From an uncultured Mucilaginibacter sp. (GTDB lineage Bacteria > Bacteroidota > Bacteroidia > Sphingobacteriales > Sphingobacteriaceae): a DNA stretch of 61,730 nucleotides. The translations under genes and the position numbers were made by a program. Every line of letters starts with the position of its first letter. Positions within the stretch are counted from its first letter, which is position 1. The notes beneath the pieces are model-generated. The model ran no database searches. It saw only the letters and a list, made by a program, of their open reading frames with translations, and was not told the DNA's origin. Positions 1-61,730 of the stretch are shown in pieces. The stretch is from contig CAIYNX010000023.1 of the NCBI GenBank assembly GCA_903927645.1, positions 1 to 61,730 on the forward strand. The letters run 5' to 3'.

Positions 1-227
1 ATTCTTTTACCGACGAAATGGTAACAGGGGCATTCAAAAGGTTTAAACACCAACATTTGTTTAGCCCAATAAATGGTGGAACTTTAATGGTAGATATATT
101 TGAGTTTGAAAGCCCATAAGGCATTTTTGGCAAGCTGGCGAATATTTTGTTCCTGAACAATTATATGCGAAAGCTTTTAAAAAGCCGAAATAAGTTGATT
201 AAAGAAATTGCTGAGCAATCAAATTAA
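1..227 (+). pseudogene. C-terminal part of an SRPBCC-family protein, interrupted by an in-frame TAA
   Basis: The gene starts before the window. Reading from base 3 gives a typical SRPBCC (START/Bet v1-like ligand-binding) C-terminus: FTDEMVTGAFKRFKHQH, then a strand ending FEFESP. A TAA follows at 117-119. The same frame continues after it with GIFGKLANILFL, NNYMRKLLKSRNKLIKE and a true stop at 225-227. In relatives of this family the order SP-hydrophobic-G-x-x-G-K-L followed by a Met-Arg-rich helix is continuous, so the TAA stands where one hydrophobic residue would be; a single T-to-A change from TTA would explain it. The truncated product lacks the last helix, which normally closes the ligand cavity. 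A sequencing error cannot be ruled out. Family assignment rests on remembered sequence patterns. Confidence 0.6.
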
Positions 228-277
228 AATATTAAACCTCTATTTTCCAGTTCCCATACTAATTTAGCACAAACAAC

Positions 278-904
278 ATGAAAAAATACATAGCTAAGTT
301 TCATTACCTAACGCAAGATTTACCCGACAGAAGTCACGTAGAGCAAGTTAAAATTGCTTGCGAGGCAGGAGCGAATTGGGTACAATACCGTTGCATGACC
401 AAAAGTGACGAGGAACTGATAACTGAAATAAACCAAATAGCCGAAATTTGTGATGAATGGGGAGCTACCCTAATATTAACAAACCATTATCATTTGCTTG
501 ATAAGGTTGATGCACAAGGTGTTCATATTGAAGATTTTGATGCCGATTTCTTAACTATTAGAAACGTTATAGGAGCAGATAAAACCTTGGGTGCCTCGGC
601 TACCAACTTAGGTAAATTATTATGGGTGCAAAATTTTGGTGTGGTTGATTATTGCGGATATGGCCCCTTTGCGCATACCAATACAAAACCAAATAATAAA
701 CCACTACTTGGTTTTGAAGGGTATAGGGCTTTACAAAACGAGTTGAACATCAAAATTCCGGTTATTGCGGTTGGTGGAATTACTTTAGCTGATGTTACAC
801 CTTTAATGGAGACTGGTATTTATGGCATAGCTGTATCTTCGGCAGTAAATCTGGCAACTAGCCCTCCAAGCGTTGTTAAAGAAATTTATAGGTTAATTTA
901 TTAA
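278..904 (+). CDS. Thiamine-phosphate synthase / TenI-family protein
   Basis: A 208-residue TIM-barrel protein of the ThiE/TenI superfamily. ThiE joins hydroxymethylpyrimidine diphosphate to thiazole phosphate in the cytoplasm; TenI is the related thiazole tautomerase. Visible landmarks are WVQYR (residues 34-38), GVHIEDFD (81-88), LGASATN (104-110), DYCGYGPF with NTKPN (124-139) and PVIAVGGI (161-168), which match the substrate- and phosphate-binding loops of the family. One departure is the ThiE loop N-D, where the Asp helps bind magnesium: here it reads N69-H70. The protein may therefore be a ThiE paralogue with altered activity or a TenI-like enzyme. The next gene follows after 11 bp and is related to thiamine pyrophosphokinase, so a linked thiamine role is likely, but catalysis is not assured. 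Confidence 0.8.
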   Translation: MKKYIAKFHYLTQDLPDRSHVEQVKIACEAGANWVQYRCMTKSDEELITEINQIAEICDEWGATLILTNHYHLLDKVDAQGVHIEDFDADFLTIRNVIGADKTLGASATNLGKLLWVQNFGVVDYCGYGPFAHTNTKPNNKPLLGFEGYRALQNELNIKIPVIAVGGITLADVTPLMETGIYGIAVSSAVNLATSPPSVVKEIYRLIY

Positions 905-915
905 TAACTAATAAA

Positions 916-1485
916 ATGTCTTCTCATCATATAGTTCGCGAAAAACAAGAGCCGGCATTATTCGTATTAGAACTTGGTGAATTTGACGATGAGCTGTTAG
1001 GGCAGTTACTTGAATGGAGCCCAACTGTAATTGTAAGCCAGGAAGCATCTGAAAAATTGTTATCACTAAATATTAAAATTGATTGGGTAATTGGCGAGCC
1101 CTCTTTTCAATCATTGCAAGCAAATATTAAATTTTTAACCACTACCGGGATTTCGCCAACATCAAAAGCATTAAAATTTTTAATCGAAAATGGCTATCCA
1201 TCAGTAAATATTATTTGCAATGATTTTAATCTTTCTGATTATGAACTATTTATTGATAAAATAAACATTGTTGTTTTCTATCAAAATAAAAAAATTTACG
1301 CCATACAATCAGGGTACAATAAATGGAAGCCTAGAGGTGAAAAAATTGAAATTTATTCGGATATAAAAAACCTCGGCTTAGAAGGTTTAAAACAAATAAA
1401 GGATCAAAAATTTGAAACAATTGATTCCGGATTTATTCGGATAAAATTTAATGCGCCCTTTATTTTTATTGCAGAAGCATTTTAA
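916..1485 (+). CDS. Thiamine pyrophosphokinase-like protein, catalytic motif lost
   Basis: A 189-residue protein whose N-terminus (SSHHIVREKQEPAL, then LLGQLLEWSPTVIV) matches the thiamine pyrophosphokinase-like family of Sphingobacteriaceae. Those proteins normally carry a G-D-F-D type loop that binds ATP and magnesium. The equivalent position here reads VIGEPSF (residues 58-64), with neither acidic residue of the pair in place, and I find no recognisable R-x-D-H element either. The fold seems kept while the kinase chemistry is probably gone, so a binding or regulatory role, or decay, is more likely than diphosphorylation of thiamine. It lies 11 bp after the ThiE/TenI-like gene and is probably co-transcribed. 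The coding frame is intact over its full length. An unrelated function cannot be excluded. Confidence 0.6.
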   Translation: MSSHHIVREKQEPALFVLELGEFDDELLGQLLEWSPTVIVSQEASEKLLSLNIKIDWVIGEPSFQSLQANIKFLTTTGISPTSKALKFLIENGYPSVNIICNDFNLSDYELFIDKINIVVFYQNKKIYAIQSGYNKWKPRGEKIEIYSDIKNLGLEGLKQIKDQKFETIDSGFIRIKFNAPFIFIAEAF

Positions 1486-1664
1486 AAACAAATCGAACCC
1501 GGAAAAAAATAGCTCGCTTGGGTTTACCAATAAATTTTACTTACATTTACCCTATAATAAATATATATTTGTATATAATTTATTGTGTTTTAAACCGTTT
1601 GAACTTTTACAAGTCAAAAAAACATAAGAAAAACCTAACCTTATTAAACTAAATTTTTGTAGCC

Positions 1665-2828
1665 ATGAAAAAAATATATAAACTTATCCAGAAAACAGCC
1701 CTTGGCTCTTTAGGATGCATGTTATTAAGCCTTTCAGTAAACGCTCAAAGGCCAGCAAGTGGCGGTGGTAGCAGCACATCAGCTAGTAGTTCAAGTAATT
1801 CTTCCAGGGCATCAAGCCCAAGCCCTAGTCCTAGTCCGAGCCCATCGGTAGGTTCTAGTAGGCCAGCAAGTGTAGGTTATGCGCCACAATCCTCTTCTTT
1901 TAATCAATCTTCGAGGCCAAGCGCTCAACAGTCATATCAAAGCTCCAATGGGGTTAGAAGCAATTATGGCTTTACACAGAGGCAAGGTGTTTCTGTAAAT
2001 CAAACAAATAATAATTACCAACAAAGACAAGGAGTTACCGCTTACCCCGGAAATAATAACAGACAAGGGGTTACTGCTTATTCCGGTAATAATATCAGGC
2101 AAGGAGTTACTGCCTATTCGGGTAATAATTTAAATTATGGTGCGGGACAAGGTCAAAACGCGAGAGGTTACAATAACTATTACAGCAATGGAGTAACTGC
2201 TTATTCACAAAGAGCAGGTATAACAGCTACTGGTTTTCGTTCAAATGGATACCATAATGCAGATTATTGGGGTAATCATGATTATTATCATTACAATCGT
2301 GGTTATTATTCAACCTATTACCAACCTAGACTTGGTTTCAGTTGTTACGCTTTACCTTATGGATATTATCCATTTTATTGGGGAGATTACCAATATTACT
2401 ATAGTGATGGTTTATTTTATCAATATAATAATGAGCAATATACCGTTGTTGAACCACCTGTAGGTGCAGAGGTAACAAGTTTACCATCAAATGCGCAATC
2501 AATTGTAATTAATGGTCAGCAATATTTTGAAGCCGGAGGTGTATATTATCAACCATACACTAAAGATGATGGAACATTGGTTTACGTGGTAGCTGGAAAA
2601 GATGGCGAATTAAATACCAATGCTGTTGTAACAAATGATCAGCCTCGAGCACCCCAAATTGGTGATCTTGTAAATCAACTACCACCAAACTGCCGTAAGG
2701 TGCTTGTTAATGGGCAAAGGCTATTTGTATCTGTTGAAGGGATTTATTTTCAAGAAAAAATTGATGAAAATGGTATTAAATATTATAAGATAGTTGGTCT
2801 TCCTACAGATGATCCTGATCAAAATTAA
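1665..2828 (+). CDS. Secreted low-complexity protein with C-terminal DUF6515-like modules
   Basis: A 387-residue exported protein of unknown function. Residues 1-28 form a Sec signal peptide ending VNAQ. A Ser/Pro linker follows (about 30-70, including alternating Ser-Pro), then an Asn/Gln-rich stretch with three tandem copies of RQGVTAYxGNNx (about 121-156) and two looser copies. A Tyr/Trp/His-rich segment (about 195-260) leads into two related modules of the type PSNAQSIVINGQQYFEAGGVYYQP and PPNCRKVLVNGQRLFVSVEGIYFQ, the pattern of the DUF6515 family. Tyrosine-rich extended segments suggest a cell-surface or envelope-associated protein. It stands alone, with about 180 bp of non-coding DNA upstream and a strong terminator downstream. 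Function is not known. Confidence 0.75.
   Translation: MKKIYKLIQKTALGSLGCMLLSLSVNAQRPASGGGSSTSASSSSNSSRASSPSPSPSPSPSVGSSRPASVGYAPQSSSFNQSSRPSAQQSYQSSNGVRSNYGFTQRQGVSVNQTNNNYQQRQGVTAYPGNNNRQGVTAYSGNNIRQGVTAYSGNNLNYGAGQGQNARGYNNYYSNGVTAYSQRAGITATGFRSNGYHNADYWGNHDYYHYNRGYYSTYYQPRLGFSCYALPYGYYPFYWGDYQYYYSDGLFYQYNNEQYTVVEPPVGAEVTSLPSNAQSIVINGQQYFEAGGVYYQPYTKDDGTLVYVVAGKDGELNTNAVVTNDQPRAPQIGDLVNQLPPNCRKVLVNGQRLFVSVEGIYFQEKIDENGIKYYKIVGLPTDDPDQN
2025..2132 (+). repeat. Three tandem 36-bp coding repeats
   Basis: Units at 2025-2060, 2061-2096 and 2097-2132 each encode twelve residues, RQGVTAYxGNNx. Differences between units are mostly in third codon positions (for example GTTACC against GTTACT), so the peptide is more conserved than the DNA. 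More degenerate copies (SNGVTAY, RAGITAT) follow downstream. Confidence 0.85.
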
Positions 2829-2848
2829 AATATATATAATTTCTAATT

Positions 2849-2886
2849 AAAAAATGGTTGTGGATTACTCCGCAACCATTTTTTGT
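2849..2886 (+). terminator. Rho-independent terminator of the DUF6515-like gene
   Basis: A 12-bp stem (2851-2862 pairs with 2871-2882, one T-G wobble) closes an 8-nt loop and is flanked by an A run and a T run. It lies about 20 bp after the stop codon. Confidence 0.85.
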
Positions 2887-2945
2887 TTGTAAAAGTGTTT
2901 CCATAATTTGTTATTTTAAAACAGTTTATTGTAATTTTAAGATCA

Positions 2946-2953
2946 TAATTTTG
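2946..2953 (+). promoter_or_regulatory. Bacteroidota -7 promoter element
   Basis: TAATTTTG matches the Bacteroidota sigma-ABfr -7 consensus TAnnTTTG and lies 16 bp before the ATG of the next gene. The -33 element is not clear. Confidence 0.45.
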
Positions 2954-2969
2954 AAAAATAAAATTTAAA

Positions 2970-3698
2970 ATGTCTGAAGAAAAAATAATTGAGCATTCTC
3001 ATAAGGCTGTTAAAACATTAAAGGACCAATCAAAATCAATCCTAGAAAAAGCAAAAGACTTCCTTGAGGAAATTTTTATAATAGTGCTCGCAGTAAGCAT
3101 CACCTTATTATTTCATAACTGGAACGAAGAAAGACATGAAAAGGCAATCGAACGCGCATTTTTAATAGGAATAAAAGAAGATCTTAAACAAAGCGCAGAT
3201 GATATACAAGAATCCATCAAAGTATTTAAGCCAACTATTGATTATTATATCAATGTTTCACACCAAATAAGCACGAATAAAATTGATACAAAATATATCG
3301 ATTCATTAAGCTGGCACTTGATGAATACCAATTATTTTATTTTTGATGACAGTAGATTTGAAGGATTTAAATCATCGGGTTACCTAAGGTTAATAGAAAA
3401 TGAAGTTTTGTTAAAACATCTGGTTGTGTTGTACTCTGCATATATGCCCTTTGAGAAAGAAGCCGATATAGATGTATTTCAAACACGAGAAAAAGATTAT
3501 AATAATTATGTAGGGATTAACCTAAATGGCGACCCATTTGGCGATACCCATGTATCAAAATTATTGAACGATAAAGCGGTTAGATATCAGTTTTTTAGGT
3601 ATGCCAATGTTTTTAAGGAGCGCAAAGCTCATAAATTATCAATGATTAAAAGAATTAGATCATTGGTAAAGGAAATTGATATTGAACTAAATAAATAA
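2970..3698 (+). CDS. Membrane-anchored protein of unknown function (DUF6090-like)
   Basis: A 242-residue protein. A charged, helical N-terminus (about 1-30, likely coiled coil) precedes one membrane helix (about 33-50: EIFIIVLAVSITLLF) and the sequence HNWNEERHEK. This combination of a helix, NWNE and a following basic helix resembles the DUF6090 family common in Bacteroidota. The rest (about 60-242) is a mostly helical soluble domain with segments FEGFKSSGYLRLIENEVLL and a basic C-terminus. No catalytic motif is evident. It has its own promoter-like element and no clear operon partner. Function unknown; the family assignment is from pattern memory. Confidence 0.65.
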   Translation: MSEEKIIEHSHKAVKTLKDQSKSILEKAKDFLEEIFIIVLAVSITLLFHNWNEERHEKAIERAFLIGIKEDLKQSADDIQESIKVFKPTIDYYINVSHQISTNKIDTKYIDSLSWHLMNTNYFIFDDSRFEGFKSSGYLRLIENEVLLKHLVVLYSAYMPFEKEADIDVFQTREKDYNNYVGINLNGDPFGDTHVSKLLNDKAVRYQFFRYANVFKERKAHKLSMIKRIRSLVKEIDIELNK

Positions 3699-3766
3699 TT
3701 CAAGAAATCTATTTAAATCAAATTTTCAATTACTATTTTAATATTAGCATATTGCATTAAATTTAA

Positions 3767-5122
3767 ATGCCAATTGCTAAGCTTTCAATAACCAAGCAAA
3801 TAATTTATGCCAGTGGCATGATAGGTTGGAGTATAGTAACAAATATTGTTATTGTGATGCTCCCTTTTTTCTATTTACCACCCTCAAATTCAGGCTTAAT
3901 TCCATTAATACCCCAGGTACTGGTTTTTGGCATTATTAATATCATGACCTTCATAATAGTTTCAGGCCGACTATTTGATGCGCTATACGATCCATTTATT
4001 GCATCTTATAGCGATAGTAGTAATAACCCAAAAGGCAGGCGTATACCCCTCATGAAATGGGCAATTTTCCCAATGATATTGTTTTGCTGTTTAACCTTTT
4101 ATCCAATTGTATTGGGCGAAAGTATTTTTAATGCTATTTGGATAACCTTCACCCTTATTTTCTTTTTCCTGGCAGCAACTACTTATACTATTCCATACAA
4201 TGCGTTGTTACCCGAACTTGCGCAAAACCCTCACGAAAAGATTTGGCTTTCATCATTACAACAGGGTGGTTTTGTAATTGGCATGATTATTAGTGCCTTG
4301 GTAAATAATTTTGCCGATATAGTACAACTTATGTCGGGTTTTGAAAGTCGCAACATTGCACTCCAATACACCATTTGGGGTCTTTGTTTATTTGCTGGCT
4401 TGATGATGTTATTACCTGTTATTTTCATAAATGAGAAGAAGTATTCTGTTAGTGTGCCTTCACAACTGCCACTTTGGCCAGCATTAAAACATACTTTTAA
4501 ACAACCTAACTTTAAATATTTTCTGATATCAGATTTCTCTTTTTATATGTCATTAAGCATCATATCAAGTGGCTTGTTGTTTTTTGTTACCGTTTTACTC
4601 CATCTAAAGGCCTCCATTGCGGGAGAATTAATGGGCATTATGGTGCTGGTATCCATTCTATTTTACCCACTGGTAAATTACTTAGCAAAAAAATTTGGTA
4701 AAAAGCCCATTATCTTGTTTTCATTTTTGTTAATGGGTTTGGTTTTTGTAGCCATAAATTTTTTAGGAGAATTCCCCATATCACCAAGGGTACAAATTTA
4801 TACTTTAGTATTATTTGCTTCGTTTCCACTAGCTTCTTTGGGTATATTGCCAAACGTAATCCTTGCTGAAATAGCAGAACATGATGCTATTATAAGTGGA
4901 GAAAATCATGAAGGTATGTTTTATGCGGTAAGGTACCTTTTTGTAAAACTAGGACAAACTTTTGGGATTGCAACTTTTGCCTTCCTAACTATATATGGTG
5001 AAAACCCCGGTCATGATTTAGGTTTACGCTTAAACGGATTATGCGGTTTTATACTATGTATATTAGCGTTTTTGTTTTTTTCAAGATTCAAAGAAATTAG
5101 AAAACAAACCCCTATTTATTAA
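3767..5122 (+). CDS. MFS transporter, GPH (MelB-like) sugar:cation symporter type
   Basis: A 451-residue inner-membrane transporter with about twelve hydrophobic segments. Features of the glycoside-pentoside-hexuronide branch are the N-terminal KQIIYASGMIGWSIV, the loop GRLFDALYDPFIASYSD (about 66-82) with conserved Asp residues on the second helix, and GRRIPLMKW in the first cytoplasmic loop (about 90-98). The family imports sugars or glycosides with sodium or protons. Its stop overlaps the stop of the convergent glycosylase gene by 11 bp. A glycoside-processing gene set lies about 1.3 kb downstream but is separated by two leftward genes, so a functional link to it is only suggestive. Substrate cannot be read from the sequence. 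Confidence 0.8.
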   Translation: MPIAKLSITKQIIYASGMIGWSIVTNIVIVMLPFFYLPPSNSGLIPLIPQVLVFGIINIMTFIIVSGRLFDALYDPFIASYSDSSNNPKGRRIPLMKWAIFPMILFCCLTFYPIVLGESIFNAIWITFTLIFFFLAATTYTIPYNALLPELAQNPHEKIWLSSLQQGGFVIGMIISALVNNFADIVQLMSGFESRNIALQYTIWGLCLFAGLMMLLPVIFINEKKYSVSVPSQLPLWPALKHTFKQPNFKYFLISDFSFYMSLSIISSGLLFFVTVLLHLKASIAGELMGIMVLVSILFYPLVNYLAKKFGKKPIILFSFLLMGLVFVAINFLGEFPISPRVQIYTLVLFASFPLASLGILPNVILAEIAEHDAIISGENHEGMFYAVRYLFVKLGQTFGIATFAFLTIYGENPGHDLGLRLNGLCGFILCILAFLFFSRFKEIRKQTPIY

Positions 5123-5687
5123 TTAATTCCTGCGTTATTGATTGCAATAAGGGCAACACATTATCTTCAAACCAAGGATTTTTTTTTTGCCATATCCTAT
5201 TCCTAGGTGAAGGATGTACCAATGGTAAAAAGTTAGGTAAAAAATCTTTGTGGTTTTTTACGTTTTCAGTTAAAATTGAACTAAAGTTGTCTTTTAAATA
5301 ATACTTTTGAGCATATTGGCCTATCAAAATAGTAAGCTTAATACCTTTCATGTATGCTAACATTTTTTGATGCCAAAGGGGAGCACATTCTGGCCTTGGA
5401 GGTAAATCGCCGCTTGAACCTTTACCCGGGTAACAAAAACCCATCGGCATTAAAGCAAATAAATCAGGATTATAAAACTGGCTTTTTGTTACATTCAACC
5501 AGCGCCTAAGCTCATTCCCGCTTTGATCATCCCAAGGAATTCCTGAATTTTGAACCTTTAACCCCGGAGCCTGCCCTATAATCAATATTTTTGATAATGG
5601 GCTTGCCTGAATTATTGGTTTAGGGTAAAAGGGAAGAAATGATTTGCAGGCAATACAAATTCTTATTTCATCTAAAAGATTATCCAA
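5112..5687 (-). CDS. Uracil-DNA glycosylase superfamily protein with four Fe-S cysteines
   Basis: A 191-residue protein of the UDG fold, which excises uracil or other damaged bases from DNA. Four cysteines sit where family 4/5 enzymes bind a 4Fe-4S cluster: C11-x2-C14 at the N-terminus, then C85 and C101, sixteen residues apart. The catalytic loop is GQAPG (38-42), followed by SGIPWDDQSG (48-57), and the DNA-binding loop is HPSPRN near residue 158. The GQAPG plus IPWDDQSG combination sets it apart from classic family 4 (GEAPG) and UdgX-type loops, so its substrate range is uncertain. The start is a TTG at 5687, and no ATG lies close by that would retain the first cysteines. It is convergent with, and overlaps by 11 bp, the transporter gene. 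Confidence 0.85.
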   Translation of the reverse strand: MDNLLDEIRICIACKSFLPFYPKPIIQASPLSKILIIGQAPGLKVQNSGIPWDDQSGNELRRWLNVTKSQFYNPDLFALMPMGFCYPGKGSSGDLPPRPECAPLWHQKMLAYMKGIKLTILIGQYAQKYYLKDNFSSILTENVKNHKDFLPNFLPLVHPSPRNRIWQKKNPWFEDNVLPLLQSITQELINK

Positions 5688-5748
5688 TATAAACAGTTTT
5701 GCATAAATGAATTTAAATCAGAACAAATCCAATTTACCTGAAGAATTT

Positions 5749-6177
5749 TTAAGATTGAATATAGCTCTTTAAATGCTCGATGGTTTCTTCGTGCGAAAGA
5801 ATGGTTTCTTTAACAACGTCGGTTATAGAAATAATTCCGCAAAGTTGGTCATCTTTAAAAACTGGCAAATACCTTATATTGCTTTCGCTCATTATATGCA
5901 TACAGGTTTCTACAGAGTTATCAGGGAGTATGCGAGGCAAACCAGTACTCATAATTTCCCGTACATGTGTTTCCAATGATGATTTTCCATGTAGAATAAC
6001 TTTCCGCGCATAATCACGCTCGGTAAGTAATCCGGCATAGCTACCATTTTCAGTAATAATCAATGACCCGATATTATTATCAGACATTAACTTTAACGCA
6101 TCTAAAACAGAGGTGCTGCCATCAATAGAAAAAACACTACTCCCTTTACGGGCAAGAATATTGGAAACTTTTTTCAT
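5749..6177 (-). CDS. Two-CBS-domain protein
   Basis: A 142-residue soluble protein made of two CBS domains (about 8-63 and 72-130). Typical signatures are STSVLDALKLMSDNNIGSLII with LLTERDYARK in the first and NSVETCMHIMSESNIRYLPV with ITDVVKETI in the second. Stand-alone CBS pairs bind adenine nucleotides and act as energy or redox sensors, but the partner is unknown. The nearest gene on the same strand, the glycosylase gene, ends the leftward run 61 bp further on; joint transcription is possible. A leftward promoter element is visible upstream. Confidence 0.9.
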   Translation of the reverse strand: MKKVSNILARKGSSVFSIDGSTSVLDALKLMSDNNIGSLIITENGSYAGLLTERDYARKVILHGKSSLETHVREIMSTGLPRILPDNSVETCMHIMSESNIRYLPVFKDDQLCGIISITDVVKETILSHEETIEHLKSYIQS

Positions 6178-6209
6178 TTAGTTATGGAATTAATTGGATA
6201 TTAGCTTAC

Positions 6210-6217
6210 CAAATATA
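6210..6217 (-). promoter_or_regulatory. Bacteroidota -7 promoter element for the CBS gene
   Basis: On the minus strand this reads TATATTTG, matching TAnnTTTG, about 33 bp before the CBS start codon. No convincing -33 element was found. Confidence 0.45.
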
Positions 6218-6426
6218 ATAAATCAAATATTAAAAAACCTAATTTTTTGGTATGAATAAATTGCAAACCGACATTTTTAATTTTTTGCCAAAAATGAAAT
6301 ATAAACCTTAATGAATTAAATTTATTGATTATCCTTTTTGATTATACCCCTTTCGAAAAAAATATGTTATTTTTACTCACCAATGCATAAATTTTTATAC
6401 TTTTTGATAGCATTAAACATAAAAAA

Positions 6427-7086
6427 ATGAGAAAATTAGTTTTGTATTTTGTGGTAATTACCACATTTCATCTTGCTGCTAAGGCCCAAACAATAAAATT
6501 GTTTGATGGAACAACCACAAAAGGTTGGCATTTATATCTTAAATCAGGGCCGGGAGCTTGGAAAGTAATTGACGGCGCAATACAACTTGACCCTAAAGCT
6601 GATGGTCAAGGTGACCTAATTACCGACAATGAATATGAAAATTATGAATTATCTCTCGAATGGAAAATTGCTGAAGGCGGAAACAGTGGTATTATTTTTG
6701 GTGTTCACGAAGATCCTTCTATTGATGCTACCTATCGTACAGGAATTGAAATGCAAATATTAGATGATCAAAAAGCTGAGGATAATAAAAAGGCAAGTCA
6801 CCTTGCTGGTTCTTTATATGATATGGCTCCGCCTTTGCATGCGGCAAAACCTGCCGGTGAATGGAATAAAATTGTTATTCATAAACAAAACGGACATTTA
6901 ATATTTTATTTGAACGGAAAAGAAGTTATTAATACCCAAATTGGTGGTGCTGATTGGGTAAAAATGCTAAATGATAGTAAATTTAAAACTTGGAATGGAT
7001 TTGCCGCCTATCCAAAAGGCCATATCGCTTTGCAGGATCATGGTGCCGTAGTATCATTTAAAAACATTGAAATAAAGCAATTATAA
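6427..7086 (+). CDS. DUF1080 protein, probable 3-keto-glycoside hydrolase
   Basis: A 219-residue exported protein. Residues 1-20 are a Sec signal peptide ending AKAQ. The rest is one DUF1080 (3-keto-disaccharide hydrolase, concanavalin-like) domain with the landmarks LFDGTTTKGWHLY (about 24-36), EWKIAEGGNSGIIFGVHED (about 78-96), EMQILDD, a SLYDMAPP loop and GHIALQDHG near the C-terminus. Members of this family cleave glycosidic bonds after the sugar C3 hydroxyl has been oxidised to a ketone. It heads a run of four rightward genes, the other three being oxidoreductases or their subunits that can form 3-keto sugars, so the context supports this reading. Exact substrate not known. Confidence 0.85.
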   Translation: MRKLVLYFVVITTFHLAAKAQTIKLFDGTTTKGWHLYLKSGPGAWKVIDGAIQLDPKADGQGDLITDNEYENYELSLEWKIAEGGNSGIIFGVHEDPSIDATYRTGIEMQILDDQKAEDNKKASHLAGSLYDMAPPLHAAKPAGEWNKIVIHKQNGHLIFYLNGKEVINTQIGGADWVKMLNDSKFKTWNGFAAYPKGHIALQDHGAVVSFKNIEIKQL

Positions 7087-7146
7087 TTATCTATTAACTC
7101 CAATTTTAAAATATAAACCAAAATAATAACCTGAATAGTTTTTTCT

Positions 7147-8889
7147 ATGAATGATATTCAAATAAAAAAGTCGACCACCGTTTATGATGCCATTGTTGTA
7201 GGTTCAGGAGCGGGTGGTGGTATGGCTGGATATGTTTTAGCCAATGCCGGCTTGAAAGTATTGATGCTTGAAGCAGGCCCTTTCTTTGATCCTAAAACAG
7301 ATTCCATGCAACTTAAATGGCCTTATGAATCTGCCAGAAGGGGCGCTAGTACCGCATCCCGAAACTTTGGCGATTTTGATGCCGCTTTTGGTGGCTGGGA
7401 TTTAGATGGTGAACCTTATACTACAAAAGACAAAACTGAGTTTTATTGGTTCCGCTCGCGAATGCTGGGTGGAAGAACAAACCACTGGGGACGAATTTCT
7501 TTACGGATGGGCCCGGATGATTTTAAAGGTCATCATATTGATGGCTTAACCGATGACTGGCCAATAACTTATGATGAAGTAAAACCATTTTACGACAAGG
7601 TTGACCGTATGATTGGCGTTTATGGTACTGTGGAAGGTTTGCGCAACGAACCGGACGGTATATTTTTACCGCCACCAAAACCACGTCTTAACGAACTTTA
7701 TATAAAAAAAGGTGCTGAAAGAGCTGGTGTAAAAGTAATACCGGGTCGTGGTTCAGTATTAACACAAGCCTTACCCGGTAATAAAGAGCGAGGAGCGTGT
7801 TTCTATTGTGGCCAATGCAATCGTAGCTGCAAAGTTTATGGCGATTTTTCAGCATCCTCTTGTTTGGTTATTCCAGCCCTTAAAACTGGCAACCTTAAAT
7901 TAATTACCAATGCAATGGTACGCGAGGTACTTACAGATGGTGATGGCTTGGCTACAGGTGTATCATATATTAGTAAGGACGATATGCAGGAATACCAGGT
8001 AAAAGCTAAGATTGTAATATTAGGCGCGAGTGCTGGCGAATCGGCAAGGTTATTACTAAACTCAAAATCTGCCAACCATCCTGGAGGTTTAGCTAATAGT
8101 AGTGGGGTTGTTGGTAAATATCTGCATGATTCAACTGGCTCAAGTGCAGGAGGCTGGTTACCACAATTATTAGACCGTAAGCGATATAATGAAGATGGTG
8201 TAGGAAGTATACATATATACGGTCCGTGGATGAAAGACAATAAAAAGCTTGACTTTCCGCGTGGATACCATATTGAATTTGGCGGAGGCATGGGTATGCC
8301 CGGCTATGGATTTGGATTTGGCATGGAAGACATGAATGGTAAAGTGCCAGACAGAAACGGGAAAAAGAAAGATGGCGGAGGCTTTGGTGCCATGCTAAAA
8401 GACGACTACAGAAGATTTTTTGGCGTTGGATTTGGGATGGCAGGAAGAGGCATGGCGATTGCCCGAGCAGATAATTATTGCGAAATTGACCCTAATGTGG
8501 TGGATAAGTACGGCATTCCGGTGTTGCGTTTTCATTATAAATGGAGCAACGATGAAATAAAACAAGCCAAGCACATGCAGGAAACTTTTCAATCCATTAT
8601 GCACGAAATGGGTGCAATTTATGACCCAATGGATGGCCCTGAAACAAATTATGGTTTAGAGGCGCCCGGAAGGATTATTCATGAAGTTGGTACGGTAAGA
8701 ATGGGAGACGATCCTAAAAAATCTGCATTAAACAAGTGGAGCCAGGCACATGATTGTAAAAATCTATTTGTGGTTGATGCTTCTCCATTTGTTCAACAAG
8801 GTGATAAAAATGCAACATGGACCATTTTGGCTTTATCTATGCGTACCGCCGAGTATATAGTTGAACAAAGAAAAAAATTGAACGTTTAA
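7147..8889 (+). CDS. GMC-family FAD oxidoreductase, likely glycoside 3-dehydrogenase large subunit
   Basis: A 580-residue flavoprotein. The FAD dinucleotide motif is VVGSGAGGGMAGYVLANAG (about 18-36), and the GMC C-terminal signature HEVGTVRMG with DASPFVQQGDKNATWT carries the His and Asn expected at the active site. Four cysteines, C218, C221, C224 and C228 (CFYCGQCNRSC), resemble the Fe-S site of the FAD-dependent glucose and glucoside-3 dehydrogenases that pass electrons to a cytochrome. It has no signal peptide of its own; in this family export is by piggy-back on the Tat-signal small subunit, which is the next gene, 20 bp downstream. Reaction inferred: oxidation of a sugar or glycoside hydroxyl, probably at C3. 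Glycine-rich insert at about 378-440. Confidence 0.87.
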   Translation: MNDIQIKKSTTVYDAIVVGSGAGGGMAGYVLANAGLKVLMLEAGPFFDPKTDSMQLKWPYESARRGASTASRNFGDFDAAFGGWDLDGEPYTTKDKTEFYWFRSRMLGGRTNHWGRISLRMGPDDFKGHHIDGLTDDWPITYDEVKPFYDKVDRMIGVYGTVEGLRNEPDGIFLPPPKPRLNELYIKKGAERAGVKVIPGRGSVLTQALPGNKERGACFYCGQCNRSCKVYGDFSASSCLVIPALKTGNLKLITNAMVREVLTDGDGLATGVSYISKDDMQEYQVKAKIVILGASAGESARLLLNSKSANHPGGLANSSGVVGKYLHDSTGSSAGGWLPQLLDRKRYNEDGVGSIHIYGPWMKDNKKLDFPRGYHIEFGGGMGMPGYGFGFGMEDMNGKVPDRNGKKKDGGGFGAMLKDDYRRFFGVGFGMAGRGMAIARADNYCEIDPNVVDKYGIPVLRFHYKWSNDEIKQAKHMQETFQSIMHEMGAIYDPMDGPETNYGLEAPGRIIHEVGTVRMGDDPKKSALNKWSQAHDCKNLFVVDASPFVQQGDKNATWTILALSMRTAEYIVEQRKKLNV

Positions 8890-8909
8890 TTGTAATACAA
8901 TTTTAAGAT

Positions 8910-9539
8910 ATGAACAGACGTGAATCATTAAAAGCAATTGGTCTTGGCACCCTAACAACCGGTTTATTACTGGATGCTTGTAAACCAAAAAATAATAAAC
9001 TTACTGACGATACCAATGATAAGGGTAGCGAAGAAAACGCTGGCCGTTTACCCGAAGAAATTGAAAGAAATAAGAAATTAAACTTAACCCGATTTTTCAA
9101 TCCGCATGAAATGTCGACGATCACTGTTTTGGTAGATATTATTATACCAAAGGATGAAAAATCTGGCAGTGCCTCGGATGCTAAAGTGCCTGAATTTATT
9201 GAGTTTATAGTTAAGGATATGCCAGAATACCAAACTCCGCTTCGAGGTGGACTAAGGTGGCTCGATTTGAAGTGCTTAAACTTATACAACAAAACCTTTA
9301 TAGATGCATCTGCCCAACAACAAATAGAAATTGTTACAGAAATTGCTTATCCAGCCAAAGCGAAACCTGAAATGAAACAAGGTGTAAACTTCTTTAACCA
9401 AATGCGCAACCTAACTGCAACAGGCTTTTTTACCTCAAAAATTGGCATTGAAGATTTAGGCTATGTTGGTAACGCACCAAATGTATGGTCTGGTGTGCCT
9501 GAGGATGTTTTAAAACACTATGGTATGGAAGGTGTATAA
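8910..9539 (+). CDS. Gluconate 2-dehydrogenase subunit 3-family protein (Tat lipoprotein)
   Basis: A 209-residue small subunit. The N-terminus NRRESLKAIG is a twin-arginine motif, followed by a hydrophobic stretch and a lipobox-like LLDAC (Cys24), so the protein is probably exported folded by Tat and lipid-anchored. The mature domain (about 55-205) matches the gluconate 2-dehydrogenase subunit 3 family: FFNPHEMSTITVLVDIIIPKD, then EFIEFIVKDMPEY. Such subunits bind to the GMC catalytic subunit, carry it through Tat and help it fold. The preceding gene is that partner, 20 bp upstream. The tight order supports a periplasmic dehydrogenase complex. Confidence 0.88.
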   Translation: MNRRESLKAIGLGTLTTGLLLDACKPKNNKLTDDTNDKGSEENAGRLPEEIERNKKLNLTRFFNPHEMSTITVLVDIIIPKDEKSGSASDAKVPEFIEFIVKDMPEYQTPLRGGLRWLDLKCLNLYNKTFIDASAQQQIEIVTEIAYPAKAKPEMKQGVNFFNQMRNLTATGFFTSKIGIEDLGYVGNAPNVWSGVPEDVLKHYGMEGV

Positions 9540-9613
9540 CATTTACCATTCCTTAATTTTAATCGTTTATTAAATTATAAAACCATAAAATAAAAACCAA
9601 TTTGACTGATATT

Positions 9614-11044
9614 ATGGAGAATTCAAGAAGAGATTTTATAAAAAAGACTGCTCTTGCTGCTGCAAGCTTTTATATTGTACCCCGGCACGTGCTTGGTAAA
9701 GGTTTTATAGCACCAAGTGATAAGTTGGTAATTGCAGGAATAGGTGCAGGAGGAAAGGGAGCTAGTGATATAGATTGGTTTAACAAATCCGGAAAAGCAT
9801 CTATAGGTTATTTATGTGATGTAGATGACAGGCAATCAATTGGAACGAGGAAGGCTTTTCCGAAAGCAAAATATTACAAGGACTTTAGAGAGATGCTGGA
9901 TAAGGAAGGAAAATCTATCGATGCCGTTTCTGTTTCAACACCCGATCATACTCATGCTGTAGCTGCTATTGCCGCCATGCAATTAAATAAGCATGTATAT
10001 GTACAAAAACCCCTTACACATGATATTTACGAGGCCAGAAAACTAACAGAAGCCGCACATCGCTATAAAGTAGTTACCCAAATGGGGAACCAAGGCTCGA
10101 GTGGAGATGGTGTTAGGCAATTGCAAGACTGGCACCATGCAAACCTAATTGGAGACGTGCATACAGTTTATTGTTATACTGATAGACCTATTTGGCCTCA
10201 AGGAGTTCCTCGTCCAACAAATATTTCGAATATTCCTCCGGAGCTTGATTTTGATTTATGGCTTGGAACTGCTCCTAAAAGAGATTACTTTGAAGAGTTA
10301 TTACCCTTTAACTGGCGTGGTTGGTGGGATTTTGGAACCGGGGCATTAGGTGATATGGCCTGTCATATCATGGCACCTGCATTTGCTGTTTTAGGTTTAG
10401 GATATCCGGTAAGTGCTGAGTGCAGTGTAGCCACAAAATATGTTACCAATTGGAACAGGGGATATTTTCCTGAAAGTGGGCCAATTTCATCACATATAAC
10501 ACTCGTTTTTCAAGGGAAAAATGGAAAGCCTAACGTTGAATTGCATTGGATGGATGGGGGTATACAGCCTACCCGACCTGATGAATTAGGCCCAAATGAG
10601 GTAATGGGTGATGGAGGCAATGGCGTTATTTTTATAGGTACCAAAGGAAAAATGATGGCTGGTACTTATGGCGTTAATCCGCAATTATTACCTACAGCCA
10701 GAACCAAAGAGACTAAAGTACCAATAACCGTTGCCAGGGTAAAAGGAGGCGAGGATGGCCATTATGCAGCTTGGGTTGAAGCAGCGATTGCTGGCTACGG
10801 TAGCAACGAAGCAAAAAACTTAAGTTCGCATTTTGATATTGCCGGCCCTTTAACAGAAAGTGTTTTAATGGGTAATTTGGCCATAAGAAGTGCCGAAATT
10901 AGAAAGAAAAATGGCGATGACTTTGATTTCCCCGGTAGAAATATTAAACTATTATGGGATGGACCAAATATGAAAATTACCAATTTTGATGAAGCTAACC
11001 AATTTGTAAAAAGGACTTATAGAGACGGCTGGAGTTCATTGTAA
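9614..11044 (+). CDS. Tat-exported Gfo/Idh/MocA-family oxidoreductase
   Basis: About 476 residues. I chose ATG 9614 over an in-frame TTG at 9602 because it places the twin-arginine motif SRRDFIKK right at the N-terminus. A Tat signal (to about residue 30) precedes a Rossmann domain with GIGAGGKGASD (about 42-52), SVSTPDHTHAVAAIAAM and VQKPLTHD, the Tat-family variant of the EKP loop. The C-terminal domain carries GDMACHIMAPAFAVLGLGYP. Periplasmic members of this family use tightly bound NAD(H) to oxidise or reduce sugars and glycosides at C3. With the DUF1080 hydrolase and the GMC complex upstream it may form a 3-keto-glycoside route. It lies 74 bp after the small-subunit gene. Confidence 0.87.
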   Translation: MENSRRDFIKKTALAAASFYIVPRHVLGKGFIAPSDKLVIAGIGAGGKGASDIDWFNKSGKASIGYLCDVDDRQSIGTRKAFPKAKYYKDFREMLDKEGKSIDAVSVSTPDHTHAVAAIAAMQLNKHVYVQKPLTHDIYEARKLTEAAHRYKVVTQMGNQGSSGDGVRQLQDWHHANLIGDVHTVYCYTDRPIWPQGVPRPTNISNIPPELDFDLWLGTAPKRDYFEELLPFNWRGWWDFGTGALGDMACHIMAPAFAVLGLGYPVSAECSVATKYVTNWNRGYFPESGPISSHITLVFQGKNGKPNVELHWMDGGIQPTRPDELGPNEVMGDGGNGVIFIGTKGKMMAGTYGVNPQLLPTARTKETKVPITVARVKGGEDGHYAAWVEAAIAGYGSNEAKNLSSHFDIAGPLTESVLMGNLAIRSAEIRKKNGDDFDFPGRNIKLLWDGPNMKITNFDEANQFVKRTYRDGWSSL

Positions 11045-11086
11045 AAGGTTATTTAAACTATAACTTTATTTAAAATCGTGCTTATT

Positions 11087-11110
11087 TCTATAGCTTAATT
11101 AAGCTATAGA
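11087..11110. repeat. 24-bp perfect palindrome
   Basis: The sequence TCTATAGCTTAA is followed directly by its reverse complement, giving an uninterrupted 24-bp dyad 43 bp after the Gfo/Idh/MocA stop. No T tract follows on the plus strand, so it looks more like a protein-binding site than a terminator. Confidence 0.8.
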
Positions 11111-11190
11111 GTTGATTTAAAGTTCGATTTGAATAGTTTATGGATAATAAAAATTTCTTATTTTAAAAGTTTGTAATTAAGTACTTCTTT

Positions 11191-11223
11191 TTTCATTATG
11201 AAATAGAAAAAACCATAATGAAA
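11191..11223. repeat. Inverted repeat, 10-bp arms
   Basis: TTTCATTATG (11191-11200) and its complement (11214-11223) enclose 13 nt. It lies about 55 bp before the peptidase start. It could be an operator or a leader hairpin; function not known. Confidence 0.6.
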
Positions 11224-11278
11224 GAATGATTTATTATTCAACTATGTAAAAGCTTATTTCAATCGTAATTAAAAATTA

Positions 11279-13468
11279 ATGAAAATAAAACTATACACTT
11301 TTAAACAATTATTATGCGTTGCATTTATATTGATCCTTACTAAGCAGGTTTCAATAGCACAACACAAAGAAACTTATTGGACCAAGGACGGATTTGGATA
11401 CTACAAGGTGGAACTTGGACAAATTACTGAATTTGATGCCAAAGATGAATCAAAGAAAAAGGTATTCATCACTAAAGAAATGCTTACTCCAGAAGGAAAA
11501 CAAGCATTAAATGTTGCAAATTTTTCTATTACACCTGATGGAAAAAAAGTATTAATTTTTACCAACACCAAAAGGGTTTGGCGATATAATACCAGGGGCG
11601 ATTATTGGGTATACGACCTTGACACTAAAACTTTAAAACAAATAGGTAAAGATAAACCGGAATCCTCTTTAATGTTTGCTAAAATCTCTCCGGATGGCTC
11701 AAAAGCGGCGTATGTGAGCGATCATAATATTTATGTGGAAGACTTAGCAAGCGGTTCAATTAAACAAATCACCTTTGATGGCACCAAAAAGCTTATTAAT
11801 GGCACATTTGATTGGGCCTATGAAGAAGAATTTGGTTGTCGGGATGGTTTTCGTTGGTCACCAGATGGTCAATCAATAGCCTATTGGCAAATTGATGCTA
11901 CTAAAATAAAAAACTATTTAATGCTAAATACAACCGATTCAATTTACCCATATGTAGTTCCGGTTGAGTACCCTGTAGCTGGTGAAGACCCAAGCTTATG
12001 CCGTATCGGGATAGCTAATATTACAAATGCAAAAACAACTTGGTTAAATATTCCAGGTGACCCAATTCAACATTACATTCCGCGTATGGAATGGTCAACC
12101 AATTCGAATGAAATAATTTTGGAGCAACTAAATAGAGCTCAAAATCACAGCATCGTTTATATAGCCTCTGCCACAACAGGAGAAGCAAAACTTATTCATG
12201 AAGAAAAAGATAATGCTTGGATTGATGGAAAAGAAAGATGGAATGAAGGCGATCCTATAGGGTGGGAATGGATAAATAAAGGGAAAGAATTTATATGGCT
12301 GAGTGAAAAAGATGGATGGAGGCATATTTACAAAATTGATAAATTAGGTAAAGAAACCCTAATAACTAAAGGTGATTTTGATGTTATTACGCTTAGTTTG
12401 ATTGATGAGGCAAACGGCCTAATATATTTTATTGCCTCACCCGAAAATGCAACTCAAAAATATTTGTATAAGGTGAAATTAAATGGTGGATCTGCCGAAC
12501 GGGTAACACCTGCAGATGAAAAAGGCACCAATGAATATGAGATTTCAACAAATGGAAAAGTTGCATTACACAATTTTTCAAACAGCTATACACCTCCGCA
12601 AAATGAAGTTATTAGTTTACCAGATCATAAACACATTATTGGTTCTGATATAAAATTAAACCAGGATGCCCTTAATAAACCGGAGTTTTTTAAGGTTAAA
12701 ACCGTAGATGGTGTTGAAATGGATGGGTGGATGGTAAAACCTACAAATTTTGATGCAACTAAGAAATATCCTGTAGTTTTTTATGTATATAGTGAACCAG
12801 CAGGAGCAACCGTTAATGATAGTTATGGCACCGGAAGAAATTGGCTTTATAAAGGCAATATGGCCAATGATGGTTACATATATGTATCTTTAGATAATAG
12901 AGGAACCCCTGCACCTAAAGGTAGGGAGTGGCGTAAAAGCATTTACAAAAACATAGGTATCGTAAATATTCAGGATCAAGCAATGGGAGCCAAAGAAATA
13001 TTAAAATGGCCTTTTATTGATACATCCAGAGTTGCTGTTTGGGGATGGAGCGGTGGGGGTTCATGCACCCTTAATTTAATGTTTCAACACCCTGAAATTT
13101 ACAAAACCGGCATTTCAATTGCTGCAGTTGGCTGGCAATTAACGTATGATAATATTTACCAGGAGCGATACATGGGGGTACCAATTGATGATGAAGGTAG
13201 GTCATACTTCATAAAGGGTTCTCCTATTACTTATGCAAAAAATCTAAAAGGTAATTTGCTATATATTCATGGTACCGGCGATGATAACGTTCATTATAAA
13301 AATGCCGAATTACTTATAAATGAGTTAGTGAAAAACAATAAAATTTTTCAATTAATGTCATACCCAAATCGTACCCATGGTATTTTTGAAGGTCAGGGAA
13401 CATCTTTACATTTGCGTAATTTATATACGCAATATTTAAAAGAACATTGCCCTCCGGGTGGCCGCTAA
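11279..13468 (+). CDS. S9 family prolyl peptidase, dipeptidyl-peptidase IV type
   Basis: A 729-residue exported serine peptidase that removes N-terminal X-Pro dipeptides. A signal peptide (1-27, ending SIAQ) is followed by a beta-propeller (about 60-460) and an alpha/beta-hydrolase domain (about 490-729). The DPP4-type substrate anchor DWAYEEEFG is at about 178-186. The triad is Ser591 in GWSGGG, Asp668 or Asp669 in GTGDDNVH and His700 in NRTHGI. Length is normal for the family (700-750). It stands alone, with two dyad elements upstream and a strong terminator downstream. Likely periplasmic and nutritional in role. Confidence 0.93.
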   Translation: MKIKLYTFKQLLCVAFILILTKQVSIAQHKETYWTKDGFGYYKVELGQITEFDAKDESKKKVFITKEMLTPEGKQALNVANFSITPDGKKVLIFTNTKRVWRYNTRGDYWVYDLDTKTLKQIGKDKPESSLMFAKISPDGSKAAYVSDHNIYVEDLASGSIKQITFDGTKKLINGTFDWAYEEEFGCRDGFRWSPDGQSIAYWQIDATKIKNYLMLNTTDSIYPYVVPVEYPVAGEDPSLCRIGIANITNAKTTWLNIPGDPIQHYIPRMEWSTNSNEIILEQLNRAQNHSIVYIASATTGEAKLIHEEKDNAWIDGKERWNEGDPIGWEWINKGKEFIWLSEKDGWRHIYKIDKLGKETLITKGDFDVITLSLIDEANGLIYFIASPENATQKYLYKVKLNGGSAERVTPADEKGTNEYEISTNGKVALHNFSNSYTPPQNEVISLPDHKHIIGSDIKLNQDALNKPEFFKVKTVDGVEMDGWMVKPTNFDATKKYPVVFYVYSEPAGATVNDSYGTGRNWLYKGNMANDGYIYVSLDNRGTPAPKGREWRKSIYKNIGIVNIQDQAMGAKEILKWPFIDTSRVAVWGWSGGGSCTLNLMFQHPEIYKTGISIAAVGWQLTYDNIYQERYMGVPIDDEGRSYFIKGSPITYAKNLKGNLLYIHGTGDDNVHYKNAELLINELVKNNKIFQLMSYPNRTHGIFEGQGTSLHLRNLYTQYLKEHCPPGGR

Positions 13469-13485
13469 AATTATCAAGGCATTTT

Positions 13486-13526
13486 AAAAAAAAGCAATAA
13501 CCAATTCTTGGTTATTGCTTTTTTAA
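13486..13526. terminator. Strong terminator after the DPP4-like gene
   Basis: A perfect 17-bp stem (13488-13504 with 13508-13524) closes a 3-nt loop and is flanked by A and T runs on both sides. It would act in either direction and insulates the carotenoid operon. Confidence 0.92.
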
Positions 13527-13554
13527 TTAGTGCGTGTAACTTTAGTGCCCCCTA

Positions 13555-13593
13555 TTGTCATTTTAAACATTTGTTTGTCATCTTTATGTCTAA
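13555..13593 (+). promoter_or_regulatory. Direct repeats upstream of the carotenoid operon promoter (candidate operator)
   Basis: TTGTCAT occurs at 13555-13561 and again at 13575-13581, exactly 20 bp apart (about two helical turns). Variants ATGTCTA (about 13586) and TTGTCTA (13634) follow, the last overlapping the -7 promoter element. Repeats in phase just before and in the promoter would suit a MerR-type dimer or tetramer such as the adjacent CarH-like protein, but this is inference. Confidence 0.35.
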
Positions 13594-13606
13594 TATTAAT
13601 GCTTTC

Positions 13607-13636
13607 TTTGTTGCAGTAATATCTTCACTATTTTTG
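13607..13636 (+). promoter_or_regulatory. Promoter of the carotenoid operon
   Basis: TTTG (13607-13610) and TATTTTTG (13629-13636) match the Bacteroidota -33 (TTTG) and -7 (TAnnTTTG) elements with an 18-bp spacer. Transcription would begin near 13643, about 23 bp before the TTG start of the regulator gene. Confidence 0.65.
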
Positions 13637-13665
13637 TCTAAATAATTTTTAAATTATATAAACAA

Positions 13666-14565
13666 TTGACATTCTCTATTTCAGATCTAGAACAACTTTC
13701 AGGAATCTCAACTCATACAATTAGAATTTGGGAACGAAGATATAATGCGCTAAAGCCCGACCGTTCTGCAGGAAATACCCGTTTCTATAACGATAATCAG
13801 CTAAGGCGGTTATTGAATATAGTAAGTTTGGTAAATTCAGGTGTTAAAATATCAAAAGCCTGCACAATAGAAGAAAGCGAAATGGATACTTATTTACAAA
13901 ATGAAATGGATAAAGACATTTCTAATAAGCTCCATTTTGATAATTATGTTAATAAGCTCATAAAATATGGCTTTGATTATAATGAAAACCTAATTAATAT
14001 ACTTCTTAGTGATTGTATTGCCAACTATGGTGTTACAGAAACTTATAAAAGTGTTATTTATCCTCTATTAATCAGATTGGGCATCATGTGGCGTACAGAT
14101 GTATATTGCCCTTCTCAAGAGCACTTTTTAACTTCCATAATTCGGCAAAAATTATTTAGCGCAATTGATAGTCTCCCGCTAAATCCAAATGCTAAACAAA
14201 GCTGGTTGCTTTTTTTACCTGAGGATGAAGACCATGACATTGGATTATTATTTGCAAATTATTTACTACGATTAAATGAATATCATGTTATTTATTTAGG
14301 ACCAAAGGTACCCATTAGTTCTGTGGCCCATGCAGTACAAAAAAACCCAATTAGCAATGCCTTGGTTTTTTTTATAAAATCAAGATCATTAACAGAAACA
14401 AAAGTATACTTAGGTGAATTGTCAACTATATTTAAAACTTCAAAAATAAATCTTGCAGGAAACGTAAAGTTTATTGAAAATTTAGAATTAGGCCAAAATA
14501 TAAATTGGCTAAAAACCTTAAACGAATTTGAACAGATTATAAACTCTGCTAAAGATGCTCAGTAA
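13666..14565 (+). CDS. CarH/LitR-like MerR regulator with B12-binding light-sensing domain
   Basis: A 299-residue transcription factor with a TTG start. Residues 2-68 are a MerR helix-turn-helix (IWERRYNALKPDR, NTRFY). A helical-bundle cap domain (about 90-165) holds W142 and E152-H153, exactly the W-x9-EH motif by which CarH/LitR proteins hold the adenosyl group of adenosylcobalamin. The Rossmann-like B12 domain (about 178-290) has E188-x-H190-x-x-G193, whose His can ligate cobalt. In known CarH proteins a dark tetramer represses carotenoid genes and green or blue light breaks it apart. Its 3' end overlaps crtI by 11 bp, so it is autoregulated with the operon. Light response itself is inferred from motifs. 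Confidence 0.88.
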   Translation: MTFSISDLEQLSGISTHTIRIWERRYNALKPDRSAGNTRFYNDNQLRRLLNIVSLVNSGVKISKACTIEESEMDTYLQNEMDKDISNKLHFDNYVNKLIKYGFDYNENLINILLSDCIANYGVTETYKSVIYPLLIRLGIMWRTDVYCPSQEHFLTSIIRQKLFSAIDSLPLNPNAKQSWLLFLPEDEDHDIGLLFANYLLRLNEYHVIYLGPKVPISSVAHAVQKNPISNALVFFIKSRSLTETKVYLGELSTIFKTSKINLAGNVKFIENLELGQNINWLKTLNEFEQIINSAKDAQ

Positions 14566-16060
14566 TTCAAGAAATAAAATACCTAAAGTAGCAGTAATTG
14601 GTTCTGGATTTGCCGGCTTAAGCGCTGCAGCTTATTTAAGTAAGAGCGGTTACCATGTTGATGTTTACGAAAAAAATGAACACATTGGTGGTAGAGCAAG
14701 ACAATTATTGACCGAAAATGGGTACCTTTTTGATATGGGACCCAGTTGGTATTGGATGCCCGAAGTTTTTGAAAAATTCTTTAACGATTTTGGATATACA
14801 ACCTCAGATTTCTATAAGCTTGATTTAATTGACCCGGGATTTACAGTAGTATACAGGGAAAAAGAAGTGATGGATATTCCGGCAAATTTTGAGGCATTAT
14901 GCAATTTATTTGAATCTGTTGAAACTGGAGCAGCCGAAAAATTAAAATCTTTTATGGATGAAGCTGCCTATAAATATAAGGTTGGTATGGATAAATTGGT
15001 ATACAAACCAGGTCTTTCATTAACCGAGTTTATTGACATTGAATTAATAAAAGGTGTATTTAAATTACAAGTATTCGCATCCTACAGTGAGCATGTACGT
15101 AAATTTTTTAAAAACCCCCAATTAATTACTTTGATGGAATTTCCGGTACTATTTTTAGGTGCCACGCCTGAAGATACACCTGCCCTATATAGTTTAATGA
15201 ACTATGCCGGGTTAAAATTAGGCACATGGTATCCTCAAGGGGGTTTTGGTGAAGTAATTAAGGCTATGAAAACGGTTGGTGAAAAAAATGGAGTAACTTT
15301 TTATACCAACGAACCAGTTACAGGAATTGAAACAAATAATAACTCAGTAAGCTTATTAACTACTTCTAAACGAAGCGAAAGTTATGATGGGGTTATTGCT
15401 GCAGCTGATTACCATCACATAGAAAATACTTTATTAAAAAATTCAAACAGAAACTATGATGAAAAATATTGGGACAGCAGGGTTATGGCCCCATCATGTT
15501 TGATATTTTATTTAGGAGTAAACAAAAAGATTTTAAATTTAAAGCACCATACCCTGTTTTTTGATGAGGATTTAAAACAACATGCCATTGAAATTTATAA
15601 AGACGCCAAATGGCCATCAAAGCCACTTTTCTATGTTTGTTGTCCTTCAAAAACAGATGTAAATGTTGCACCAGAGGGGCATGAAAATTTATTTATTTTA
15701 ATGCCAATTGCACCAAATTTAACTGACAACGAAGAACTAAGGGAAAAGTATTTCGAATTAATTATGGATAGGTTAGAAAATTATGTTGGCGAGGAAATCA
15801 GACTACATATTGATTATAAAAAGGGGTACTGTGTTAACGATTTTAAAATGGATTATAATTCATTTAAAGGAAATGCCTACGGTTTAGCCAATACGCTAAT
15901 GCAAACTGCTAACCTAAAACCATCAATAAAAAATAAAAAAATTGATAACCTTTTTTATGCTGGTCAGTTAACGGTACCCGGACCAGGAGTGCCTCCCTCA
16001 ATAATTTCTGGCAATGTAGCTGCTAAACAACTTATTAAGTATTTTAACAACAACTTATGA
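14555..16060 (+). CDS. crtI: Phytoene desaturase
   Basis: A 501-residue FAD enzyme that converts phytoene to lycopene in four desaturation steps at the membrane. The FAD motif VIGSGFAGLSAAAYLSKSG starts near residue 12 and is followed by GGRARQL and FDMGPSWYW. The C-terminal CrtI signature FYAGQLTVPGPGVPPS is near residue 468. Its start overlaps the end of the regulator gene by 11 bp and its stop overlaps crtB by 4 bp, indicating translational coupling. Paralogues include other carotenoid desaturases and diapophytoene enzymes, but the neighbours fix a C40 role. Confidence 0.95.
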   Translation: MLSNSRNKIPKVAVIGSGFAGLSAAAYLSKSGYHVDVYEKNEHIGGRARQLLTENGYLFDMGPSWYWMPEVFEKFFNDFGYTTSDFYKLDLIDPGFTVVYREKEVMDIPANFEALCNLFESVETGAAEKLKSFMDEAAYKYKVGMDKLVYKPGLSLTEFIDIELIKGVFKLQVFASYSEHVRKFFKNPQLITLMEFPVLFLGATPEDTPALYSLMNYAGLKLGTWYPQGGFGEVIKAMKTVGEKNGVTFYTNEPVTGIETNNNSVSLLTTSKRSESYDGVIAAADYHHIENTLLKNSNRNYDEKYWDSRVMAPSCLIFYLGVNKKILNLKHHTLFFDEDLKQHAIEIYKDAKWPSKPLFYVCCPSKTDVNVAPEGHENLFILMPIAPNLTDNEELREKYFELIMDRLENYVGEEIRLHIDYKKGYCVNDFKMDYNSFKGNAYGLANTLMQTANLKPSIKNKKIDNLFYAGQLTVPGPGVPPSIISGNVAAKQLIKYFNNNL

Positions 16061-16893
16061 AAGAAAAATTTGATACGCTTTCAGCAAAATGCAGTAAAAT
16101 AGCCACAAGACATTATAGTACAAGTTTTTCGTTGGGAATTTACTTTTTTAATAAAAGTTTAAGAGGTCCAATTTATTCAATTTATGGTTTTGTTCGCTTA
16201 GCTGATGAGATTGTTGATAGCTTCCATAAATATGACAAACCCTACTTACTACAAAAATTTAAAAAAGACTGCTATGAGGCTATTGAACAAAAAATAAGTT
16301 TAAACCCGATTTTAAATTCTTTTCAACAAGTGGTTAATACCTACGGTATTGAAAAAGAATTGATTGATTTGTTCCTGAAAAGCATGGAAATGGACCTTGA
16401 AGATATTTCTTACACACCAGAAACATACGAAGAGTATGTTTTAGGTTCGGCGCAGGTGGTGGGCTTAATGTGCCTTCATGTATTTACTGAAGGTAACCAA
16501 ACAAAATATAATGAGTTGAAAAACGCTGCAATGAAACTTGGATCAGCATTTCAAAAGGTAAACTTTTTAAGAGATATTAGTGCTGATTATGAGCACCTTT
16601 ATCGAACATATTTTCCTAATGTAAATTTAAAGGCCTTTACCGATGATGATAAGGCATTGATAGAGCAAGAAATAGAAGAAGAATTTGAATTAGCATTACA
16701 AGGAATAAGGCATTTACCAGCAACATCCAGATGCGGAGTATATGTAGCTTTTATATTTTATCGGAAATTATTTTACAAGATAAAAAGTATACCTGCAGAA
16801 AAAGTTTTACAAAAAAGAGTGCGTATATCAAATGGATATAAATTTTTATTGATGTTTAACTCTTTAATAAGGAATAAATTAAACACCATATGA
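16057..16893 (+). CDS. crtB: Phytoene synthase
   Basis: A 278-residue all-helical prenyl synthase that condenses two geranylgeranyl diphosphates to phytoene. Both magnesium-binding Asp-rich segments are visible: RLADEIVDSF (about 48-57) and KVNFLRDISADYEHL (about 167-181). The substrate-contact residues TRHYSTSFSLG are near the N-terminus. It overlaps crtI by 4 bp and the next unknown gene by 4 bp. No geranylgeranyl diphosphate synthase gene is in this operon, so its substrate must come from elsewhere in the genome. Confidence 0.95.
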   Translation: MKEKFDTLSAKCSKIATRHYSTSFSLGIYFFNKSLRGPIYSIYGFVRLADEIVDSFHKYDKPYLLQKFKKDCYEAIEQKISLNPILNSFQQVVNTYGIEKELIDLFLKSMEMDLEDISYTPETYEEYVLGSAQVVGLMCLHVFTEGNQTKYNELKNAAMKLGSAFQKVNFLRDISADYEHLYRTYFPNVNLKAFTDDDKALIEQEIEEEFELALQGIRHLPATSRCGVYVAFIFYRKLFYKIKSIPAEKVLQKRVRISNGYKFLLMFNSLIRNKLNTI

Positions 16894-17396
16894 AGATTGG
16901 TTGGTTGTTGTTTTTACTATTAATTTTAACAAACCCCATGCAAAATGCTAGTTTAAATGAAATTAGAACATTATACGCAATGGCTCCAAATAATAGAATT
17001 GCTTCAGAAAAACTTTCAACCTTGTGTTTAAGTATCGATTCAATAGCCAGTCCTGTTTTAGTTTGCTACAAGGGTGCTTCAACCATGATCGAGGCCAAAT
17101 ATCAGATAAATCCATTGAACAAACTTGCAAAGTTTAATGAGGGAAAATTACTTATTGAGAAAGCTTTTAAACGAGAACCAAACAATATAGAAATTAGATT
17201 TATAAGATTTTCTATTCAAACAAATATCCCAACTTTTTTGGGCTACCATTCTGATATTGAAGAGGATAAAAAAAATCTTATCAATAACATGAGTTTAATT
17301 GCCGACACATTGCTGAAAACAAATATTAATAATTGCCTGTCAAAGTCAAAATATTGTACCATTGAAGAACTTAAAAAATTAAAGGATAGTGACTGA
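16890..17396 (+). CDS. Uncharacterised exported helical protein embedded in the carotenoid operon
   Basis: A 168-residue protein. Residues 1-21 are a hydrophobic signal-like segment (IGWLLFLLLILTNPMQNA). The remainder is predicted helical with a TPR-like feel: LNKLAKFNEGKLLIEKAF followed by REPNNIEIRFIRFSIQTN and PTFLGYHSDIEEDKKNL. Three cysteines in the mature part (two near residue 47-60, one or two near the end) could form disulfides. It overlaps crtB by 4 bp and idi by 8 bp, so it is translated with them. I recall similar proteins in carotenoid operons of other Bacteroidota, but no function is known to me. It could organise or assist membrane-bound carotenoid enzymes; this is a guess. Confidence 0.8.
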   Translation: MKIGWLLFLLLILTNPMQNASLNEIRTLYAMAPNNRIASEKLSTLCLSIDSIASPVLVCYKGASTMIEAKYQINPLNKLAKFNEGKLLIEKAFKREPNNIEIRFIRFSIQTNIPTFLGYHSDIEEDKKNLINNMSLIADTLLKTNINNCLSKSKYCTIEELKKLKDSD

Positions 17397-17916
17397 AAGT
17401 GTAATACTGGTTGATACCAATGACAATGAATTAGGAGAAATGCAAAAAATGGAAGCCCATTATAAAGGGATATTGCATCGCGCATTTTCTATTTTTATAT
17501 TTAATACCAAGGGTGAACTTTTATTGCAACAGAGGGCATTAAATAAATACCATTCGGGAGGTAAGTGGACAAATACCTGTTGTAGCCATCCCCGAATTGG
17601 AGAAACAACACAAAACGCTGCCAATAGACGTTTAAGGGAAGAAATGGGTATGGAATGCTCCTTAAATTATGTGTTTAATTTTACCTATTATGCCGAAATA
17701 ATGGAAGGTTTATATGAACATGAATTTGACCATGTTTATTTTGGAACTAGTGATTATGAACCAGTTATAAACCCTACAGAGGTTTTAAATTATAAGTATA
17801 TTTCGATGGATAATTTAGAAAATGAATTAATTCTAAATCCGGAGGACTATACAGAATGGCTTAAAATTTGTTTTAATTTAGTTAAAGAAAATTATAAAAA
17901 TATACTTATACAATGA
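17389..17916 (+). CDS. idi: Isopentenyl-diphosphate delta-isomerase, type I
   Basis: A 175-residue Nudix-fold enzyme that interconverts isopentenyl and dimethylallyl diphosphate, balancing the two C5 precursors. The type I signature is clear: ALNKYHSGGKWTNTCCSHP (catalytic Cys in CCSHP, metal His), RRLREEMGMEC (Nudix-like helix) and LYEHEFDHVYFG (catalytic Glu). A GTG start at 17389 is chosen because the conserved SVILVDTNDNELGEMQK must be included. It overlaps the preceding gene by 8 bp and crtZ by 4 bp. Its place in the operon implies boosted precursor supply for carotenoids. Confidence 0.95.
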   Translation: MTESVILVDTNDNELGEMQKMEAHYKGILHRAFSIFIFNTKGELLLQQRALNKYHSGGKWTNTCCSHPRIGETTQNAANRRLREEMGMECSLNYVFNFTYYAEIMEGLYEHEFDHVYFGTSDYEPVINPTEVLNYKYISMDNLENELILNPEDYTEWLKICFNLVKENYKNILIQ

Positions 17917-18386
17917 ATCCGATTTTGATAAATTCACTTACAGTATTAATTACCTTTATTGGGATGGAAGGTGTTGCTTGGTTGGCACATAAATATTTAA
18001 TGCATGGATTTTTATGGACGCTTCATGAAGACCATCATCATAAAGAACATTTTGGTTTTTTTGAGCGAAATGATTTTTTCTTTTTAATTTTTGCCATTCC
18101 CGGTATCGCTGGTTTAATGGCTGGTATTTATTTAGGGGTAACAGTAGCATTATACATTGGTATAGGAATTACCCTTTATGGTTTTACTTACTTTTGGGTA
18201 CATGAAATTTTTATACACCAACGCTTCAAGCTATTCCGAAATACGGAGTCTGCTTATTTTAGAGCAATAAGAAGAGCTCATAAAATTCACCACAAGCATT
18301 TAGGTAAGGAAGATGGCGAATGTTTCGGAATGCTATGGGTGCCGTTTAAATATTTTGCAGAGGCGAAAAAAGTGAAACAAGCATGA
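17913..18386 (+). CDS. crtZ: Beta-carotene hydroxylase
   Basis: A 157-residue membrane di-iron hydroxylase that adds 3- and 3'-hydroxyl groups to beta-carotene to give zeaxanthin. The histidine clusters are HKYLMHGFLW with HEDHHH (about 26-42), HEIFIH (about 95-100) and RRAHKIHHKH (about 118-127). Hydrophobic segments span about 5-24 and 52-90. It overlaps idi and the cyclase gene by 4 bp each. With no ketolase in the cluster, zeaxanthin is the expected local end product. Confidence 0.95.
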   Translation: MNPILINSLTVLITFIGMEGVAWLAHKYLMHGFLWTLHEDHHHKEHFGFFERNDFFFLIFAIPGIAGLMAGIYLGVTVALYIGIGITLYGFTYFWVHEIFIHQRFKLFRNTESAYFRAIRRAHKIHHKHLGKEDGECFGMLWVPFKYFAEAKKVKQA

Positions 18387-19093
18387 AATCGGCTTATTTG
18401 CTGGTTGATATTTTAACCATTTTTGTTCCTTTTTTATTTTCGTTTCATCCGAAATTGCTTTTCTATAAAACATGGAAAGCATTTTTTCCGGCAGTAATCA
18501 TTACCGGAGTCGTTTTTATTGTTTGGGATATTTACTTTACCAAGTTAAGAGTATGGGGTTTCAATCCAACCTATTTGATGGGTATATATATAGGAAATTT
18601 ACCAATTGAAGAATTTTTATTCTTTTTTTGTATTCCTTACTCATGTGTTTTTACTTACCATTGCTTGGCACTATTTATTAAAAAAACACCCTCTAAATTA
18701 TGGGAAACAACTATAACCTATACTTTGATTGTTGTTAGTTTGGTTTTAGCCGCGTATTACCATGAACAAAAGTACACCATATCTACTTTTTTATTAATGT
18801 CTTGCTTATTGCTTTTTACCTCTAAGGTATTAAAAGCAGAATGGCTTGGTAAGTTTTACCTAATTTATCCAATTTTAATTGTTCCACTTTTAATTGTTGA
18901 TGGGGTGTTAACAGGCACCGGACTTAACAATCCCATAGTTTGGTACAATCCTTCAGAGTTTATTGGATTAAGGATAATGACAGTTCCGGTTGAGGATATT
19001 TTTTATGGTTTGGATTTAATTTTTATAAATTTAGTTATTTATCAATACTTAGTCAATAAAAACCATATCCCCTTCAATAATAAGGCTATTTAA
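18383..19093 (+). CDS. crtY: Lycopene cyclase, CrtYcd/CarR membrane type
   Basis: A 236-residue integral membrane protein with about seven hydrophobic segments. It contains two homologous lycopene-cyclase domains: the first with NLPIEEFLFFFCIP (about 72-85) and the second with TVPVEDIFYGL (about 204-214), giving the paired P-x-E-E/D motif of fused CrtYc-CrtYd enzymes. These cyclise lycopene ends to beta-carotene without net redox change. It is the last gene of the carotenoid operon, overlaps crtZ by 4 bp, and ends 6 bp from the convergent mutY stop. No clear terminator is seen between the two. Confidence 0.9.
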   Translation: MKSAYLLVDILTIFVPFLFSFHPKLLFYKTWKAFFPAVIITGVVFIVWDIYFTKLRVWGFNPTYLMGIYIGNLPIEEFLFFFCIPYSCVFTYHCLALFIKKTPSKLWETTITYTLIVVSLVLAAYYHEQKYTISTFLLMSCLLLFTSKVLKAEWLGKFYLIYPILIVPLLIVDGVLTGTGLNNPIVWYNPSEFIGLRIMTVPVEDIFYGLDLIFINLVIYQYLVNKNHIPFNNKAI

Positions 19094-19099
19094 AGGCTC

Positions 19100-20146
19100 T
19101 TAAAGGGTTATTAATTGCCTCAGCAATAAATCAACTATTTTAGGCAAAGCTAATTCATTTAACCGCTTAATAGGCACAAAAAACCATTCCTTATTAAAAG
19201 CTATCGAATTGGTTTTAATACGGATAATTTTTACAAATAGCTTTTGGTGGGTTAATAAATGCTTATGGGTATCTCCAAAATGTTCTACTGTAGTATCATT
19301 TCCAAATTGTTGCATAAATTCAGGTAAAATCAACAAATCAGGTTCCGATAATTCATTTGGTGTTTCAATTAATGGCAATTCAAACAAATTAGCCCAAATG
19401 TCTCCGTCACCTCTCTTATTCATCAATATATGGTCATCCTTAATAACTAGTAAATACGTAAAAAAGCGTTCTTTTAATTTTACCTTTTTAATTTTTACAG
19501 GTAATGATGTTATTGTATTGTTTTTTAAAGCATGGCAGTTTAAACTTATCGGGCAAGTTGAACAAAGCGGCTTTTGTGCCCTGCAATGCAAGGCACCAAA
19601 TTCCATCATTGCCTGATTGTGCATGCCTGAATGCTCCTTATTTAAAATTTGGTTTGCAATATTCTGAAAAAGCTTTTTACCTTTTTGACTGTTTATTGGT
19701 TCATCAACACCAAAAAAACGTGATAAAACCCTAAAAACATTTCCATCAACAACAGCTCTTTCCTCATTGGCAGCAAAAGATGAAATTGCTGAAGCGGTAT
19801 ATTCCCCGATACCTTTTAGTTTTATAAGGTCACAGTACCTTACAGGAAAGTTTCCACCCAAGTTATCATTTATTTCTTTGGCTGTTTTAAGCATGTTTCT
19901 CCCGCGAGAATAATAACCCAAACCTTGCCATAATTTCAATATATCGTCTTCAGAAGCCTCAGCAAAATCTTTAACCGAAGGATATTTTTCTAGAAATATA
20001 TAAAAGTATGGCAAACCTTGTTCTACTCTGGTTTGTTGCAAAATTATCTCCGAAAGCCATATGGTATAAGGGTCTGTGGTTTCACGCCAGGGAAGCGAAC
20101 GCTTATTTATTAAATACCAATTTATAAGTTCCGAACTAATATCCAT
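19100..20146 (-). CDS. mutY: A/G-specific adenine DNA glycosylase
   Basis: A 348-residue base-excision repair enzyme that removes adenine paired with 8-oxoguanine. The helix-hairpin-helix LIKLKGIGEYTASAI is near residue 107 and the catalytic Asp lies in AVVDGNVFRVLSRFFG (about 130-145). The 4Fe-4S loop C-x6-C-x2-C-x5-C is intact (CRAQKPLCSTCPISLNC, about 187-203). The C-terminal third is the Nudix-like 8-oxoguanine recognition domain. It is convergent with the carotenoid operon. Length is usual for the family. Confidence 0.95.
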   Translation of the reverse strand: MDISSELINWYLINKRSLPWRETTDPYTIWLSEIILQQTRVEQGLPYFYIFLEKYPSVKDFAEASEDDILKLWQGLGYYSRGRNMLKTAKEINDNLGGNFPVRYCDLIKLKGIGEYTASAISSFAANEERAVVDGNVFRVLSRFFGVDEPINSQKGKKLFQNIANQILNKEHSGMHNQAMMEFGALHCRAQKPLCSTCPISLNCHALKNNTITSLPVKIKKVKLKERFFTYLLVIKDDHILMNKRGDGDIWANLFELPLIETPNELSEPDLLILPEFMQQFGNDTTVEHFGDTHKHLLTHQKLFVKIIRIKTNSIAFNKEWFFVPIKRLNELALPKIVDLLLRQLITL

Positions 20147-20263
20147 TCGTTCAAAAATAATAATTATGGCCTATAATTATGACCATCTTACACTAATTAG
20201 GTGGAAATTTGGCTCATTATAAAAAAAAATAAACAATTATTTCAATCTTAACGAATAAAGCAA

Positions 20264-20271
20264 TACTTTTG
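20264..20271 (+). promoter_or_regulatory. Bacteroidota -7 element for the HU operon
   Basis: TACTTTTG matches TAnnTTTG and lies 48 bp before the HU start. A weak TTTC about 20 bp upstream may be the -33 element. Confidence 0.5.
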
Positions 20272-20319
20272 CAACCCCAAAACAGTTAAGTAATTATAAA
20301 AAATAAAAGAATATAAGAT

Positions 20320-20613
20320 ATGACTAAGGCAGAAATTATAACTGAAATCTCATCCAAAACAGGAATTGAGAAAGTGGATGTACAAGAAACTGTTGAGGCT
20401 TTTTTTAAGGTTGTTAAAAGCTCAATGGTAAGCGGGGAAAACGTTTATGTTAGAGGTTTTGGAAGTTTCGTTGTAAAAAAGAGAGCAATGAAAACTGCTC
20501 GTAATATATCAAAAAACACTGCTATTATAATTCCGGAACATTTTGTTCCTAGTTTTAAACCGGCAAAAACTTTTGTTGAAAAGGTACGTTCAGGTAATAA
20601 GGTAAGCAAATAA
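20320..20613 (+). CDS. HU/IHF-family DNA-binding protein
   Basis: A 97-residue nucleoid protein. The alpha-helical dimer body MTKAEIITEISSKTG is followed by the beta-arm region with GFGSFVVKKRAMKTARN and the C-terminal PSFKPAKTFVEKV. It bends and compacts DNA. The arm reads NISKNTAIIIPEHFVP rather than the standard NPQTGEEI type, as is common for one Bacteroidota HU subtype. It is the first gene of a run with a TPR protein (4-bp gap), a tiny ribosomal protein and rng. Confidence 0.93.
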   Translation: MTKAEIITEISSKTGIEKVDVQETVEAFFKVVKSSMVSGENVYVRGFGSFVVKKRAMKTARNISKNTAIIIPEHFVPSFKPAKTFVEKVRSGNKVSK

Positions 20614-20617
20614 TTAT

Positions 20618-21499
20618 ATGCAAAAAAAACAAATAGTTGTATTAGTAGCCGTAATGGCTATTATGGGCTATTTGTTTTTTTTACCAGTTAAGGGTTTAAA
20701 AAAACAAAAATCGGGAGATGGGCACACCAATGCTCCTATTTCAAAAGCAAGAAAAGTAAACCAAGTAAGTGTAGAAATGGTTTCGGCAGCAGCAAAGGTT
20801 GCCATAGGCAATTCACTTGCTGCTCAGGTTACTGATTTAGAAAAACAACTTAAATCAAGTAATGAGGGACCAGCAAAATTAGCTTTACAAAAACAACTTG
20901 CTAAAAAATGGGATGATGTAAACCAACAAGCCCCGGCTGCTTTTTATTATTTAGAAATTGCAAAGCAAGAAAACACCTTTAATAATTGGCTTGAAGCAGG
21001 AAGACACTTTAACGAAGCCTTTAAATTTACGCAAGATACAGTTGTACAGCCTTTTTTTGTAGTTAATGCACTTACTGCTTACAAAAACGCAATAAAGCTT
21101 AATTCAAAAAGTTTCGATGCTAAAACTGGCTTAGGGATTGCTTTTGTAAACCAAACAAGTTTGGGTATGGCTGATGCAGATGGTGGCTCACCAATGCAAG
21201 GTATAATGATGTTGCTTGACGTGGTTAAGCAAGATCCAAACAACGTTAATGCGAATTTAAGTCTTGGCATGTTTGCCATGAAAAGTGGTCAATATGACAA
21301 GGCAGTATTAAGGTTTAAAACTATCATTGCTCAAAAGCCGAATGATTTGGAGCCATACTTTTACATGGCCGAAAGTTATAAACAGTTGGGCATGAATAAG
21401 GAAGCATTGGCGGCTTATCAAAAATGTAAAGAGTTGAATCCTGATCCTGACTTCGGTCAGCAGATTAACAATTATATTAAGGATATAACAAAGAAGTAA
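20618..21499 (+). CDS. Membrane-anchored tetratricopeptide repeat protein
   Basis: A 293-residue protein with an uncleaved-looking N-terminal membrane helix (about 5-23, IVVLVAVMAIMGYLFFLPV). After a linker, at least three TPR units are visible (about 140-285), for example NVNANLSLGMFAMKSGQYDK and EPYFYMAESYKQLGMNKEA. The segment DGGSPMQGIMMLLDVVKQD is typical of the Bacteroidota version found between HU and RNase G genes. It probably acts as a protein-interaction platform at the inner membrane; the partner is unknown. It starts 4 bp after the HU stop and is almost certainly co-transcribed. Confidence 0.85.
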   Translation: MQKKQIVVLVAVMAIMGYLFFLPVKGLKKQKSGDGHTNAPISKARKVNQVSVEMVSAAAKVAIGNSLAAQVTDLEKQLKSSNEGPAKLALQKQLAKKWDDVNQQAPAAFYYLEIAKQENTFNNWLEAGRHFNEAFKFTQDTVVQPFFVVNALTAYKNAIKLNSKSFDAKTGLGIAFVNQTSLGMADADGGSPMQGIMMLLDVVKQDPNNVNANLSLGMFAMKSGQYDKAVLRFKTIIAQKPNDLEPYFYMAESYKQLGMNKEALAAYQKCKELNPDPDFGQQINNYIKDITKK

Positions 21500-21529
21500 A
21501 TAAATAGTAACATTTAAATAAACAATATT

Positions 21530-21619
21530 ATGCCGAGCGGTAAAAAACGTAAAAGACACAAAATGGCTACCCACAAACGTAAAAAGCGTTTGAGAAAAAA
21601 TAGGCATAAAAAGAAGTAA
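21530..21619 (+). CDS. 29-residue basic protein, AURKAIP1/COX24 (mS38)-like ribosomal protein
   Basis: A short gene between the TPR gene and rng, starting MPSGKKRKRHKMATHKRKKR and ending NRHKKK. Twenty of its 29 residues are Lys, Arg or His. The core HKMATHKRKKRLRKNRHK matches the COX24/AURKAIP1 C-terminal motif, the domain of the mitoribosomal protein mS38, and short bacterial versions are found in Bacteroidota. It most likely binds rRNA in the small subunit. It starts 30 bp after the TPR stop in an operon with HU and an RNase, which fits a translation or RNA role. Confidence 0.85.
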   Translation: MPSGKKRKRHKMATHKRKKRLRKNRHKKK

Positions 21620-21720
21620 GCTGTTTTAAGCAGTTTATTTCTTTTTATACAACAACACAATTTGTTTTTTACCCAGTATTCACATGTGGTTTTTTACCAC
21701 TTTAAAATATGGAGTAGCAG

Positions 21721-23271
21721 TTGATAAAAGAATTAATTATCGATTCATCCCCAATTGGGACTACTATTGCATTATTACAGGATAAACAACTTGTAGAGCT
21801 ACATAAAGAGCAAACCAGCAATAATTATACTGTTGGTGACATTTACCTGGGGCGGATAAAAAAAATCATGCCGGGGCTTAATGCGGCTTTTATTGATGTA
21901 GGATACGAGAAAGATGCCTTTTTGCATTATCTTGATCTTGGTCCGCAGGTGCAAAGCCTTATTAAGCTAACCAAGCAAGTTCGTAGTGGGGGATATCAGT
22001 CAAAGCTTTTAGATAATTTTAAGCTGGACGAAGATATTAATAAGGGTGGTAAAATATCCGAAATATTATCCAAGAATCAGCTTTTGCCTGTACAAATAGC
22101 AAAAGAACCTATTTCAACAAAGGGACCGCGCTTAAGTTCAGATTTATCAATTGCAGGGCGATATGTAGTTTTAGTGCCTTTTTCGGAGGTTACTTCTATC
22201 TCAAAAAAGATAAAAAGTAACACTGAAAGAAACCGCTTGCGCAAAATTGTTGAAAGCATAAAACCCAAGCATTTTGGCGTAATCATCCGTACCGTATCTG
22301 AGGGTAAAGGAGTTGAGGAATTACAAAAAGATTTGCTTGATTTAATTACCAAGTGGGAGGCTTTTATTCACCGACTTCCTTCTGCAGAACCTGCCAAAAA
22401 AGTTTTAGGAGAAATTGACCGTACATCCACTCTACTTAGGGATATACTTAATTCCGATTTTCATCATATTTATGTAAATAACAATACCATGTTCGAGGAA
22501 GTTCGTTCCTACGTTCATGATATTTCTCCAGAATTGGAAAATATTGTCAAATTCCACAAAAACGGCACACCAATATTTGAGCAATATGGAATTGATAAGC
22601 AAATAAAATCGGCTTTCGGCAAAACTGTTAACCTTGCCGGCGGTGCTTATTTGGTAATAGAACATACTGAAGCTTTGCATGTTATTGATGTAAACAGTGG
22701 TAACCGTACTGCAAACAAAGAAAACCAGGAAGAGAATGCATTTTTAGTAAATAAGGAGGCTGCAAAAGAAATTGCACGTCAATTAAGATTGCGTGATATG
22801 GGTGGGATTGTAGTTGTTGATTTTATCGACATGCATAAACCTACCAACCGTAAAGATCTTTTTGATTATTTACGTACAGAAATGACGCATGATCGTGCCA
22901 AGCATACAATTTTGCCACCTAGCAAATTTGGTTTGGTACAAATTACACGTCAAAGAGTCCGCCCCGAGATGAATATAGTTACAACTGAGGTATGCCCTGC
23001 TTGTAACGGTACAGGTACTATCAGACCTACTATATTACTGACCGACGATATTGAAAATAACTTCAATTATATTTTGGTCGAACAAAATGAAAAAAACATC
23101 ACCCTTGCCGTCCACCCTTATATTGAAGCTTATTTAAAACAAGGCTTGGTGAGCAAACAGGTAAAATGGTTTTTAAAATACCACCAATGGATAAAGGTAA
23201 AAAGCAACCCGGCTTATCAAATTACCGAGTTCCATTTCTTCTCGAACAAAGACGAAGAAATTAAATTGTAA
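21721..23271 (+). CDS. rng: Ribonuclease E/G family endoribonuclease
   Basis: A 516-residue RNase that processes rRNA and mRNA. The start is TTG (21721), giving MIKELIIDSSPIGTTIALL, the normal start of Bacteroidota RNase G. An S1-type domain (about 38-125) contains GDIYLGRIKKIMPGLNAAF with an expected internal insert. The DNase I-like catalytic core has VIDVNSG and GGIVVVDFIDM, which supply the two magnesium-binding Asp residues, and the zinc-link CPACNGTG is near residue 424. The C-terminal scaffold of RNase E is absent, so this is the short G type. Confidence 0.93.
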   Translation: MIKELIIDSSPIGTTIALLQDKQLVELHKEQTSNNYTVGDIYLGRIKKIMPGLNAAFIDVGYEKDAFLHYLDLGPQVQSLIKLTKQVRSGGYQSKLLDNFKLDEDINKGGKISEILSKNQLLPVQIAKEPISTKGPRLSSDLSIAGRYVVLVPFSEVTSISKKIKSNTERNRLRKIVESIKPKHFGVIIRTVSEGKGVEELQKDLLDLITKWEAFIHRLPSAEPAKKVLGEIDRTSTLLRDILNSDFHHIYVNNNTMFEEVRSYVHDISPELENIVKFHKNGTPIFEQYGIDKQIKSAFGKTVNLAGGAYLVIEHTEALHVIDVNSGNRTANKENQEENAFLVNKEAAKEIARQLRLRDMGGIVVVDFIDMHKPTNRKDLFDYLRTEMTHDRAKHTILPPSKFGLVQITRQRVRPEMNIVTTEVCPACNGTGTIRPTILLTDDIENNFNYILVEQNEKNITLAVHPYIEAYLKQGLVSKQVKWFLKYHQWIKVKSNPAYQITEFHFFSNKDEEIKL

Positions 23272-23368
23272 TTTTCTGATAAATCCGGCTAATATTTTTA
23301 GCAAAAAACGCTTCTCTTTGTTTTAAATTTTGCACATTTGTAATGTTCAAATTTTACTGTTGCTATAA

Positions 23369-24835
23369 ATGGCCAAATCTAAAGTTGCGTATTTCTGTCA
23401 AAGTTGTGGTTTTGAGGCACCTAAATGGTTAGGAAAATGTCCTTCCTGCGCCCAATGGAATACTTTTGTAGAAGAGGTAATAGAAAAAGATAATAAGGCA
23501 GTTCCTAATTGGAAAACCACCTCTACCAGCTTGCAACGTGCTAATAAACCCATAGAAGTTGACGAGATATCATTTAGCGAGGAGCAGCGTTTACTTACAC
23601 CTGATAAAGAATTTAACCGGGTATTGGGTGGAGGCATTGTAGCAGGCTCATTGGTATTAATTGGTGGAGAACCTGGAATCGGCAAATCAACTTTGATGCT
23701 ACAACTGGCTTTGAATATGCCAAAGCTAAAAGTGCTGTATGTTTCAGGCGAGGAAAGTGAGCGACAAATAAAAATGCGGGCCGAAAGGTTAACCGAGGTA
23801 ACTGGAACTACAAAAGAAAATGCGATACAAAGTGTTGAATATAAAAATGAAACAACCAGCGCCGATAACAAAAAAGGCTGTTTTATATTAACAGAAACCT
23901 CAACCCAAAATATATTTAAACAAATAGAGGAGCTAGAGCCTGATATTGTAGTGGTCGATTCTATTCAAACTTTGCATTCGGCGCATATTGAATCAACACC
24001 TGGCAGTGTATCGCAGGTAAGGGAATGTACTGCGGAACTATTAAGATTCGCTAAAGAAAGCGGTACCCCAGTTTTTTTGATTGGACACATTACCAAGGAT
24101 GGTATGATTGCTGGCCCTAAAATATTGGAGCACATGGTAGATACGGTGTTGCAATTTGAAGGCGACCGGCACCACGTGTATCGAATTTTGCGAACTATAA
24201 AAAACAGATTTGGCTCCTCTTCCGAGTTGGGTATTTACGAAATGCTGGGCGAGGGCTTGCGCGAAGTATCAAACCCATCCGAGATTTTGCTCTCACAACG
24301 CGATGAACCTTTGAGTGGCATCACCATTTCAACCACGTTGGAAGGGATGCGCCCCATGATGATAGAAACACAGGCACTTGTAAGCGATTCGCCTTATGGT
24401 ACCCCCCAACGTAGTGCGACAGGTTTTGATACCAAACGCATGAGTATGTTACTGGCTGTTCTAGAAAAACGTTGCGGCTTTAGGTTAGGGGCTAAGGATG
24501 TGTTTTTAAACATAACCGGCGGCATCAGGGTAGAAGACCCGGCAATTGACCTAGGCCTGGCAGCGGCTATTATATCATCCCACCAAGACATCCCCATACC
24601 ATTTAAAACCTGCTTTGCCGGAGAAATTGGCCTATCTGGCGAAATCAGAGCGGTTAACCGTGTTGAACAACGCATTGCCGAAGCCCAAAAACTTGGCTTC
24701 GAGCAAATATTTATATCCAAATATAACTTGCCATCAAGCGGGCAGGATAAAAAGAAAATGGATTTAACTCGCTATAACATTGATATTAAAATAGTAAGCC
24801 GTATTGAGGAGGTGTTTGAATTGTTGTTTGGTTGA
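23369..24835 (+). CDS. radA: DNA repair protein RadA (Sms)
   Basis: A 488-residue helicase-like ATPase that helps branch migration during recombination. The N-terminal zinc finger is CQSCGFEAPKWLGKCPSC (residues 10-27). The RecA-like core has Walker A GGEPGIGKSTLM (about 95-106), the RadA-specific KNRFGSSSELG (about 275-285) and a Walker B VVVDSIQTLHS. The C-terminal third is the Lon-like domain (LNITGGIRVEDPAIDLGLA, GEIGLSGEIRAVNRVEQR). It has a separate 97-bp leader after rng. Codons late in the gene are somewhat richer in G and C than in the neighbours. Confidence 0.96.
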   Translation: MAKSKVAYFCQSCGFEAPKWLGKCPSCAQWNTFVEEVIEKDNKAVPNWKTTSTSLQRANKPIEVDEISFSEEQRLLTPDKEFNRVLGGGIVAGSLVLIGGEPGIGKSTLMLQLALNMPKLKVLYVSGEESERQIKMRAERLTEVTGTTKENAIQSVEYKNETTSADNKKGCFILTETSTQNIFKQIEELEPDIVVVDSIQTLHSAHIESTPGSVSQVRECTAELLRFAKESGTPVFLIGHITKDGMIAGPKILEHMVDTVLQFEGDRHHVYRILRTIKNRFGSSSELGIYEMLGEGLREVSNPSEILLSQRDEPLSGITISTTLEGMRPMMIETQALVSDSPYGTPQRSATGFDTKRMSMLLAVLEKRCGFRLGAKDVFLNITGGIRVEDPAIDLGLAAAIISSHQDIPIPFKTCFAGEIGLSGEIRAVNRVEQRIAEAQKLGFEQIFISKYNLPSSGQDKKKMDLTRYNIDIKIVSRIEEVFELLFG

Positions 24836-24868
24836 AGAATTAATGTAATAAATTAATTAAGTTTGCAT

Positions 24869-25096
24869 ATGTCAACAGTTAATTACAAAGACTATATTGA
24901 AGTTAATCCTGCGGTAAGGTTCGGTAAGCCTGTAATTATTGGAACAAGAATTACAGTTTACGACGTTTTGCAATGGCTTGCGTCAGGCATGGGTCATCAA
25001 GACATTGTAGCGGATTTTCCGCAGTTAAGTGAAGAACAAATATTAGCTTGCCTTGCTTATGCGGCTAATAAGGAGCGCATTATAAAAGTAGCTTAA
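24869..25096 (+). CDS. DUF433 antitoxin-like protein
   Basis: A 75-residue DUF433 protein with a small winged helix-turn-helix-like fold: EVNPAVRFGKPVIIGTRI (about 10-27), VYDVLQWLASGMGHQDI and the final helix LSEEQILACLAYAANKE. Such proteins are encoded directly upstream of DUF5615 PIN-like proteins and are considered antitoxins. I take ATG 24869 rather than an in-frame TTG 6 bp earlier. The partner gene begins 1 bp after the stop but has an internal stop codon, so this antitoxin is probably orphaned. Confidence 0.88.
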   Translation: MSTVNYKDYIEVNPAVRFGKPVIIGTRITVYDVLQWLASGMGHQDIVADFPQLSEEQILACLAYAANKERIIKVA

Positions 25097-25097
25097 A

Positions 25098-25433
25098 ATG
25101 CGCATTATTGCTGATGAAAATATTTCATGGCGATTAAAAAAGCTAATTCCCAACTGGAATATCCTTCCCTCTAATGAAATCAAAGCTACCTAAAGACTGT
25201 CGGATTTAACAATCTGGAAGTTTGCAAAATCAAACAACTATTCGATTTTAACCTTTGATGAAGATTTTATTGACCTCCAAAATTTATACGGTTATCCTCC
25301 AAAAATTATATGGTTACGAACTGGCAATGTAAGAACAGCAGAGATAGCTTCCTTACTGATATCGCAAAAAGAAGTGATTTACGAATTTATAGACAATAGC
25401 GAATTCGGTATTCTTGAACTTTACCTTAAATAA
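25098..25433 (+). pseudogene. DUF5615 PIN-like toxin gene with an internal TAA
   Basis: The frame from ATG 25098 reads MRIIADENISWRLKKLIPN, the usual start of DUF5615 proteins with the acidic D6-E7. A TAA at codon 32 (25191-25193) interrupts it. The same frame then runs open for 79 codons through RLSDLTIWKFAKSNNYSIL, TFDEDFIDLQNLYGYPPK and IIWLRTGN to a normal C-terminus and stop at 25433. All other family landmarks are in frame, so one base change, for example from AAA or CAA, would account for it. A short product of 31 residues cannot fold as a PIN-like domain. The upstream DUF433 gene is intact. Confidence 0.85.
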
Positions 25434-25468
25434 AAAAGCCTCACAAAAAATTTGCAAGGCTTTATATT
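25433..25468. terminator. Possible terminator between the toxin remnant and dnaA
   Basis: AAAGCCT (25435-25441) pairs with AGGCTTT (25457-25463) across a 15-nt loop, with A and T runs outside. It could serve both converging genes. The stem is only 7 bp. Confidence 0.5.
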
Positions 25469-25486
25469 TATTTTGTAGCTATTTTT

Positions 25487-26914
25487 TTATGACATCTTTA
25501 GTTTTTTCTGAATATCAGCAACATAGCCTTTAAACTTCTTATCGGTATCAATTAAATCTTCTACAGTTTGGCAAGCATATATTACCGTGGAATGATCGCG
25601 GCCACCAAAAAAATGACCAATTGTTTTTAACGAGCTCTTGGTATGTGCCTTAGCCAAATACATTGATATTTGCCTAGCCTGTACAATTTCGCGTTTGCGC
25701 GTTTGTGATTTTACCATCTCAATTGGTACTTCAAAATATTCACAAACAAGGCTTTGTATATACTCCATCGAAATTTCTTTTGATGAGTTTTTTACAAAGT
25801 TCTTCAACATTTGTTTAGCCAAGTTCAGGTCAATTTCTTTTCTGTTTAAGGTTGATTGAGCCAATAATGATACCATTGCTCCCTCCAACTCACGTACATT
25901 GTTATCTATATTATGAGCTACATATTCAATAACATCATTTGATAACTCAATACCATCTTGATAGGTTTTATTTTTAAGGATAGCCATACGAGTTTCCAAA
26001 TCCGGAATTTGCAAATCCGCTGATAGTCCCCACTTAAATCTTGATAACAAACGCTCTTCTAAACCTGCCAAATCTTTTGGTGCTTTATCCGAAGTGATGA
26101 TAACTTGTTTACCTGATTGATGTAAATGGTTAAAAATATGAAAAAAGAAATCTTGGGTTTTTTCTTTACCAGCAAAGTTGTGCACATCATCCATTATAAG
26201 TACATCAATAGCTTGATAAAAATTAACAAAGTCGTTAATATTATTATGTTTAAGGGCATCTACAAATTGCTGTGTGAATTTCTCGCATGATACATAGAGT
26301 ACCAGTTTATCTGGCAAAGTTTGCTTAATCTCGTTTCCAATGGCCTGCGCCAAGTGGGTTTTGCCCAAACCTACACCACCATAAATCATCAGAGGATTAA
26401 AGGAGGTGCCTCCAGGCTTTGCCGCTACCGCATAACCAGCTGAACGTGCCAATCTATTGCAATCGCCTTCAACAAAATTACTAAAGGTGTAATTGCGGTT
26501 TAATTGAGGATCGACGTTTAATTTTTTTAAGCCAGGAATAACAAATGGGTTTTTAATATCCTTATTGATTGAAATAGGGATAGGCATAGATTGGTTTTTC
26601 GAGTCGGCACCATTCCCGTTTGAGGGTAAATTAGTAGTATAAGGTTTACTAGATGATGATTGCTCCACTACAATATTATATTCTAACCTGCCTTCTTCAC
26701 CTAATTGCTTTTTTATCGTTTTACGCAACAAGCCAACATAGTGTTCCTCCAGCCATTCGTAAAAAAATAAACTAGGTACTTGTATGGTAAGTACGCTACC
26801 TTCAATCCTTAAAGCTTTAATCGGCTCGAACCAGGTTTTATAGCTCTGTGCCGGTATATTATCTTTAATGACTTGAAGACAACTATTCCAAACATTTGTA
26901 CCAGTTTTTTCCAT
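25487..26914 (-). CDS. dnaA: Chromosomal replication initiator protein
   Basis: A 475-residue AAA+ ATPase that opens the replication origin. Domain I (about 1-85: WNSCLQVIKDNIPAQSYKTW) is followed by a linker, then the ATPase with Walker A GGVGLGKTHLAQAIGN (about 179-194), Walker B VLIMDDVHNF and sensor SRFKWGLS. Domain IV (about 365-475) has the DNA-binding signature GGRDHSTVIYACQTVEDL. The length is normal. A repeat-rich 413-bp region lies upstream. I see no clustered DnaA boxes, so the origin may not be here. Confidence 0.97.
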   Translation of the reverse strand: MEKTGTNVWNSCLQVIKDNIPAQSYKTWFEPIKALRIEGSVLTIQVPSLFFYEWLEEHYVGLLRKTIKKQLGEEGRLEYNIVVEQSSSSKPYTTNLPSNGNGADSKNQSMPIPISINKDIKNPFVIPGLKKLNVDPQLNRNYTFSNFVEGDCNRLARSAGYAVAAKPGGTSFNPLMIYGGVGLGKTHLAQAIGNEIKQTLPDKLVLYVSCEKFTQQFVDALKHNNINDFVNFYQAIDVLIMDDVHNFAGKEKTQDFFFHIFNHLHQSGKQVIITSDKAPKDLAGLEERLLSRFKWGLSADLQIPDLETRMAILKNKTYQDGIELSNDVIEYVAHNIDNNVRELEGAMVSLLAQSTLNRKEIDLNLAKQMLKNFVKNSSKEISMEYIQSLVCEYFEVPIEMVKSQTRKREIVQARQISMYLAKAHTKSSLKTIGHFFGGRDHSTVIYACQTVEDLIDTDKKFKGYVADIQKKLKMS

Positions 26915-26959
26915 ACTACTTTTATTAAAATATTGATTTACAACACTCAGCTGTATATT

Positions 26960-27109
26960 ATTTACTGCTGATATCGAATATCGAATATTCTAAAAAAAAG
27001 CGGATAAAAAAATTAAATTTTCATTTTTTGTAAAAAAAATTTCGCAAAATTTTGCAGCTTAAATTGCGAAAATTGCAATCATATTTATTAACTAACATGT
27101 TAATAAATA
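26960..27109. repeat. Cluster of AT-rich dyads and repeats upstream of dnaA
   Basis: Within the 413-bp gene-free stretch 26915-27327 three kinds of symmetry crowd together: ATCGAAT in direct repeat ending in GAATATTC (about 26970-26990); the perfect palindrome GCAAAATTTTGC (27044-27055) flanked by TTCGCAA and TTGCGAA arms (27041-27047 and 27064-27070); and an 11-bp-arm inverted repeat (27082-27092 with 27099-27109). This suits dnaA autoregulation or a replication-related site. From 27110 to 27327 I see nothing but AT-rich DNA. Confidence 0.5.
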
Positions 27110-27327
27110 AAGCCTTACAATGTTATAATTAATTTTAGACTAATTGATATATATTTCTTCAACTCGTAGGAAGAGTATATTTTTTGAAGTAGAATTTAGT
27201 TCCTTTCACTTCCTTAAGTTGGGTAAAAAATGCCCCAATTGCTACCAAAAAGACGTTTTTATACCTAATTGCTTGATAAAGTGTTAGGCATATTTTTTAG
27301 CTATTAATGCCAATTTTGAGGAGATTT

Positions 27328-28884
27328 TTACCCCATATATTCACCAAAAACTTCACGTAATGTATCTGCTATTTCGCCAACAGTAGCATACACCTCAACT
27401 GCTTTTAATATATATGGCATTATATTTTCAGTGCCATTTGCAGCTGTTTTTAATTGCCTAAGGGCTATGGAAACCTTATTATTATCTCTGGTCTGTTTAA
27501 GTTCATTCAGCTTTTCTGTTTGAATTATCCTGATCAAATCATTTACCTTATAAGAAATATTTTGGACTTCCTCCTTCTGTAAAAAGTTATTAACGCCAAC
27601 CAAAATACGATCTCCATTTTCAATTTCACGTTGATATTGATAGGCTGAAGTGGCAATTTCCTGCTGCATAAACCCAAGTTCTATGGCTTTAACAGCACCA
27701 CCCATTGAATCAATTTTGTTTATGTATAACTGAGCAGCATTTTCTATTTCGTTGGTTAATGCCTCAATAAAATAAGATCCAGCAAGTGGATCAACTGTAT
27801 CCGTTACTCCAGTTTCAAAGGCAATAATTTGTTGTGTACGCAAGGCAATTTTAGCAGCAGCTTCACTTGGTAATGAAATGGCTTCATCGAAGCCGTTGGT
27901 ATGCAGTGATTGTGTGCCCCCTAGCACAGCTGCTAATGCCTGATTACTTACCCTTACAATATTATTCGTTGGTTGTTGAGCCGTTAAGGTTGAACCCCCT
28001 GTTTGGGTATGAAATCGTAATTTTTGAGCAGATGGATCTGTTGCACCCATCTGCTTAGTAATATTTGCCCACATGCGTCTGGCAGCCCTAAACTTGGCAA
28101 TCTCCTCGAAAAAATTATTATGACAGTTGAAAAAAAAAGAAATTCTTTTGGCGAATACATTGATATCTAGTCCTTTACCTAAAGCTGCTTTCAAATAAGC
28201 CTTGCCATTTGATAAGGTAAAAGCCAACTCTTGAACAGCCGTAGAGCCAGCCTCACGGATATGATACCCAGAAATTGAAATTGTATTCCATTTAGGCACT
28301 TCCTTGCTGCAATATTCAAATACATCGGTTATTAACCGCATTGAAGGGCCCGGTGGATATATATAGGTTCCTCTGGCAACATATTCCTTTAAAATATCAT
28401 TTTGAATAGTGCCTGATAATTCCAATAAATTTGCCCCTTGTTTTTTAGCCAGTGCTATATACATTGCCAATAATATAGGAGCTGTAGCATTAATAGTCAT
28501 TGAAGTAGTAATTTCCTTCAACGCTATGCCATCAAATAAAACTTCAATATCTTTTAATGAATCAATGGCAACTCCAACTTTTCCTACTTCACCTTCTGAA
28601 AGTTCATGGTCGGAATCATACCCAATTTGGGTAGGTAAATCAAAAGCAACGGAGAGGCCTGTAGTTCCTTGCCTTAATAAATAATGGTAACGCTTGTTTG
28701 ATTCTTCTGCAGTTGAAAAACCTGCATATTGACGCATCGTCCAAGGTTTCCCCCTGTACATGTCTTTTTGTATACCCCTGGTAAATGGAAATTCTCCGGG
28801 TAATTCATTCATATTTGAATGAGTTGTATATACCTCCTTTATTTCAATGTCAGAAGATGTAGTCCTTTTCTTTTCAACCTTCAT
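27328..28884 (-). CDS. Methylmalonyl-CoA mutase-type large subunit, catalytic barrel only
   Basis: A 518-residue acyl-CoA mutase TIM-barrel domain. The N-terminal [20 protein letters not shown] and [17 protein letters not shown] match methylmalonyl-CoA mutase, and the Tyr of DMYRG together with the Arg of PSMRLI are the residues that favour methylmalonyl-CoA over isobutyryl- or hydroxyisobutyryl-CoA. [11 protein letters not shown] is the usual cofactor-contact loop. The C-terminal B12-binding domain of the 700-residue enzymes is missing, so a separate small B12 subunit must be encoded elsewhere. It follows an unknown membrane protein gene by 3 bp on the same strand. Confidence 0.88.
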
Positions 28885-28887
28885 GGT

Positions 28888-29418
28888 CTAAAATAATCCT
28901 TCAAAATCATTCCGTATCATATTAGTAGCAATATCATAGGGGTTATTTTCAGACTGACTTATACGATTTAGCAAAAGTTTAGCTAAATCCAAACCTGAGG
29001 TGTTCTGAGGTAATTCCCTTATACTTCCATTTACCAAACTGAGCGTTTGTTCCTTAACTTGTTTTACAACCGCCCAAACTTTGGTAGTAACATAAATTTG
29101 TTGTGTAATATTATGTTGAAATTCATTTCTAATTTCTTCAATCATCAAAGTATGTAATTCCTGGGCTGTAAAATCATTCACATTTAACCTAAGTAGTAAA
29201 TTTTCAGGGTTTATCCTTTCAATAAATAATACCAAACGCTCAAATGCTTGCAATCGTAAACTAAGTGTTTGGTTTGATAGGCTTTTCTTAAATTCAAGCA
29301 TTTGAATTTTCTCGTTTCGATCAATATAGGGTTTAATTAGGTAAAAGGCTATCCATACTACGCCAACACCCGAAACGGTTAATTTTAAAATATCTAATAA
29401 AAAAGGGTAAATTACCAT
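28888..29418 (-). CDS. Membrane-anchored protein of unknown function next to the mutase
   Basis: A 176-residue protein with one N-terminal membrane helix (about 8-28, LLDILKLTVSGVGVVWIAFYL) and a long helical soluble part. Landmarks are MLEFKKSLSNQTLSLRLQAF, ERLVLFIERINPENLLLRL and, further on, IRNEFQHNITQQIYVTTKVW. I recall this family as widespread and conserved in Bacteroidota, often beside a mutase gene, but with no assigned role. The 3-bp gap to the mutase makes co-transcription near certain. The protein might link the mutase or another complex to the membrane; this is only context. Confidence 0.75.
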   Translation of the reverse strand: MVIYPFLLDILKLTVSGVGVVWIAFYLIKPYIDRNEKIQMLEFKKSLSNQTLSLRLQAFERLVLFIERINPENLLLRLNVNDFTAQELHTLMIEEIRNEFQHNITQQIYVTTKVWAVVKQVKEQTLSLVNGSIRELPQNTSGLDLAKLLLNRISQSENNPYDIATNMIRNDFEGLF

Positions 29419-29482
29419 AAAATAAAAATGTTAAATAGCAGTCATAAAAAAATCGACCGGAACAAAAATCCACATTTTACCT

Positions 29483-29490
29483 TACATTTG
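29483..29490 (+). promoter_or_regulatory. Bacteroidota -7 element for the IscA-like gene
   Basis: TACATTTG matches TAnnTTTG and lies 20 bp before the ATG. The -33 element is not evident. Confidence 0.5.
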
Positions 29491-29510
29491 CTTAGTTAAT
29501 TTAAAATATT

Positions 29511-29864
29511 ATGAGTTTAGTTGTTGAAAATGCAAACGCACCGGTAACCTTTACAGCAGGGGCTATAAAAGAAATGCTGAAATTAAAGGAACAACAAGAG
29601 TTAAATGACGATTTCGGGTTAAGAGTTGGTGTTGAAGGCGGTGGATGTTCAGGAATGACTTACGTTTTAGGCTTTGACCAAAAAAAGGAAGGCGATAATG
29701 AATATTTTATTGATGGTGTTAAAGTTTTTATGCACAAAGCCCATGGCCTATACCTTGCAGGTATGCAAATTGATTTTCAAGATGGGTTAAACGCTAGAGG
29801 GTTTACTTTTAATAACCCAAATGCTGCAAGCACCTGTGGCTGTGGTACATCATTTTCGGTATAA
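29511..29864 (+). CDS. HesB/IscA-family iron-sulfur cluster carrier
   Basis: A 117-residue A-type carrier that delivers Fe-S clusters to target proteins. The three invariant cysteines are present: C46 in GGGCSGMTY and C109-x-C111 in the C-terminal STCGCGTSF. The sequence LRVGVEGGGCSG and the loop DFQDGLNARGFTFNNPNA are standard. It is a single gene divergent from the mutase pair. Likely clients in this window include MutY, IspH and the glycosylase. It could be the ErpA, IscA or SufA equivalent; these cannot be told apart here. Confidence 0.92.
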   Translation: MSLVVENANAPVTFTAGAIKEMLKLKEQQELNDDFGLRVGVEGGGCSGMTYVLGFDQKKEGDNEYFIDGVKVFMHKAHGLYLAGMQIDFQDGLNARGFTFNNPNAASTCGCGTSFSV

Positions 29865-29920
29865 AAAGCCCCCTTCAAACATAAAGGGCAAAATGAAATA
29901 ATTAATTTTTTCGTTTTCAA

Positions 29921-30712
29921 TTATAACAAACCATCAATTGTTTTGGTAATCCAATAAGTTGAGTTAGGCCCAAAGCTCACCGTATTAAACATTACCTTCC
30001 CTGCTTTATCCAAAATAACGGTTGTAGGATATAAGGTAACATTGTATAAATTAGCATAGTACCTACCGTCATCAATAATATCGAAGTTATAAGGATTTGT
30101 TTTTAAAAATTGTTTAATATCATACCTACCATCTAACCCTATTGCCAAAAACACAACATTGGGATTATTTGCATACTTATCAACTATCTTATTTAGTTCA
30201 GGGATTTCTTGCATACAGGGTGGACAGCCAATAAACCAAAAATTAAGCACTACCACCTTCCCATTCAGTTCATTTAATTTAATCTTATTACCTTTTATAT
30301 CTCTGGCACTAAAGTTTACTAGCTTTTGACCTATTTTGAATGAAGGACTTTCAGGCGGCATTGGGGGTGGCACATCATTGTTAAAGGATGTATTGATATT
30401 TTGCGAAGAATTTGATTTTAAACCATCCTTTTGTTTTGAAGGCCAGCCATTATTATAATTTTTTAATGGTTTTCCAGATTCAAAAATAAAAAATACAGCG
30501 CTATCACCTAATTTATCATTAGGAATTATAATGTACTTACCTGAAATTACTTTTGGATGCCATTGGGCAAAGGGGAGCCTATTGCCTGCCGAATCTTTAA
30601 CTACCGAATTAATATCCAGTTTAAAGGTTTTTTTTAAAACATTTACATTTTGCGCATTAAGCAATATATTAATGCAAAACAGTAAACTAATAGCCAAGCT
30701 TATTTTTTTCAT
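29921..30712 (-). CDS. TlpA/ResA-like thioredoxin, exported
   Basis: About 263 residues from ATG 30712, which gives a clean signal peptide (KKISLAISLLFCINILLNAQ). An in-frame ATG 51 bp further upstream would bury it. The C-terminal thioredoxin-fold domain (about 130-263) has NFWFIGCPPCMQEIPELNK with the redox pair CPPC, and YPTTVILDKAGK with the cis-Pro. Such proteins reduce or form disulfides in the periplasm, for example in cytochrome c maturation. The N-terminal region (about 22-120) is specific to Bacteroidota versions and unassigned. It is convergent with the IscA-like gene. Confidence 0.88.
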   Translation of the reverse strand: MKKISLAISLLFCINILLNAQNVNVLKKTFKLDINSVVKDSAGNRLPFAQWHPKVISGKYIIIPNDKLGDSAVFFIFESGKPLKNYNNGWPSKQKDGLKSNSSQNINTSFNNDVPPPMPPESPSFKIGQKLVNFSARDIKGNKIKLNELNGKVVVLNFWFIGCPPCMQEIPELNKIVDKYANNPNVVFLAIGLDGRYDIKQFLKTNPYNFDIIDDGRYYANLYNVTLYPTTVILDKAGKVMFNTVSFGPNSTYWITKTIDGLL

Positions 30713-30873
30713 GACACTATTAATAAGGTAGTTAAAATTATAAATTTTTGAGAAAATATCCAAATTGATTTTATTATTAAAAGCTATTCAATTCATAAAA
30801 ATTAAGATCAATGAATTTGTAACAAATCAATCTTAATTATAGTCATATAACCAAGATTCAGTATATTTAAACC

Positions 30874-32115
30874 ATGCCTGTAAAAACTACCTTACGTGAA
30901 AACATCTCAATTGCTATGCAATCAATAGCAGGTAACAGGTTACGCACCTCCCTTACTTCGTTAATTATTGCAATTGGAATTATGGCTTTAGTTGGCATAT
31001 TAACTGCAATTGAAGGTATAAAACAATTTACCAACGATGCATTTGCAAATTTAGGTGCTAACTCATTTACTATTCAAAATAGAGGATCTGGCTTGAATTT
31101 TGGGAACGGTGGGCACCGTAAGGCATATCCATCCATTAAATATGACCAAGCAGAAAGGTTTAAAAGGCTATTTAGTTTACCAGTTTCTGTATCTATAGAT
31201 TTAAACGTTTCTGGAACTGCAGTTGTTAAATATGGCAATGAGAAAACAAATCCAAATATTTCTGTTTCTGGATCCAATGAAAACTACCTAAACATAAGTG
31301 GCTATAAATTAGCACTTGGCAGGAACTTTTCTTTTAGCGAGTTAGAACATGGTGAAAACGTAGTTTTAATTGGCAATGAAATAAAGACAAAACTCTTTAA
31401 AAAAGAAGATCCAATTAATAAATTAATTTTTGTTGGTAATAATAAATTCAGGATAGTTGGTGTGCTTGCTTCCAAAGGCTCTAGCGCAGGTTTTGGGGGA
31501 GATAAATTTTGCATAATACCAGTATTAAAGGCAAAACAAATTAATGCTAATACCAATCCATCATTTACTATAACAGTAAAGGCAGCAAACCCAGATGCAA
31601 TAGATGCTACTATTGGAGAAGCTACATCACTTTTTAGAAACATTAGAGATTTAAATATAGCCAACCAGGATAATTTTGAAATTGAACGAAGTGATTCGGT
31701 ATCGAAAGAATTATCCGGAAATATAGCCGGTATCACCATCGCTGGATTTGCTATAGGTATAATTACATTGTTAGGGGCAGCAATAGGCCTCATGAACATT
31801 ATGCTTGTTTCGGTTACGGAACGAACCAGAGAAATTGGTTTACGGAAGGCTTTAGGGGCAACACCGTCAGTAATACGCAAACAATTTTTAATTGAGGCCA
31901 TAGTAATATGCCTGATTGGCGGTTTTGGTGGAATTTTTTTAGGAATGTTGATAGGTAACCTAATTGCTGTACAAATTAGCGGAACCTTTGTAGCACCATG
32001 GCTATGGTTATTTTTTGCAATTATACTTTGTACCCTGATAGGTCTTGTTTCGGGCTTTTACCCAGCCAATAAAGCCTCAAGGCTTGATCCGGTTGAGGCT
32101 TTAAGATATGAATAA
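30874..32115 (+). CDS. MacB-type ABC transporter permease
   Basis: A 413-residue membrane protein with the FtsX/MacB layout: one helix at about 22-44 (LRTSLTSLIIAIGIMALVGI), a periplasmic MacB-PCD domain (about 50-270), and three C-terminal helices (about 283-305, 335-362, 368-395). The C-terminal segment contains SVTERTREIGLRKALGATPS, the coupling helix for the ATPase, and PANKASRLDPVEALRYE. The ATPase and adaptor are not adjacent, which is common in Bacteroidota. Substrates of such exporters range from antibiotics to peptides and lipoproteins. It starts with its own promoter region, divergent from the thioredoxin gene. Confidence 0.9.
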   Translation: MPVKTTLRENISIAMQSIAGNRLRTSLTSLIIAIGIMALVGILTAIEGIKQFTNDAFANLGANSFTIQNRGSGLNFGNGGHRKAYPSIKYDQAERFKRLFSLPVSVSIDLNVSGTAVVKYGNEKTNPNISVSGSNENYLNISGYKLALGRNFSFSELEHGENVVLIGNEIKTKLFKKEDPINKLIFVGNNKFRIVGVLASKGSSAGFGGDKFCIIPVLKAKQINANTNPSFTITVKAANPDAIDATIGEATSLFRNIRDLNIANQDNFEIERSDSVSKELSGNIAGITIAGFAIGIITLLGAAIGLMNIMLVSVTERTREIGLRKALGATPSVIRKQFLIEAIVICLIGGFGGIFLGMLIGNLIAVQISGTFVAPWLWLFFAIILCTLIGLVSGFYPANKASRLDPVEALRYE

Positions 32116-32157
32116 CCTGAAATAATATTTTGGTTTAAACGCAAATTATACCCATGA

Positions 32158-32216
32158 TTTACAGGTAATCAGCCCTGTAAAACTTCAATAAAACTTGGTA
32201 CTTATTATTGAAGTAA
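32158..32216. terminator. Paired hairpins between the permease and the polysaccharide operon
   Basis: One stem (32158-32165 with 32174-32181, TTTACAGG type) follows the permease. A second (ACTTCAATAA at 32182-32191 with its complement at 32205-32214) overlaps the stop codon of the leftward operon and is followed by T's on the minus strand. Together they should separate the convergent transcripts. Confidence 0.65.
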
Positions 32217-32948
32217 AATGTTTTTAAGAGGATAATCAAAAAGTATTTTTTCAAGATAGGGTGTATTTAATGCCTGTTTTAAAGCATCTGCATGTCTTAA
32301 ATGATGCATGTCACTTCCAATAAAATCTACCATTTGCAAATCTATTAAGGTCTCAGCCACTTTTTTAGTGTCTTTACCATAATATCCGGTTAACGAAATG
32401 GTATTTATTTGAAGGGATACTCCCCAATCGCGCAACTTTTTAAGTTGTTCAATACTTAAGTAGCTATACCTTTCAGGATGTGCCAAGATAGGTTTGTATT
32501 TTTTGCTTAATAACTTTTGCACTACTTCTGTTAAATTCGGCGGTGCACTTACAAACGAAAATTCAAAAAGAACATAATTATCGCCCATTACCATGAGTTT
32601 ATCTTCATCCACCAATATTTCAAAAGTTTCATCAAAGTAATGCTCGGCAGCGACCTCTACTACAATGTCAATTTGTTCTTTTATTAATTCTTCTTTTAAA
32701 ATGGCCAAGGCCGCATTAATAGTTTCTGAAGTGTTGCGATAATAATCAACCATGATATGTGGCGTGGCAATCACTTTTTTAATCCCAAGTGCCATCATAC
32801 GCCTTATTAACTGAACCGATTCCTGCGAATTTTGCGCGCCGTCATCAATACCTGGCAAAACATGCGAGTGCATATCGACCACTATCGAACCATAATTAAA
32901 AGTTGGTTCAGTCTTAACGTCTGCTTTCTTTTTAAAAAAACTAAACAT
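32205..32948 (-). CDS. PHP-type tyrosine-protein phosphatase, CpsB/YwqE family
   Basis: A 247-residue metal-dependent phosphatase that dephosphorylates the tyrosine kinase (Wzc/CapB type) controlling polysaccharide export. The PHP motif VDMHSHVLPGIDDGAQNSQE is at about 28-47. Further metal ligands are in IATPHIMVDYY, ILAHPERYSYL and IGSDMHHLRH. It is the last gene of a leftward operon of nucleotide-sugar enzymes and starts 2 bp after rfbB. The kinase is not in the window. Confidence 0.93.
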   Translation of the reverse strand: MFSFFKKKADVKTEPTFNYGSIVVDMHSHVLPGIDDGAQNSQESVQLIRRMMALGIKKVIATPHIMVDYYRNTSETINAALAILKEELIKEQIDIVVEVAAEHYFDETFEILVDEDKLMVMGDNYVLFEFSFVSAPPNLTEVVQKLLSKKYKPILAHPERYSYLSIEQLKKLRDWGVSLQINTISLTGYYGKDTKKVAETLIDLQMVDFIGSDMHHLRHADALKQALNTPYLEKILFDYPLKNILLQ

Positions 32949-32950
32949 TT

Positions 32951-34000
32951 TTACCTGTTATATTGCGTTTCGTAATACTGCTTATAATTGCCGGATGTAA
33001 CATTATTTAACCATTCCTCATTTTCCAGGTACCAATCTACCGTTTTTTCCAAGCCTTCTTCAAAAGTAATTGAAGGTACCCAGCCCAATTCATTTTTTAA
33101 TTTGCTGGCATCAATGGCATACCTTAAATCGTGTCCTGCCCTATCGGTTACGTAGGTAATCAACTTGGCCGATTCGCCAGCACTTCTACCTAGCTTTTCA
33201 TCCATGATGCTACATAACAATTTAATGAGGTCAATGTTTTTCCATTCGTTATGCCCCCCAATGTTATAGGTACTGCCTGCTTTGGCTTTATGAAACAAAA
33301 GGTCAATGGCCCTGGCATGGTCTTCCACCCATAACCAATCGCGGATATTTTCGCCCTTGCCGTAAACAGGAACTGGCTTTTTTAGTTTTATATTATTAAT
33401 CGCTAGCGGAATCAACTTTTCAGGAAAATGGAATGAACCATAATTATTTGAACAATTTGAAATTACCGTATTGAGTCCGTAAGTGTCATGATAGGCTCGC
33501 ACAAAATGATCAGATCCTGCCTTTGATGCCGAGTAAGGTGAATGTGGGTCATACCCGGTTTGCTCGGTAAACATGCCTGTTTCGCCTAATGAGCCGTAAA
33601 CTTCATCCGTTGAGACATGGTAAAAACGATTATTTTCATAATCGCCCTTCCAAAGGTAACGAGCAGCATTCAATAAATTTACAGTACCAACTACATTGGT
33701 CATGACAAATTCTGTAGGGTTAGTAATAGACCTATCTACGTGCGACTCGGCTGCTAAGTGTATTACTGCATTAGGTTTTTCAACTTCAAAAAGCTGTTTT
33801 ATAAATTCAATATCAACTATGTCGCCCTTTACAAACTTGTAATTCGGAGCGTGCTCAATATCCCTTAAGTTAGCCAGATTTCCGGCATAAGTCAATTTAT
33901 CAAGATTAATTATAATATAATTGGGATAAAGCCTAACAAACCGACGTACAACATGTGAGCCAATAAAACCTGCTCCCCCAGTGATAATTATTTTTTTCAT
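32951..34000 (-). CDS. rfbB: dTDP-glucose 4,6-dehydratase
   Basis: A 349-residue extended short-chain dehydrogenase that makes dTDP-4-keto-6-deoxyglucose, the branch point to rhamnose and other deoxy sugars. The NAD motif is TGGAGFIGSHVVRRF (about 6-20). The catalytic region shows HVSTDEVYGSLGE (Thr, Asp, Glu) and YSASKAGSDHFVRAYHDTYG (Tyr-x3-Lys), the RmlB pattern rather than a simple epimerase. It is fourth in the leftward operon, 21 bp after galE. The downstream RmlC and RmlD partners are not here, so the final sugar is unknown. Confidence 0.93.
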   Translation of the reverse strand: MKKIIITGGAGFIGSHVVRRFVRLYPNYIIINLDKLTYAGNLANLRDIEHAPNYKFVKGDIVDIEFIKQLFEVEKPNAVIHLAAESHVDRSITNPTEFVMTNVVGTVNLLNAARYLWKGDYENNRFYHVSTDEVYGSLGETGMFTEQTGYDPHSPYSASKAGSDHFVRAYHDTYGLNTVISNCSNNYGSFHFPEKLIPLAINNIKLKKPVPVYGKGENIRDWLWVEDHARAIDLLFHKAKAGSTYNIGGHNEWKNIDLIKLLCSIMDEKLGRSAGESAKLITYVTDRAGHDLRYAIDASKLKNELGWVPSITFEEGLEKTVDWYLENEEWLNNVTSGNYKQYYETQYNR

Positions 34001-34021
34001 TTTTACCGGTTAATTCTAAAA

Positions 34022-35041
34022 TCAGATAGGGTTATTCGCTATATATTTTTCCCATTCCCATGCCGAAAGCATCATATTTTCGATACTAAGTTCAGTTTTC
34101 CATTTAAGTTTAATGGCTGATTTTGTAACATCCCCCCAAACCTGCTCAACATCACCCACTCTTCTCGGGCCTATTTCATAATTTAACTTTATACCTGTAA
34201 CGGATTCAAAAGTTGTTATTATTTCAATAACAGTACTTCCATGCCCGGTACCTATATTAAAAACATCATATCCTTTAAAACCACTTCCTAATAAGTTTAA
34301 TGCTGCAACGTGTGCCTTTGCCAAATCAACAACATGAATATAATCACGAACGCAGCTACCATCCTTTGTATTGTAATCATTACCAAAAACCGTTATTTTT
34401 CCACGTTTGCCAATTGCAGACTGTGTTATATATGGAATCAAATTTTGAGGAGTACCAATAGGTAATTCGCCAATTAGAGCAGTTGGATGTGCTCCAACCG
34501 GATTAAAGTATCTTAATGAAATCACTTTTTGGGCACTACCTGCCGAAACTGCATCTTTTAATATCTCTTCGGCAATTTGCTTGGTATTGCCATATGGTGA
34601 TTGTGCTGGCTTTACAGGTGCATTTTCTGTAACCGGCAATTCATCGGGCTGACCATAAACGGTACAACTAGATGAAAAAACGAAACTTACTTCTTTACCC
34701 TTATATCCCTCTAAAAGGTTTATTAATGAATATAAGTTATTCTTATAATATTTTAACGGGTTGTTAACCGACTCGCCAACTGCCTTTGATGCTGCAAAAT
34801 GAATGATGCCGTTTATATTATCCTCCTTTAATATAAATTGTTGTAAATCAGCATCATTACACAAATCAAACTGATAAAAAGTTGGTTTATAACCTATAAT
34901 TTTTGCAATTTGATTTAATATACCTATGTTGGAATTTGATAAGTCGTCAATAATTATTGGCTCGTAACCAGCATTTACCAGCTCTACAACCGTGTGCGAA
35001 CCTATAAAACCTAAACCACCAGTTACTAATATTTTTGCCAT
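34022..35041 (-). CDS. galE: UDP-glucose 4-epimerase
   Basis: A 339-residue epimerase that interconverts UDP-glucose and UDP-galactose. The NAD motif is VTGGLGFIGSHTVVEL (about 6-21). SSSCTVYGQPDELPV supplies the Ser and SPYGNTKQIAEEIL the Tyr-x3-Lys. The GalE signature NPVGAHPTALIGE is near residue 182, and GSCVRDYIHVVDLAKAHV is complete. It overlaps the upstream decarboxylase gene by 1 bp, so the two are translationally coupled. In this operon it serves surface polysaccharide synthesis more likely than galactose breakdown. Confidence 0.95.
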   Translation of the reverse strand: MAKILVTGGLGFIGSHTVVELVNAGYEPIIIDDLSNSNIGILNQIAKIIGYKPTFYQFDLCNDADLQQFILKEDNINGIIHFAASKAVGESVNNPLKYYKNNLYSLINLLEGYKGKEVSFVFSSSCTVYGQPDELPVTENAPVKPAQSPYGNTKQIAEEILKDAVSAGSAQKVISLRYFNPVGAHPTALIGELPIGTPQNLIPYITQSAIGKRGKITVFGNDYNTKDGSCVRDYIHVVDLAKAHVAALNLLGSGFKGYDVFNIGTGHGSTVIEIITTFESVTGIKLNYEIGPRRVGDVEQVWGDVTKSAIKLKWKTELSIENMMLSAWEWEKYIANNPI

Positions 35042-36027
35042 TAATGCTTATTGTAATAGGTAAAATCTTTATGCTGAATTTCTTTTTCGGGTAATGACTT
35101 AAAGTATTCGTAGGTAATTTTTAAACCTTCACTTCTTGAAACTTTTGGCTCCCAACCTAAAATACTTTTAGCTTTGGTAATATCCGGTCTGCGTTGTTTA
35201 GGATCATCAGTTGGTAATGGCAGGCTAATCAATTTTTGATTGGTACCCGTCAACTTAATAATTTCCTCGCCAAATTCACGTATGGTAATTTCATCCGGGT
35301 TGCCTATATTCATTGGTTGGGCGTAATCACTAAATAATAAACGATAAATACCTTCTACCAAATCATCCACATAACAAAATGCCCTGGTTTGTGAGCCATC
35401 GCCAAACATGGTAAGTGGTTCGCCCCTTAAAGCTTGTCCAATAAAAGCAGGCAAAACTCGTCCATCATTTAGGCGCATTCTCGGACCATAAGTATTAAAA
35501 ATACGTACGATGCGGGTTTCCAGCCCATGAAAAGTATGATATGCCATAGTTATAGCTTCCTGAAAGCGTTTTGCCTCATCATAAACCCCTCTTGGGCCAA
35601 CCGGGTTTACATTACCCCAATATTCTTCAGGTTGCGGGTTCACATTTGGGTCGCCATATACTTCAGATGTAGATGCAATAAGCATTCTTGCACCTTTTGC
35701 CCTGGCCAAACCTAAGAGATTGTGCGTACCTAAGGAGCCTACTTTTAAAGTTTGGATAGGAATTTTTAAATAATCAATCGGGCTGGCTGGAGATGCAAAA
35801 TGCAAAATATAATGCAAATCACCCGGAACATGTACAAATTTAGATACATCATGGTTATAAAACTCAAAATTTTCGAGCTTAAACAAATGTTCAATATTTC
35901 TTAGGTCACCAGTTATCAGGTTATCCATCCCGATAACGTGAAAATCTTCCTTAATAAACCTATCGCATAAATGGGAGCCCAAAAAGCCCGCCGCTCCTGT
36001 AATTAAAACTTTTTTACGATTGCTCAT
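35041..36027 (-). CDS. UDP-glucuronate decarboxylase (UDP-xylose synthase type)
   Basis: A 328-residue SDR enzyme that converts UDP-glucuronate to UDP-xylose or its 4-keto intermediate. Family-typical stretches are [54 protein letters not shown] and [13 protein letters not shown] (Tyr-x3-Lys), then [17 protein letters not shown]. It lies directly after ugd (4-bp overlap), whose product, UDP-glucuronate, is its substrate. This order gives UDP-glucose to UDP-glucuronate to UDP-xylose in sequence. Confidence 0.93.
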
Positions 36028-37337
36028 TCGCTTATTAATTTTCTGCCTATACTGTTATAATAATAGCCACCATCAATCATTTTTTGTAAATCGTATAAAT
36101 TACGACCATCAAAAATCACCTTGTTTTTAAGTAATGAACCCATCAAATCAAAATCAGGTGTTCTAAATACCGACCATTCAGTAACAATTAACAAGGTATC
36201 TGCACCTGTAATTGCTTCATATTGGTCCTCGGCATAATTTATTTTATCGCCCAATAAGCTTTTAACATTTTTCATTGCTTCAGGGTCGAAGGCGGTAACA
36301 TGAGCGCCTGCCGCCAACAACTCATCAATTATATATAATGCTGGTGCTTCGCGTATATCATCGGTTTCGGGTTTAAAAGCCAGACCCCAAAGGGCTATTT
36401 TTTTTCCTTTTAAATCGTTGTTAAAATACTTTTTTACTTTTTCAACTAATACCTTCTTTTGAATGGTATTAACCTCCATTACCGAGTTTAATATTTTAAA
36501 ATCATATTTATTTTCCTCTGCCGATTTTGCCAATGCCTGCACATCCTTAGGAAAACAACTGCCACCATATCCAATGCCAGAAAACAAGAACCTTTTACCA
36601 ATTCGCTCGTCCGAACCAATACCACGCCTTACCATATCCACGTCTGCACCCACCAATTCGCAAAGGTTGGCAATCTCGTTCATGAATGATATTTTGGTAG
36701 CTAGGAATGAATTTGCAGCATATTTGGTTAATTCTGATGAACGCTCATCCATAAAGATAATAGGGTTTCCTTGTCTAACATAAGGACCATACAGTTCGCC
36801 CATTAGTTTGCGGGCGCGCTCATCGCTTGTACCAACCACAACGCGGTCGGGTTTCATAAAATCTTCAACCGCAACGCCTTCCCTTAAAAACTCAGGGTTT
36901 GATACTACCGCGAAATCAACAGCTGTATTTTCTTTCATAATGGCGGTTACCTTATCTGCTGTTCCAACAGGTACGGTGGATTTAGTTACCACTACCTTAA
37001 ATTCTGTAATTAATTTAGCAATATCTTTAGCTGCGCCAAGCACATAGCTTAAATCGGCAGAACCATCACCACCAGGAGGAGTAGGCAACGCTAAAAAAAT
37101 AATTTTAGCTTCTTTAATGGCATCTGCAAGGTTGGAAGTAAAGTGCAATCTTCTTTGCATAATGTTTCTATCAAAAAGCAATTCAAGCCCAGGTTCATAA
37201 ATTGGCAATTTGCCATCCTGCATCATTTTAACTTTCTGCTCATTGATATCAACGCATATTACTTGGTTACCAGTTTCGGCCAGGCACGTACCTGTAACAA
37301 GCCCAACATAACCGGTTCCTACTACTGCAATTTTCAT
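36024..37337 (-). CDS. ugd: UDP-glucose 6-dehydrogenase
   Basis: A 437-residue enzyme oxidising UDP-glucose twice to UDP-glucuronate with NAD. The N-terminal Rossmann motif is [19 protein letters not shown] (about 4-22). The thiol catalytic Cys sits in [14 protein letters not shown] (about 257-270) and the central dimer helix region contains [29 protein letters not shown] marks the C-terminal domain. It is the first gene of the leftward polysaccharide operon and overlaps the next by 4 bp. A -7 promoter element is visible upstream. Confidence 0.96.
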
Positions 37338-37374
37338 AGATTATTTATTTTTTTTAAACTACTTTTAACAGCGT

Positions 37375-37382
37375 CAAAGGTA
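37375..37382 (-). promoter_or_regulatory. Bacteroidota -7 element for the ugd operon
   Basis: On the minus strand this reads TACCTTTG, matching TAnnTTTG, about 37 bp before the ugd start. It lies in the short divergent gap next to waaA. Confidence 0.5.
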
Positions 37383-37397
37383 ATAATTCTAATTAAA

Positions 37398-38627
37398 ATG
37401 CAGTTGTTATATAAAGCAGTAATTCAGCTATATTTCTACTTAATTTATTTTGCTTCTTTTTTTAATACCAAAGCAAAACTGTGGATAGTTGGGCGAAAAG
37501 TTAAAATTCAGCCTTTAAACGGGCATTCTATATGGTTTCACTTTGCTTCCCTAGGAGAATTTGAGCAAGGTCGACCAGTTTTGGAGCAAATAAAAGCAAC
37601 TTACATTGATTGTAAAATAATTATTACTTTTTTCTCTCCTTCGGGTTTTGAGGTTAAAAAGAATACCACCTTGGCGGATGCTGTGTATTATTTACCCCTT
37701 GATACCGCCAAAAACGCACGAGAATTTATGGATGCCATTAAGCCAAAGTTCGCAGTTTTTACAAAATATGAATACTGGTACTACTTTTTTAAAGAAGCGC
37801 ACATGCGCGAAATACCTGTTTACGTTATTTCGGGAATATTTAGGGAAGGCCAAATTTTCTTTAAATGGTATGGGTGGCTCAACAGGCAAATTCTGAATTA
37901 TGTAAGTTGGTTTTTTGTACAGGATGCTAATTCGGCAACTCTATTGAAAAGTTTAGGTATTGAAAAAGTATCGGTTAGTGGCGATACAAGATTTGATAGG
38001 GTTTGGGAAAATGCGCAAAACCCAAAAACAATTGGACCCATTGCTGACTTTAAAAACCAACACAAAGTTTTTATTGCCGGCAGTACTTGGCCTCCTGATG
38101 AAAAATTAATTGCTGCCTTGCCCAAGCGTTTTACTAATTGGAAGTTTATAATCGTACCGCATGAGGTTGGTGAAGAAAAGTTAAAGAACATAGAATTGCT
38201 GTTTTCTGGTTTTAAAACGTTAAGGTTTTCGCTAATTGCAAAGCTACAAACCCCGATTTCTGATTTTCAGGTTTTAATTATTGACAATATTGGTATGTTA
38301 TCATCATTATATCAATATGGAGATATTGCATATATAGGCGGTGGTTTTGGTGTAGGTATCCATAATACCTTGGAAGCCGCTGCCTTTGGCTTACCCGTGG
38401 TTTTCGGACCTAACTATGGCAAGTTTAATGAAGCATGTCAGCTAATAAAAATTCAGGCAGCATTCTCCATAAACAATAATGAAGACTTATTAAACATAAT
38501 CGAAAAACTGCTAAATGAACCTACCGTTTACCAAGAAACTTGTGAAAAGGCTCTTAACTTTGTAAAGGAAAATATAGATGCAACCAGTTTGATTGTTGAA
38601 AAAATTAAAAGCCAAAACTTATTATAA
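37398..38627 (+). CDS. waaA: 3-deoxy-D-manno-octulosonic acid transferase
   Basis: About 409 residues from ATG 37398. Longer in-frame starts run back into the divergent ugd gene and give an unrelated sequence, so I reject them. The protein transfers Kdo to lipid A. Landmarks are IWFHFASLGEFEQGRPVL (about 40-57), the catalytic Glu in this motif, FFSPSGFEV, VFTKYEYWYYFF, GDTRFDRV, and the nucleotide-binding YIGGGFGVGIHNTLEAAAFG with PVVFGPNYGKF. An N-terminal membrane anchor (about 5-25) fits the family. It is followed after 19 bp by a glycosyltransferase gene. Confidence 0.94.
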   Translation: MQLLYKAVIQLYFYLIYFASFFNTKAKLWIVGRKVKIQPLNGHSIWFHFASLGEFEQGRPVLEQIKATYIDCKIIITFFSPSGFEVKKNTTLADAVYYLPLDTAKNAREFMDAIKPKFAVFTKYEYWYYFFKEAHMREIPVYVISGIFREGQIFFKWYGWLNRQILNYVSWFFVQDANSATLLKSLGIEKVSVSGDTRFDRVWENAQNPKTIGPIADFKNQHKVFIAGSTWPPDEKLIAALPKRFTNWKFIIVPHEVGEEKLKNIELLFSGFKTLRFSLIAKLQTPISDFQVLIIDNIGMLSSLYQYGDIAYIGGGFGVGIHNTLEAAAFGLPVVFGPNYGKFNEACQLIKIQAAFSINNNEDLLNIIEKLLNEPTVYQETCEKALNFVKENIDATSLIVEKIKSQNLL

Positions 38628-38646
38628 ATAATTTCCCTACAAAGCC

Positions 38647-39741
38647 GTGATTATAGCCCTTTCTATTACCCTGTTTTTCCTCATAATCCGCTTCACAGTT
38701 ACGTTATTCAATTATATATCGAACCCGAAACTTACTAGGGTAAGTAAACGATTTACTGACAGAATATCTATTTTAATTCCTGCTCGAATTGAAGCCAAAA
38801 ATATTTTGAACCTGCTTCAATCAATCGTAAAACAGGATTATCATAACTATGAAGTAATTATTTATGATGATTGTTCTAACGATGCTACCTACCAGCTATG
38901 TGCCAATTATGCATCAAAACACCCTGCGTTTAAGATAATAAAGGGAGATGAGTTGCCAAATGGGTGGACAGGTAAAAACTTTGCTTGTGCCCAATTGGCA
39001 AACCAGGCTACCGGAAAATATTTTTTGTTTTTAGATGCCGATACTACCATTTATAATGGCCTGATAAATAGCGTAGTACAAAGAGTTCAATATTACAAAT
39101 TGGCATTATTAAGCATCTTCCCCGACCAAGAAATGGAAAGCTTTGGCGAAAAAACAACTGTTCCCTTATTACATTTTTTATTGTTGAACCTATTGCCATT
39201 ACGCCTTGTTTATTTATCAAAAAGCAGCCTATTTGCCATCGCTTGTGGTCAGCTTATGTTTTTTGACGCGGCCATCTATCGTAAAATGCAGTGGCACCAA
39301 TTGGTAAAGAACAAAGTGGTAGAAGATACCGAAATAATGAAAGCCATAAAATTAGATGGTTATAACGGCGAGGTATTATTAGCAAACGAGATGGTAAAAT
39401 GTAGAATGTTTGATGGTTATTTTAACGCTTTAAATGGTTTTAGCAAAAGTGCCTTAGCCCTTCTCAATTATAGTATAACTACTATGTTGATTTTTGTTAC
39501 CATACTTTTTAGCGGGCCTTTATTAGTGATAACTACCTTAAACCTTAGCCTCATTTTTTATATGTTAGGCTTAATTATACTTAGCCGCATTATGGTATCG
39601 CTACAATCAAACCAAAACGCGTTGCAGAACATTGTTTTACACCCTCTGCAAATGGTAAACTTTATCATCATCGCCTTTTTAGCTATACAAAAGCATTTAA
39701 CCAAAACAAACAACTGGAAAGACAGATTACCTAACGAATAA
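38647..39741 (+). CDS. Family 2 glycosyltransferase, similar to carotenoid/glycolipid glucosyltransferases
   Basis: A 364-residue membrane glycosyltransferase with a GTG start. One helix at the N-terminus (about 2-22), a GT-A domain (about 38-250) with ILIPARIEAKNIL, DDCSNDAT and the metal-binding LDADTT (about 129-134), and three C-terminal helices (about 275-345). The segment DELPNGWTGKNFACAQLA (about 101-118) is like the GW-x-GK-x-x-AC element I associate with the CruC/CrtQ group that glycosylates hydroxy-carotenoids. A role in envelope glycolipids is an equal possibility given waaA 19 bp upstream. The acceptor is not known. Confidence 0.75.
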   Translation: MIIALSITLFFLIIRFTVTLFNYISNPKLTRVSKRFTDRISILIPARIEAKNILNLLQSIVKQDYHNYEVIIYDDCSNDATYQLCANYASKHPAFKIIKGDELPNGWTGKNFACAQLANQATGKYFLFLDADTTIYNGLINSVVQRVQYYKLALLSIFPDQEMESFGEKTTVPLLHFLLLNLLPLRLVYLSKSSLFAIACGQLMFFDAAIYRKMQWHQLVKNKVVEDTEIMKAIKLDGYNGEVLLANEMVKCRMFDGYFNALNGFSKSALALLNYSITTMLIFVTILFSGPLLVITTLNLSLIFYMLGLIILSRIMVSLQSNQNALQNIVLHPLQMVNFIIIAFLAIQKHLTKTNNWKDRLPNE

Positions 39742-39843
39742 GTTTGGTCCTTTTTTGTGGTTAATAAGTAAAATTAAACCGGGCTTTTATAGTTCAAATG
39801 GCTTATAATTGTTTAAATCATTTTATCCTATTAGTTTTGTACC

Positions 39844-40695
39844 ATGGGCGAGTTTAATTTGCAGGTAACTATTGATTCTGATTCGGGCTTTTGCTTTGGC
39901 GTAGTTTATGCTATTGATATGGCCGAAGAAATTTTGGAGGAAGATGGCTATCTTTATTGCTTAGGCGATATAGTGCATAACGATGAAGAAGTAGCCCGCC
40001 TTAAAGCAAAAGGCCTCCGCATTATTGAACACACCGATCTTATAAATTTAGCCAACGAAAAAGTACTCATTCGTGCACATGGCGAAGCTCCAGAAACCTA
40101 TCGCATTGCGCTCGAAAACAACATTACCCTGATTGATGCCTCCTGCCCGGTTGTATTGAAACTACAAAACCGCATCAAGACCTCATTTGACGCTAAGGAA
40201 AAGATTTTGATTTTTGGTAAACATGGGCACGCCGAAGTAATTGGTTTACAAGGCCAAACTAATAATGAAGCTTTGGTTTTTTCTGATATTGCCGAATTAG
40301 AAAATGTTGAACTACCCCAACAAATATCCCTTTATACACAAACTACCAAAAGCATGGAGAAGTTTTATGATATAAAGGATCAATTGATTGCGCGTGGTTA
40401 TGATTTAAAAGCAAACGATACCATTTGCAGACAGGTAAGCAACCGCGACCATGATTTGCCTAAGTTTGCTGTTAAGTTTGATAAAATTGTATTTGTTTCG
40501 GGCAAAAAATCATCAAACGGAAAGGTTTTGTTTGAAGTATGCCTAAAACACAACCCTAATACCTATTTTATTTCATCTACTGATGAATTGCATCCAGAAA
40601 TGTTTAACCCGGGCGATACTGTAGGTATTGCAGGAGCAACCTCTACGCCAATGTGGTTAATGCAGGAAGTTAAAGCTGCTTTAGAGAGTTGGTAA
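39844..40695 (+). CDS. ispH: 4-hydroxy-3-methylbut-2-enyl diphosphate reductase
   Basis: A 283-residue Fe-S enzyme for the last step of the non-mevalonate isoprenoid pathway, forming isopentenyl and dimethylallyl diphosphate. The three cluster cysteines are C17 (SGFCFGV), C101 (IDASCPVV) and C195 (NDTICRQVSNRD). GIAGATSTPMWLM is the conserved C-terminal segment. It supplies the precursors used by the carotenoid operon about 20 kb away. It is about 100 bp after the glycosyltransferase gene. Confidence 0.96.
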   Translation: MGEFNLQVTIDSDSGFCFGVVYAIDMAEEILEEDGYLYCLGDIVHNDEEVARLKAKGLRIIEHTDLINLANEKVLIRAHGEAPETYRIALENNITLIDASCPVVLKLQNRIKTSFDAKEKILIFGKHGHAEVIGLQGQTNNEALVFSDIAELENVELPQQISLYTQTTKSMEKFYDIKDQLIARGYDLKANDTICRQVSNRDHDLPKFAVKFDKIVFVSGKKSSNGKVLFEVCLKHNPNTYFISSTDELHPEMFNPGDTVGIAGATSTPMWLMQEVKAALESW

Positions 40696-40992
40696 GTAAG
40701 TGAGTAGTGTCCCGATAGCTATCGGGAGGAGAATAGTGAGTGGTTGGTTTTTGAGGAGAATAGGATTTTGGTATTTAATGTTGGCATTATAATTAAATAA
40801 GGTTTTTGATAAAACTGTTTTGTATAACTTGTATAAATGGTGTATAATATCTGTAATTGCATTAAGCAAAAATTCGGAAGTAAAAAAATATCGATTCACT
40901 TCTCACAATTCACTACTCGCAAACAAACTAACTTACTCACCACTCACTAACTCACTATTCACTAAGCAACTAACTCACCACTCACCAATCCA
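40696..40992. repeat. Intergenic region with REP-like palindrome and ACTCAC repeats
   Basis: A perfect 16-bp palindrome, CCCGATAGCTATCGGG (40711-40726), is the most GC-rich dyad in the window. It lies in a run of GTGAGTAGTG/GAATAGTGAG motifs (40700-40742). The opposite-strand forms, CACTACTC, ACTCACCACTCA and CTCACTATTC, fill 40905-40988, right up to the hemH start. GAATAGTGAG (40731-40740) is the exact complement of 40951-40960. The pattern resembles a dispersed intergenic repeat. Confidence 0.7.
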
Positions 40993-42012
40993 ATGTCAAA
41001 AAAAGGAATTTTACTTGTTAATTTAGGAACGCCTGATAGTCCATCAACAGCCGATGTACGCAAGTATCTTGCGGAATTTTTAATGGATCCACGGGTTATT
41101 GATGTAAACCCTGTTTTACGCACTTTGTTGGTGAGGGGTATTATTGTTCCTTTCAGGAGTCCTAAATCCGCCAAATTATACAAGGCTATTTGGAGCGATG
41201 AAACCGGCTCCCCTTTGATGCATTATAGTAAATTACAGCATAAGGCATTGAGCGAGCGTTTGGGTGATGAATATCAGGTAGAATTAGCCATGCGCTATCA
41301 AAGTCCATCCATAGCCGAAGCTTTGGGAAGATTGAAAGAGGCCTTGGTAGAAAGCATACAAGTATTAGCATTGTTCCCACAATACGCCTCGGCAAGTACC
41401 GGGTCGGTTTATGATAAGGTGATGGAAATAGTGAAGGATTGGCAAACCATACCAACCATCTCCTTTATCAACTCGTTTCATGATAACGAAGGCATGATTG
41501 AAACTTTTGCCGCCAACGGAAGAAAGTATCAACCAGAAACGTACGACCATATTTTGTTTAGTTTTCATGGTTTGCCACAAAGGCAACTAAAAAAGTGCGA
41601 CCATATCGGTAATTATTGTTTAAAAAACAGCGATTGCTGCGCAACCTTAAACGATGTAAATAAATATTGCTATTCGGCACAATCGCACCATACGGCACAT
41701 CTGATAGCTCAAAAACTGAATCTGCCTAAAGATAAGTATAGTATTTGCTTTCAATCGCGCTTGGGGAACGACCCTTGGGTAAAACCCTATACCAGCGAAG
41801 TGATTGAACATTTGGCCAAAGAGGGTAAAAAAAGGCTATTGGTATTTTGCCCGGCTTTTGTTGCCGATTGCCTTGAAACCGTTTATGAGGTTACCGAAGA
41901 ATATGGAGCCGAATTTAAAGCCTTAGGCGGCGAACATATCCAGCTAGTAGAGAGCCTAAACGATTCGCCTACTTGGATTGACGCGCTTGAAAAAATGGTT
42001 TTGGAAGGTTAG
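40993..42012 (+). CDS. hemH: Ferrochelatase
   Basis: A 339-residue enzyme that inserts ferrous iron into protoporphyrin, the last step of protoheme synthesis. LLVNLGTPDSPSTADVRKYL is at the N-terminus, FSFHGLPQRQ carries the catalytic His (about 193), and LVFCPAFVADCLETVYEV is the C-terminal signature with the second metal-binding Glu. A cysteine-rich stretch (about 203-216, CDHIGNYCLKNSDCC) could hold the 2Fe-2S cluster seen in some ferrochelatases. It is preceded by the ACTCAC repeat region. Confidence 0.95.
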   Translation: MSKKGILLVNLGTPDSPSTADVRKYLAEFLMDPRVIDVNPVLRTLLVRGIIVPFRSPKSAKLYKAIWSDETGSPLMHYSKLQHKALSERLGDEYQVELAMRYQSPSIAEALGRLKEALVESIQVLALFPQYASASTGSVYDKVMEIVKDWQTIPTISFINSFHDNEGMIETFAANGRKYQPETYDHILFSFHGLPQRQLKKCDHIGNYCLKNSDCCATLNDVNKYCYSAQSHHTAHLIAQKLNLPKDKYSICFQSRLGNDPWVKPYTSEVIEHLAKEGKKRLLVFCPAFVADCLETVYEVTEEYGAEFKALGGEHIQLVESLNDSPTWIDALEKMVLEG

Positions 42013-42025
42013 ACTGAAAAGCCAA

Positions 42026-42409
42026 TTAATAGCTAAAATCCTCAATAAAGCTTACAGGCTCAAGGTCAAGTAATTCGGCATCGGTAAATAAACGGGAATG
42101 GATAAAAAATCGGTATCCGGTAGGTATCTCTATCGAGAAACTGGAACCTCGACCTTTGGTGATATCAATGGTTAATTGGGTATGTTGCCAATATTCAAAC
42201 TGGTCTTTGCTCATCCAAAATTCGCAATCGTCAATAATGCCTAGGCGCACGTCACTACCACCAAGCTTAAATTCGCCCTTTTCAAAGCACATAGGCGATG
42301 AACCATCACAACAGCCCCCACTTTGATGAAACATTAAAGGGCCAAAACGGCCTTTCAATTCATTTATCAAGCCTTTGGCTTCCTCGGTTAATAAAACTCT
42401 GCTGGTCAT
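42026..42409 (-). CDS. DUF779 protein associated with aldehyde dehydrogenase
   Basis: A 127-residue protein with the DUF779 pattern: FHQSGGCCDGSSPMCF (about 27-42), where the paired cysteines are conserved, then LGIIDDCEFWMSKDQFEYW, and a C-terminus with GRGSSFSIEIPTGYRFFIHS. Members are almost always beside acetaldehyde dehydrogenase genes, but the biochemical role is not known to me. It follows the dehydrogenase gene on the same strand, 134 bp away, with a terminator-like hairpin between them. Co-regulation by the divergent AraC protein is likely. Confidence 0.9.
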   Translation of the reverse strand: MTSRVLLTEEAKGLINELKGRFGPLMFHQSGGCCDGSSPMCFEKGEFKLGGSDVRLGIIDDCEFWMSKDQFEYWQHTQLTIDITKGRGSSFSIEIPTGYRFFIHSRLFTDAELLDLEPVSFIEDFSY

Positions 42410-42483
42410 AATATGCCTAAATTTTTCCGCTAATTTTATAAATATAAGTCATTAATAGCTATTTAAACACCTTTTAATAGCAA

Positions 42484-42532
42484 ATAAAAAAAGGGGCTTC
42501 TAGGCAATGTTTACCTATCCGCCCCCTTTGTA
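42484..42532 (-). terminator. Hairpin between the aldehyde dehydrogenase and DUF779 genes
   Basis: On the minus strand AAAGGGGGC pairs with GCCCCTTTT around an inner AGG/CCT stem, followed by a T tract at 42485-42492. It sits between two genes of an expected operon, so it may reduce rather than stop transcription into DUF779. Confidence 0.7.
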
Positions 42533-42543
42533 GCTGGCAACTA

Positions 42544-44046
42544 CTAAAAGAAACCTAACTTGTTTTTATTATATGAGATCAGCATATTTTTTGTTTGACG
42601 ATAATGTCCAAGCATCATCTTATGGTTTTCGCGACCAAAGCCTGATTTTTTGTAACCACCAAACGGAGCATGTGCCGGATAAGCATGATAATTATTTACC
42701 CAAACCCTACCTGCTTGAATAGCGCGTGGTACTTGGTAAACTTCGTGCGCATCACGGGTCCAAACGCCAGCACCTAAACCGTAAAGGGTATCGTTTGCAA
42801 TGGCAATGGCTTCTTCGGTAGTTTTAAAGGTAGTAACGCAGGTAACCGGACCAAAAATTTCTTCTTGGAAAATGCGCATCTTGTTATGCCCTTTAAAAAT
42901 AGTCGGTTGTATATAGTACCCAGTGGCTAACTCGCCATCCAAATGTTTTACCGCGCCACCGCAAAGTACTTCGGCGCCTTCTTCCTTGCCTATTTTTAGG
43001 TACGATTGTATTTTTTCATACTGATCGTTTGATGCTTGTGCACCCATCATGGTGCTACCATCCAATGGATGACCCATGATAATGGCATTAGTACGCTCAA
43101 TTACTCGACTCATAAATTTATCGTAAATATTTTCGTGTACCAAAATACGCGACGGACAAGTACAAACTTCACCTTGGTTTAGCGCGAACAGAACGGCGCC
43201 TTCAATGGCTTTATCAAAAAACTCATCATCGGCGTCAGCCACCGATTCAAAGAAAATATTTGGCGATTTACCACCCAATTCCATGGTAACCGGAATCAAG
43301 TTTTCGGAAGCATATTGCATAATTAAACGCCCGGTAGTAGTTTCGCCTGTAAATGATACCTTAGCAATGCGAGGAGATGAAGCCAAAGGCTTACCAGCTT
43401 CAGGACCAAAACCAGAAACGATATTCAGAACACCCGGAGGCAAAATATCGCCAATTAATTCCATTAGTATCATAATGGATGTTGGTGTTTGTTCGGCTGG
43501 TTTTACCACACAGCAATTCCCTGCTGCTAAGGCCGGAGCAATTTTCCAAGTAGCCATTAATAATGGGAAGTTCCATGGAATAATTTGGCCAACAACACCC
43601 AAAGGCTCATTCAACACAATGCAAACTGTGTTTTCATCATGCTCAGAAATCCCACCTTCTTCGGCACGGATAACGCCAGCAAAATAGCGGAAATGGTCGA
43701 TCACCAAAGGTAAATCAGCCAGACGGGTTTCACGAATAGCTTTGCCATTGTCGATGGTTTCAACAACTGCTAAATATTCTAAGTTTTTTTCAATTACATC
43801 CGCTATTTTATTTAATAACGAAGCGCGGTGAGCCGCTGATGTTTTGCCCCAGGTAGGGAAAGCTGCGTGTGCCGCATCTAACGCTAATTCGATGTCTTCT
43901 TTACCAGAGCGAGCTGCTTTGGTAAAAACTTTACCATCAATTGGAGAAATGTTATCGAAATATTCTCCTTTAACAGGTGGAACAAATTTTCCGCCAATAA
44001 AATTGTCGTACTTCTCTTTAAAAGTAGGTCTTGAAACTGTGCTCAT
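42544..44046 (-). CDS. Acetaldehyde dehydrogenase (ExaC/AldB-type aldehyde dehydrogenase)
   Basis: A 500-residue NAD-dependent aldehyde dehydrogenase. The cofactor region has [20 protein letters not shown] and GETTTGRLI. The catalytic Glu is in ELGGKSPNI (about 257-265) and the catalytic Cys in [11 protein letters not shown] (about 294-304), whose extra Cys is typical of acetaldehyde dehydrogenases. The C-terminal [16 protein letters not shown] is normal. The pairing with DUF779 and a divergent AraC regulator is the usual arrangement for aldehyde oxidation to acetate. Confidence 0.92.
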
Positions 44047-44109
44047 AATTTGATTTTTAAAATTGGTGAACCGAAGTTAGATATTACCTCATTTTTTCAT
44101 TTGCACTAT

Positions 44110-44145
44110 TATATCAATTAATAGCACAATGATGTCAATTAAAAT
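44110..44145. promoter_or_regulatory. Direct repeats in the ALDH-AraC divergent region (candidate operator)
   Basis: TCAATTAA occurs at 44114-44121 and 44134-44141, 20 bp apart and on the same face of the helix. AraC-family proteins bind such tandem half-sites. The repeats lie between the two start codons. Confidence 0.4.
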
Positions 44146-44197
44146 AAAAGTTCTTAACTTTAAATTTCAAATCCTTAAATTTATAAACCATTAATTT

Positions 44198-45133
44198 ATG
44201 CCTTACAGAAATCTGGTATCACCTGTAGGCCTATCAAAGCAGGCTGAAATTTTTACGCTGGTAGAAAATCGCAAGGCTTATACATTAAACCATTGCGAAT
44301 TAAATATTTTTGAAACCTATCAGCAAAGCGAATTAGTGCCTTTAACCTTTAGCGATTTGGTAGTAACCAGCATGCTTAGGGGTAAAAAAGTAATGCACTT
44401 ATTTGATAAACCTGGTTTTGACTACCTTCCGGGTGAAACCGTAATTGTGCCCCCTAATATCACCATGCGTATTGATTTCCCGGAGGCTACCTCGTTGCAA
44501 CCATCACAATGTACCGCACTTGCCATTAATCAAGAGGAAATAAGTAGTACCATTGATTTTTTGAATGAAAACTATCCGAAACAAGATCAACAAAAATGGC
44601 AACTAAATTATAACCAGTTCCACTTTCTGAATAATTTTGAATTGGCTCAACTGATCAATAAACTGATCAGGATAAGTACCGGGAATGATATTACTAAAGA
44701 TATTTTAGCCAACCTTACCTTAAAAGAGCTATTAATTAGGTTAATGCAGATGCAAAACCTAAACAACCTGCAGGATAATTTGCGCGAATTAACCAGGGGA
44801 AGTCGGTTTGCCCATGTTGTGGATTATATAAAGCAGCATTTAACTGGTAAATTAAGTATTGATAAGCTTAGCCAAATGGCATGCATGAGCAAACCAAATT
44901 TTTTCAAAGCTTTTAAAAACGAAATGGGTATATCGCCTGTTGATTATATCATAAAGGAAAGGATAAAGTTTGCCAAGCATTTAATGCATAATCCCTACAA
45001 CAGTATATCTGATGCTTGTTATAAAGCTGGTTTCAATAACCTAAATTATTTTAGTCGTGCTTTCAAAAAAATTGAGGGTATTACCCCTAGTATTTATAAA
45101 AGTGCAATCAAAACAAACGATAAACTTTATTAA
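44198..45133 (+). CDS. AraC-family transcriptional regulator
   Basis: A 311-residue regulator. The N-terminal domain (about 1-190) is of the AraC_N effector-binding type, containing DYLPGETVIVPPNITMRIDF. The C-terminal double helix-turn-helix (about 205-305) has LSIDKLSQMACMSKPNFFK and the AraC signature ISDACYKAGFNNLNYFSRAF with KIEGITPSIYK. It is divergent from the aldehyde dehydrogenase gene (151 bp apart), which it most likely activates in response to an aldehyde or alcohol. Confidence 0.9.
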   Translation: MPYRNLVSPVGLSKQAEIFTLVENRKAYTLNHCELNIFETYQQSELVPLTFSDLVVTSMLRGKKVMHLFDKPGFDYLPGETVIVPPNITMRIDFPEATSLQPSQCTALAINQEEISSTIDFLNENYPKQDQQKWQLNYNQFHFLNNFELAQLINKLIRISTGNDITKDILANLTLKELLIRLMQMQNLNNLQDNLRELTRGSRFAHVVDYIKQHLTGKLSIDKLSQMACMSKPNFFKAFKNEMGISPVDYIIKERIKFAKHLMHNPYNSISDACYKAGFNNLNYFSRAFKKIEGITPSIYKSAIKTNDKLY

Positions 45134-45187
45134 ATAATTGATACCTAAAATTAATTTATGATTTATTTATAAATTTTTTTGAAACTA

Positions 45188-45817
45188 TTACTTCCACCGA
45201 AAGCTTTTTATCATAACATCCACATCATTTCTAACAAAAGTAAGTACCGGTTGTATGGAATCTAATCTTGGCTCGGTATTAAAATACAATGCACCCCTTA
45301 AATAATTTTTAGTACTATCCGTAATAAAAAACTGCAATGAGGATGCAGCATTACCATCAATGGTATAGTAAATACCGTACACCTTTCGCTCAGGATACCT
45401 TATGTATCCTTGGTTTATTGACGATGCTTTAACGGTATGTTTATAAACAAAAAGGTGGGCATCTTCTGTAAGTTGTTCAAATACCTTTTTTGAGGTAATG
45501 GTTTCGTAACTTAAATGGAGGGTACCATTAAATTGCGGGAACTGCATATTTAACAAACTTTGCATATTCAGCAGTTTTTTTGATTTTATTGAGGTTCGGT
45601 CGGTATCAATAATGGCATATTTAGGGTATATAAAAGTAAAAGGACCAACCCCTTTATATTCCTGGTATTCTTTTTTTGGAAATTTTATCCTGAAATATCC
45701 CCTAGGTTTAGGAGAATAACCATTGTTTTCGTTGCAAGCACTTATAATTGATAAAATAAGCATTAAGCTTACAAAAATTTTTATTGTCAAATTTATTTTG
45801 AATTCCATATTTCCCAC
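45188..45817 (-). CDS. gldD: Gliding motility lipoprotein GldD
   Basis: A 209-residue lipoprotein linked to gliding and the type IX secretion machinery. A signal peptide ends at the lipobox IISAC (Cys28), followed by the GldD start NGYSPKPRGYFRIKFPKKEY. Later segments SYETITSKKVFEQLTEDAH and YGIYYTIDGNAASSLQFFI also match. An alternative ATG at 45808 would shorten it by three residues. Its 5' end overlaps the 3' end of aroE by 25 bp (or 16). No other gld gene is in the window, so gliding itself is not implied. Confidence 0.9.
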   Translation of the reverse strand: MGNMEFKINLTIKIFVSLMLILSIISACNENNGYSPKPRGYFRIKFPKKEYQEYKGVGPFTFIYPKYAIIDTDRTSIKSKKLLNMQSLLNMQFPQFNGTLHLSYETITSKKVFEQLTEDAHLFVYKHTVKASSINQGYIRYPERKVYGIYYTIDGNAASSLQFFITDSTKNYLRGALYFNTEPRLDSIQPVLTFVRNDVDVMIKSFRWK

Positions 45818-46581
45818 GATTTTTCAGCCTGTAAAATCAACATTTCAAGGCCGTTTTTTATTGCAGCACCATTCTTGGCACCATTTTTCAAAAATAGTGT
45901 TTCTTCCGGGTTATAAATCAAATCATATAGTAAATGTTCATCTGTTATGGCTTCATAAGGTAAATGAGGGCATTCTTCTACGTTGGGGTACATACCTACT
46001 GGCGTTGTATTGATAATCAATTTATACTTTGCGATTAAGCCAGGAGTTAATTCACTAAATAAAATACTGTTTGGTTGTGCCTTCCGGGTTACTACCTGAT
46101 AATCCATCCCTAATTTTCCAATTACGTACTTTACTGCTTTTGCTGCACCACCATCGCCTAAAATTAAGGCGTCGCTATGCCAATTTTGCAATAATGGCTT
46201 TAAAGATGTTTCAAAGCCATATACATCAGTATTATATCCTTCTAGCCTATAATTATGCCCAATTACCCCAACCTCGCCGGTAAAAGCAGCCATCACTGGG
46301 CTTTCGGCAAAAACTCGGATGCAATTTACAGCGCCCACTTGTTTAGCATCGTGTTCAATCCAATCTAAATATTTAAGCACATTTATTTTATGTGGTACGG
46401 TAACATTCAACCCATACAGGTTAGGATTTTCTTTCAGCACGTTGGGCAGGTCTTTTATATCCTCGATAGGAATGAGGGTGTAGCTTGCATCGGTAATGTG
46501 CTCCTTTTGAAATTTTTCTGTAAAAAATTTCTTTGAAAAAGAATGTGAAAGCGGGTAACCAATAAGGCCGTAAAGTTTCAT
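45793..46581 (-). CDS. aroE: Shikimate dehydrogenase
   Basis: A 262-residue NADPH enzyme of aromatic amino acid synthesis, reducing 3-dehydroshikimate to shikimate. The substrate loop is GYPLSHSFSKKFF (about 7-19), LNVTVPHKINVLKYLD carries the catalytic Lys, and GYNTDVYGFE the catalytic Asp. The nucleotide-binding loop is LGDGGAAKAVKYVIG. PVGMYPNVEECP is also standard. It overlaps gldD on the same strand. Confidence 0.94.
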   Translation of the reverse strand: MKLYGLIGYPLSHSFSKKFFTEKFQKEHITDASYTLIPIEDIKDLPNVLKENPNLYGLNVTVPHKINVLKYLDWIEHDAKQVGAVNCIRVFAESPVMAAFTGEVGVIGHNYRLEGYNTDVYGFETSLKPLLQNWHSDALILGDGGAAKAVKYVIGKLGMDYQVVTRKAQPNSILFSELTPGLIAKYKLIINTTPVGMYPNVEECPHLPYEAITDEHLLYDLIYNPEETLFLKNGAKNGAAIKNGLEMLILQAEKSWEIWNSK

Positions 46582-46715
46582 TTTTGAAGCTATTTTAATG
46601 TTGTTTAAACACCCATGAGGAATAAAAATGTAATATTAAAAAGAAACATTGAAAAGGATTAATTATTTTTTTAAAACGACTTATTTTATAATTATGTGTA
46701 TAATAGTTAAATTTA

Positions 46716-46901
46716 ATGTGTACGAGAACTATTATTGAAATTGATGATGAGTTGATGGAAAAGGCTCGAAAACTGTCCAATAATAAAACCAAAAAAACTT
46801 TGGTTGAAAACGCTTTGCGGTTATACGTTGCCGTTGAAAATCAAAAAAAATTATCAGCCCTTTGGGGAAATATAAAATTGGATTACTCTGCATTTTTATA
46901 A
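46716..46901 (+). CDS. vapB: VapB-family antitoxin
   Basis: A 61-residue protein with the short VapB pattern: TRTIIEIDDELMEKARKLS, then NKTKKTLVENALRLYVAV (ribbon-helix-helix DNA-binding region, about 1-45), and a C-terminal tail LWGNIKLDYSAFL that would wrap around a VapC toxin. The reading frame is intact. The following vapC gene is wrecked by several lesions, so this antitoxin has no cognate toxin here. It may persist by neutralising a related toxin elsewhere or by chance. Confidence 0.88.
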   Translation: MCTRTIIEIDDELMEKARKLSNNKTKKTLVENALRLYVAVENQKKLSALWGNIKLDYSAFL

Positions 46902-46906
46902 TCGAT

Positions 46907-47304
46907 ATTGTTTTAATTGATACTTCGGTTTGGGCAAACTTTTTTAAGGGAAATGAAACCGCGGCAAGTTTGTATCTAAAAAAACAACCTTTCGAATATT
47001 ATTATAGCCACCTTTCCAACAATTGTACAAGAGGTGTTACAAAGCGATACATTAGATCATGATTTTTAAAACTGTGAAAAGCTATTTTGATTACTTTACA
47101 AATTTGGAACATAATGTTTATGGATTGGCACTGGAGGCTGCAAACTTAAATAGAGCACTGAGAAAAACTGGTCTTACCATAAGATAACCGAATGATTGCC
47201 TAATTGCGACCTATGCTATTAAAAATGATTTAACCCTTTTGCATGATGATAAAGATTTTCAATTCATAGCTAATAATACCAATTTGAAAATTATGGTATT
47301 TTAA
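46907..47304 (+). pseudogene. VapC (PIN-domain) toxin pseudogene
   Basis: The remains of a full VapC can be read across three frames. Frame one gives VLIDTSVWANFFKGNETAAS with the first catalytic Asp, but the expected ATG is ATT (46907). A shift near 46992 leads to IIIATFPTIVQEVLQSD, a second shift near 47063 in a T run to KTVKSYFDYF and LALEAANLNRALRKTGLTIR, and then a TAA at 47185-47187 precedes PNDCLIATYAIKNDLTLLHD with the remaining acidic residues. At least two frameshifts, one stop and a lost start mean no active toxin can be made. The intact vapB lies just upstream. It fills most of the gap before comA. Confidence 0.88.
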
Positions 47305-47329
47305 TATAATTCAAACGTGGAACTTCTCC

Positions 47330-48085
47330 CTACAAAAAATGATCAAAAGTATCACTCCTGATACCTAGCCTTAGGGTCTCTAAAGGAATTACATCAGCTG
47401 GGGCAATATTACCTATGTTTACATTTGTGCCAATTAGTTTTATGAACCAAACTTGTTGTGCCTTTTGTGGGGCTTCCCAAATAATTGTTTCTTCTGGAAT
47501 TTGTGTTAGTATTTCGTCAACCAAACCTTGCCTTACTTCTCCTGAATCACGATAAATACCAACATTACCACTTTCTCTTGCTTCGGCAATTACCTTCCAA
47601 GCTCCTGCTTCAATTTCGGCATTCATTAACTTAATCCATTTATAGGGGGCAAATATTTTTTGTACATCCTTTGAGCCTACTTCCGATATTACAGTAACCA
47701 ACTTGCTTAACCTATTGATGTAATCGCATTTCAAATCGTGCTCAATTTCTATTGATCCATCCGATACTTCGGCGTACTCCAATTTGTACTTATCCAAAAT
47801 TCTGCAATAATCATCAAACTGTCCTCTAACTATCATTGCCTCAAACAAAGTTCCTCCTAAATAAACCGGAATGTTTGCTTCACGATAAAGTGCGAGTTTT
47901 TTATCTAGGTTAGGCGTTACATAAGAGGTGGCCCAGCCTAATTTAACCAAATCAGTATAATCTCCTCCAACTTCAATAAAATCTTCTACTTGTCTTAAAC
48001 TTAACCCTTTATCCATCACCATGGTTAACCCGCTATTACGAGGCTTCTGTACCCTCTCCGGAAGATTATTAATTTGATAGTTCAT
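47330..48085 (-). CDS. comA: Phosphosulfolactate synthase
   Basis: A 251-residue TIM-barrel enzyme that adds sulfite to phosphoenolpyruvate to form phosphosulfolactate. The sequence GLTMVMDKGLSLRQVEDFI (about 19-37), YTDLVKLGWATSYVTPN, PVYLGGTLFEAMIVRG and EVSDGSIEIEH are characteristic of the family. In methanogens the step leads to coenzyme M. In Bacteroidota it could feed sulfopyruvate and cysteate for sulfonolipids, but that is inference, since no other gene of such a route is adjacent. It is downstream of the leftward TPR gene and separated from it by a terminator. Confidence 0.9.
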   Translation of the reverse strand: MNYQINNLPERVQKPRNSGLTMVMDKGLSLRQVEDFIEVGGDYTDLVKLGWATSYVTPNLDKKLALYREANIPVYLGGTLFEAMIVRGQFDDYCRILDKYKLEYAEVSDGSIEIEHDLKCDYINRLSKLVTVISEVGSKDVQKIFAPYKWIKLMNAEIEAGAWKVIAEARESGNVGIYRDSGEVRQGLVDEILTQIPEETIIWEAPQKAQQVWFIKLIGTNVNIGNIAPADVIPLETLRLGIRSDTFDHFL

Positions 48086-48142
48086 TATTATTTAGTTTGG
48101 TTATAGACTATAACAAAAAGTATTAACGGGGCAAAAGTCGTA

Positions 48143-48178
48143 AAAAAACCTGAAAATTTATTACACTTTCAGGTTTAT
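48143..48178 (-). terminator. Terminator of the leftward TPR gene
   Basis: AAACCTGAAA (48146-48155) pairs with its complement (48167-48176). On the minus strand the stem is followed directly by a run of seven T's. It separates the TPR gene from comA. Confidence 0.85.
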
Positions 48179-48253
48179 TTAAATACACTTTAAAATTTAT
48201 TTAATTACTCTTTTAATATTGGAGCAATTTTTTAAAAAATAAATCCAATGATT

Positions 48254-49657
48254 TTATTTGGTGTATTTGTTAATAATGTCAACAATTACTTTATTTTTTT
48301 GAAGCTGGGGCAAATAATCAAACAAAATATAATGTTTCTCAGGGTCGCTGGTTAGCGCCAATTCCAATTGATTAAGCGCTTCATTATATTCACCCTTAGC
48401 AAATAAATAGGCTACCATGCGGTAATATAATTCTGCAGCATCCGGGTTGTTTTTAATTGCTTGTGAAATAACAGCAATTGCATCTGCTAAACGCTGTTGT
48501 TCATACAAAATAGATGAAAAATCTAGCCACGCATCTACATCTATTGGATTTAATTCAACCACTTTTTCATAAGCTTGTTCAGCCTCTTCGAGGTGCCCCA
48601 GTTTATATTCTGCATCTGCAATAGCAAACCAATAATCGGCACTTGCAATATCAAGATCGAGTGCCTTTTTGTAAAAGTGTAGCGCTTCAAAATAACGCTC
48701 TTCAAAATCAAGTGTAACTCCTATACCAAACCAGGCATCTGCGAGTTTAGGGTCCATTTTTACCGATTTTTTATAAAAAGCTCTTGCCTCATCCATTTGT
48801 TCAAGCTTTTCATAACATTCCCCTATAGCACAATAAGTATCAGCATTGGGTTGCTCATATTCAAATGTCTGTCGATAAACTTCTATAGCTTCTGCATATT
48901 TTTCAAGGTTAACAAGTGCATTACCTTTGTTAAAATATGCTGAGGCAAAGCTATCTTTAATCAAAATAGCATAGTCATATGCGTCAATTGCTTTTTCAAA
49001 TAAACTTAATTTGGTGAAGGCATTCCCTAAATTGTACCAAGCAGCGTAACTGTATGGTTCATTATCAATATATTGTTCGTAAAAAACAATACTTTCTTCC
49101 TGATTATCCAAAACATCATAGCAAAAAGCCAGTTCGTACAAAGCGTCTTGGTTCTCCATGTTTTGCTTGAGACAAAGCTTTAAGTAGGTAATGGCAGTCT
49201 CATAATCGCCCATATTTTGATAAACATAGGCAATATGCAAAAGTATTTCATCAGTTTCTTCGGCTAAGCTCAATGCTTTTTCATAATTTTCCAGCGCTTC
49301 ACCATAACGTTCCATACTTTCATACATATTTCCCCGAATTAAGTATATATCAGGGTCGGAGGCTTCCAGCATTGCTGCTTTTTCTAGTGCCATGAATGCT
49401 TCAGATACTTTGTTAGTGACCACTAATAATTGCGCTTCCTTAATTAAAAAAACAGCGGCAAATGGGTGTTGGTTTCGTGCATACTCAGCCACTTGAAGTG
49501 CTTTGGCAGGGTCGCCTTTCTCGATGTAGTAGTCGATAATGTTCTCAAAAGCCTGAGCATCAAAAAAGTACTGATCATGGTTACGGATCATTTCTTCGTA
49601 ACGTTCAACCGAAAATTTTGGATCTTCGGTAAAACCGTATTCAAATTCTTCTTCCAT
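48254..49657 (-). CDS. Tetratricopeptide repeat protein, at least ten repeats
   Basis: A 467-residue soluble protein that is almost entirely TPR units, from about residue 28 to 455, for example YGEALENYEKALSLAEETDE, YETAITYLKLCLKQNMENQD and EEAEQAYEKVVELNPIDVD. The N-terminus is very acidic (MEEEFEYGFTEDPKF). No signal peptide, membrane helix or enzymatic domain is visible. It is a scaffold for protein interaction, with unknown partner. It is a single leftward gene with its own terminator. Confidence 0.9.
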   Translation of the reverse strand: MEEEFEYGFTEDPKFSVERYEEMIRNHDQYFFDAQAFENIIDYYIEKGDPAKALQVAEYARNQHPFAAVFLIKEAQLLVVTNKVSEAFMALEKAAMLEASDPDIYLIRGNMYESMERYGEALENYEKALSLAEETDEILLHIAYVYQNMGDYETAITYLKLCLKQNMENQDALYELAFCYDVLDNQEESIVFYEQYIDNEPYSYAAWYNLGNAFTKLSLFEKAIDAYDYAILIKDSFASAYFNKGNALVNLEKYAEAIEVYRQTFEYEQPNADTYCAIGECYEKLEQMDEARAFYKKSVKMDPKLADAWFGIGVTLDFEERYFEALHFYKKALDLDIASADYWFAIADAEYKLGHLEEAEQAYEKVVELNPIDVDAWLDFSSILYEQQRLADAIAVISQAIKNNPDAAELYYRMVAYLFAKGEYNEALNQLELALTSDPEKHYILFDYLPQLQKNKVIVDIINKYTK

Positions 49658-49872
49658 TCAATTTTGTTTCAGAACATACTCTTGTTTAGGACCAAATAAA
49701 CCCAAGTCGCTAGGCTTAATGCTGTTCAAATTACAAGTAATATACCTCCAAAGTGTAAAAAAATTATCAACATACAAACATTGTTAACATCAAAAAACAC
49801 AAAGCCTTGATTACTAACTAAAAGCATTTTTATTTCATCGGGTAAAATGGCAATAAATTATTTTAAGATTTA

Positions 49873-49880
49873 TACCTTTG
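49873..49880 (+). promoter_or_regulatory. Bacteroidota -7 element for the ALDH7-type gene
   Basis: TACCTTTG matches TAnnTTTG and lies 15 bp before ATG 49895. A longer in-frame start at 49847 would place it inside the coding region, which favours 49895. Confidence 0.55.
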
Positions 49881-49894
49881 AGAAATTATCAATT

Positions 49895-51436
49895 ATGAAT
49901 TTCAATATTTCAGATATACTGTCTCAACTAAATGTTAATCAAATAAATGAGGCATTTAGTACTGGTAAATACTGGGGAAGCAGTGATGATACCCCTATTA
50001 AGCCAATTATTTCTCCAGTTGATGGCAAATTGATTGCATCGGTCAAAATAGCAACATCCGAAAACTATGAATACGTTGTACAAAAAGCGGAAAAGGCGTT
50101 TAAATCATGGAAGAATATACCAGCACCTAAAAGAGGTGAAATTATAAGGGAGATTGGAGAAGCACTTCGTAAAAACAAAGAACCATTGGGCAAGCTTGTA
50201 TCATACGAAATGGGCAAAAGTTTGCAAGAAGGATATGGCGAAGTGCAAGAAATGATAGACATTACCGATTTTGCGGTTGGATTAAGCAGGCAACTTTATG
50301 GATTAACCATGCACTCCGAAAGGCCTCAACACCGGATGTATGAACAATATCATCCATTGGGGATTGTAGGCATTATATCGGCTTTTAACTTTCCGGTAGC
50401 GGTTTGGAGTTGGAACGCGATGCTAGCCTGGGTTTGTGGGGATGTATGCATTTGGAAACCATCAGAAAAAACACCATTAACAGCAATTGCTTGTCAACAT
50501 ATTGCCCAAAAAGTATTTGAAAAGCATGGCATTGAAGAAGGAGTATCTAATTTAATTATTGGAGATCGTGAAATTGGTGAATATATGACTAAAGATTCCC
50601 GTTTGCCTCTTATTTCAGCAACTGGGTCAACCCGTATGGGCAAGGCAGTTGGCGCGGCAGTTGGGGCAAGACTTGGAAAAAGTTTGCTCGAATTAGGTGG
50701 CAATAACGCCATAATCATAACTGAAAACGCTGATTTAGATATGTCATTGATCGGTGCCGTTTTTGGTGCAGTAGGTACTGCAGGCCAGCGTTGCACAAGT
50801 ACGCGCAGGCTTATTATTCATGAAAGTGTTTATGAAAAATTCAAACTGAAGCTGATCAACGCTTATAAACAAATAAAAATAGGCAACCCGCTCGATGAAA
50901 ATAATCATATGGGTCCGCTTATTGACCATGATGCAGTTTCATTATACTTGCAATCAATAGAAAATTGCAAGGCCGAAGGTGGAAAATTTGTTGTTGAAGG
51001 GGGTAAACTGGAAGGTGAAAATTATGCCTCAGGTTGCTATGTAAAGCCATGCATAGCCGAAGTTGAAAACCATTTCTCAATAGTGCAGCATGAAACTTTT
51101 GCTCCTATTTTATACCTTATTAAATACGCTGATTTGGAAAATGCCATCATTTTACAAAACGGAGTACCTCAAGGTTTGTCATCAGCTATTATGACTACAA
51201 ATCTGCGTGAATCAGAATTATTTTTATCAGCCAATGGTTCGGATTGTGGGATTGCCAATGTAAATATTGGCACATCTGGAGCCGAAATTGGGGGTGCTTT
51301 TGGGGGTGAAAAAGAAACAGGTGGCGGTCGCGAGTCAGGATCGGATTCATGGAAAGTTTATATGCGAAGACAAACTAACACAATAAACTATTCAAAAACA
51401 CTGCCTTTGGCACAAGGTATAAAATTCGACTTATAA
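49895..51436 (+). CDS. Aldehyde dehydrogenase, ALDH7 type (aminoadipate-semialdehyde/piperideine-6-carboxylate dehydrogenase-like)
   Basis: About 513 residues from ATG 49895. ALDH7-like landmarks are IISAFNFPVAVWSWNAMLAW, TGSTRMGKAVGAAVGARLGK, ELGGNNAIIITENADLD (catalytic Glu) and GTAGQRCTSTRRL (catalytic Cys). The C-terminal GTSGAEIGGAFGGEKETGGG and RESGSDSWKVYMRRQTNTINY are diagnostic of the lysine-degradation branch. It oxidises alpha-aminoadipate semialdehyde or a similar aldehyde to the acid. It stands alone between divergent TPR and protease genes. Confidence 0.9.
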   Translation: MNFNISDILSQLNVNQINEAFSTGKYWGSSDDTPIKPIISPVDGKLIASVKIATSENYEYVVQKAEKAFKSWKNIPAPKRGEIIREIGEALRKNKEPLGKLVSYEMGKSLQEGYGEVQEMIDITDFAVGLSRQLYGLTMHSERPQHRMYEQYHPLGIVGIISAFNFPVAVWSWNAMLAWVCGDVCIWKPSEKTPLTAIACQHIAQKVFEKHGIEEGVSNLIIGDREIGEYMTKDSRLPLISATGSTRMGKAVGAAVGARLGKSLLELGGNNAIIITENADLDMSLIGAVFGAVGTAGQRCTSTRRLIIHESVYEKFKLKLINAYKQIKIGNPLDENNHMGPLIDHDAVSLYLQSIENCKAEGGKFVVEGGKLEGENYASGCYVKPCIAEVENHFSIVQHETFAPILYLIKYADLENAIILQNGVPQGLSSAIMTTNLRESELFLSANGSDCGIANVNIGTSGAEIGGAFGGEKETGGGRESGSDSWKVYMRRQTNTINYSKTLPLAQGIKFDL

Positions 51437-51516
51437 TAAGTAATATTTCAAAATCCAATTATAAAAAATAAAATGAGCCTTATGTTTTTAATGTACAGGC
51501 TTGTTTCTAATAAAGC

Positions 51517-53133
51517 ATGAAAATTAAAGGTAACTATAAAATCCCGGTAGTATTTCTTGGACTTGTTTTTTTGAGATACAGTGCATTGGGACAAGATATT
51601 CCAAAGGCAATTCCAAACCTACCAAAAAATTGGCACCAATTAGATTATAATACTGAAGGTTACTATGGCATAAACCTTTATAAAGCCTATGATTTTTTAA
51701 AAGGCAAAAAAAGTAAAACCGTTGTCGTAACCACTATTGATAGTGGTATAGATACTTTACAGAAAGATTTGGTCAATATATTATGGGTAAACCCTAAAAG
51801 TAAATCAGGAAATGGATTTATGAATGATAAATATGGCTGGGATTTTTTAGGAGGAAAGGATGGGAAAGTTGATTATACAGAAACAACCGAAGAGGTGCGG
51901 CAATATAATAAACTTAAAAATACTTATTTAAATATTACTGTTCCTCTACCTGGTAAAGAGAAAGAATTTAGCTTTTGGCAAAAGGTTAAAAGCACATATG
52001 ATAGTACATTATCAAAAGATCATAATGAAATGATAGAAGTAAGCATGGAGCTAAATGCATTAACTGGAACCAATTATTTTATTAAACGCGAACTTAAACT
52101 AAAGGCCAATGAGACTTTTAACCAAGCTGATCTTGCACGGATCACAACCAACAATGATACCTTAGTTCAAAGTAGAACTATATGGGAAACTGTTTTTGGT
52201 GCTACTGGTGATGGCACGAACAATGCAAAGGTTTTGAAAGAATTAACAGATTATTATGCTAAATTAAATAATGATTTAACACCTGATTTAGAATCAAGGT
52301 CAAGGATTGTTGGTGATGACCCGGATATAAATGATGGCAAGCCTTATGGAAATAATATTCTTAAAACTCCGGATGCTTCTCATGGAACCGGAGTTGCAGG
52401 ATTAATTGGCGCCGAACGAAATAATGGATATGGAATTGATGGTGTTGCCGATAATGTTAGAATAATGGCTATAAAAGCCGTACCAAATGGTGACGAATAT
52501 GATAAAGATGTAGCCAATGCTATTCGTTACGCCGTTGATAATGGCGCCAAGGTTATCAATATGAGCTTTGGTAAAAGAATTTCGCCACACAAAGAATGGG
52601 TCGATGCCGCTTTTAAATATGCTGCCGAAAAAGATGTTTTGCTGGTGATGGCTGCAGGTAATGAAAATCAGGATGTTGACCAAAACCCTGAATTTCCAAA
52701 CAATCTTTATTTAGATGGCACCACAACGGATAATTTGATAAGTGTTGGTGCTTCAGGTCCAAAATTAGACGAAAATTTAGCAGCAAGTTTTTCAAACTAT
52801 GGTAAAAACAATGTGGATGTATTCGCACCAGGTGTTAAAGTGACCTCTATTGATATGGATGCCGAATTTAACACGGCCGATGGCACCAGCTTCGCCTCAC
52901 CAATTGTAGCGGGAGTGGCAGCGCTCATTTTAGAATATTATCCAAAGTTGAGTGCCGGACAAGTGAAAAAAGCAATTCTTGATTCCGTTACACCATTAAC
53001 AGGTGTATTGGTAATTAAACCGGGTAGTAGAGATGAAAAAGTTGATTTTACCTCACTTTCAAAAACAGGTGGCATAGTAAATGCCTACAAAGCATTAGTT
53101 ATTGCTAGCAAAATGAAGGGTGAAAGAAAATAG
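51517..53133 (+). CDS. S8-family (subtilisin-like) serine protease, exported
   Basis: A 538-residue secreted protease. A signal peptide (about 1-25, ending ALGQ) is followed by the catalytic domain with Asp75 (TTIDSGIDT), His289 (DASHGTGVAG) and Ser458 (DGTSFASPIVAG). The Asp and His are more than 200 residues apart, against about 30-60 in classic subtilisins, owing to a helical insert (about 115-270) typical of a Bacteroidota subgroup. AAGNENQDVDQNPEFPNN is the oxyanion Asn region. No C-terminal sorting domain is visible. Confidence 0.92.
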   Translation: MKIKGNYKIPVVFLGLVFLRYSALGQDIPKAIPNLPKNWHQLDYNTEGYYGINLYKAYDFLKGKKSKTVVVTTIDSGIDTLQKDLVNILWVNPKSKSGNGFMNDKYGWDFLGGKDGKVDYTETTEEVRQYNKLKNTYLNITVPLPGKEKEFSFWQKVKSTYDSTLSKDHNEMIEVSMELNALTGTNYFIKRELKLKANETFNQADLARITTNNDTLVQSRTIWETVFGATGDGTNNAKVLKELTDYYAKLNNDLTPDLESRSRIVGDDPDINDGKPYGNNILKTPDASHGTGVAGLIGAERNNGYGIDGVADNVRIMAIKAVPNGDEYDKDVANAIRYAVDNGAKVINMSFGKRISPHKEWVDAAFKYAAEKDVLLVMAAGNENQDVDQNPEFPNNLYLDGTTTDNLISVGASGPKLDENLAASFSNYGKNNVDVFAPGVKVTSIDMDAEFNTADGTSFASPIVAGVAALILEYYPKLSAGQVKKAILDSVTPLTGVLVIKPGSRDEKVDFTSLSKTGGIVNAYKALVIASKMKGERK

Positions 53134-53237
53134 GCAAAAAAAGCTGCTACAATTAAACCTTTAATAGCCTAAATAATAATTTTAAATTCATTAATTTGAT
53201 TTTTATTGTAAAAATCAAATCGAAATAAAAGCACAAA

Positions 53238-53267
53238 TTGCAAATAAGCGTACATTGATTATATTTG
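53238..53267 (+). promoter_or_regulatory. Promoter of the pyruvate dehydrogenase E1 beta gene
   Basis: TTG (53238-53240) and TATATTTG (53260-53267) with a 19-bp spacer fit the Bacteroidota -33/-7 pattern. It lies 29 bp before ATG 53297. Confidence 0.6.
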
Positions 53268-53296
53268 CGTTCGCAAAAAAGCAGATAATTAGTACA

Positions 53297-54280
53297 ATGA
53301 GAGAAATACAATTCAGAGAAGCACTTCGTGAAGCAATGTCGGAAGAAATGCGTAAGGATGAAAGCATATACTTAATGGGCGAAGAGGTTGCCGAATATAA
53401 TGGTGCATATAAAGTAAGCCAGGGCATGCTGGACGAATTTGGTGCCAAAAGGGTAATTGATACCCCGATCTCTGAATGCGGATTCGCTGGTATAGGTATC
53501 GGTTCGGCTATGAATGGTTTAAAACCAATCATAGAATTCATGACTTTTAACTTCTCATTAGTAGCCATCGACCAAATTATTAATGGTGCTGCAAAAATCA
53601 TGTCAATGAGTGGAGGTCAATTCTCGGTACCAATAGTTTTTCGTGGCCCAACTGGTAACGCGGGTATGTTAAGCTCTCAACATAGCCAATGCTTTGAAAA
53701 TTGGTATGCCAATTGCCCAGGCTTAAAGGTAATTGTTCCATCAAACCCGTATGATGCTAAAGGCTTATTAAAATCAGCTATTATCGACCCAGATCCTGTT
53801 ATTTTTATGGAATCGGAATTAATGTATGGCGATAAAGGCGAAGTACCTGAAGAAACTTATTATATTGAAATTGGTAAGGCAAAAGTAACCAGAAGCGGTT
53901 CAGATGTAACCTTATTGGGTTTTGGTAAAATTATGAAAGTAGTGAATTCAGCTGCTATTGAATTAGAAAAAGAAGGAATCAGCGCAGAAGTAATTGACTT
54001 ACGCACAGTTCGCCCTATTGATTATGATACAGTAATTGCTTCGGTTAAAAAAACCAACCGTTTGGTTATTATAGAAGAAAGTTGGCCTTTAGGCTCAATA
54101 GCTACCGAAGTTGCCTTTAAAGTACAAAAAGACGCATTTGATTATTTAGATGCTCCAATATTACGTATTATGGGTGGCGACGTACCTTTGCCATACGCAC
54201 CAACCTTAATTCAAGAATATTTGCCGAACCCTGACCGTGTTATAAAGGCAGTAAAAGAGGTAATGTACGTTACCAAATAA
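53297..54280 (+). CDS. pdhB: Pyruvate dehydrogenase E1 component, beta subunit
   Basis: A 327-residue subunit of the complex converting pyruvate to acetyl-CoA. I place the start at ATG 53297 because a TTG at 53255 would include the promoter element. The sequence begins REIQFREALREAMSEEM, with GEEVAEYNGAYKVSQGML (Glu activating thiamine diphosphate), FRGPTGNAGMLSSQHSQCF and, at the C-terminus, RIMGGDVPLPYAPTL. The E1 alpha gene is not adjacent, as is usual in this phylum. It is followed by a strong terminator. Confidence 0.95.
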   Translation: MREIQFREALREAMSEEMRKDESIYLMGEEVAEYNGAYKVSQGMLDEFGAKRVIDTPISECGFAGIGIGSAMNGLKPIIEFMTFNFSLVAIDQIINGAAKIMSMSGGQFSVPIVFRGPTGNAGMLSSQHSQCFENWYANCPGLKVIVPSNPYDAKGLLKSAIIDPDPVIFMESELMYGDKGEVPEETYYIEIGKAKVTRSGSDVTLLGFGKIMKVVNSAAIELEKEGISAEVIDLRTVRPIDYDTVIASVKKTNRLVIIEESWPLGSIATEVAFKVQKDAFDYLDAPILRIMGGDVPLPYAPTLIQEYLPNPDRVIKAVKEVMYVTK

Positions 54281-54308
54281 TTTTCAAATCAATCATAAAC
54301 TAAATAAT

Positions 54309-54340
54309 AAACCCGCTCCTAAAAAAGCGGGTTTTTATTT
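54309..54340. terminator. Bidirectional terminator between pdhB and the M28 peptidase gene
   Basis: AAACCCGCT (54309-54317) pairs with AGCGGGTTT (54326-54334) around an 8-nt loop, with a T-rich tail on the plus strand and A/T on the other side. It serves both converging genes. Confidence 0.88.
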
Positions 54341-54361
54341 TTTATTAAATATTTAAATTTT

Positions 54362-55660
54362 CTAGTTTTCCAATTTTGCCACACGCTTAGGTGTATCAAA
54401 ACCCGAAACAATGGTTTGCGCACTTAAGGCAATAGCCCTAATGGTGGCTGTAATGTTAGCCATATCTAACGAACTTACTTCATCTTTAACGGTATGGTAT
54501 AAGCTGTCAATATCAATTTGATCGGTTGATATAGTATGCGCCGGTACCCCAACTGCTGCTAATGAAGCATTGTCGCTCCTATAAAACAGGTTTTGATCGG
54601 GATATGGATCGGGGTAAAATTTAAAAGGAGTATCAGTAAGGTTTTTTTGTAGGATGGTACCAAAATCCGACCTTTCAAAGCCAGTTATAAAAGCCGAATT
54701 TTCGCCGAATTTTGATTTTTTACCTATCATCTCAATATTAAACATAGCTACTACATCATCAGGATGCACGGTTGTAGCAAAATATTGAGAGCCGTATTCC
54801 CCAATTTCTTCGGCTGTAAAGGCAACAAAAATCAGAGTTCTAGTATTATTTTTTGCCTTTTTGTAATATTTGGCTAGCTCAATAACCGCGGTAGTGCCCG
54901 ACGCATCATCATCGGCACCATTGGCAATGCTATCTCCTTGCATTGGTTTTATAATACCTAAATGGTCAAAATGTCCCGAGAATATCACATATTCATTTGG
55001 TTTAGTTGTTCCGGGAATTATTCCGGCAATATTGAATAATGGTAAAACCTCAGCCTTTCCGGTATAAGTAAGATTTAACGCTTTTATATCATCATATACG
55101 CCCAAAACATAAATCAAAACCTGACTATCATTTGTTTTCATAGCTACCGTACCTGTTTCTGCCCGGTCTTTTAACCTTTTAAAGAAAGATGCAAATTTAG
55201 GATCAACCACAATAAGTAATTTTTTGCTGCTATTTATTAGGCTTCGGTAAACAGTTCTAAAATCTTTCTCGGGGGTAACTTTTATAATTTCAACATCCGC
55301 TAATTGATTTATATTGACTAATGAAGCACTGGTAGCCACAAAAGCGCTATCAGCACTTATTGTTTTTTGGTTGATAATTAGTTGGCTACTTAAAGGGCGA
55401 GTACGGGTTAAAGTAAAATTTTGCCTATAACCATTGTTTCCAACCATAGGCTTTAAGCCTATATGTTTAAATTCAGATTCAATAAATTTTGCAGCTTTTT
55501 CAATGCCTGGCGTAAAAGTAGCCCTACCCTGCATATCATCAGCTGCAAGGGTGCTTATTACCCTTGTTACATCCTTTTCCTTAATTTTTTTGTCTACGTC
55601 CTGACAAAAGGCCTGTTGACCAACAAATGCCAAAACCAATAAATAAAGCGCATTTTTCAT
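54362..55660 (-). CDS. M28-family zinc peptidase, exported
   Basis: A 432-residue aminopeptidase. A signal peptide (1-19, ending AFCQ) precedes the M28 domain. The metal ligands are in IFSGHFDHLG (His, about 230), NGADDDASGTTAVIEL (Asp) and FTAEEIGEYGSQYF (catalytic and metal Glu). A C-terminal SDNASLAAVGVPAHTIS includes the last His region. It follows the M61 peptidase gene by 7 bp on the same strand, so the two form a peptide-degrading pair. Confidence 0.92.
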   Translation of the reverse strand: MKNALYLLVLAFVGQQAFCQDVDKKIKEKDVTRVISTLAADDMQGRATFTPGIEKAAKFIESEFKHIGLKPMVGNNGYRQNFTLTRTRPLSSQLIINQKTISADSAFVATSASLVNINQLADVEIIKVTPEKDFRTVYRSLINSSKKLLIVVDPKFASFFKRLKDRAETGTVAMKTNDSQVLIYVLGVYDDIKALNLTYTGKAEVLPLFNIAGIIPGTTKPNEYVIFSGHFDHLGIIKPMQGDSIANGADDDASGTTAVIELAKYYKKAKNNTRTLIFVAFTAEEIGEYGSQYFATTVHPDDVVAMFNIEMIGKKSKFGENSAFITGFERSDFGTILQKNLTDTPFKFYPDPYPDQNLFYRSDNASLAAVGVPAHTISTDQIDIDSLYHTVKDEVSSLDMANITATIRAIALSAQTIVSGFDTPKRVAKLEN

Positions 55661-55667
55661 AACATTA

Positions 55668-57542
55668 TTATTTTATTTTTGATGATAACCATGCTGAGCG
55701 AAATGCTTGTTGGTCTTTTGAAATTTCTTTTCCGGCACTTTCAAAAGTAACTACTTCTAAATAAGGATTTTCGGCAAGGGTAATAGTTGCATCATGATTG
55801 CCAGTGCGGTTTTTATAGTTAACAGTAACTTTATCTCCTATATTTTTTGAGGCTATGATACCATTAAATGTTTGCTCATCGTTCACCGCTTTGCCATCTA
55901 CATTCAAAATAATATCACCAGCGTCTAACCCTGCATTGTAAATTGGAGTTCCAACAAGGGTGCTCGTTACTATGGCTATCCCTTCGTTACCACTTACTTT
56001 TGCCTGTCCGGCCCGGCCTCTGCGGCCATTTCCACTTAAAGGTCCTGCCCAAGCTTTCCCAGCTTGTGCTTTACGAAGCAATAATCCTGCCTTGGCCAAT
56101 AAGGCTTCGTAGTTATTTTTCTCCACGCCATATATGTATTTACTAAAAAAATCAGCGGCAAATTTGGGGTTTTTAGTTAGTTTAGCTAAATCATTTTGCA
56201 AATCAGGAATGGTATAAGGTTTCATAACTTTGCCTCGGCTTAGCCAAACTTGACGCATATAATCATCCAAAGTTAAATTAAAATCAGCCCGTAGTCGAAG
56301 GTCAAGTGCTAGTGCAGTGGCTCCACCATAAGTATAATAGCTGGTAAAAATATTATTGTCGTTATTAGGATCAATAGAAACTCCGGCATCAGCAAAAACA
56401 GAATACCTGCTCATTTGAGTTGGAGGGTATTTTAATGCTCCTGGTGTATTCAAAACGGAATTTACCAATCCGGCAATAGTTTGTAAATAATCATCAGTTG
56501 ACCTAAAACCCGAACGCTCCAAAACCAATTCGCCGTAATATTGGGTAAACCCTTCTGCAAACCAAAGTTCACTACTCATATTGGCATGTTCAAAATTAAA
56601 TGGTTCTAATGATTTCGGACGAATACGTTTAACATTCCAACTATGAAAATATTCATGAGAAAATGTGCTTAACAACCGTTCTTCATATCCGGCAACCTTA
56701 TCAATAGGCTGTACTATACAAGTTGAATTACGGTGTTCCATACCATCTCCTGAGGTGGTTGGGTAAACATCATCTAAAAACGTATACTCACCAAAATCAT
56801 ATGTTGGCAGTTCGCCAAATACCGCTTTTTCTTCTAAAACCATTTTTTGCACCAACTTGCCAAAATTATCAATGATAGGTTGGGGATCGTCGGAATGTAC
56901 TGTTAAATTTATCTTTTCTTTTTTACCATCTGTATTTAATACATCAAAATTGGTTTGTTTAAAATCCGATAATTCGGTAGGGCTATCCATTAAATATTGA
57001 AGATCGGGAGCACTGTAAACATTAGCACCTTCCGCCTTGAGCTGTGTAGCTATTTTCCATCCGTGTTTTTCCAAATCATCAAACTCAATTTTTATAGGGC
57101 GCTTTTCCTGTCCTGGTGCCCACATAATGGTTGCCGGCATATTTAAATGGGCATGGCTCGCATCAATACTTGTATAGGTTCCATCGGTCCAGTTACCAAA
57201 TAGGGTGTACTTAACTTTAATTGTGTTTCCATTATGGCTTCCAATCAGATACTCATCACCCTCTATTTGCTTTAACTCAACAGATGTCCCATCAACTTCA
57301 GTGGCCGATACATTGTAAACATTTTTACCAAATTCGTGGGTGGCATATCTCCCGGCCGATGAGCGACTCATACGGATAGTAAAATCTTTGGAAGGAGCAT
57401 TAGGAATTGTCATTTCAATTTCCGCCTCATGATGTGCTCCATTAGGGAATGATATCTTGTAATAAATTGCTTTTGTTGTTTCTTGTGCTAAAGCTGGCAG
57501 TACAAAAAAAAGCAGGATTGTAAGGTAATTTATTTTTTTCAT
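55668..57542 (-). CDS. M61-family glycyl aminopeptidase with PDZ domain
   Basis: A 624-residue exported metallopeptidase. A signal peptide (1-19, ending ALAQ) is followed by an N-terminal beta domain, a thermolysin-like domain with HEYFHSWNVKRIRP (zinc HExxH, about 296-309) and the third ligand in LWFAEGFTQYYGEL. A PDZ-type domain (about 510-595: GTPIYNAGLDAGDIILNVDG) closes the protein. A Gly/Arg-rich insert (GNGRRGRAGQAKVSGNEG, about 505) interrupts the linker and is locally GC-rich. It is first in a two-gene unit with the M28 peptidase. Confidence 0.92.
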   Translation of the reverse strand: MKKINYLTILLFFVLPALAQETTKAIYYKISFPNGAHHEAEIEMTIPNAPSKDFTIRMSRSSAGRYATHEFGKNVYNVSATEVDGTSVELKQIEGDEYLIGSHNGNTIKVKYTLFGNWTDGTYTSIDASHAHLNMPATIMWAPGQEKRPIKIEFDDLEKHGWKIATQLKAEGANVYSAPDLQYLMDSPTELSDFKQTNFDVLNTDGKKEKINLTVHSDDPQPIIDNFGKLVQKMVLEEKAVFGELPTYDFGEYTFLDDVYPTTSGDGMEHRNSTCIVQPIDKVAGYEERLLSTFSHEYFHSWNVKRIRPKSLEPFNFEHANMSSELWFAEGFTQYYGELVLERSGFRSTDDYLQTIAGLVNSVLNTPGALKYPPTQMSRYSVFADAGVSIDPNNDNNIFTSYYTYGGATALALDLRLRADFNLTLDDYMRQVWLSRGKVMKPYTIPDLQNDLAKLTKNPKFAADFFSKYIYGVEKNNYEALLAKAGLLLRKAQAGKAWAGPLSGNGRRGRAGQAKVSGNEGIAIVTSTLVGTPIYNAGLDAGDIILNVDGKAVNDEQTFNGIIASKNIGDKVTVNYKNRTGNHDATITLAENPYLEVVTFESAGKEISKDQQAFRSAWLSSKIK

Positions 57543-57559
57543 TTTGGGATTTATCTAAA

Positions 57560-57606
57560 AAATAAACCTTCAAGGTTCAATTGAAATAATTGAAGCTTGA
57601 AGGCTT
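57560..57606 (-). terminator. Terminator of the FadL-SGNH operon
   Basis: A 16-bp stem with one mismatch (57567-57582 with 57588-57603) closes a 5-nt loop. On the minus strand it is followed by a T-rich tail. A second small hairpin (57601-57616) lies just upstream. Confidence 0.85.
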
Positions 57607-57703
57607 TATTAAGCCTGTTTGTAGGGCTTAAATTACTTATTTTTTGCTATAAAAGCGCAATTTTTAATTGCATTATGCTAAACAAGCCAAAATAATGTAC
57701 CGT

Positions 57704-59035
57704 TTACGGTAATTTTACTCCAGTATAATTAGTAATATTTGTTAATGGTATATTTGAACCATATTTACTATTAATGGCTTTAATAAACTCATTGGCCACA
57801 ATAGCGTAACCACGCGGAGTAAGGTGAACTCCATCTAATGAAAATATACCACCACTTATATAATTTGAACTTAATGGAATACCATCTTCAATCAAGCCAT
57901 TGGTTTTAATATTATTTAAAAAGGTGTAGGCATCAAAAACCGCTAGGCCGCTTGAGGCCGCAACAGATTTAATAGTTTGGTTATATGTATTTACATAATC
58001 TTGGGTCAAAGCTACTTCATTTTGGTCAAGCACATATTGATTGTCGATTGGCGTAAATTGGGTTAAACCGTATGGAAGTGGTCCATATGGTGTTGTTACC
58101 GGAGTTCCAATTAAACCAGTATTAAAGGTTAATATCAATAAATCTTTATTTGTTGCTGGTCTTGCAGCGTAGGTGCCGGTTGTGCTAGGTGATGAAAGCG
58201 CGTTTACGTACAAGGCCTGTGCCTGTGGGTTTGCCTGTTTTACACCAGCCAATACCGCATCCACTGTTACAGTATTGAAATAAGGGATTGCGGTAACATC
58301 AGGAACAGTTGCAACAACACCTTTAGCTCCATTTGCAGTTAAGGTGGTAATTAACAATTGATAAAGCCCGGCAAAAGTTGTTTTGTCGGTCAAAACATCA
58401 CCAGCACCTCCTGAAGTAGCATATCCTAAAGCATCATTATTGCCTAGCCAATTTGAAAAAAATGTAAATGGCTTTGCAGTAACAAATTGTAAATAGGTTG
58501 TTGTATTATTTGGTGCCTTGCCCGGTAATAACCGTTCAAAAAAACCATTTAAATTTCCATAAGGAGCATAGGTAATATTATACAACTTTATTCCGGGTAC
58601 TCCATAATTATTTATATCTGTACCCGCATATTTATTGTACAAAGTAACGTTGCCAAAGCCTTCTACTTTCAAAACATCTCTTATGGCTAAATTATTAGTA
58701 ACGTTTGCTGTAACTGGCAACCCTGTTGAGGAGAAGCCGGTTAATGTTAAATATCCAGAACCATTTGCTTCATTTGAGCCAAACAAAGGCTGAGTAAAGT
58801 TACCACCGCCAACGCTTTTCATTTGGTTGGCTATAATGCTTGGGTACGAAACTTGCTGTCCGGCAAGGTAAAGACCACCATCAGCATATCCTGCTGTTAA
58901 TGAATTACCGATAGAAATATATCTCGAAAAATCGGCATTTCCCTTGGTTAAAGTCGGGGTTTTTATATCGGGCTTACAGGCCGTAAAAAGGATTACTCCT
59001 GCAAATATATATAATGAGTTTTTTATGAATTTCAT
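57704..59035 (-). CDS. SGNH/GDSL-family hydrolase, lipoprotein
   Basis: About 443 residues from ATG 59035. A start 24 bp further upstream would overlap the FadL gene and lengthen the signal peptide. The lipobox LFTAC is at residue 16-20. The catalytic Ser lies in SIGNSLTAGYADGG (GDSL-type block I), the Asn in NWLGNNDALGYA (block III), and Asp-x2-His in SLDGVHLTPRGYAIVANEF (block V). Such lipoproteins hydrolyse esters at the outer membrane. The gene follows the FadL-type porin gene by 17 bp, so both likely handle lipid or ester substrates. Confidence 0.9.
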   Translation of the reverse strand: MKFIKNSLYIFAGVILFTACKPDIKTPTLTKGNADFSRYISIGNSLTAGYADGGLYLAGQQVSYPSIIANQMKSVGGGNFTQPLFGSNEANGSGYLTLTGFSSTGLPVTANVTNNLAIRDVLKVEGFGNVTLYNKYAGTDINNYGVPGIKLYNITYAPYGNLNGFFERLLPGKAPNNTTTYLQFVTAKPFTFFSNWLGNNDALGYATSGGAGDVLTDKTTFAGLYQLLITTLTANGAKGVVATVPDVTAIPYFNTVTVDAVLAGVKQANPQAQALYVNALSSPSTTGTYAARPATNKDLLILTFNTGLIGTPVTTPYGPLPYGLTQFTPIDNQYVLDQNEVALTQDYVNTYNQTIKSVAASSGLAVFDAYTFLNNIKTNGLIEDGIPLSSNYISGGIFSLDGVHLTPRGYAIVANEFIKAINSKYGSNIPLTNITNYTGVKLP

Positions 59036-59052
59036 GTTATAAAATTTTAATA

Positions 59053-60276
59053 TTACCAATGATAAGCTAATGAAACACCGGGAATGAATACATTGGTTTC
59101 AAATGTTCCGGAAAGTTGCGATTCAATATTGGTTTGGGTACGAGACAATAGATGTTCGTATTCAAAAACAAGGTCGAAATCAAACTGCTTAGTAAATTTA
59201 AATCCTAGTCCACCCGTTAAATATACTCTATTTGCATCAGGTGCTTCAGGGGTTACATAACCATCAGAAACTGCTGTTGTGCCGTAACCTGTTCCAAAAC
59301 GCAAATCAACTTCATCGCTCGCTTTATATTGTGCACCTGCCCTAAAAGTATATGCATCCTTGTAATTCCTTGGAGATTTTGTATTGGTTAATATGGTACT
59401 TGTTTTTGAATAATCAAATTCTAAATTTTTATAGGTATTCCAACTAACATAATTGATATCAAATGCCAGAATCCATTTTTTTGTTGGATATAAGCCGATA
59501 CCTATTGAATTAACAGCAGGCAATGGTATGGTTGCAGTAAAGGTATTTGGTTGTGGAAAATTTGGCTGTATTGATGCAGGTACCGTAAAAATTGCGTTTC
59601 CACCACTTATCGTGGTTGTAACTTGACTTCTATGTGAAAATCCGGCTGTAAAATCGGCACTTTTATAATAAATACCGGCGTTCCAACCGTATCCCTTACC
59701 ACTTCCGGTTAGTTCGGCTTGCCCATCTTGCCCGTTGGTGTATGAAAGCGGTATAGCCTTTGTTAAATCAACACTTCCTCGGTTGTAAACAAAACCAGCT
59801 CCGATGCTTAGATTTTCGGATATTTTTATGCTCAGGGTAGGCTGAAAATAGATGGCCTTTAAATCTAGGCTCTCAAGCACGTAACGACCTTGCCAGCTTT
59901 GACCCCAATCGGCCAAGCCTCCAAAAGGGGTATAAACACCTAAACCTAGTTTCCAGATTCCCTTTTTAGGACCAAATGCGCCGTAAAAACTAAATGGATA
60001 TGCTTTTTTATCCAAAGTATGATATTGGGTATTGGTACCGGATGGGTTAAAATCTGATTGAAATACCAGCGGACTAACCCCTCCTTGAATATAATTATCG
60101 GGTAGGGTAACTACCGCGCCCGGGTTAAAAACAACAGCAGCGCCATCAAGTGCTACGCCGGTACCCGTGTGCCCCATGCCAATTTGCTTTTCGCCAAACA
60201 AGTTGACTTGAAAGCCTTGCGATTTTGCTAAAAATGGCAAAAGGCTAATGAATATTAGTAATAGTTTTTTCATCAT
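59053..60276 (-). CDS. OmpP1/FadL-family outer membrane protein
   Basis: A 407-residue outer-membrane barrel for uptake of fatty acids or other hydrophobic compounds. The signal peptide ends AKSQ (about 20). The N-terminal hatch has GEKQIGMGHTGTGVALDGAA and VVFNPGAVVTLPDN, the FadL pattern. The rest alternates as beta strands, ending with aromatic VSLAYHW, suited to the BAM machinery. It is first in an operon with the SGNH lipoprotein gene. Confidence 0.92.
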   Translation of the reverse strand: MMKKLLLIFISLLPFLAKSQGFQVNLFGEKQIGMGHTGTGVALDGAAVVFNPGAVVTLPDNYIQGGVSPLVFQSDFNPSGTNTQYHTLDKKAYPFSFYGAFGPKKGIWKLGLGVYTPFGGLADWGQSWQGRYVLESLDLKAIYFQPTLSIKISENLSIGAGFVYNRGSVDLTKAIPLSYTNGQDGQAELTGSGKGYGWNAGIYYKSADFTAGFSHRSQVTTTISGGNAIFTVPASIQPNFPQPNTFTATIPLPAVNSIGIGLYPTKKWILAFDINYVSWNTYKNLEFDYSKTSTILTNTKSPRNYKDAYTFRAGAQYKASDEVDLRFGTGYGTTAVSDGYVTPEAPDANRVYLTGGLGFKFTKQFDFDLVFEYEHLLSRTQTNIESQLSGTFETNVFIPGVSLAYHW

Positions 60277-60316
60277 AAATTTTTTGATGGTTGATAAGTT
60301 TATAAAATTGGAACAT

Positions 60317-60324
60317 CAAACATA
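60317..60324 (-). promoter_or_regulatory. Bacteroidota -7 element for the FadL-SGNH operon
   Basis: On the minus strand this reads TATGTTTG, matching TAnnTTTG, 40 bp before the FadL start codon. Confidence 0.45.
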
Positions 60325-60417
60325 GGTAAAATATTTATTTTAATAAACTTTCATATTCTACAAAATAGGACATATATAAAATATATTTCATGCTATTTAT
60401 TATTTGCTTATAAATCT

Positions 60418-60425
60418 TAACTTTG
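60418..60425 (+). promoter_or_regulatory. Bacteroidota -7 element for atpD
   Basis: TAACTTTG matches TAnnTTTG and lies 73 bp before the atpD ATG, leaving a leader of roughly 65 nt. The expected -33 is not clear. Confidence 0.5.
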
Positions 60426-60483
60426 CGCCTCTGAAACTGCAAGTACTATTTAGGTTCAGGCAGATTCATAGTATAAAATTTAA

Positions 60484-61730
<1,247 letters not shown>

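Follow-up and report, generated by a model that had tools for sequence, protein, structure and literature searches.

A putative CarH-type light regulator and its predicted inverted-repeat operator at carotenoid and rhodopsin genes of Sphingobacteriaceae

How bacteria turn on rhodopsin genes in light is, to our knowledge, an open question, and some Bacteroidota are reported to make carotenoids on exposure to light although no sensor is known for it. Light-responsive carotenoids have been described in an isolate of Sphingobacterium siyangense (PMC6739363) and light-induced ones in Chryseobacterium lacus, where neither car nor lit genes were reportedly detected (PMC7064467). A MerR-type regulator gene at the head of a carotenoid operon in an uncultured Mucilaginibacter sp. 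raises the question of whether such a sensor is encoded there. In our assessment it quite probably is, the regulator being a CarH/LitR-type adenosylcobalamin (AdoCbl) light-sensing repressor of its own crt operon and probably of a rhodopsin-blh operon.

The window, i.e. the whole stretch of 61,730 nucleotides analysed, belongs to a 3.7-Mb draft genome that is 88.85% complete. The gene of the CarH-like regulator (13666..14565, + strand; ORF call, profile and fold comparisons) encodes 299 aa from a TTG start codon, a position occupied by ATG in most relatives; residues are numbered here from the TTG at 13666, and position 13555, where the initial annotation began, lies in DNA upstream of the ORF. 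It is followed on the same strand by crtI, a phytoene desaturase (14555..16060; TIGR02734 1e-118, NF058655 2e-216), a crtB-type member of the phytoene/squalene synthase family (16057..16893; PF00494 3.9e-42), a 168-aa protein of no known family (16890..17396), the isopentenyl-diphosphate isomerase gene idi (17389..17916; NF002995 3.3e-46), a crtZ-like hydroxylase named from its operon context (17913..18386; PF04116 2.8e-11) and a lycopene cyclase with CarR-type domains (18383..19093; PF18916 1.4e-38, TIGR03462). The 168-aa protein has no Pfam or NCBIfam match and occupies the same position in the crtI-type operons of relatives (tblastn); in C. lacus, a hypothetical protein next to crtB is described as induced by light (PMC7064467). 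Upstream of the regulator, a hairpin with a T-run (AAGCAATAACC-N7-GGTTATTGCTT; 13492..13524, + strand), read from the sequence and with its hairpin shared with the relative L002, is likely the terminator of the preceding peptidase gene, so that the regulator would head its own transcription unit. Its overlap of 11 bp with crtI is real (14555-14565), but the autoregulation initially deduced from it does not follow, since an overlap favours co-transcription and is not by itself a sign of autoregulation. The regulator is nonetheless likely autoregulated, as a conserved inverted repeat, considered below, sits at its own start.

The predicted protein combines a MerR helix-turn-helix (residues 3-65; 13672..13866, + strand), confirmed by Pfam MerR_1 (PF13411, 6.5e-15) and by alignments to 2jml and 5c8d, with a B12-type domain. 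Its recognition helix RIWERRY (residues 20-26, including Arg24) displays the RxWERRY feature of CarH/LitR. The initial annotation had regarded the CarH motifs as complete; this holds for the residues that it named, all found exactly as given, and fails for the equivalents of His132, GxxH, SxT/V and GG. Aligned with Thermus thermophilus CarH (TtCarH), W142, E152, H153, E188, H190 and G193 match W131, E141, H142, E175, H177 and G180, whereas His132, Val138, Gly174 (of GxxH), Ser222 (of SxT/V) and the first G of GG are replaced by Arg143, Pro149, Asp187, Phe235 and Ala264. The cap motif thereby reads W142-R143-x4-C148-P149-x2-E152-H153 (14089..14124, + strand). The published B12 motif associates Wx9EH with D/ExHx2G/Px41SxT/Vx22-27GG (PMC9304148). 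Its lower-ligand part is present as E188-D189-H190-D191-I192-G193 (14227..14244, + strand; alignment), with His190 as the putative lower cobalt ligand, and its second half retains the spacings of 41 and 26 with FxI...AG instead of SxT/V...GG, F235-F236-I237 (14368..14376, + strand) having lost the Ser and A264-G265 (14455..14460, + strand) lying at the GG place in the alignment. Similarly, three of the four SignatureFinder elements (GxxW, EH, GxxH, GxxxP) are found, GxxH being D187xxH190. The Trp of Wx9EH, which distinguishes CarH from the B12-independent CarA (PMC9304148), is lost in CarA and present here as W142. Cys148-Pro149 (14107-14112), invariant in the clade defined below, occupies the Gly-Val place of TtCarH beside the adenosyl group.

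The expectation that routine annotation would not name CarH proved right, the NCBIfam CarH model NF052513 giving 84.6 bits where 400 are required; Pfam B12-binding_2 also remains below its cut-off (20.3 bits for 23). When 27 sequences are combined into a profile, Thermus CarH is matched at 5.4e-28 across positions 2-241, covering both domains, and the resemblance is therefore not due to chance. Judged from its sequence, the regulator is classed here as a variant of the CarH type: it has the core features, but its B12 motif is not the full one, GxxH and a tandem operator are lacking, and its score stays under the NCBIfam cut-off.

Conservation was assessed on an alignment of 66 loci, 20 from 60 genomes (the window's own included) and 46 from genome contigs. 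A clade of 52 loci (L001-L006, L021-L066), which counts the window and a small number of duplicate genes, comes from records of Pedobacter, Mucilaginibacter and others titled Sphingobacteriaceae or Bacteroidetes, and 14 homologues (L007-L020) fall outside it. The nearest named record is L021, an uncultured Mucilaginibacter MAG with 79% protein identity. W142, E152, H153 and H190 are present in 52/52 clade loci, window included, and in all 14 others; G139, P149, G212 and P216 are also invariant in the clade, as are F235, G265 and N266 in the 51 loci covering that part and Cys148 in the 51 full-length loci. The peptide PEDEDHDI (185-192) was among the six search peptides, and invariance there is partly due to selection in the 46 contig loci, whereas W142, E152 and H153 lie outside all six. 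Position 143 is R in 42 clade loci, L in nine and S in one, and His occurs there in one of the 14 homologues outside the clade. A crt gene comes next after the regulator in 45 of the 46 loci L021-L066 (crtI 13, crtB 32), the remaining locus being cut off.

Several observations concern the distribution of these genes. The 32 relatives with regulator then crtB (L027, L029-L038 and others) have idi next in 29 cases and no crtI within 1.8 to 6 kb downstream. Among 37 same-genus genomes (own included), crtI is found at 1e-60 in 31, the clade regulator in six and a weaker match in G031; in the same-genus sample of 61 genomes the regulator occurs in seven. Two crtI genes each are present in G012, G013, G017, G022, G025 and G031; identity to the crtI of the window is 64-71% for the first copy and 54-56% for the second, and three of these six genomes have the clade regulator. 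One TAA lies within the regulator match of L004 (G012). At E 0.01 no paralogue was detected in the window's own genome, and a search of plasmids for a Thermus CarH gave none among the 40 records listed of 163.

An AlphaFold model built with 27 sequences (pLDDT 86.5, pTM 0.80) presents the four-helix cap and Rossmann fold. The structural comparison with Thermus CarH suggested at the outset gave it as the top match (5c8e, with a VIA-align Z of 21.2 over 197 residues and an rmsd of 2.4), ahead of CtMerR of Chloracidobacterium thermophilum (21.0), photocobilins (18-20), AppA (16.4) and methionine synthase (16.3); the fold of such a model does not by itself demonstrate the ligand. Taken with the alignments, a CarH-like architecture with the adenosyl-face residues and the lower-ligand His is supported. 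The nearest solved relatives are Thermus CarH/LitR (PDB 5C8A/D/E/F, 3WHP, 8C31) and CtMerR (8JBS/8JBT). The former shares the MerR helix-turn-helix, helical cap and Rossmann B12 domain (17% identity in the B12 domain) and differs in having His132, Ser222 and GG for Arg143, Phe235 and AG. Its interface pair Arg176/Asp201 is apparently charge-swapped (Asp189/Lys214; position 214 is K in 44 clade loci, R in seven, Q in one), and its dimer-dimer Gly160 and Gly192 correspond to P171 and E205, P171 being found in 26/52 clade loci and Gly at 205 in 26/52. In myxobacterial CarH, as far as described in the cited text, the pair is likewise acidic-basic, many proteins having Glu-Arg or Asp-Arg at the Asp189/Lys214 place (PMC9304148), and one interface Gly is often Pro, like P171; myxobacterial CarH and CarA also share with the regulator the control of crt genes and the RxWERRY helix, with Wx9EH in CarH. 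The B12 domain of CtMerR likewise has Arg at the His132 place, but retains the GxxH that the regulator lacks. The photocobilins SasPcob and AbDPcob have a light-responsive AdoCbl domain of the same fold, likewise without His132, but unlike the regulator they carry a second bilin chromophore and are not MerR proteins.

The predicted operator is an inverted repeat, TTTGTCTA-N18-TAAACAA (13633..13665), with half-sites at 13635-13640 and 13659-13664, which abuts the TTG start and was also retrieved by a whole-genome pattern search. After four of the 52 clade loci had been dropped, 48 upstream regions were available, and TGTnnA-N18/19-TnnACA lies directly before the regulator start in 48/48, window included. 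The spacer is 18 in 25 loci and 19 in 23, the other spacers from 8 to 30 giving one match in total. Chance expectation in shuffles is 0.5% per locus (1% for the window), and two upstream control blocks gave 0/48 each. At 70% ungapped identity the 80-nt upstream stretches form 27 groups; identity to L002 is 90% in the last 105 aligned columns vs 52% farther up. One regulator of the 14 outside the clade, L008, has TGTTTA-N19-TAAACA 26 nt before the first aligned codon, with crtI nearby.

Characterised CarH operators contain the TnnACA half-site in tandem 11-bp repeats, as described for the proteins covered in the cited passages (PMC9304148, PMC8156234), and the half-site is common to Thermus CarH and the predicted operator, tandem there and inverted here. 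Myxobacterial operators are likewise described as tandem direct repeats, which CarA is thought to read rather than inverted repeats. Tandem 11-bp TnnACA pairs were found within 150 nt upstream in 0/48 loci. A possible degenerate tandem-type site in the window (13576..13614, + strand) comprises TGTCAT (13576), TGTCTA (13587) and TGTTGC (13609) in 11-bp register; a full TGTnnA tandem pair was not found there. Among the papers listed for the open-access PMC literature we found none on CarH in Sphingobacteriaceae, on an inverted-repeat CarH operator or on CarH associated with proteorhodopsin.

The arms of the repeat pair as TT/AA in 28 of the 48 loci, CT/AG in 13, CT/GG in three, CT/AA in two (window and L002), CC/GG in one and TC/AA in one. 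Residue 24 of the recognition helix is Gln in 29/29 loci with T in the half-site and Arg (18) or Ser (1) in 19/19 loci with C, an association that amounts to about one event on the tree. The covariation of the arms, with three changes per arm on a quick tree, was rejected as strong proof of an operator. In the window the two arms of the repeat differ (CT/AA), and by itself this copy is not exceptional: palindrome statistics are not significant there, a different inverted repeat scoring best and 27 of 100 shuffles doing as well. The left arm overlaps the sigma-A -7 consensus TAnnTTTG (PMC9723704) exactly in 7/48 loci and as TAnnTTTT in 24, while seven lack such an element; in the window the place of a -7 element at the left arm is uncertain.

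A second site was found in the same genome. On contig C142, TTTGTCTA-N19-TGGACAAA lies 66 nt ahead of a microbial rhodopsin gene (PF01036 3.4e-45), with blh (PF15461 6.3e-41) next after it; the operon is located at C142:7731-9548 of the genome (G000, L107). Mere chance was considered for this near-palindromic site and dropped once the downstream gene had been identified as a rhodopsin. By our estimate, were eight matches to fall at random, one of them would lie within 100 bp upstream of any given operon in only about 2 of 10,000 cases. In the nearest relative, G003, the rhodopsin is 98% identical and TGTCTA-N19-TGAACA stands 65 nt before the ATG, in flanking DNA that is also well conserved. 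From these sites, the rhodopsin-blh operon is a probable second target of the regulator. Rhodopsin is present in 2 of the 31 chosen genomes and 30 of 399 genomes of the family, and the repeat occurs within 250 nt of it at 9/30 loci vs 0.5 expected: those of the own genome, G003 and seven of genus g41, where it precedes rhodopsin in 7/7 genomes vs 0.08 expected in upstream stretches only 38-60% identical, one pair at 86% excepted. It is absent from the other 21 of the 30 loci, belonging to other genera and to the same-genus G274 and G451.

Other targets were sought in whole genomes. Of the 26 sites retrieved with the strict pattern TTTGTYTA-N18/19-TARACAAA from 23/29 genomes, 23 are at the regulator start and three elsewhere, the reversed control pattern also giving three; the 61 genomes of the genus yielded 13 sites, five at regulators and eight in genomes without the regulator, for 11 with the control. 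Sites of this pattern away from the regulator are at background level. Further targets cannot be excluded with it, because the window's own site and the rhodopsin site (TGGACA and TGAACA arms) escape it. A loose pattern gave nine matches in the own genome vs five for the control, and most of them are thus due to chance: besides the regulator and rhodopsin sites, six are inside or behind ORFs and one (G000:C185, L099), probably chance, is 51 nt ahead of a 178-aa ORF.

Two loci of genus g41 hold a cluster of light-related genes. The DNA surrounding 18 rhodopsin genes, some 0.28 Mb in all, contains 10 sites of the form TTTGTnnA-N18/19-TnnACAAA, eight before rhodopsin and two (L139, L140) before a pterin operon of PTPS and GTP cyclohydrolase I, gene families confirmed in L140 only. 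Both loci hold, about 9 kb from rhodopsin, a CarH-like gene (32% identity, E 5e-45 and 8e-49) with Wx9EH, ExH and Gln24, and, in agreement with the Gln24 rule, T is the base in the half-sites near these regulators. The CarH-like gene of L140 adjoins two genes of its own strand, one photolyase-related and one for a DNA photolyase; in this locus, lycopene cyclase and blh come after rhodopsin. The cluster of L139 and L140 also holds an ABC1 kinase, with families confirmed in L140 only. No inverted repeat was found at the own start of these two regulators, and no regulator at 1e-5 in the other five g41 stretches.

The His132 place bears on whether such a protein would respond to light. The regulator cannot use the bis-His state of Thermus, and TtCarH H132A is described as mostly still tetrameric after light, failing to monomerise (PMC10442372). 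This, together with Arg or Leu at position 143 in nearly all clade loci and the changed tail-side motif, would agree with a sensor of cobalamin status, which would bind AdoCbl or another cobamide, repress crt under ample B12 and, for want of the His132 switch, respond little to light. We consider this unlikely, since CtMerR with Arg at the His132 place is reported to be a tetramer in the dark and a monomer in light (PMC11796333), and since the sites precede light-related genes (crt, rhodopsin and, in g41, a pterin operon by photolyase genes). Light sensing by the regulator is therefore still likely, and a light-controlled repressor the likely interpretation of its role; by analogy with CtMerR, the photoproduct should be aquo/hydroxocobalamin because Arg143 replaces His132. 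A dimer would be as likely as a tetramer, the AdoCbl-bound Cystobacter CarH being described as a dimer. The genome encodes one PduO-type, AdoCbl-making adenosyltransferase (201 bits) and one cobalamin riboswitch (102 bits), ahead of an ORF read by eye as a BtuB-like receptor.

A B12-independent relative, CarA-like or akin to class II LitR, in which the B12 domain would be vestigial or serve as a scaffold while light is sensed by something else, is very unlikely. The two departures of the regulator from the full B12 motif would suit it; moreover, CarA is described as retaining the motif while needing no B12 (PMC8156234), and one class II LitR as working with a LOV photoreceptor (PMC9758184). 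CarA, however, lacks the Trp of Wx9EH, whereas Trp, EH and H190 are kept here in 52/52 loci. It is highly improbable that the regulator is an activator of its targets like a classical MerR protein: most MerR proteins are said to act from a promoter dyad (PMC9478572, PMC8156234), but the repeat runs from the predicted -7 element to the start codon region rather than between promoter boxes, and the CarH proteins described in the cited passages are repressors (PMC9304148, PMC8156234). There is scarcely any likelihood that the repeat, for all its closeness to the start codon in regulator loci, is an RNA hairpin or the site of another regulator, as it stands 65-66 nt before the ATG at the rhodopsin gene, residue 24 tracks its half-site base, and TAnnTTT(G/T) overlaps its left arm in 31/48 loci, where transcripts would begin inside the repeat.

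For the light-sensing repressor, we propose the following cycle. The regulator would hold adenosylcobalamin between its helical cap and Rossmann domain and, in the dark, bind as an AdoCbl-loaded oligomer to TGTnnA-N18/19-TnnACA repeats; at 13633-13665 this would shut off the regulator itself and crtI-crtB-hyp-idi-crtZ-crtY, and a second repeat, the one on contig C142 before the rhodopsin-blh operon, would probably be bound as well. On exposure to green or blue light the Co-C bond would break, weakening the oligomer, which would leave the DNA; carotenoids would then be made, Blh would cleave beta-carotene to retinal and the rhodopsin could be assembled. On return to darkness, new repressor with new AdoCbl would reclose the genes. 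More tentatively, and with slightly less than even confidence, we suggest a CarH-type light regulon of Sphingobacteriaceae with a palindromic operator, which would combine carotenoids, a rhodopsin pump (where present) together with the enzyme that makes its retinal, and a pterin operon beside photolyases in the case of one genus, and which would function without bis-His. The pocket may have been rebuilt, with Arg143 and Cys148-Pro149 on the adenosyl side and Phe235 and Gly265-Asn266 on the tail side; regulon and rebuilt pocket taken together are a reading that we hold as possible, a little short of an even chance. Cys148 might be a new upper ligand.

What is new here is the predicted inverted-repeat operator layout for a putative CarH-type light regulon joining carotenoid, retinal and rhodopsin. 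The regulator would tell the essentials of B12 photoreceptors from the specialities of Thermus, and since its operator is short and easily recognised at crt and rhodopsin-blh genes, the light control of carotenoids and that of rhodopsin can both be put to the test in Pedobacter or Mucilaginibacter relatives that grow in culture.
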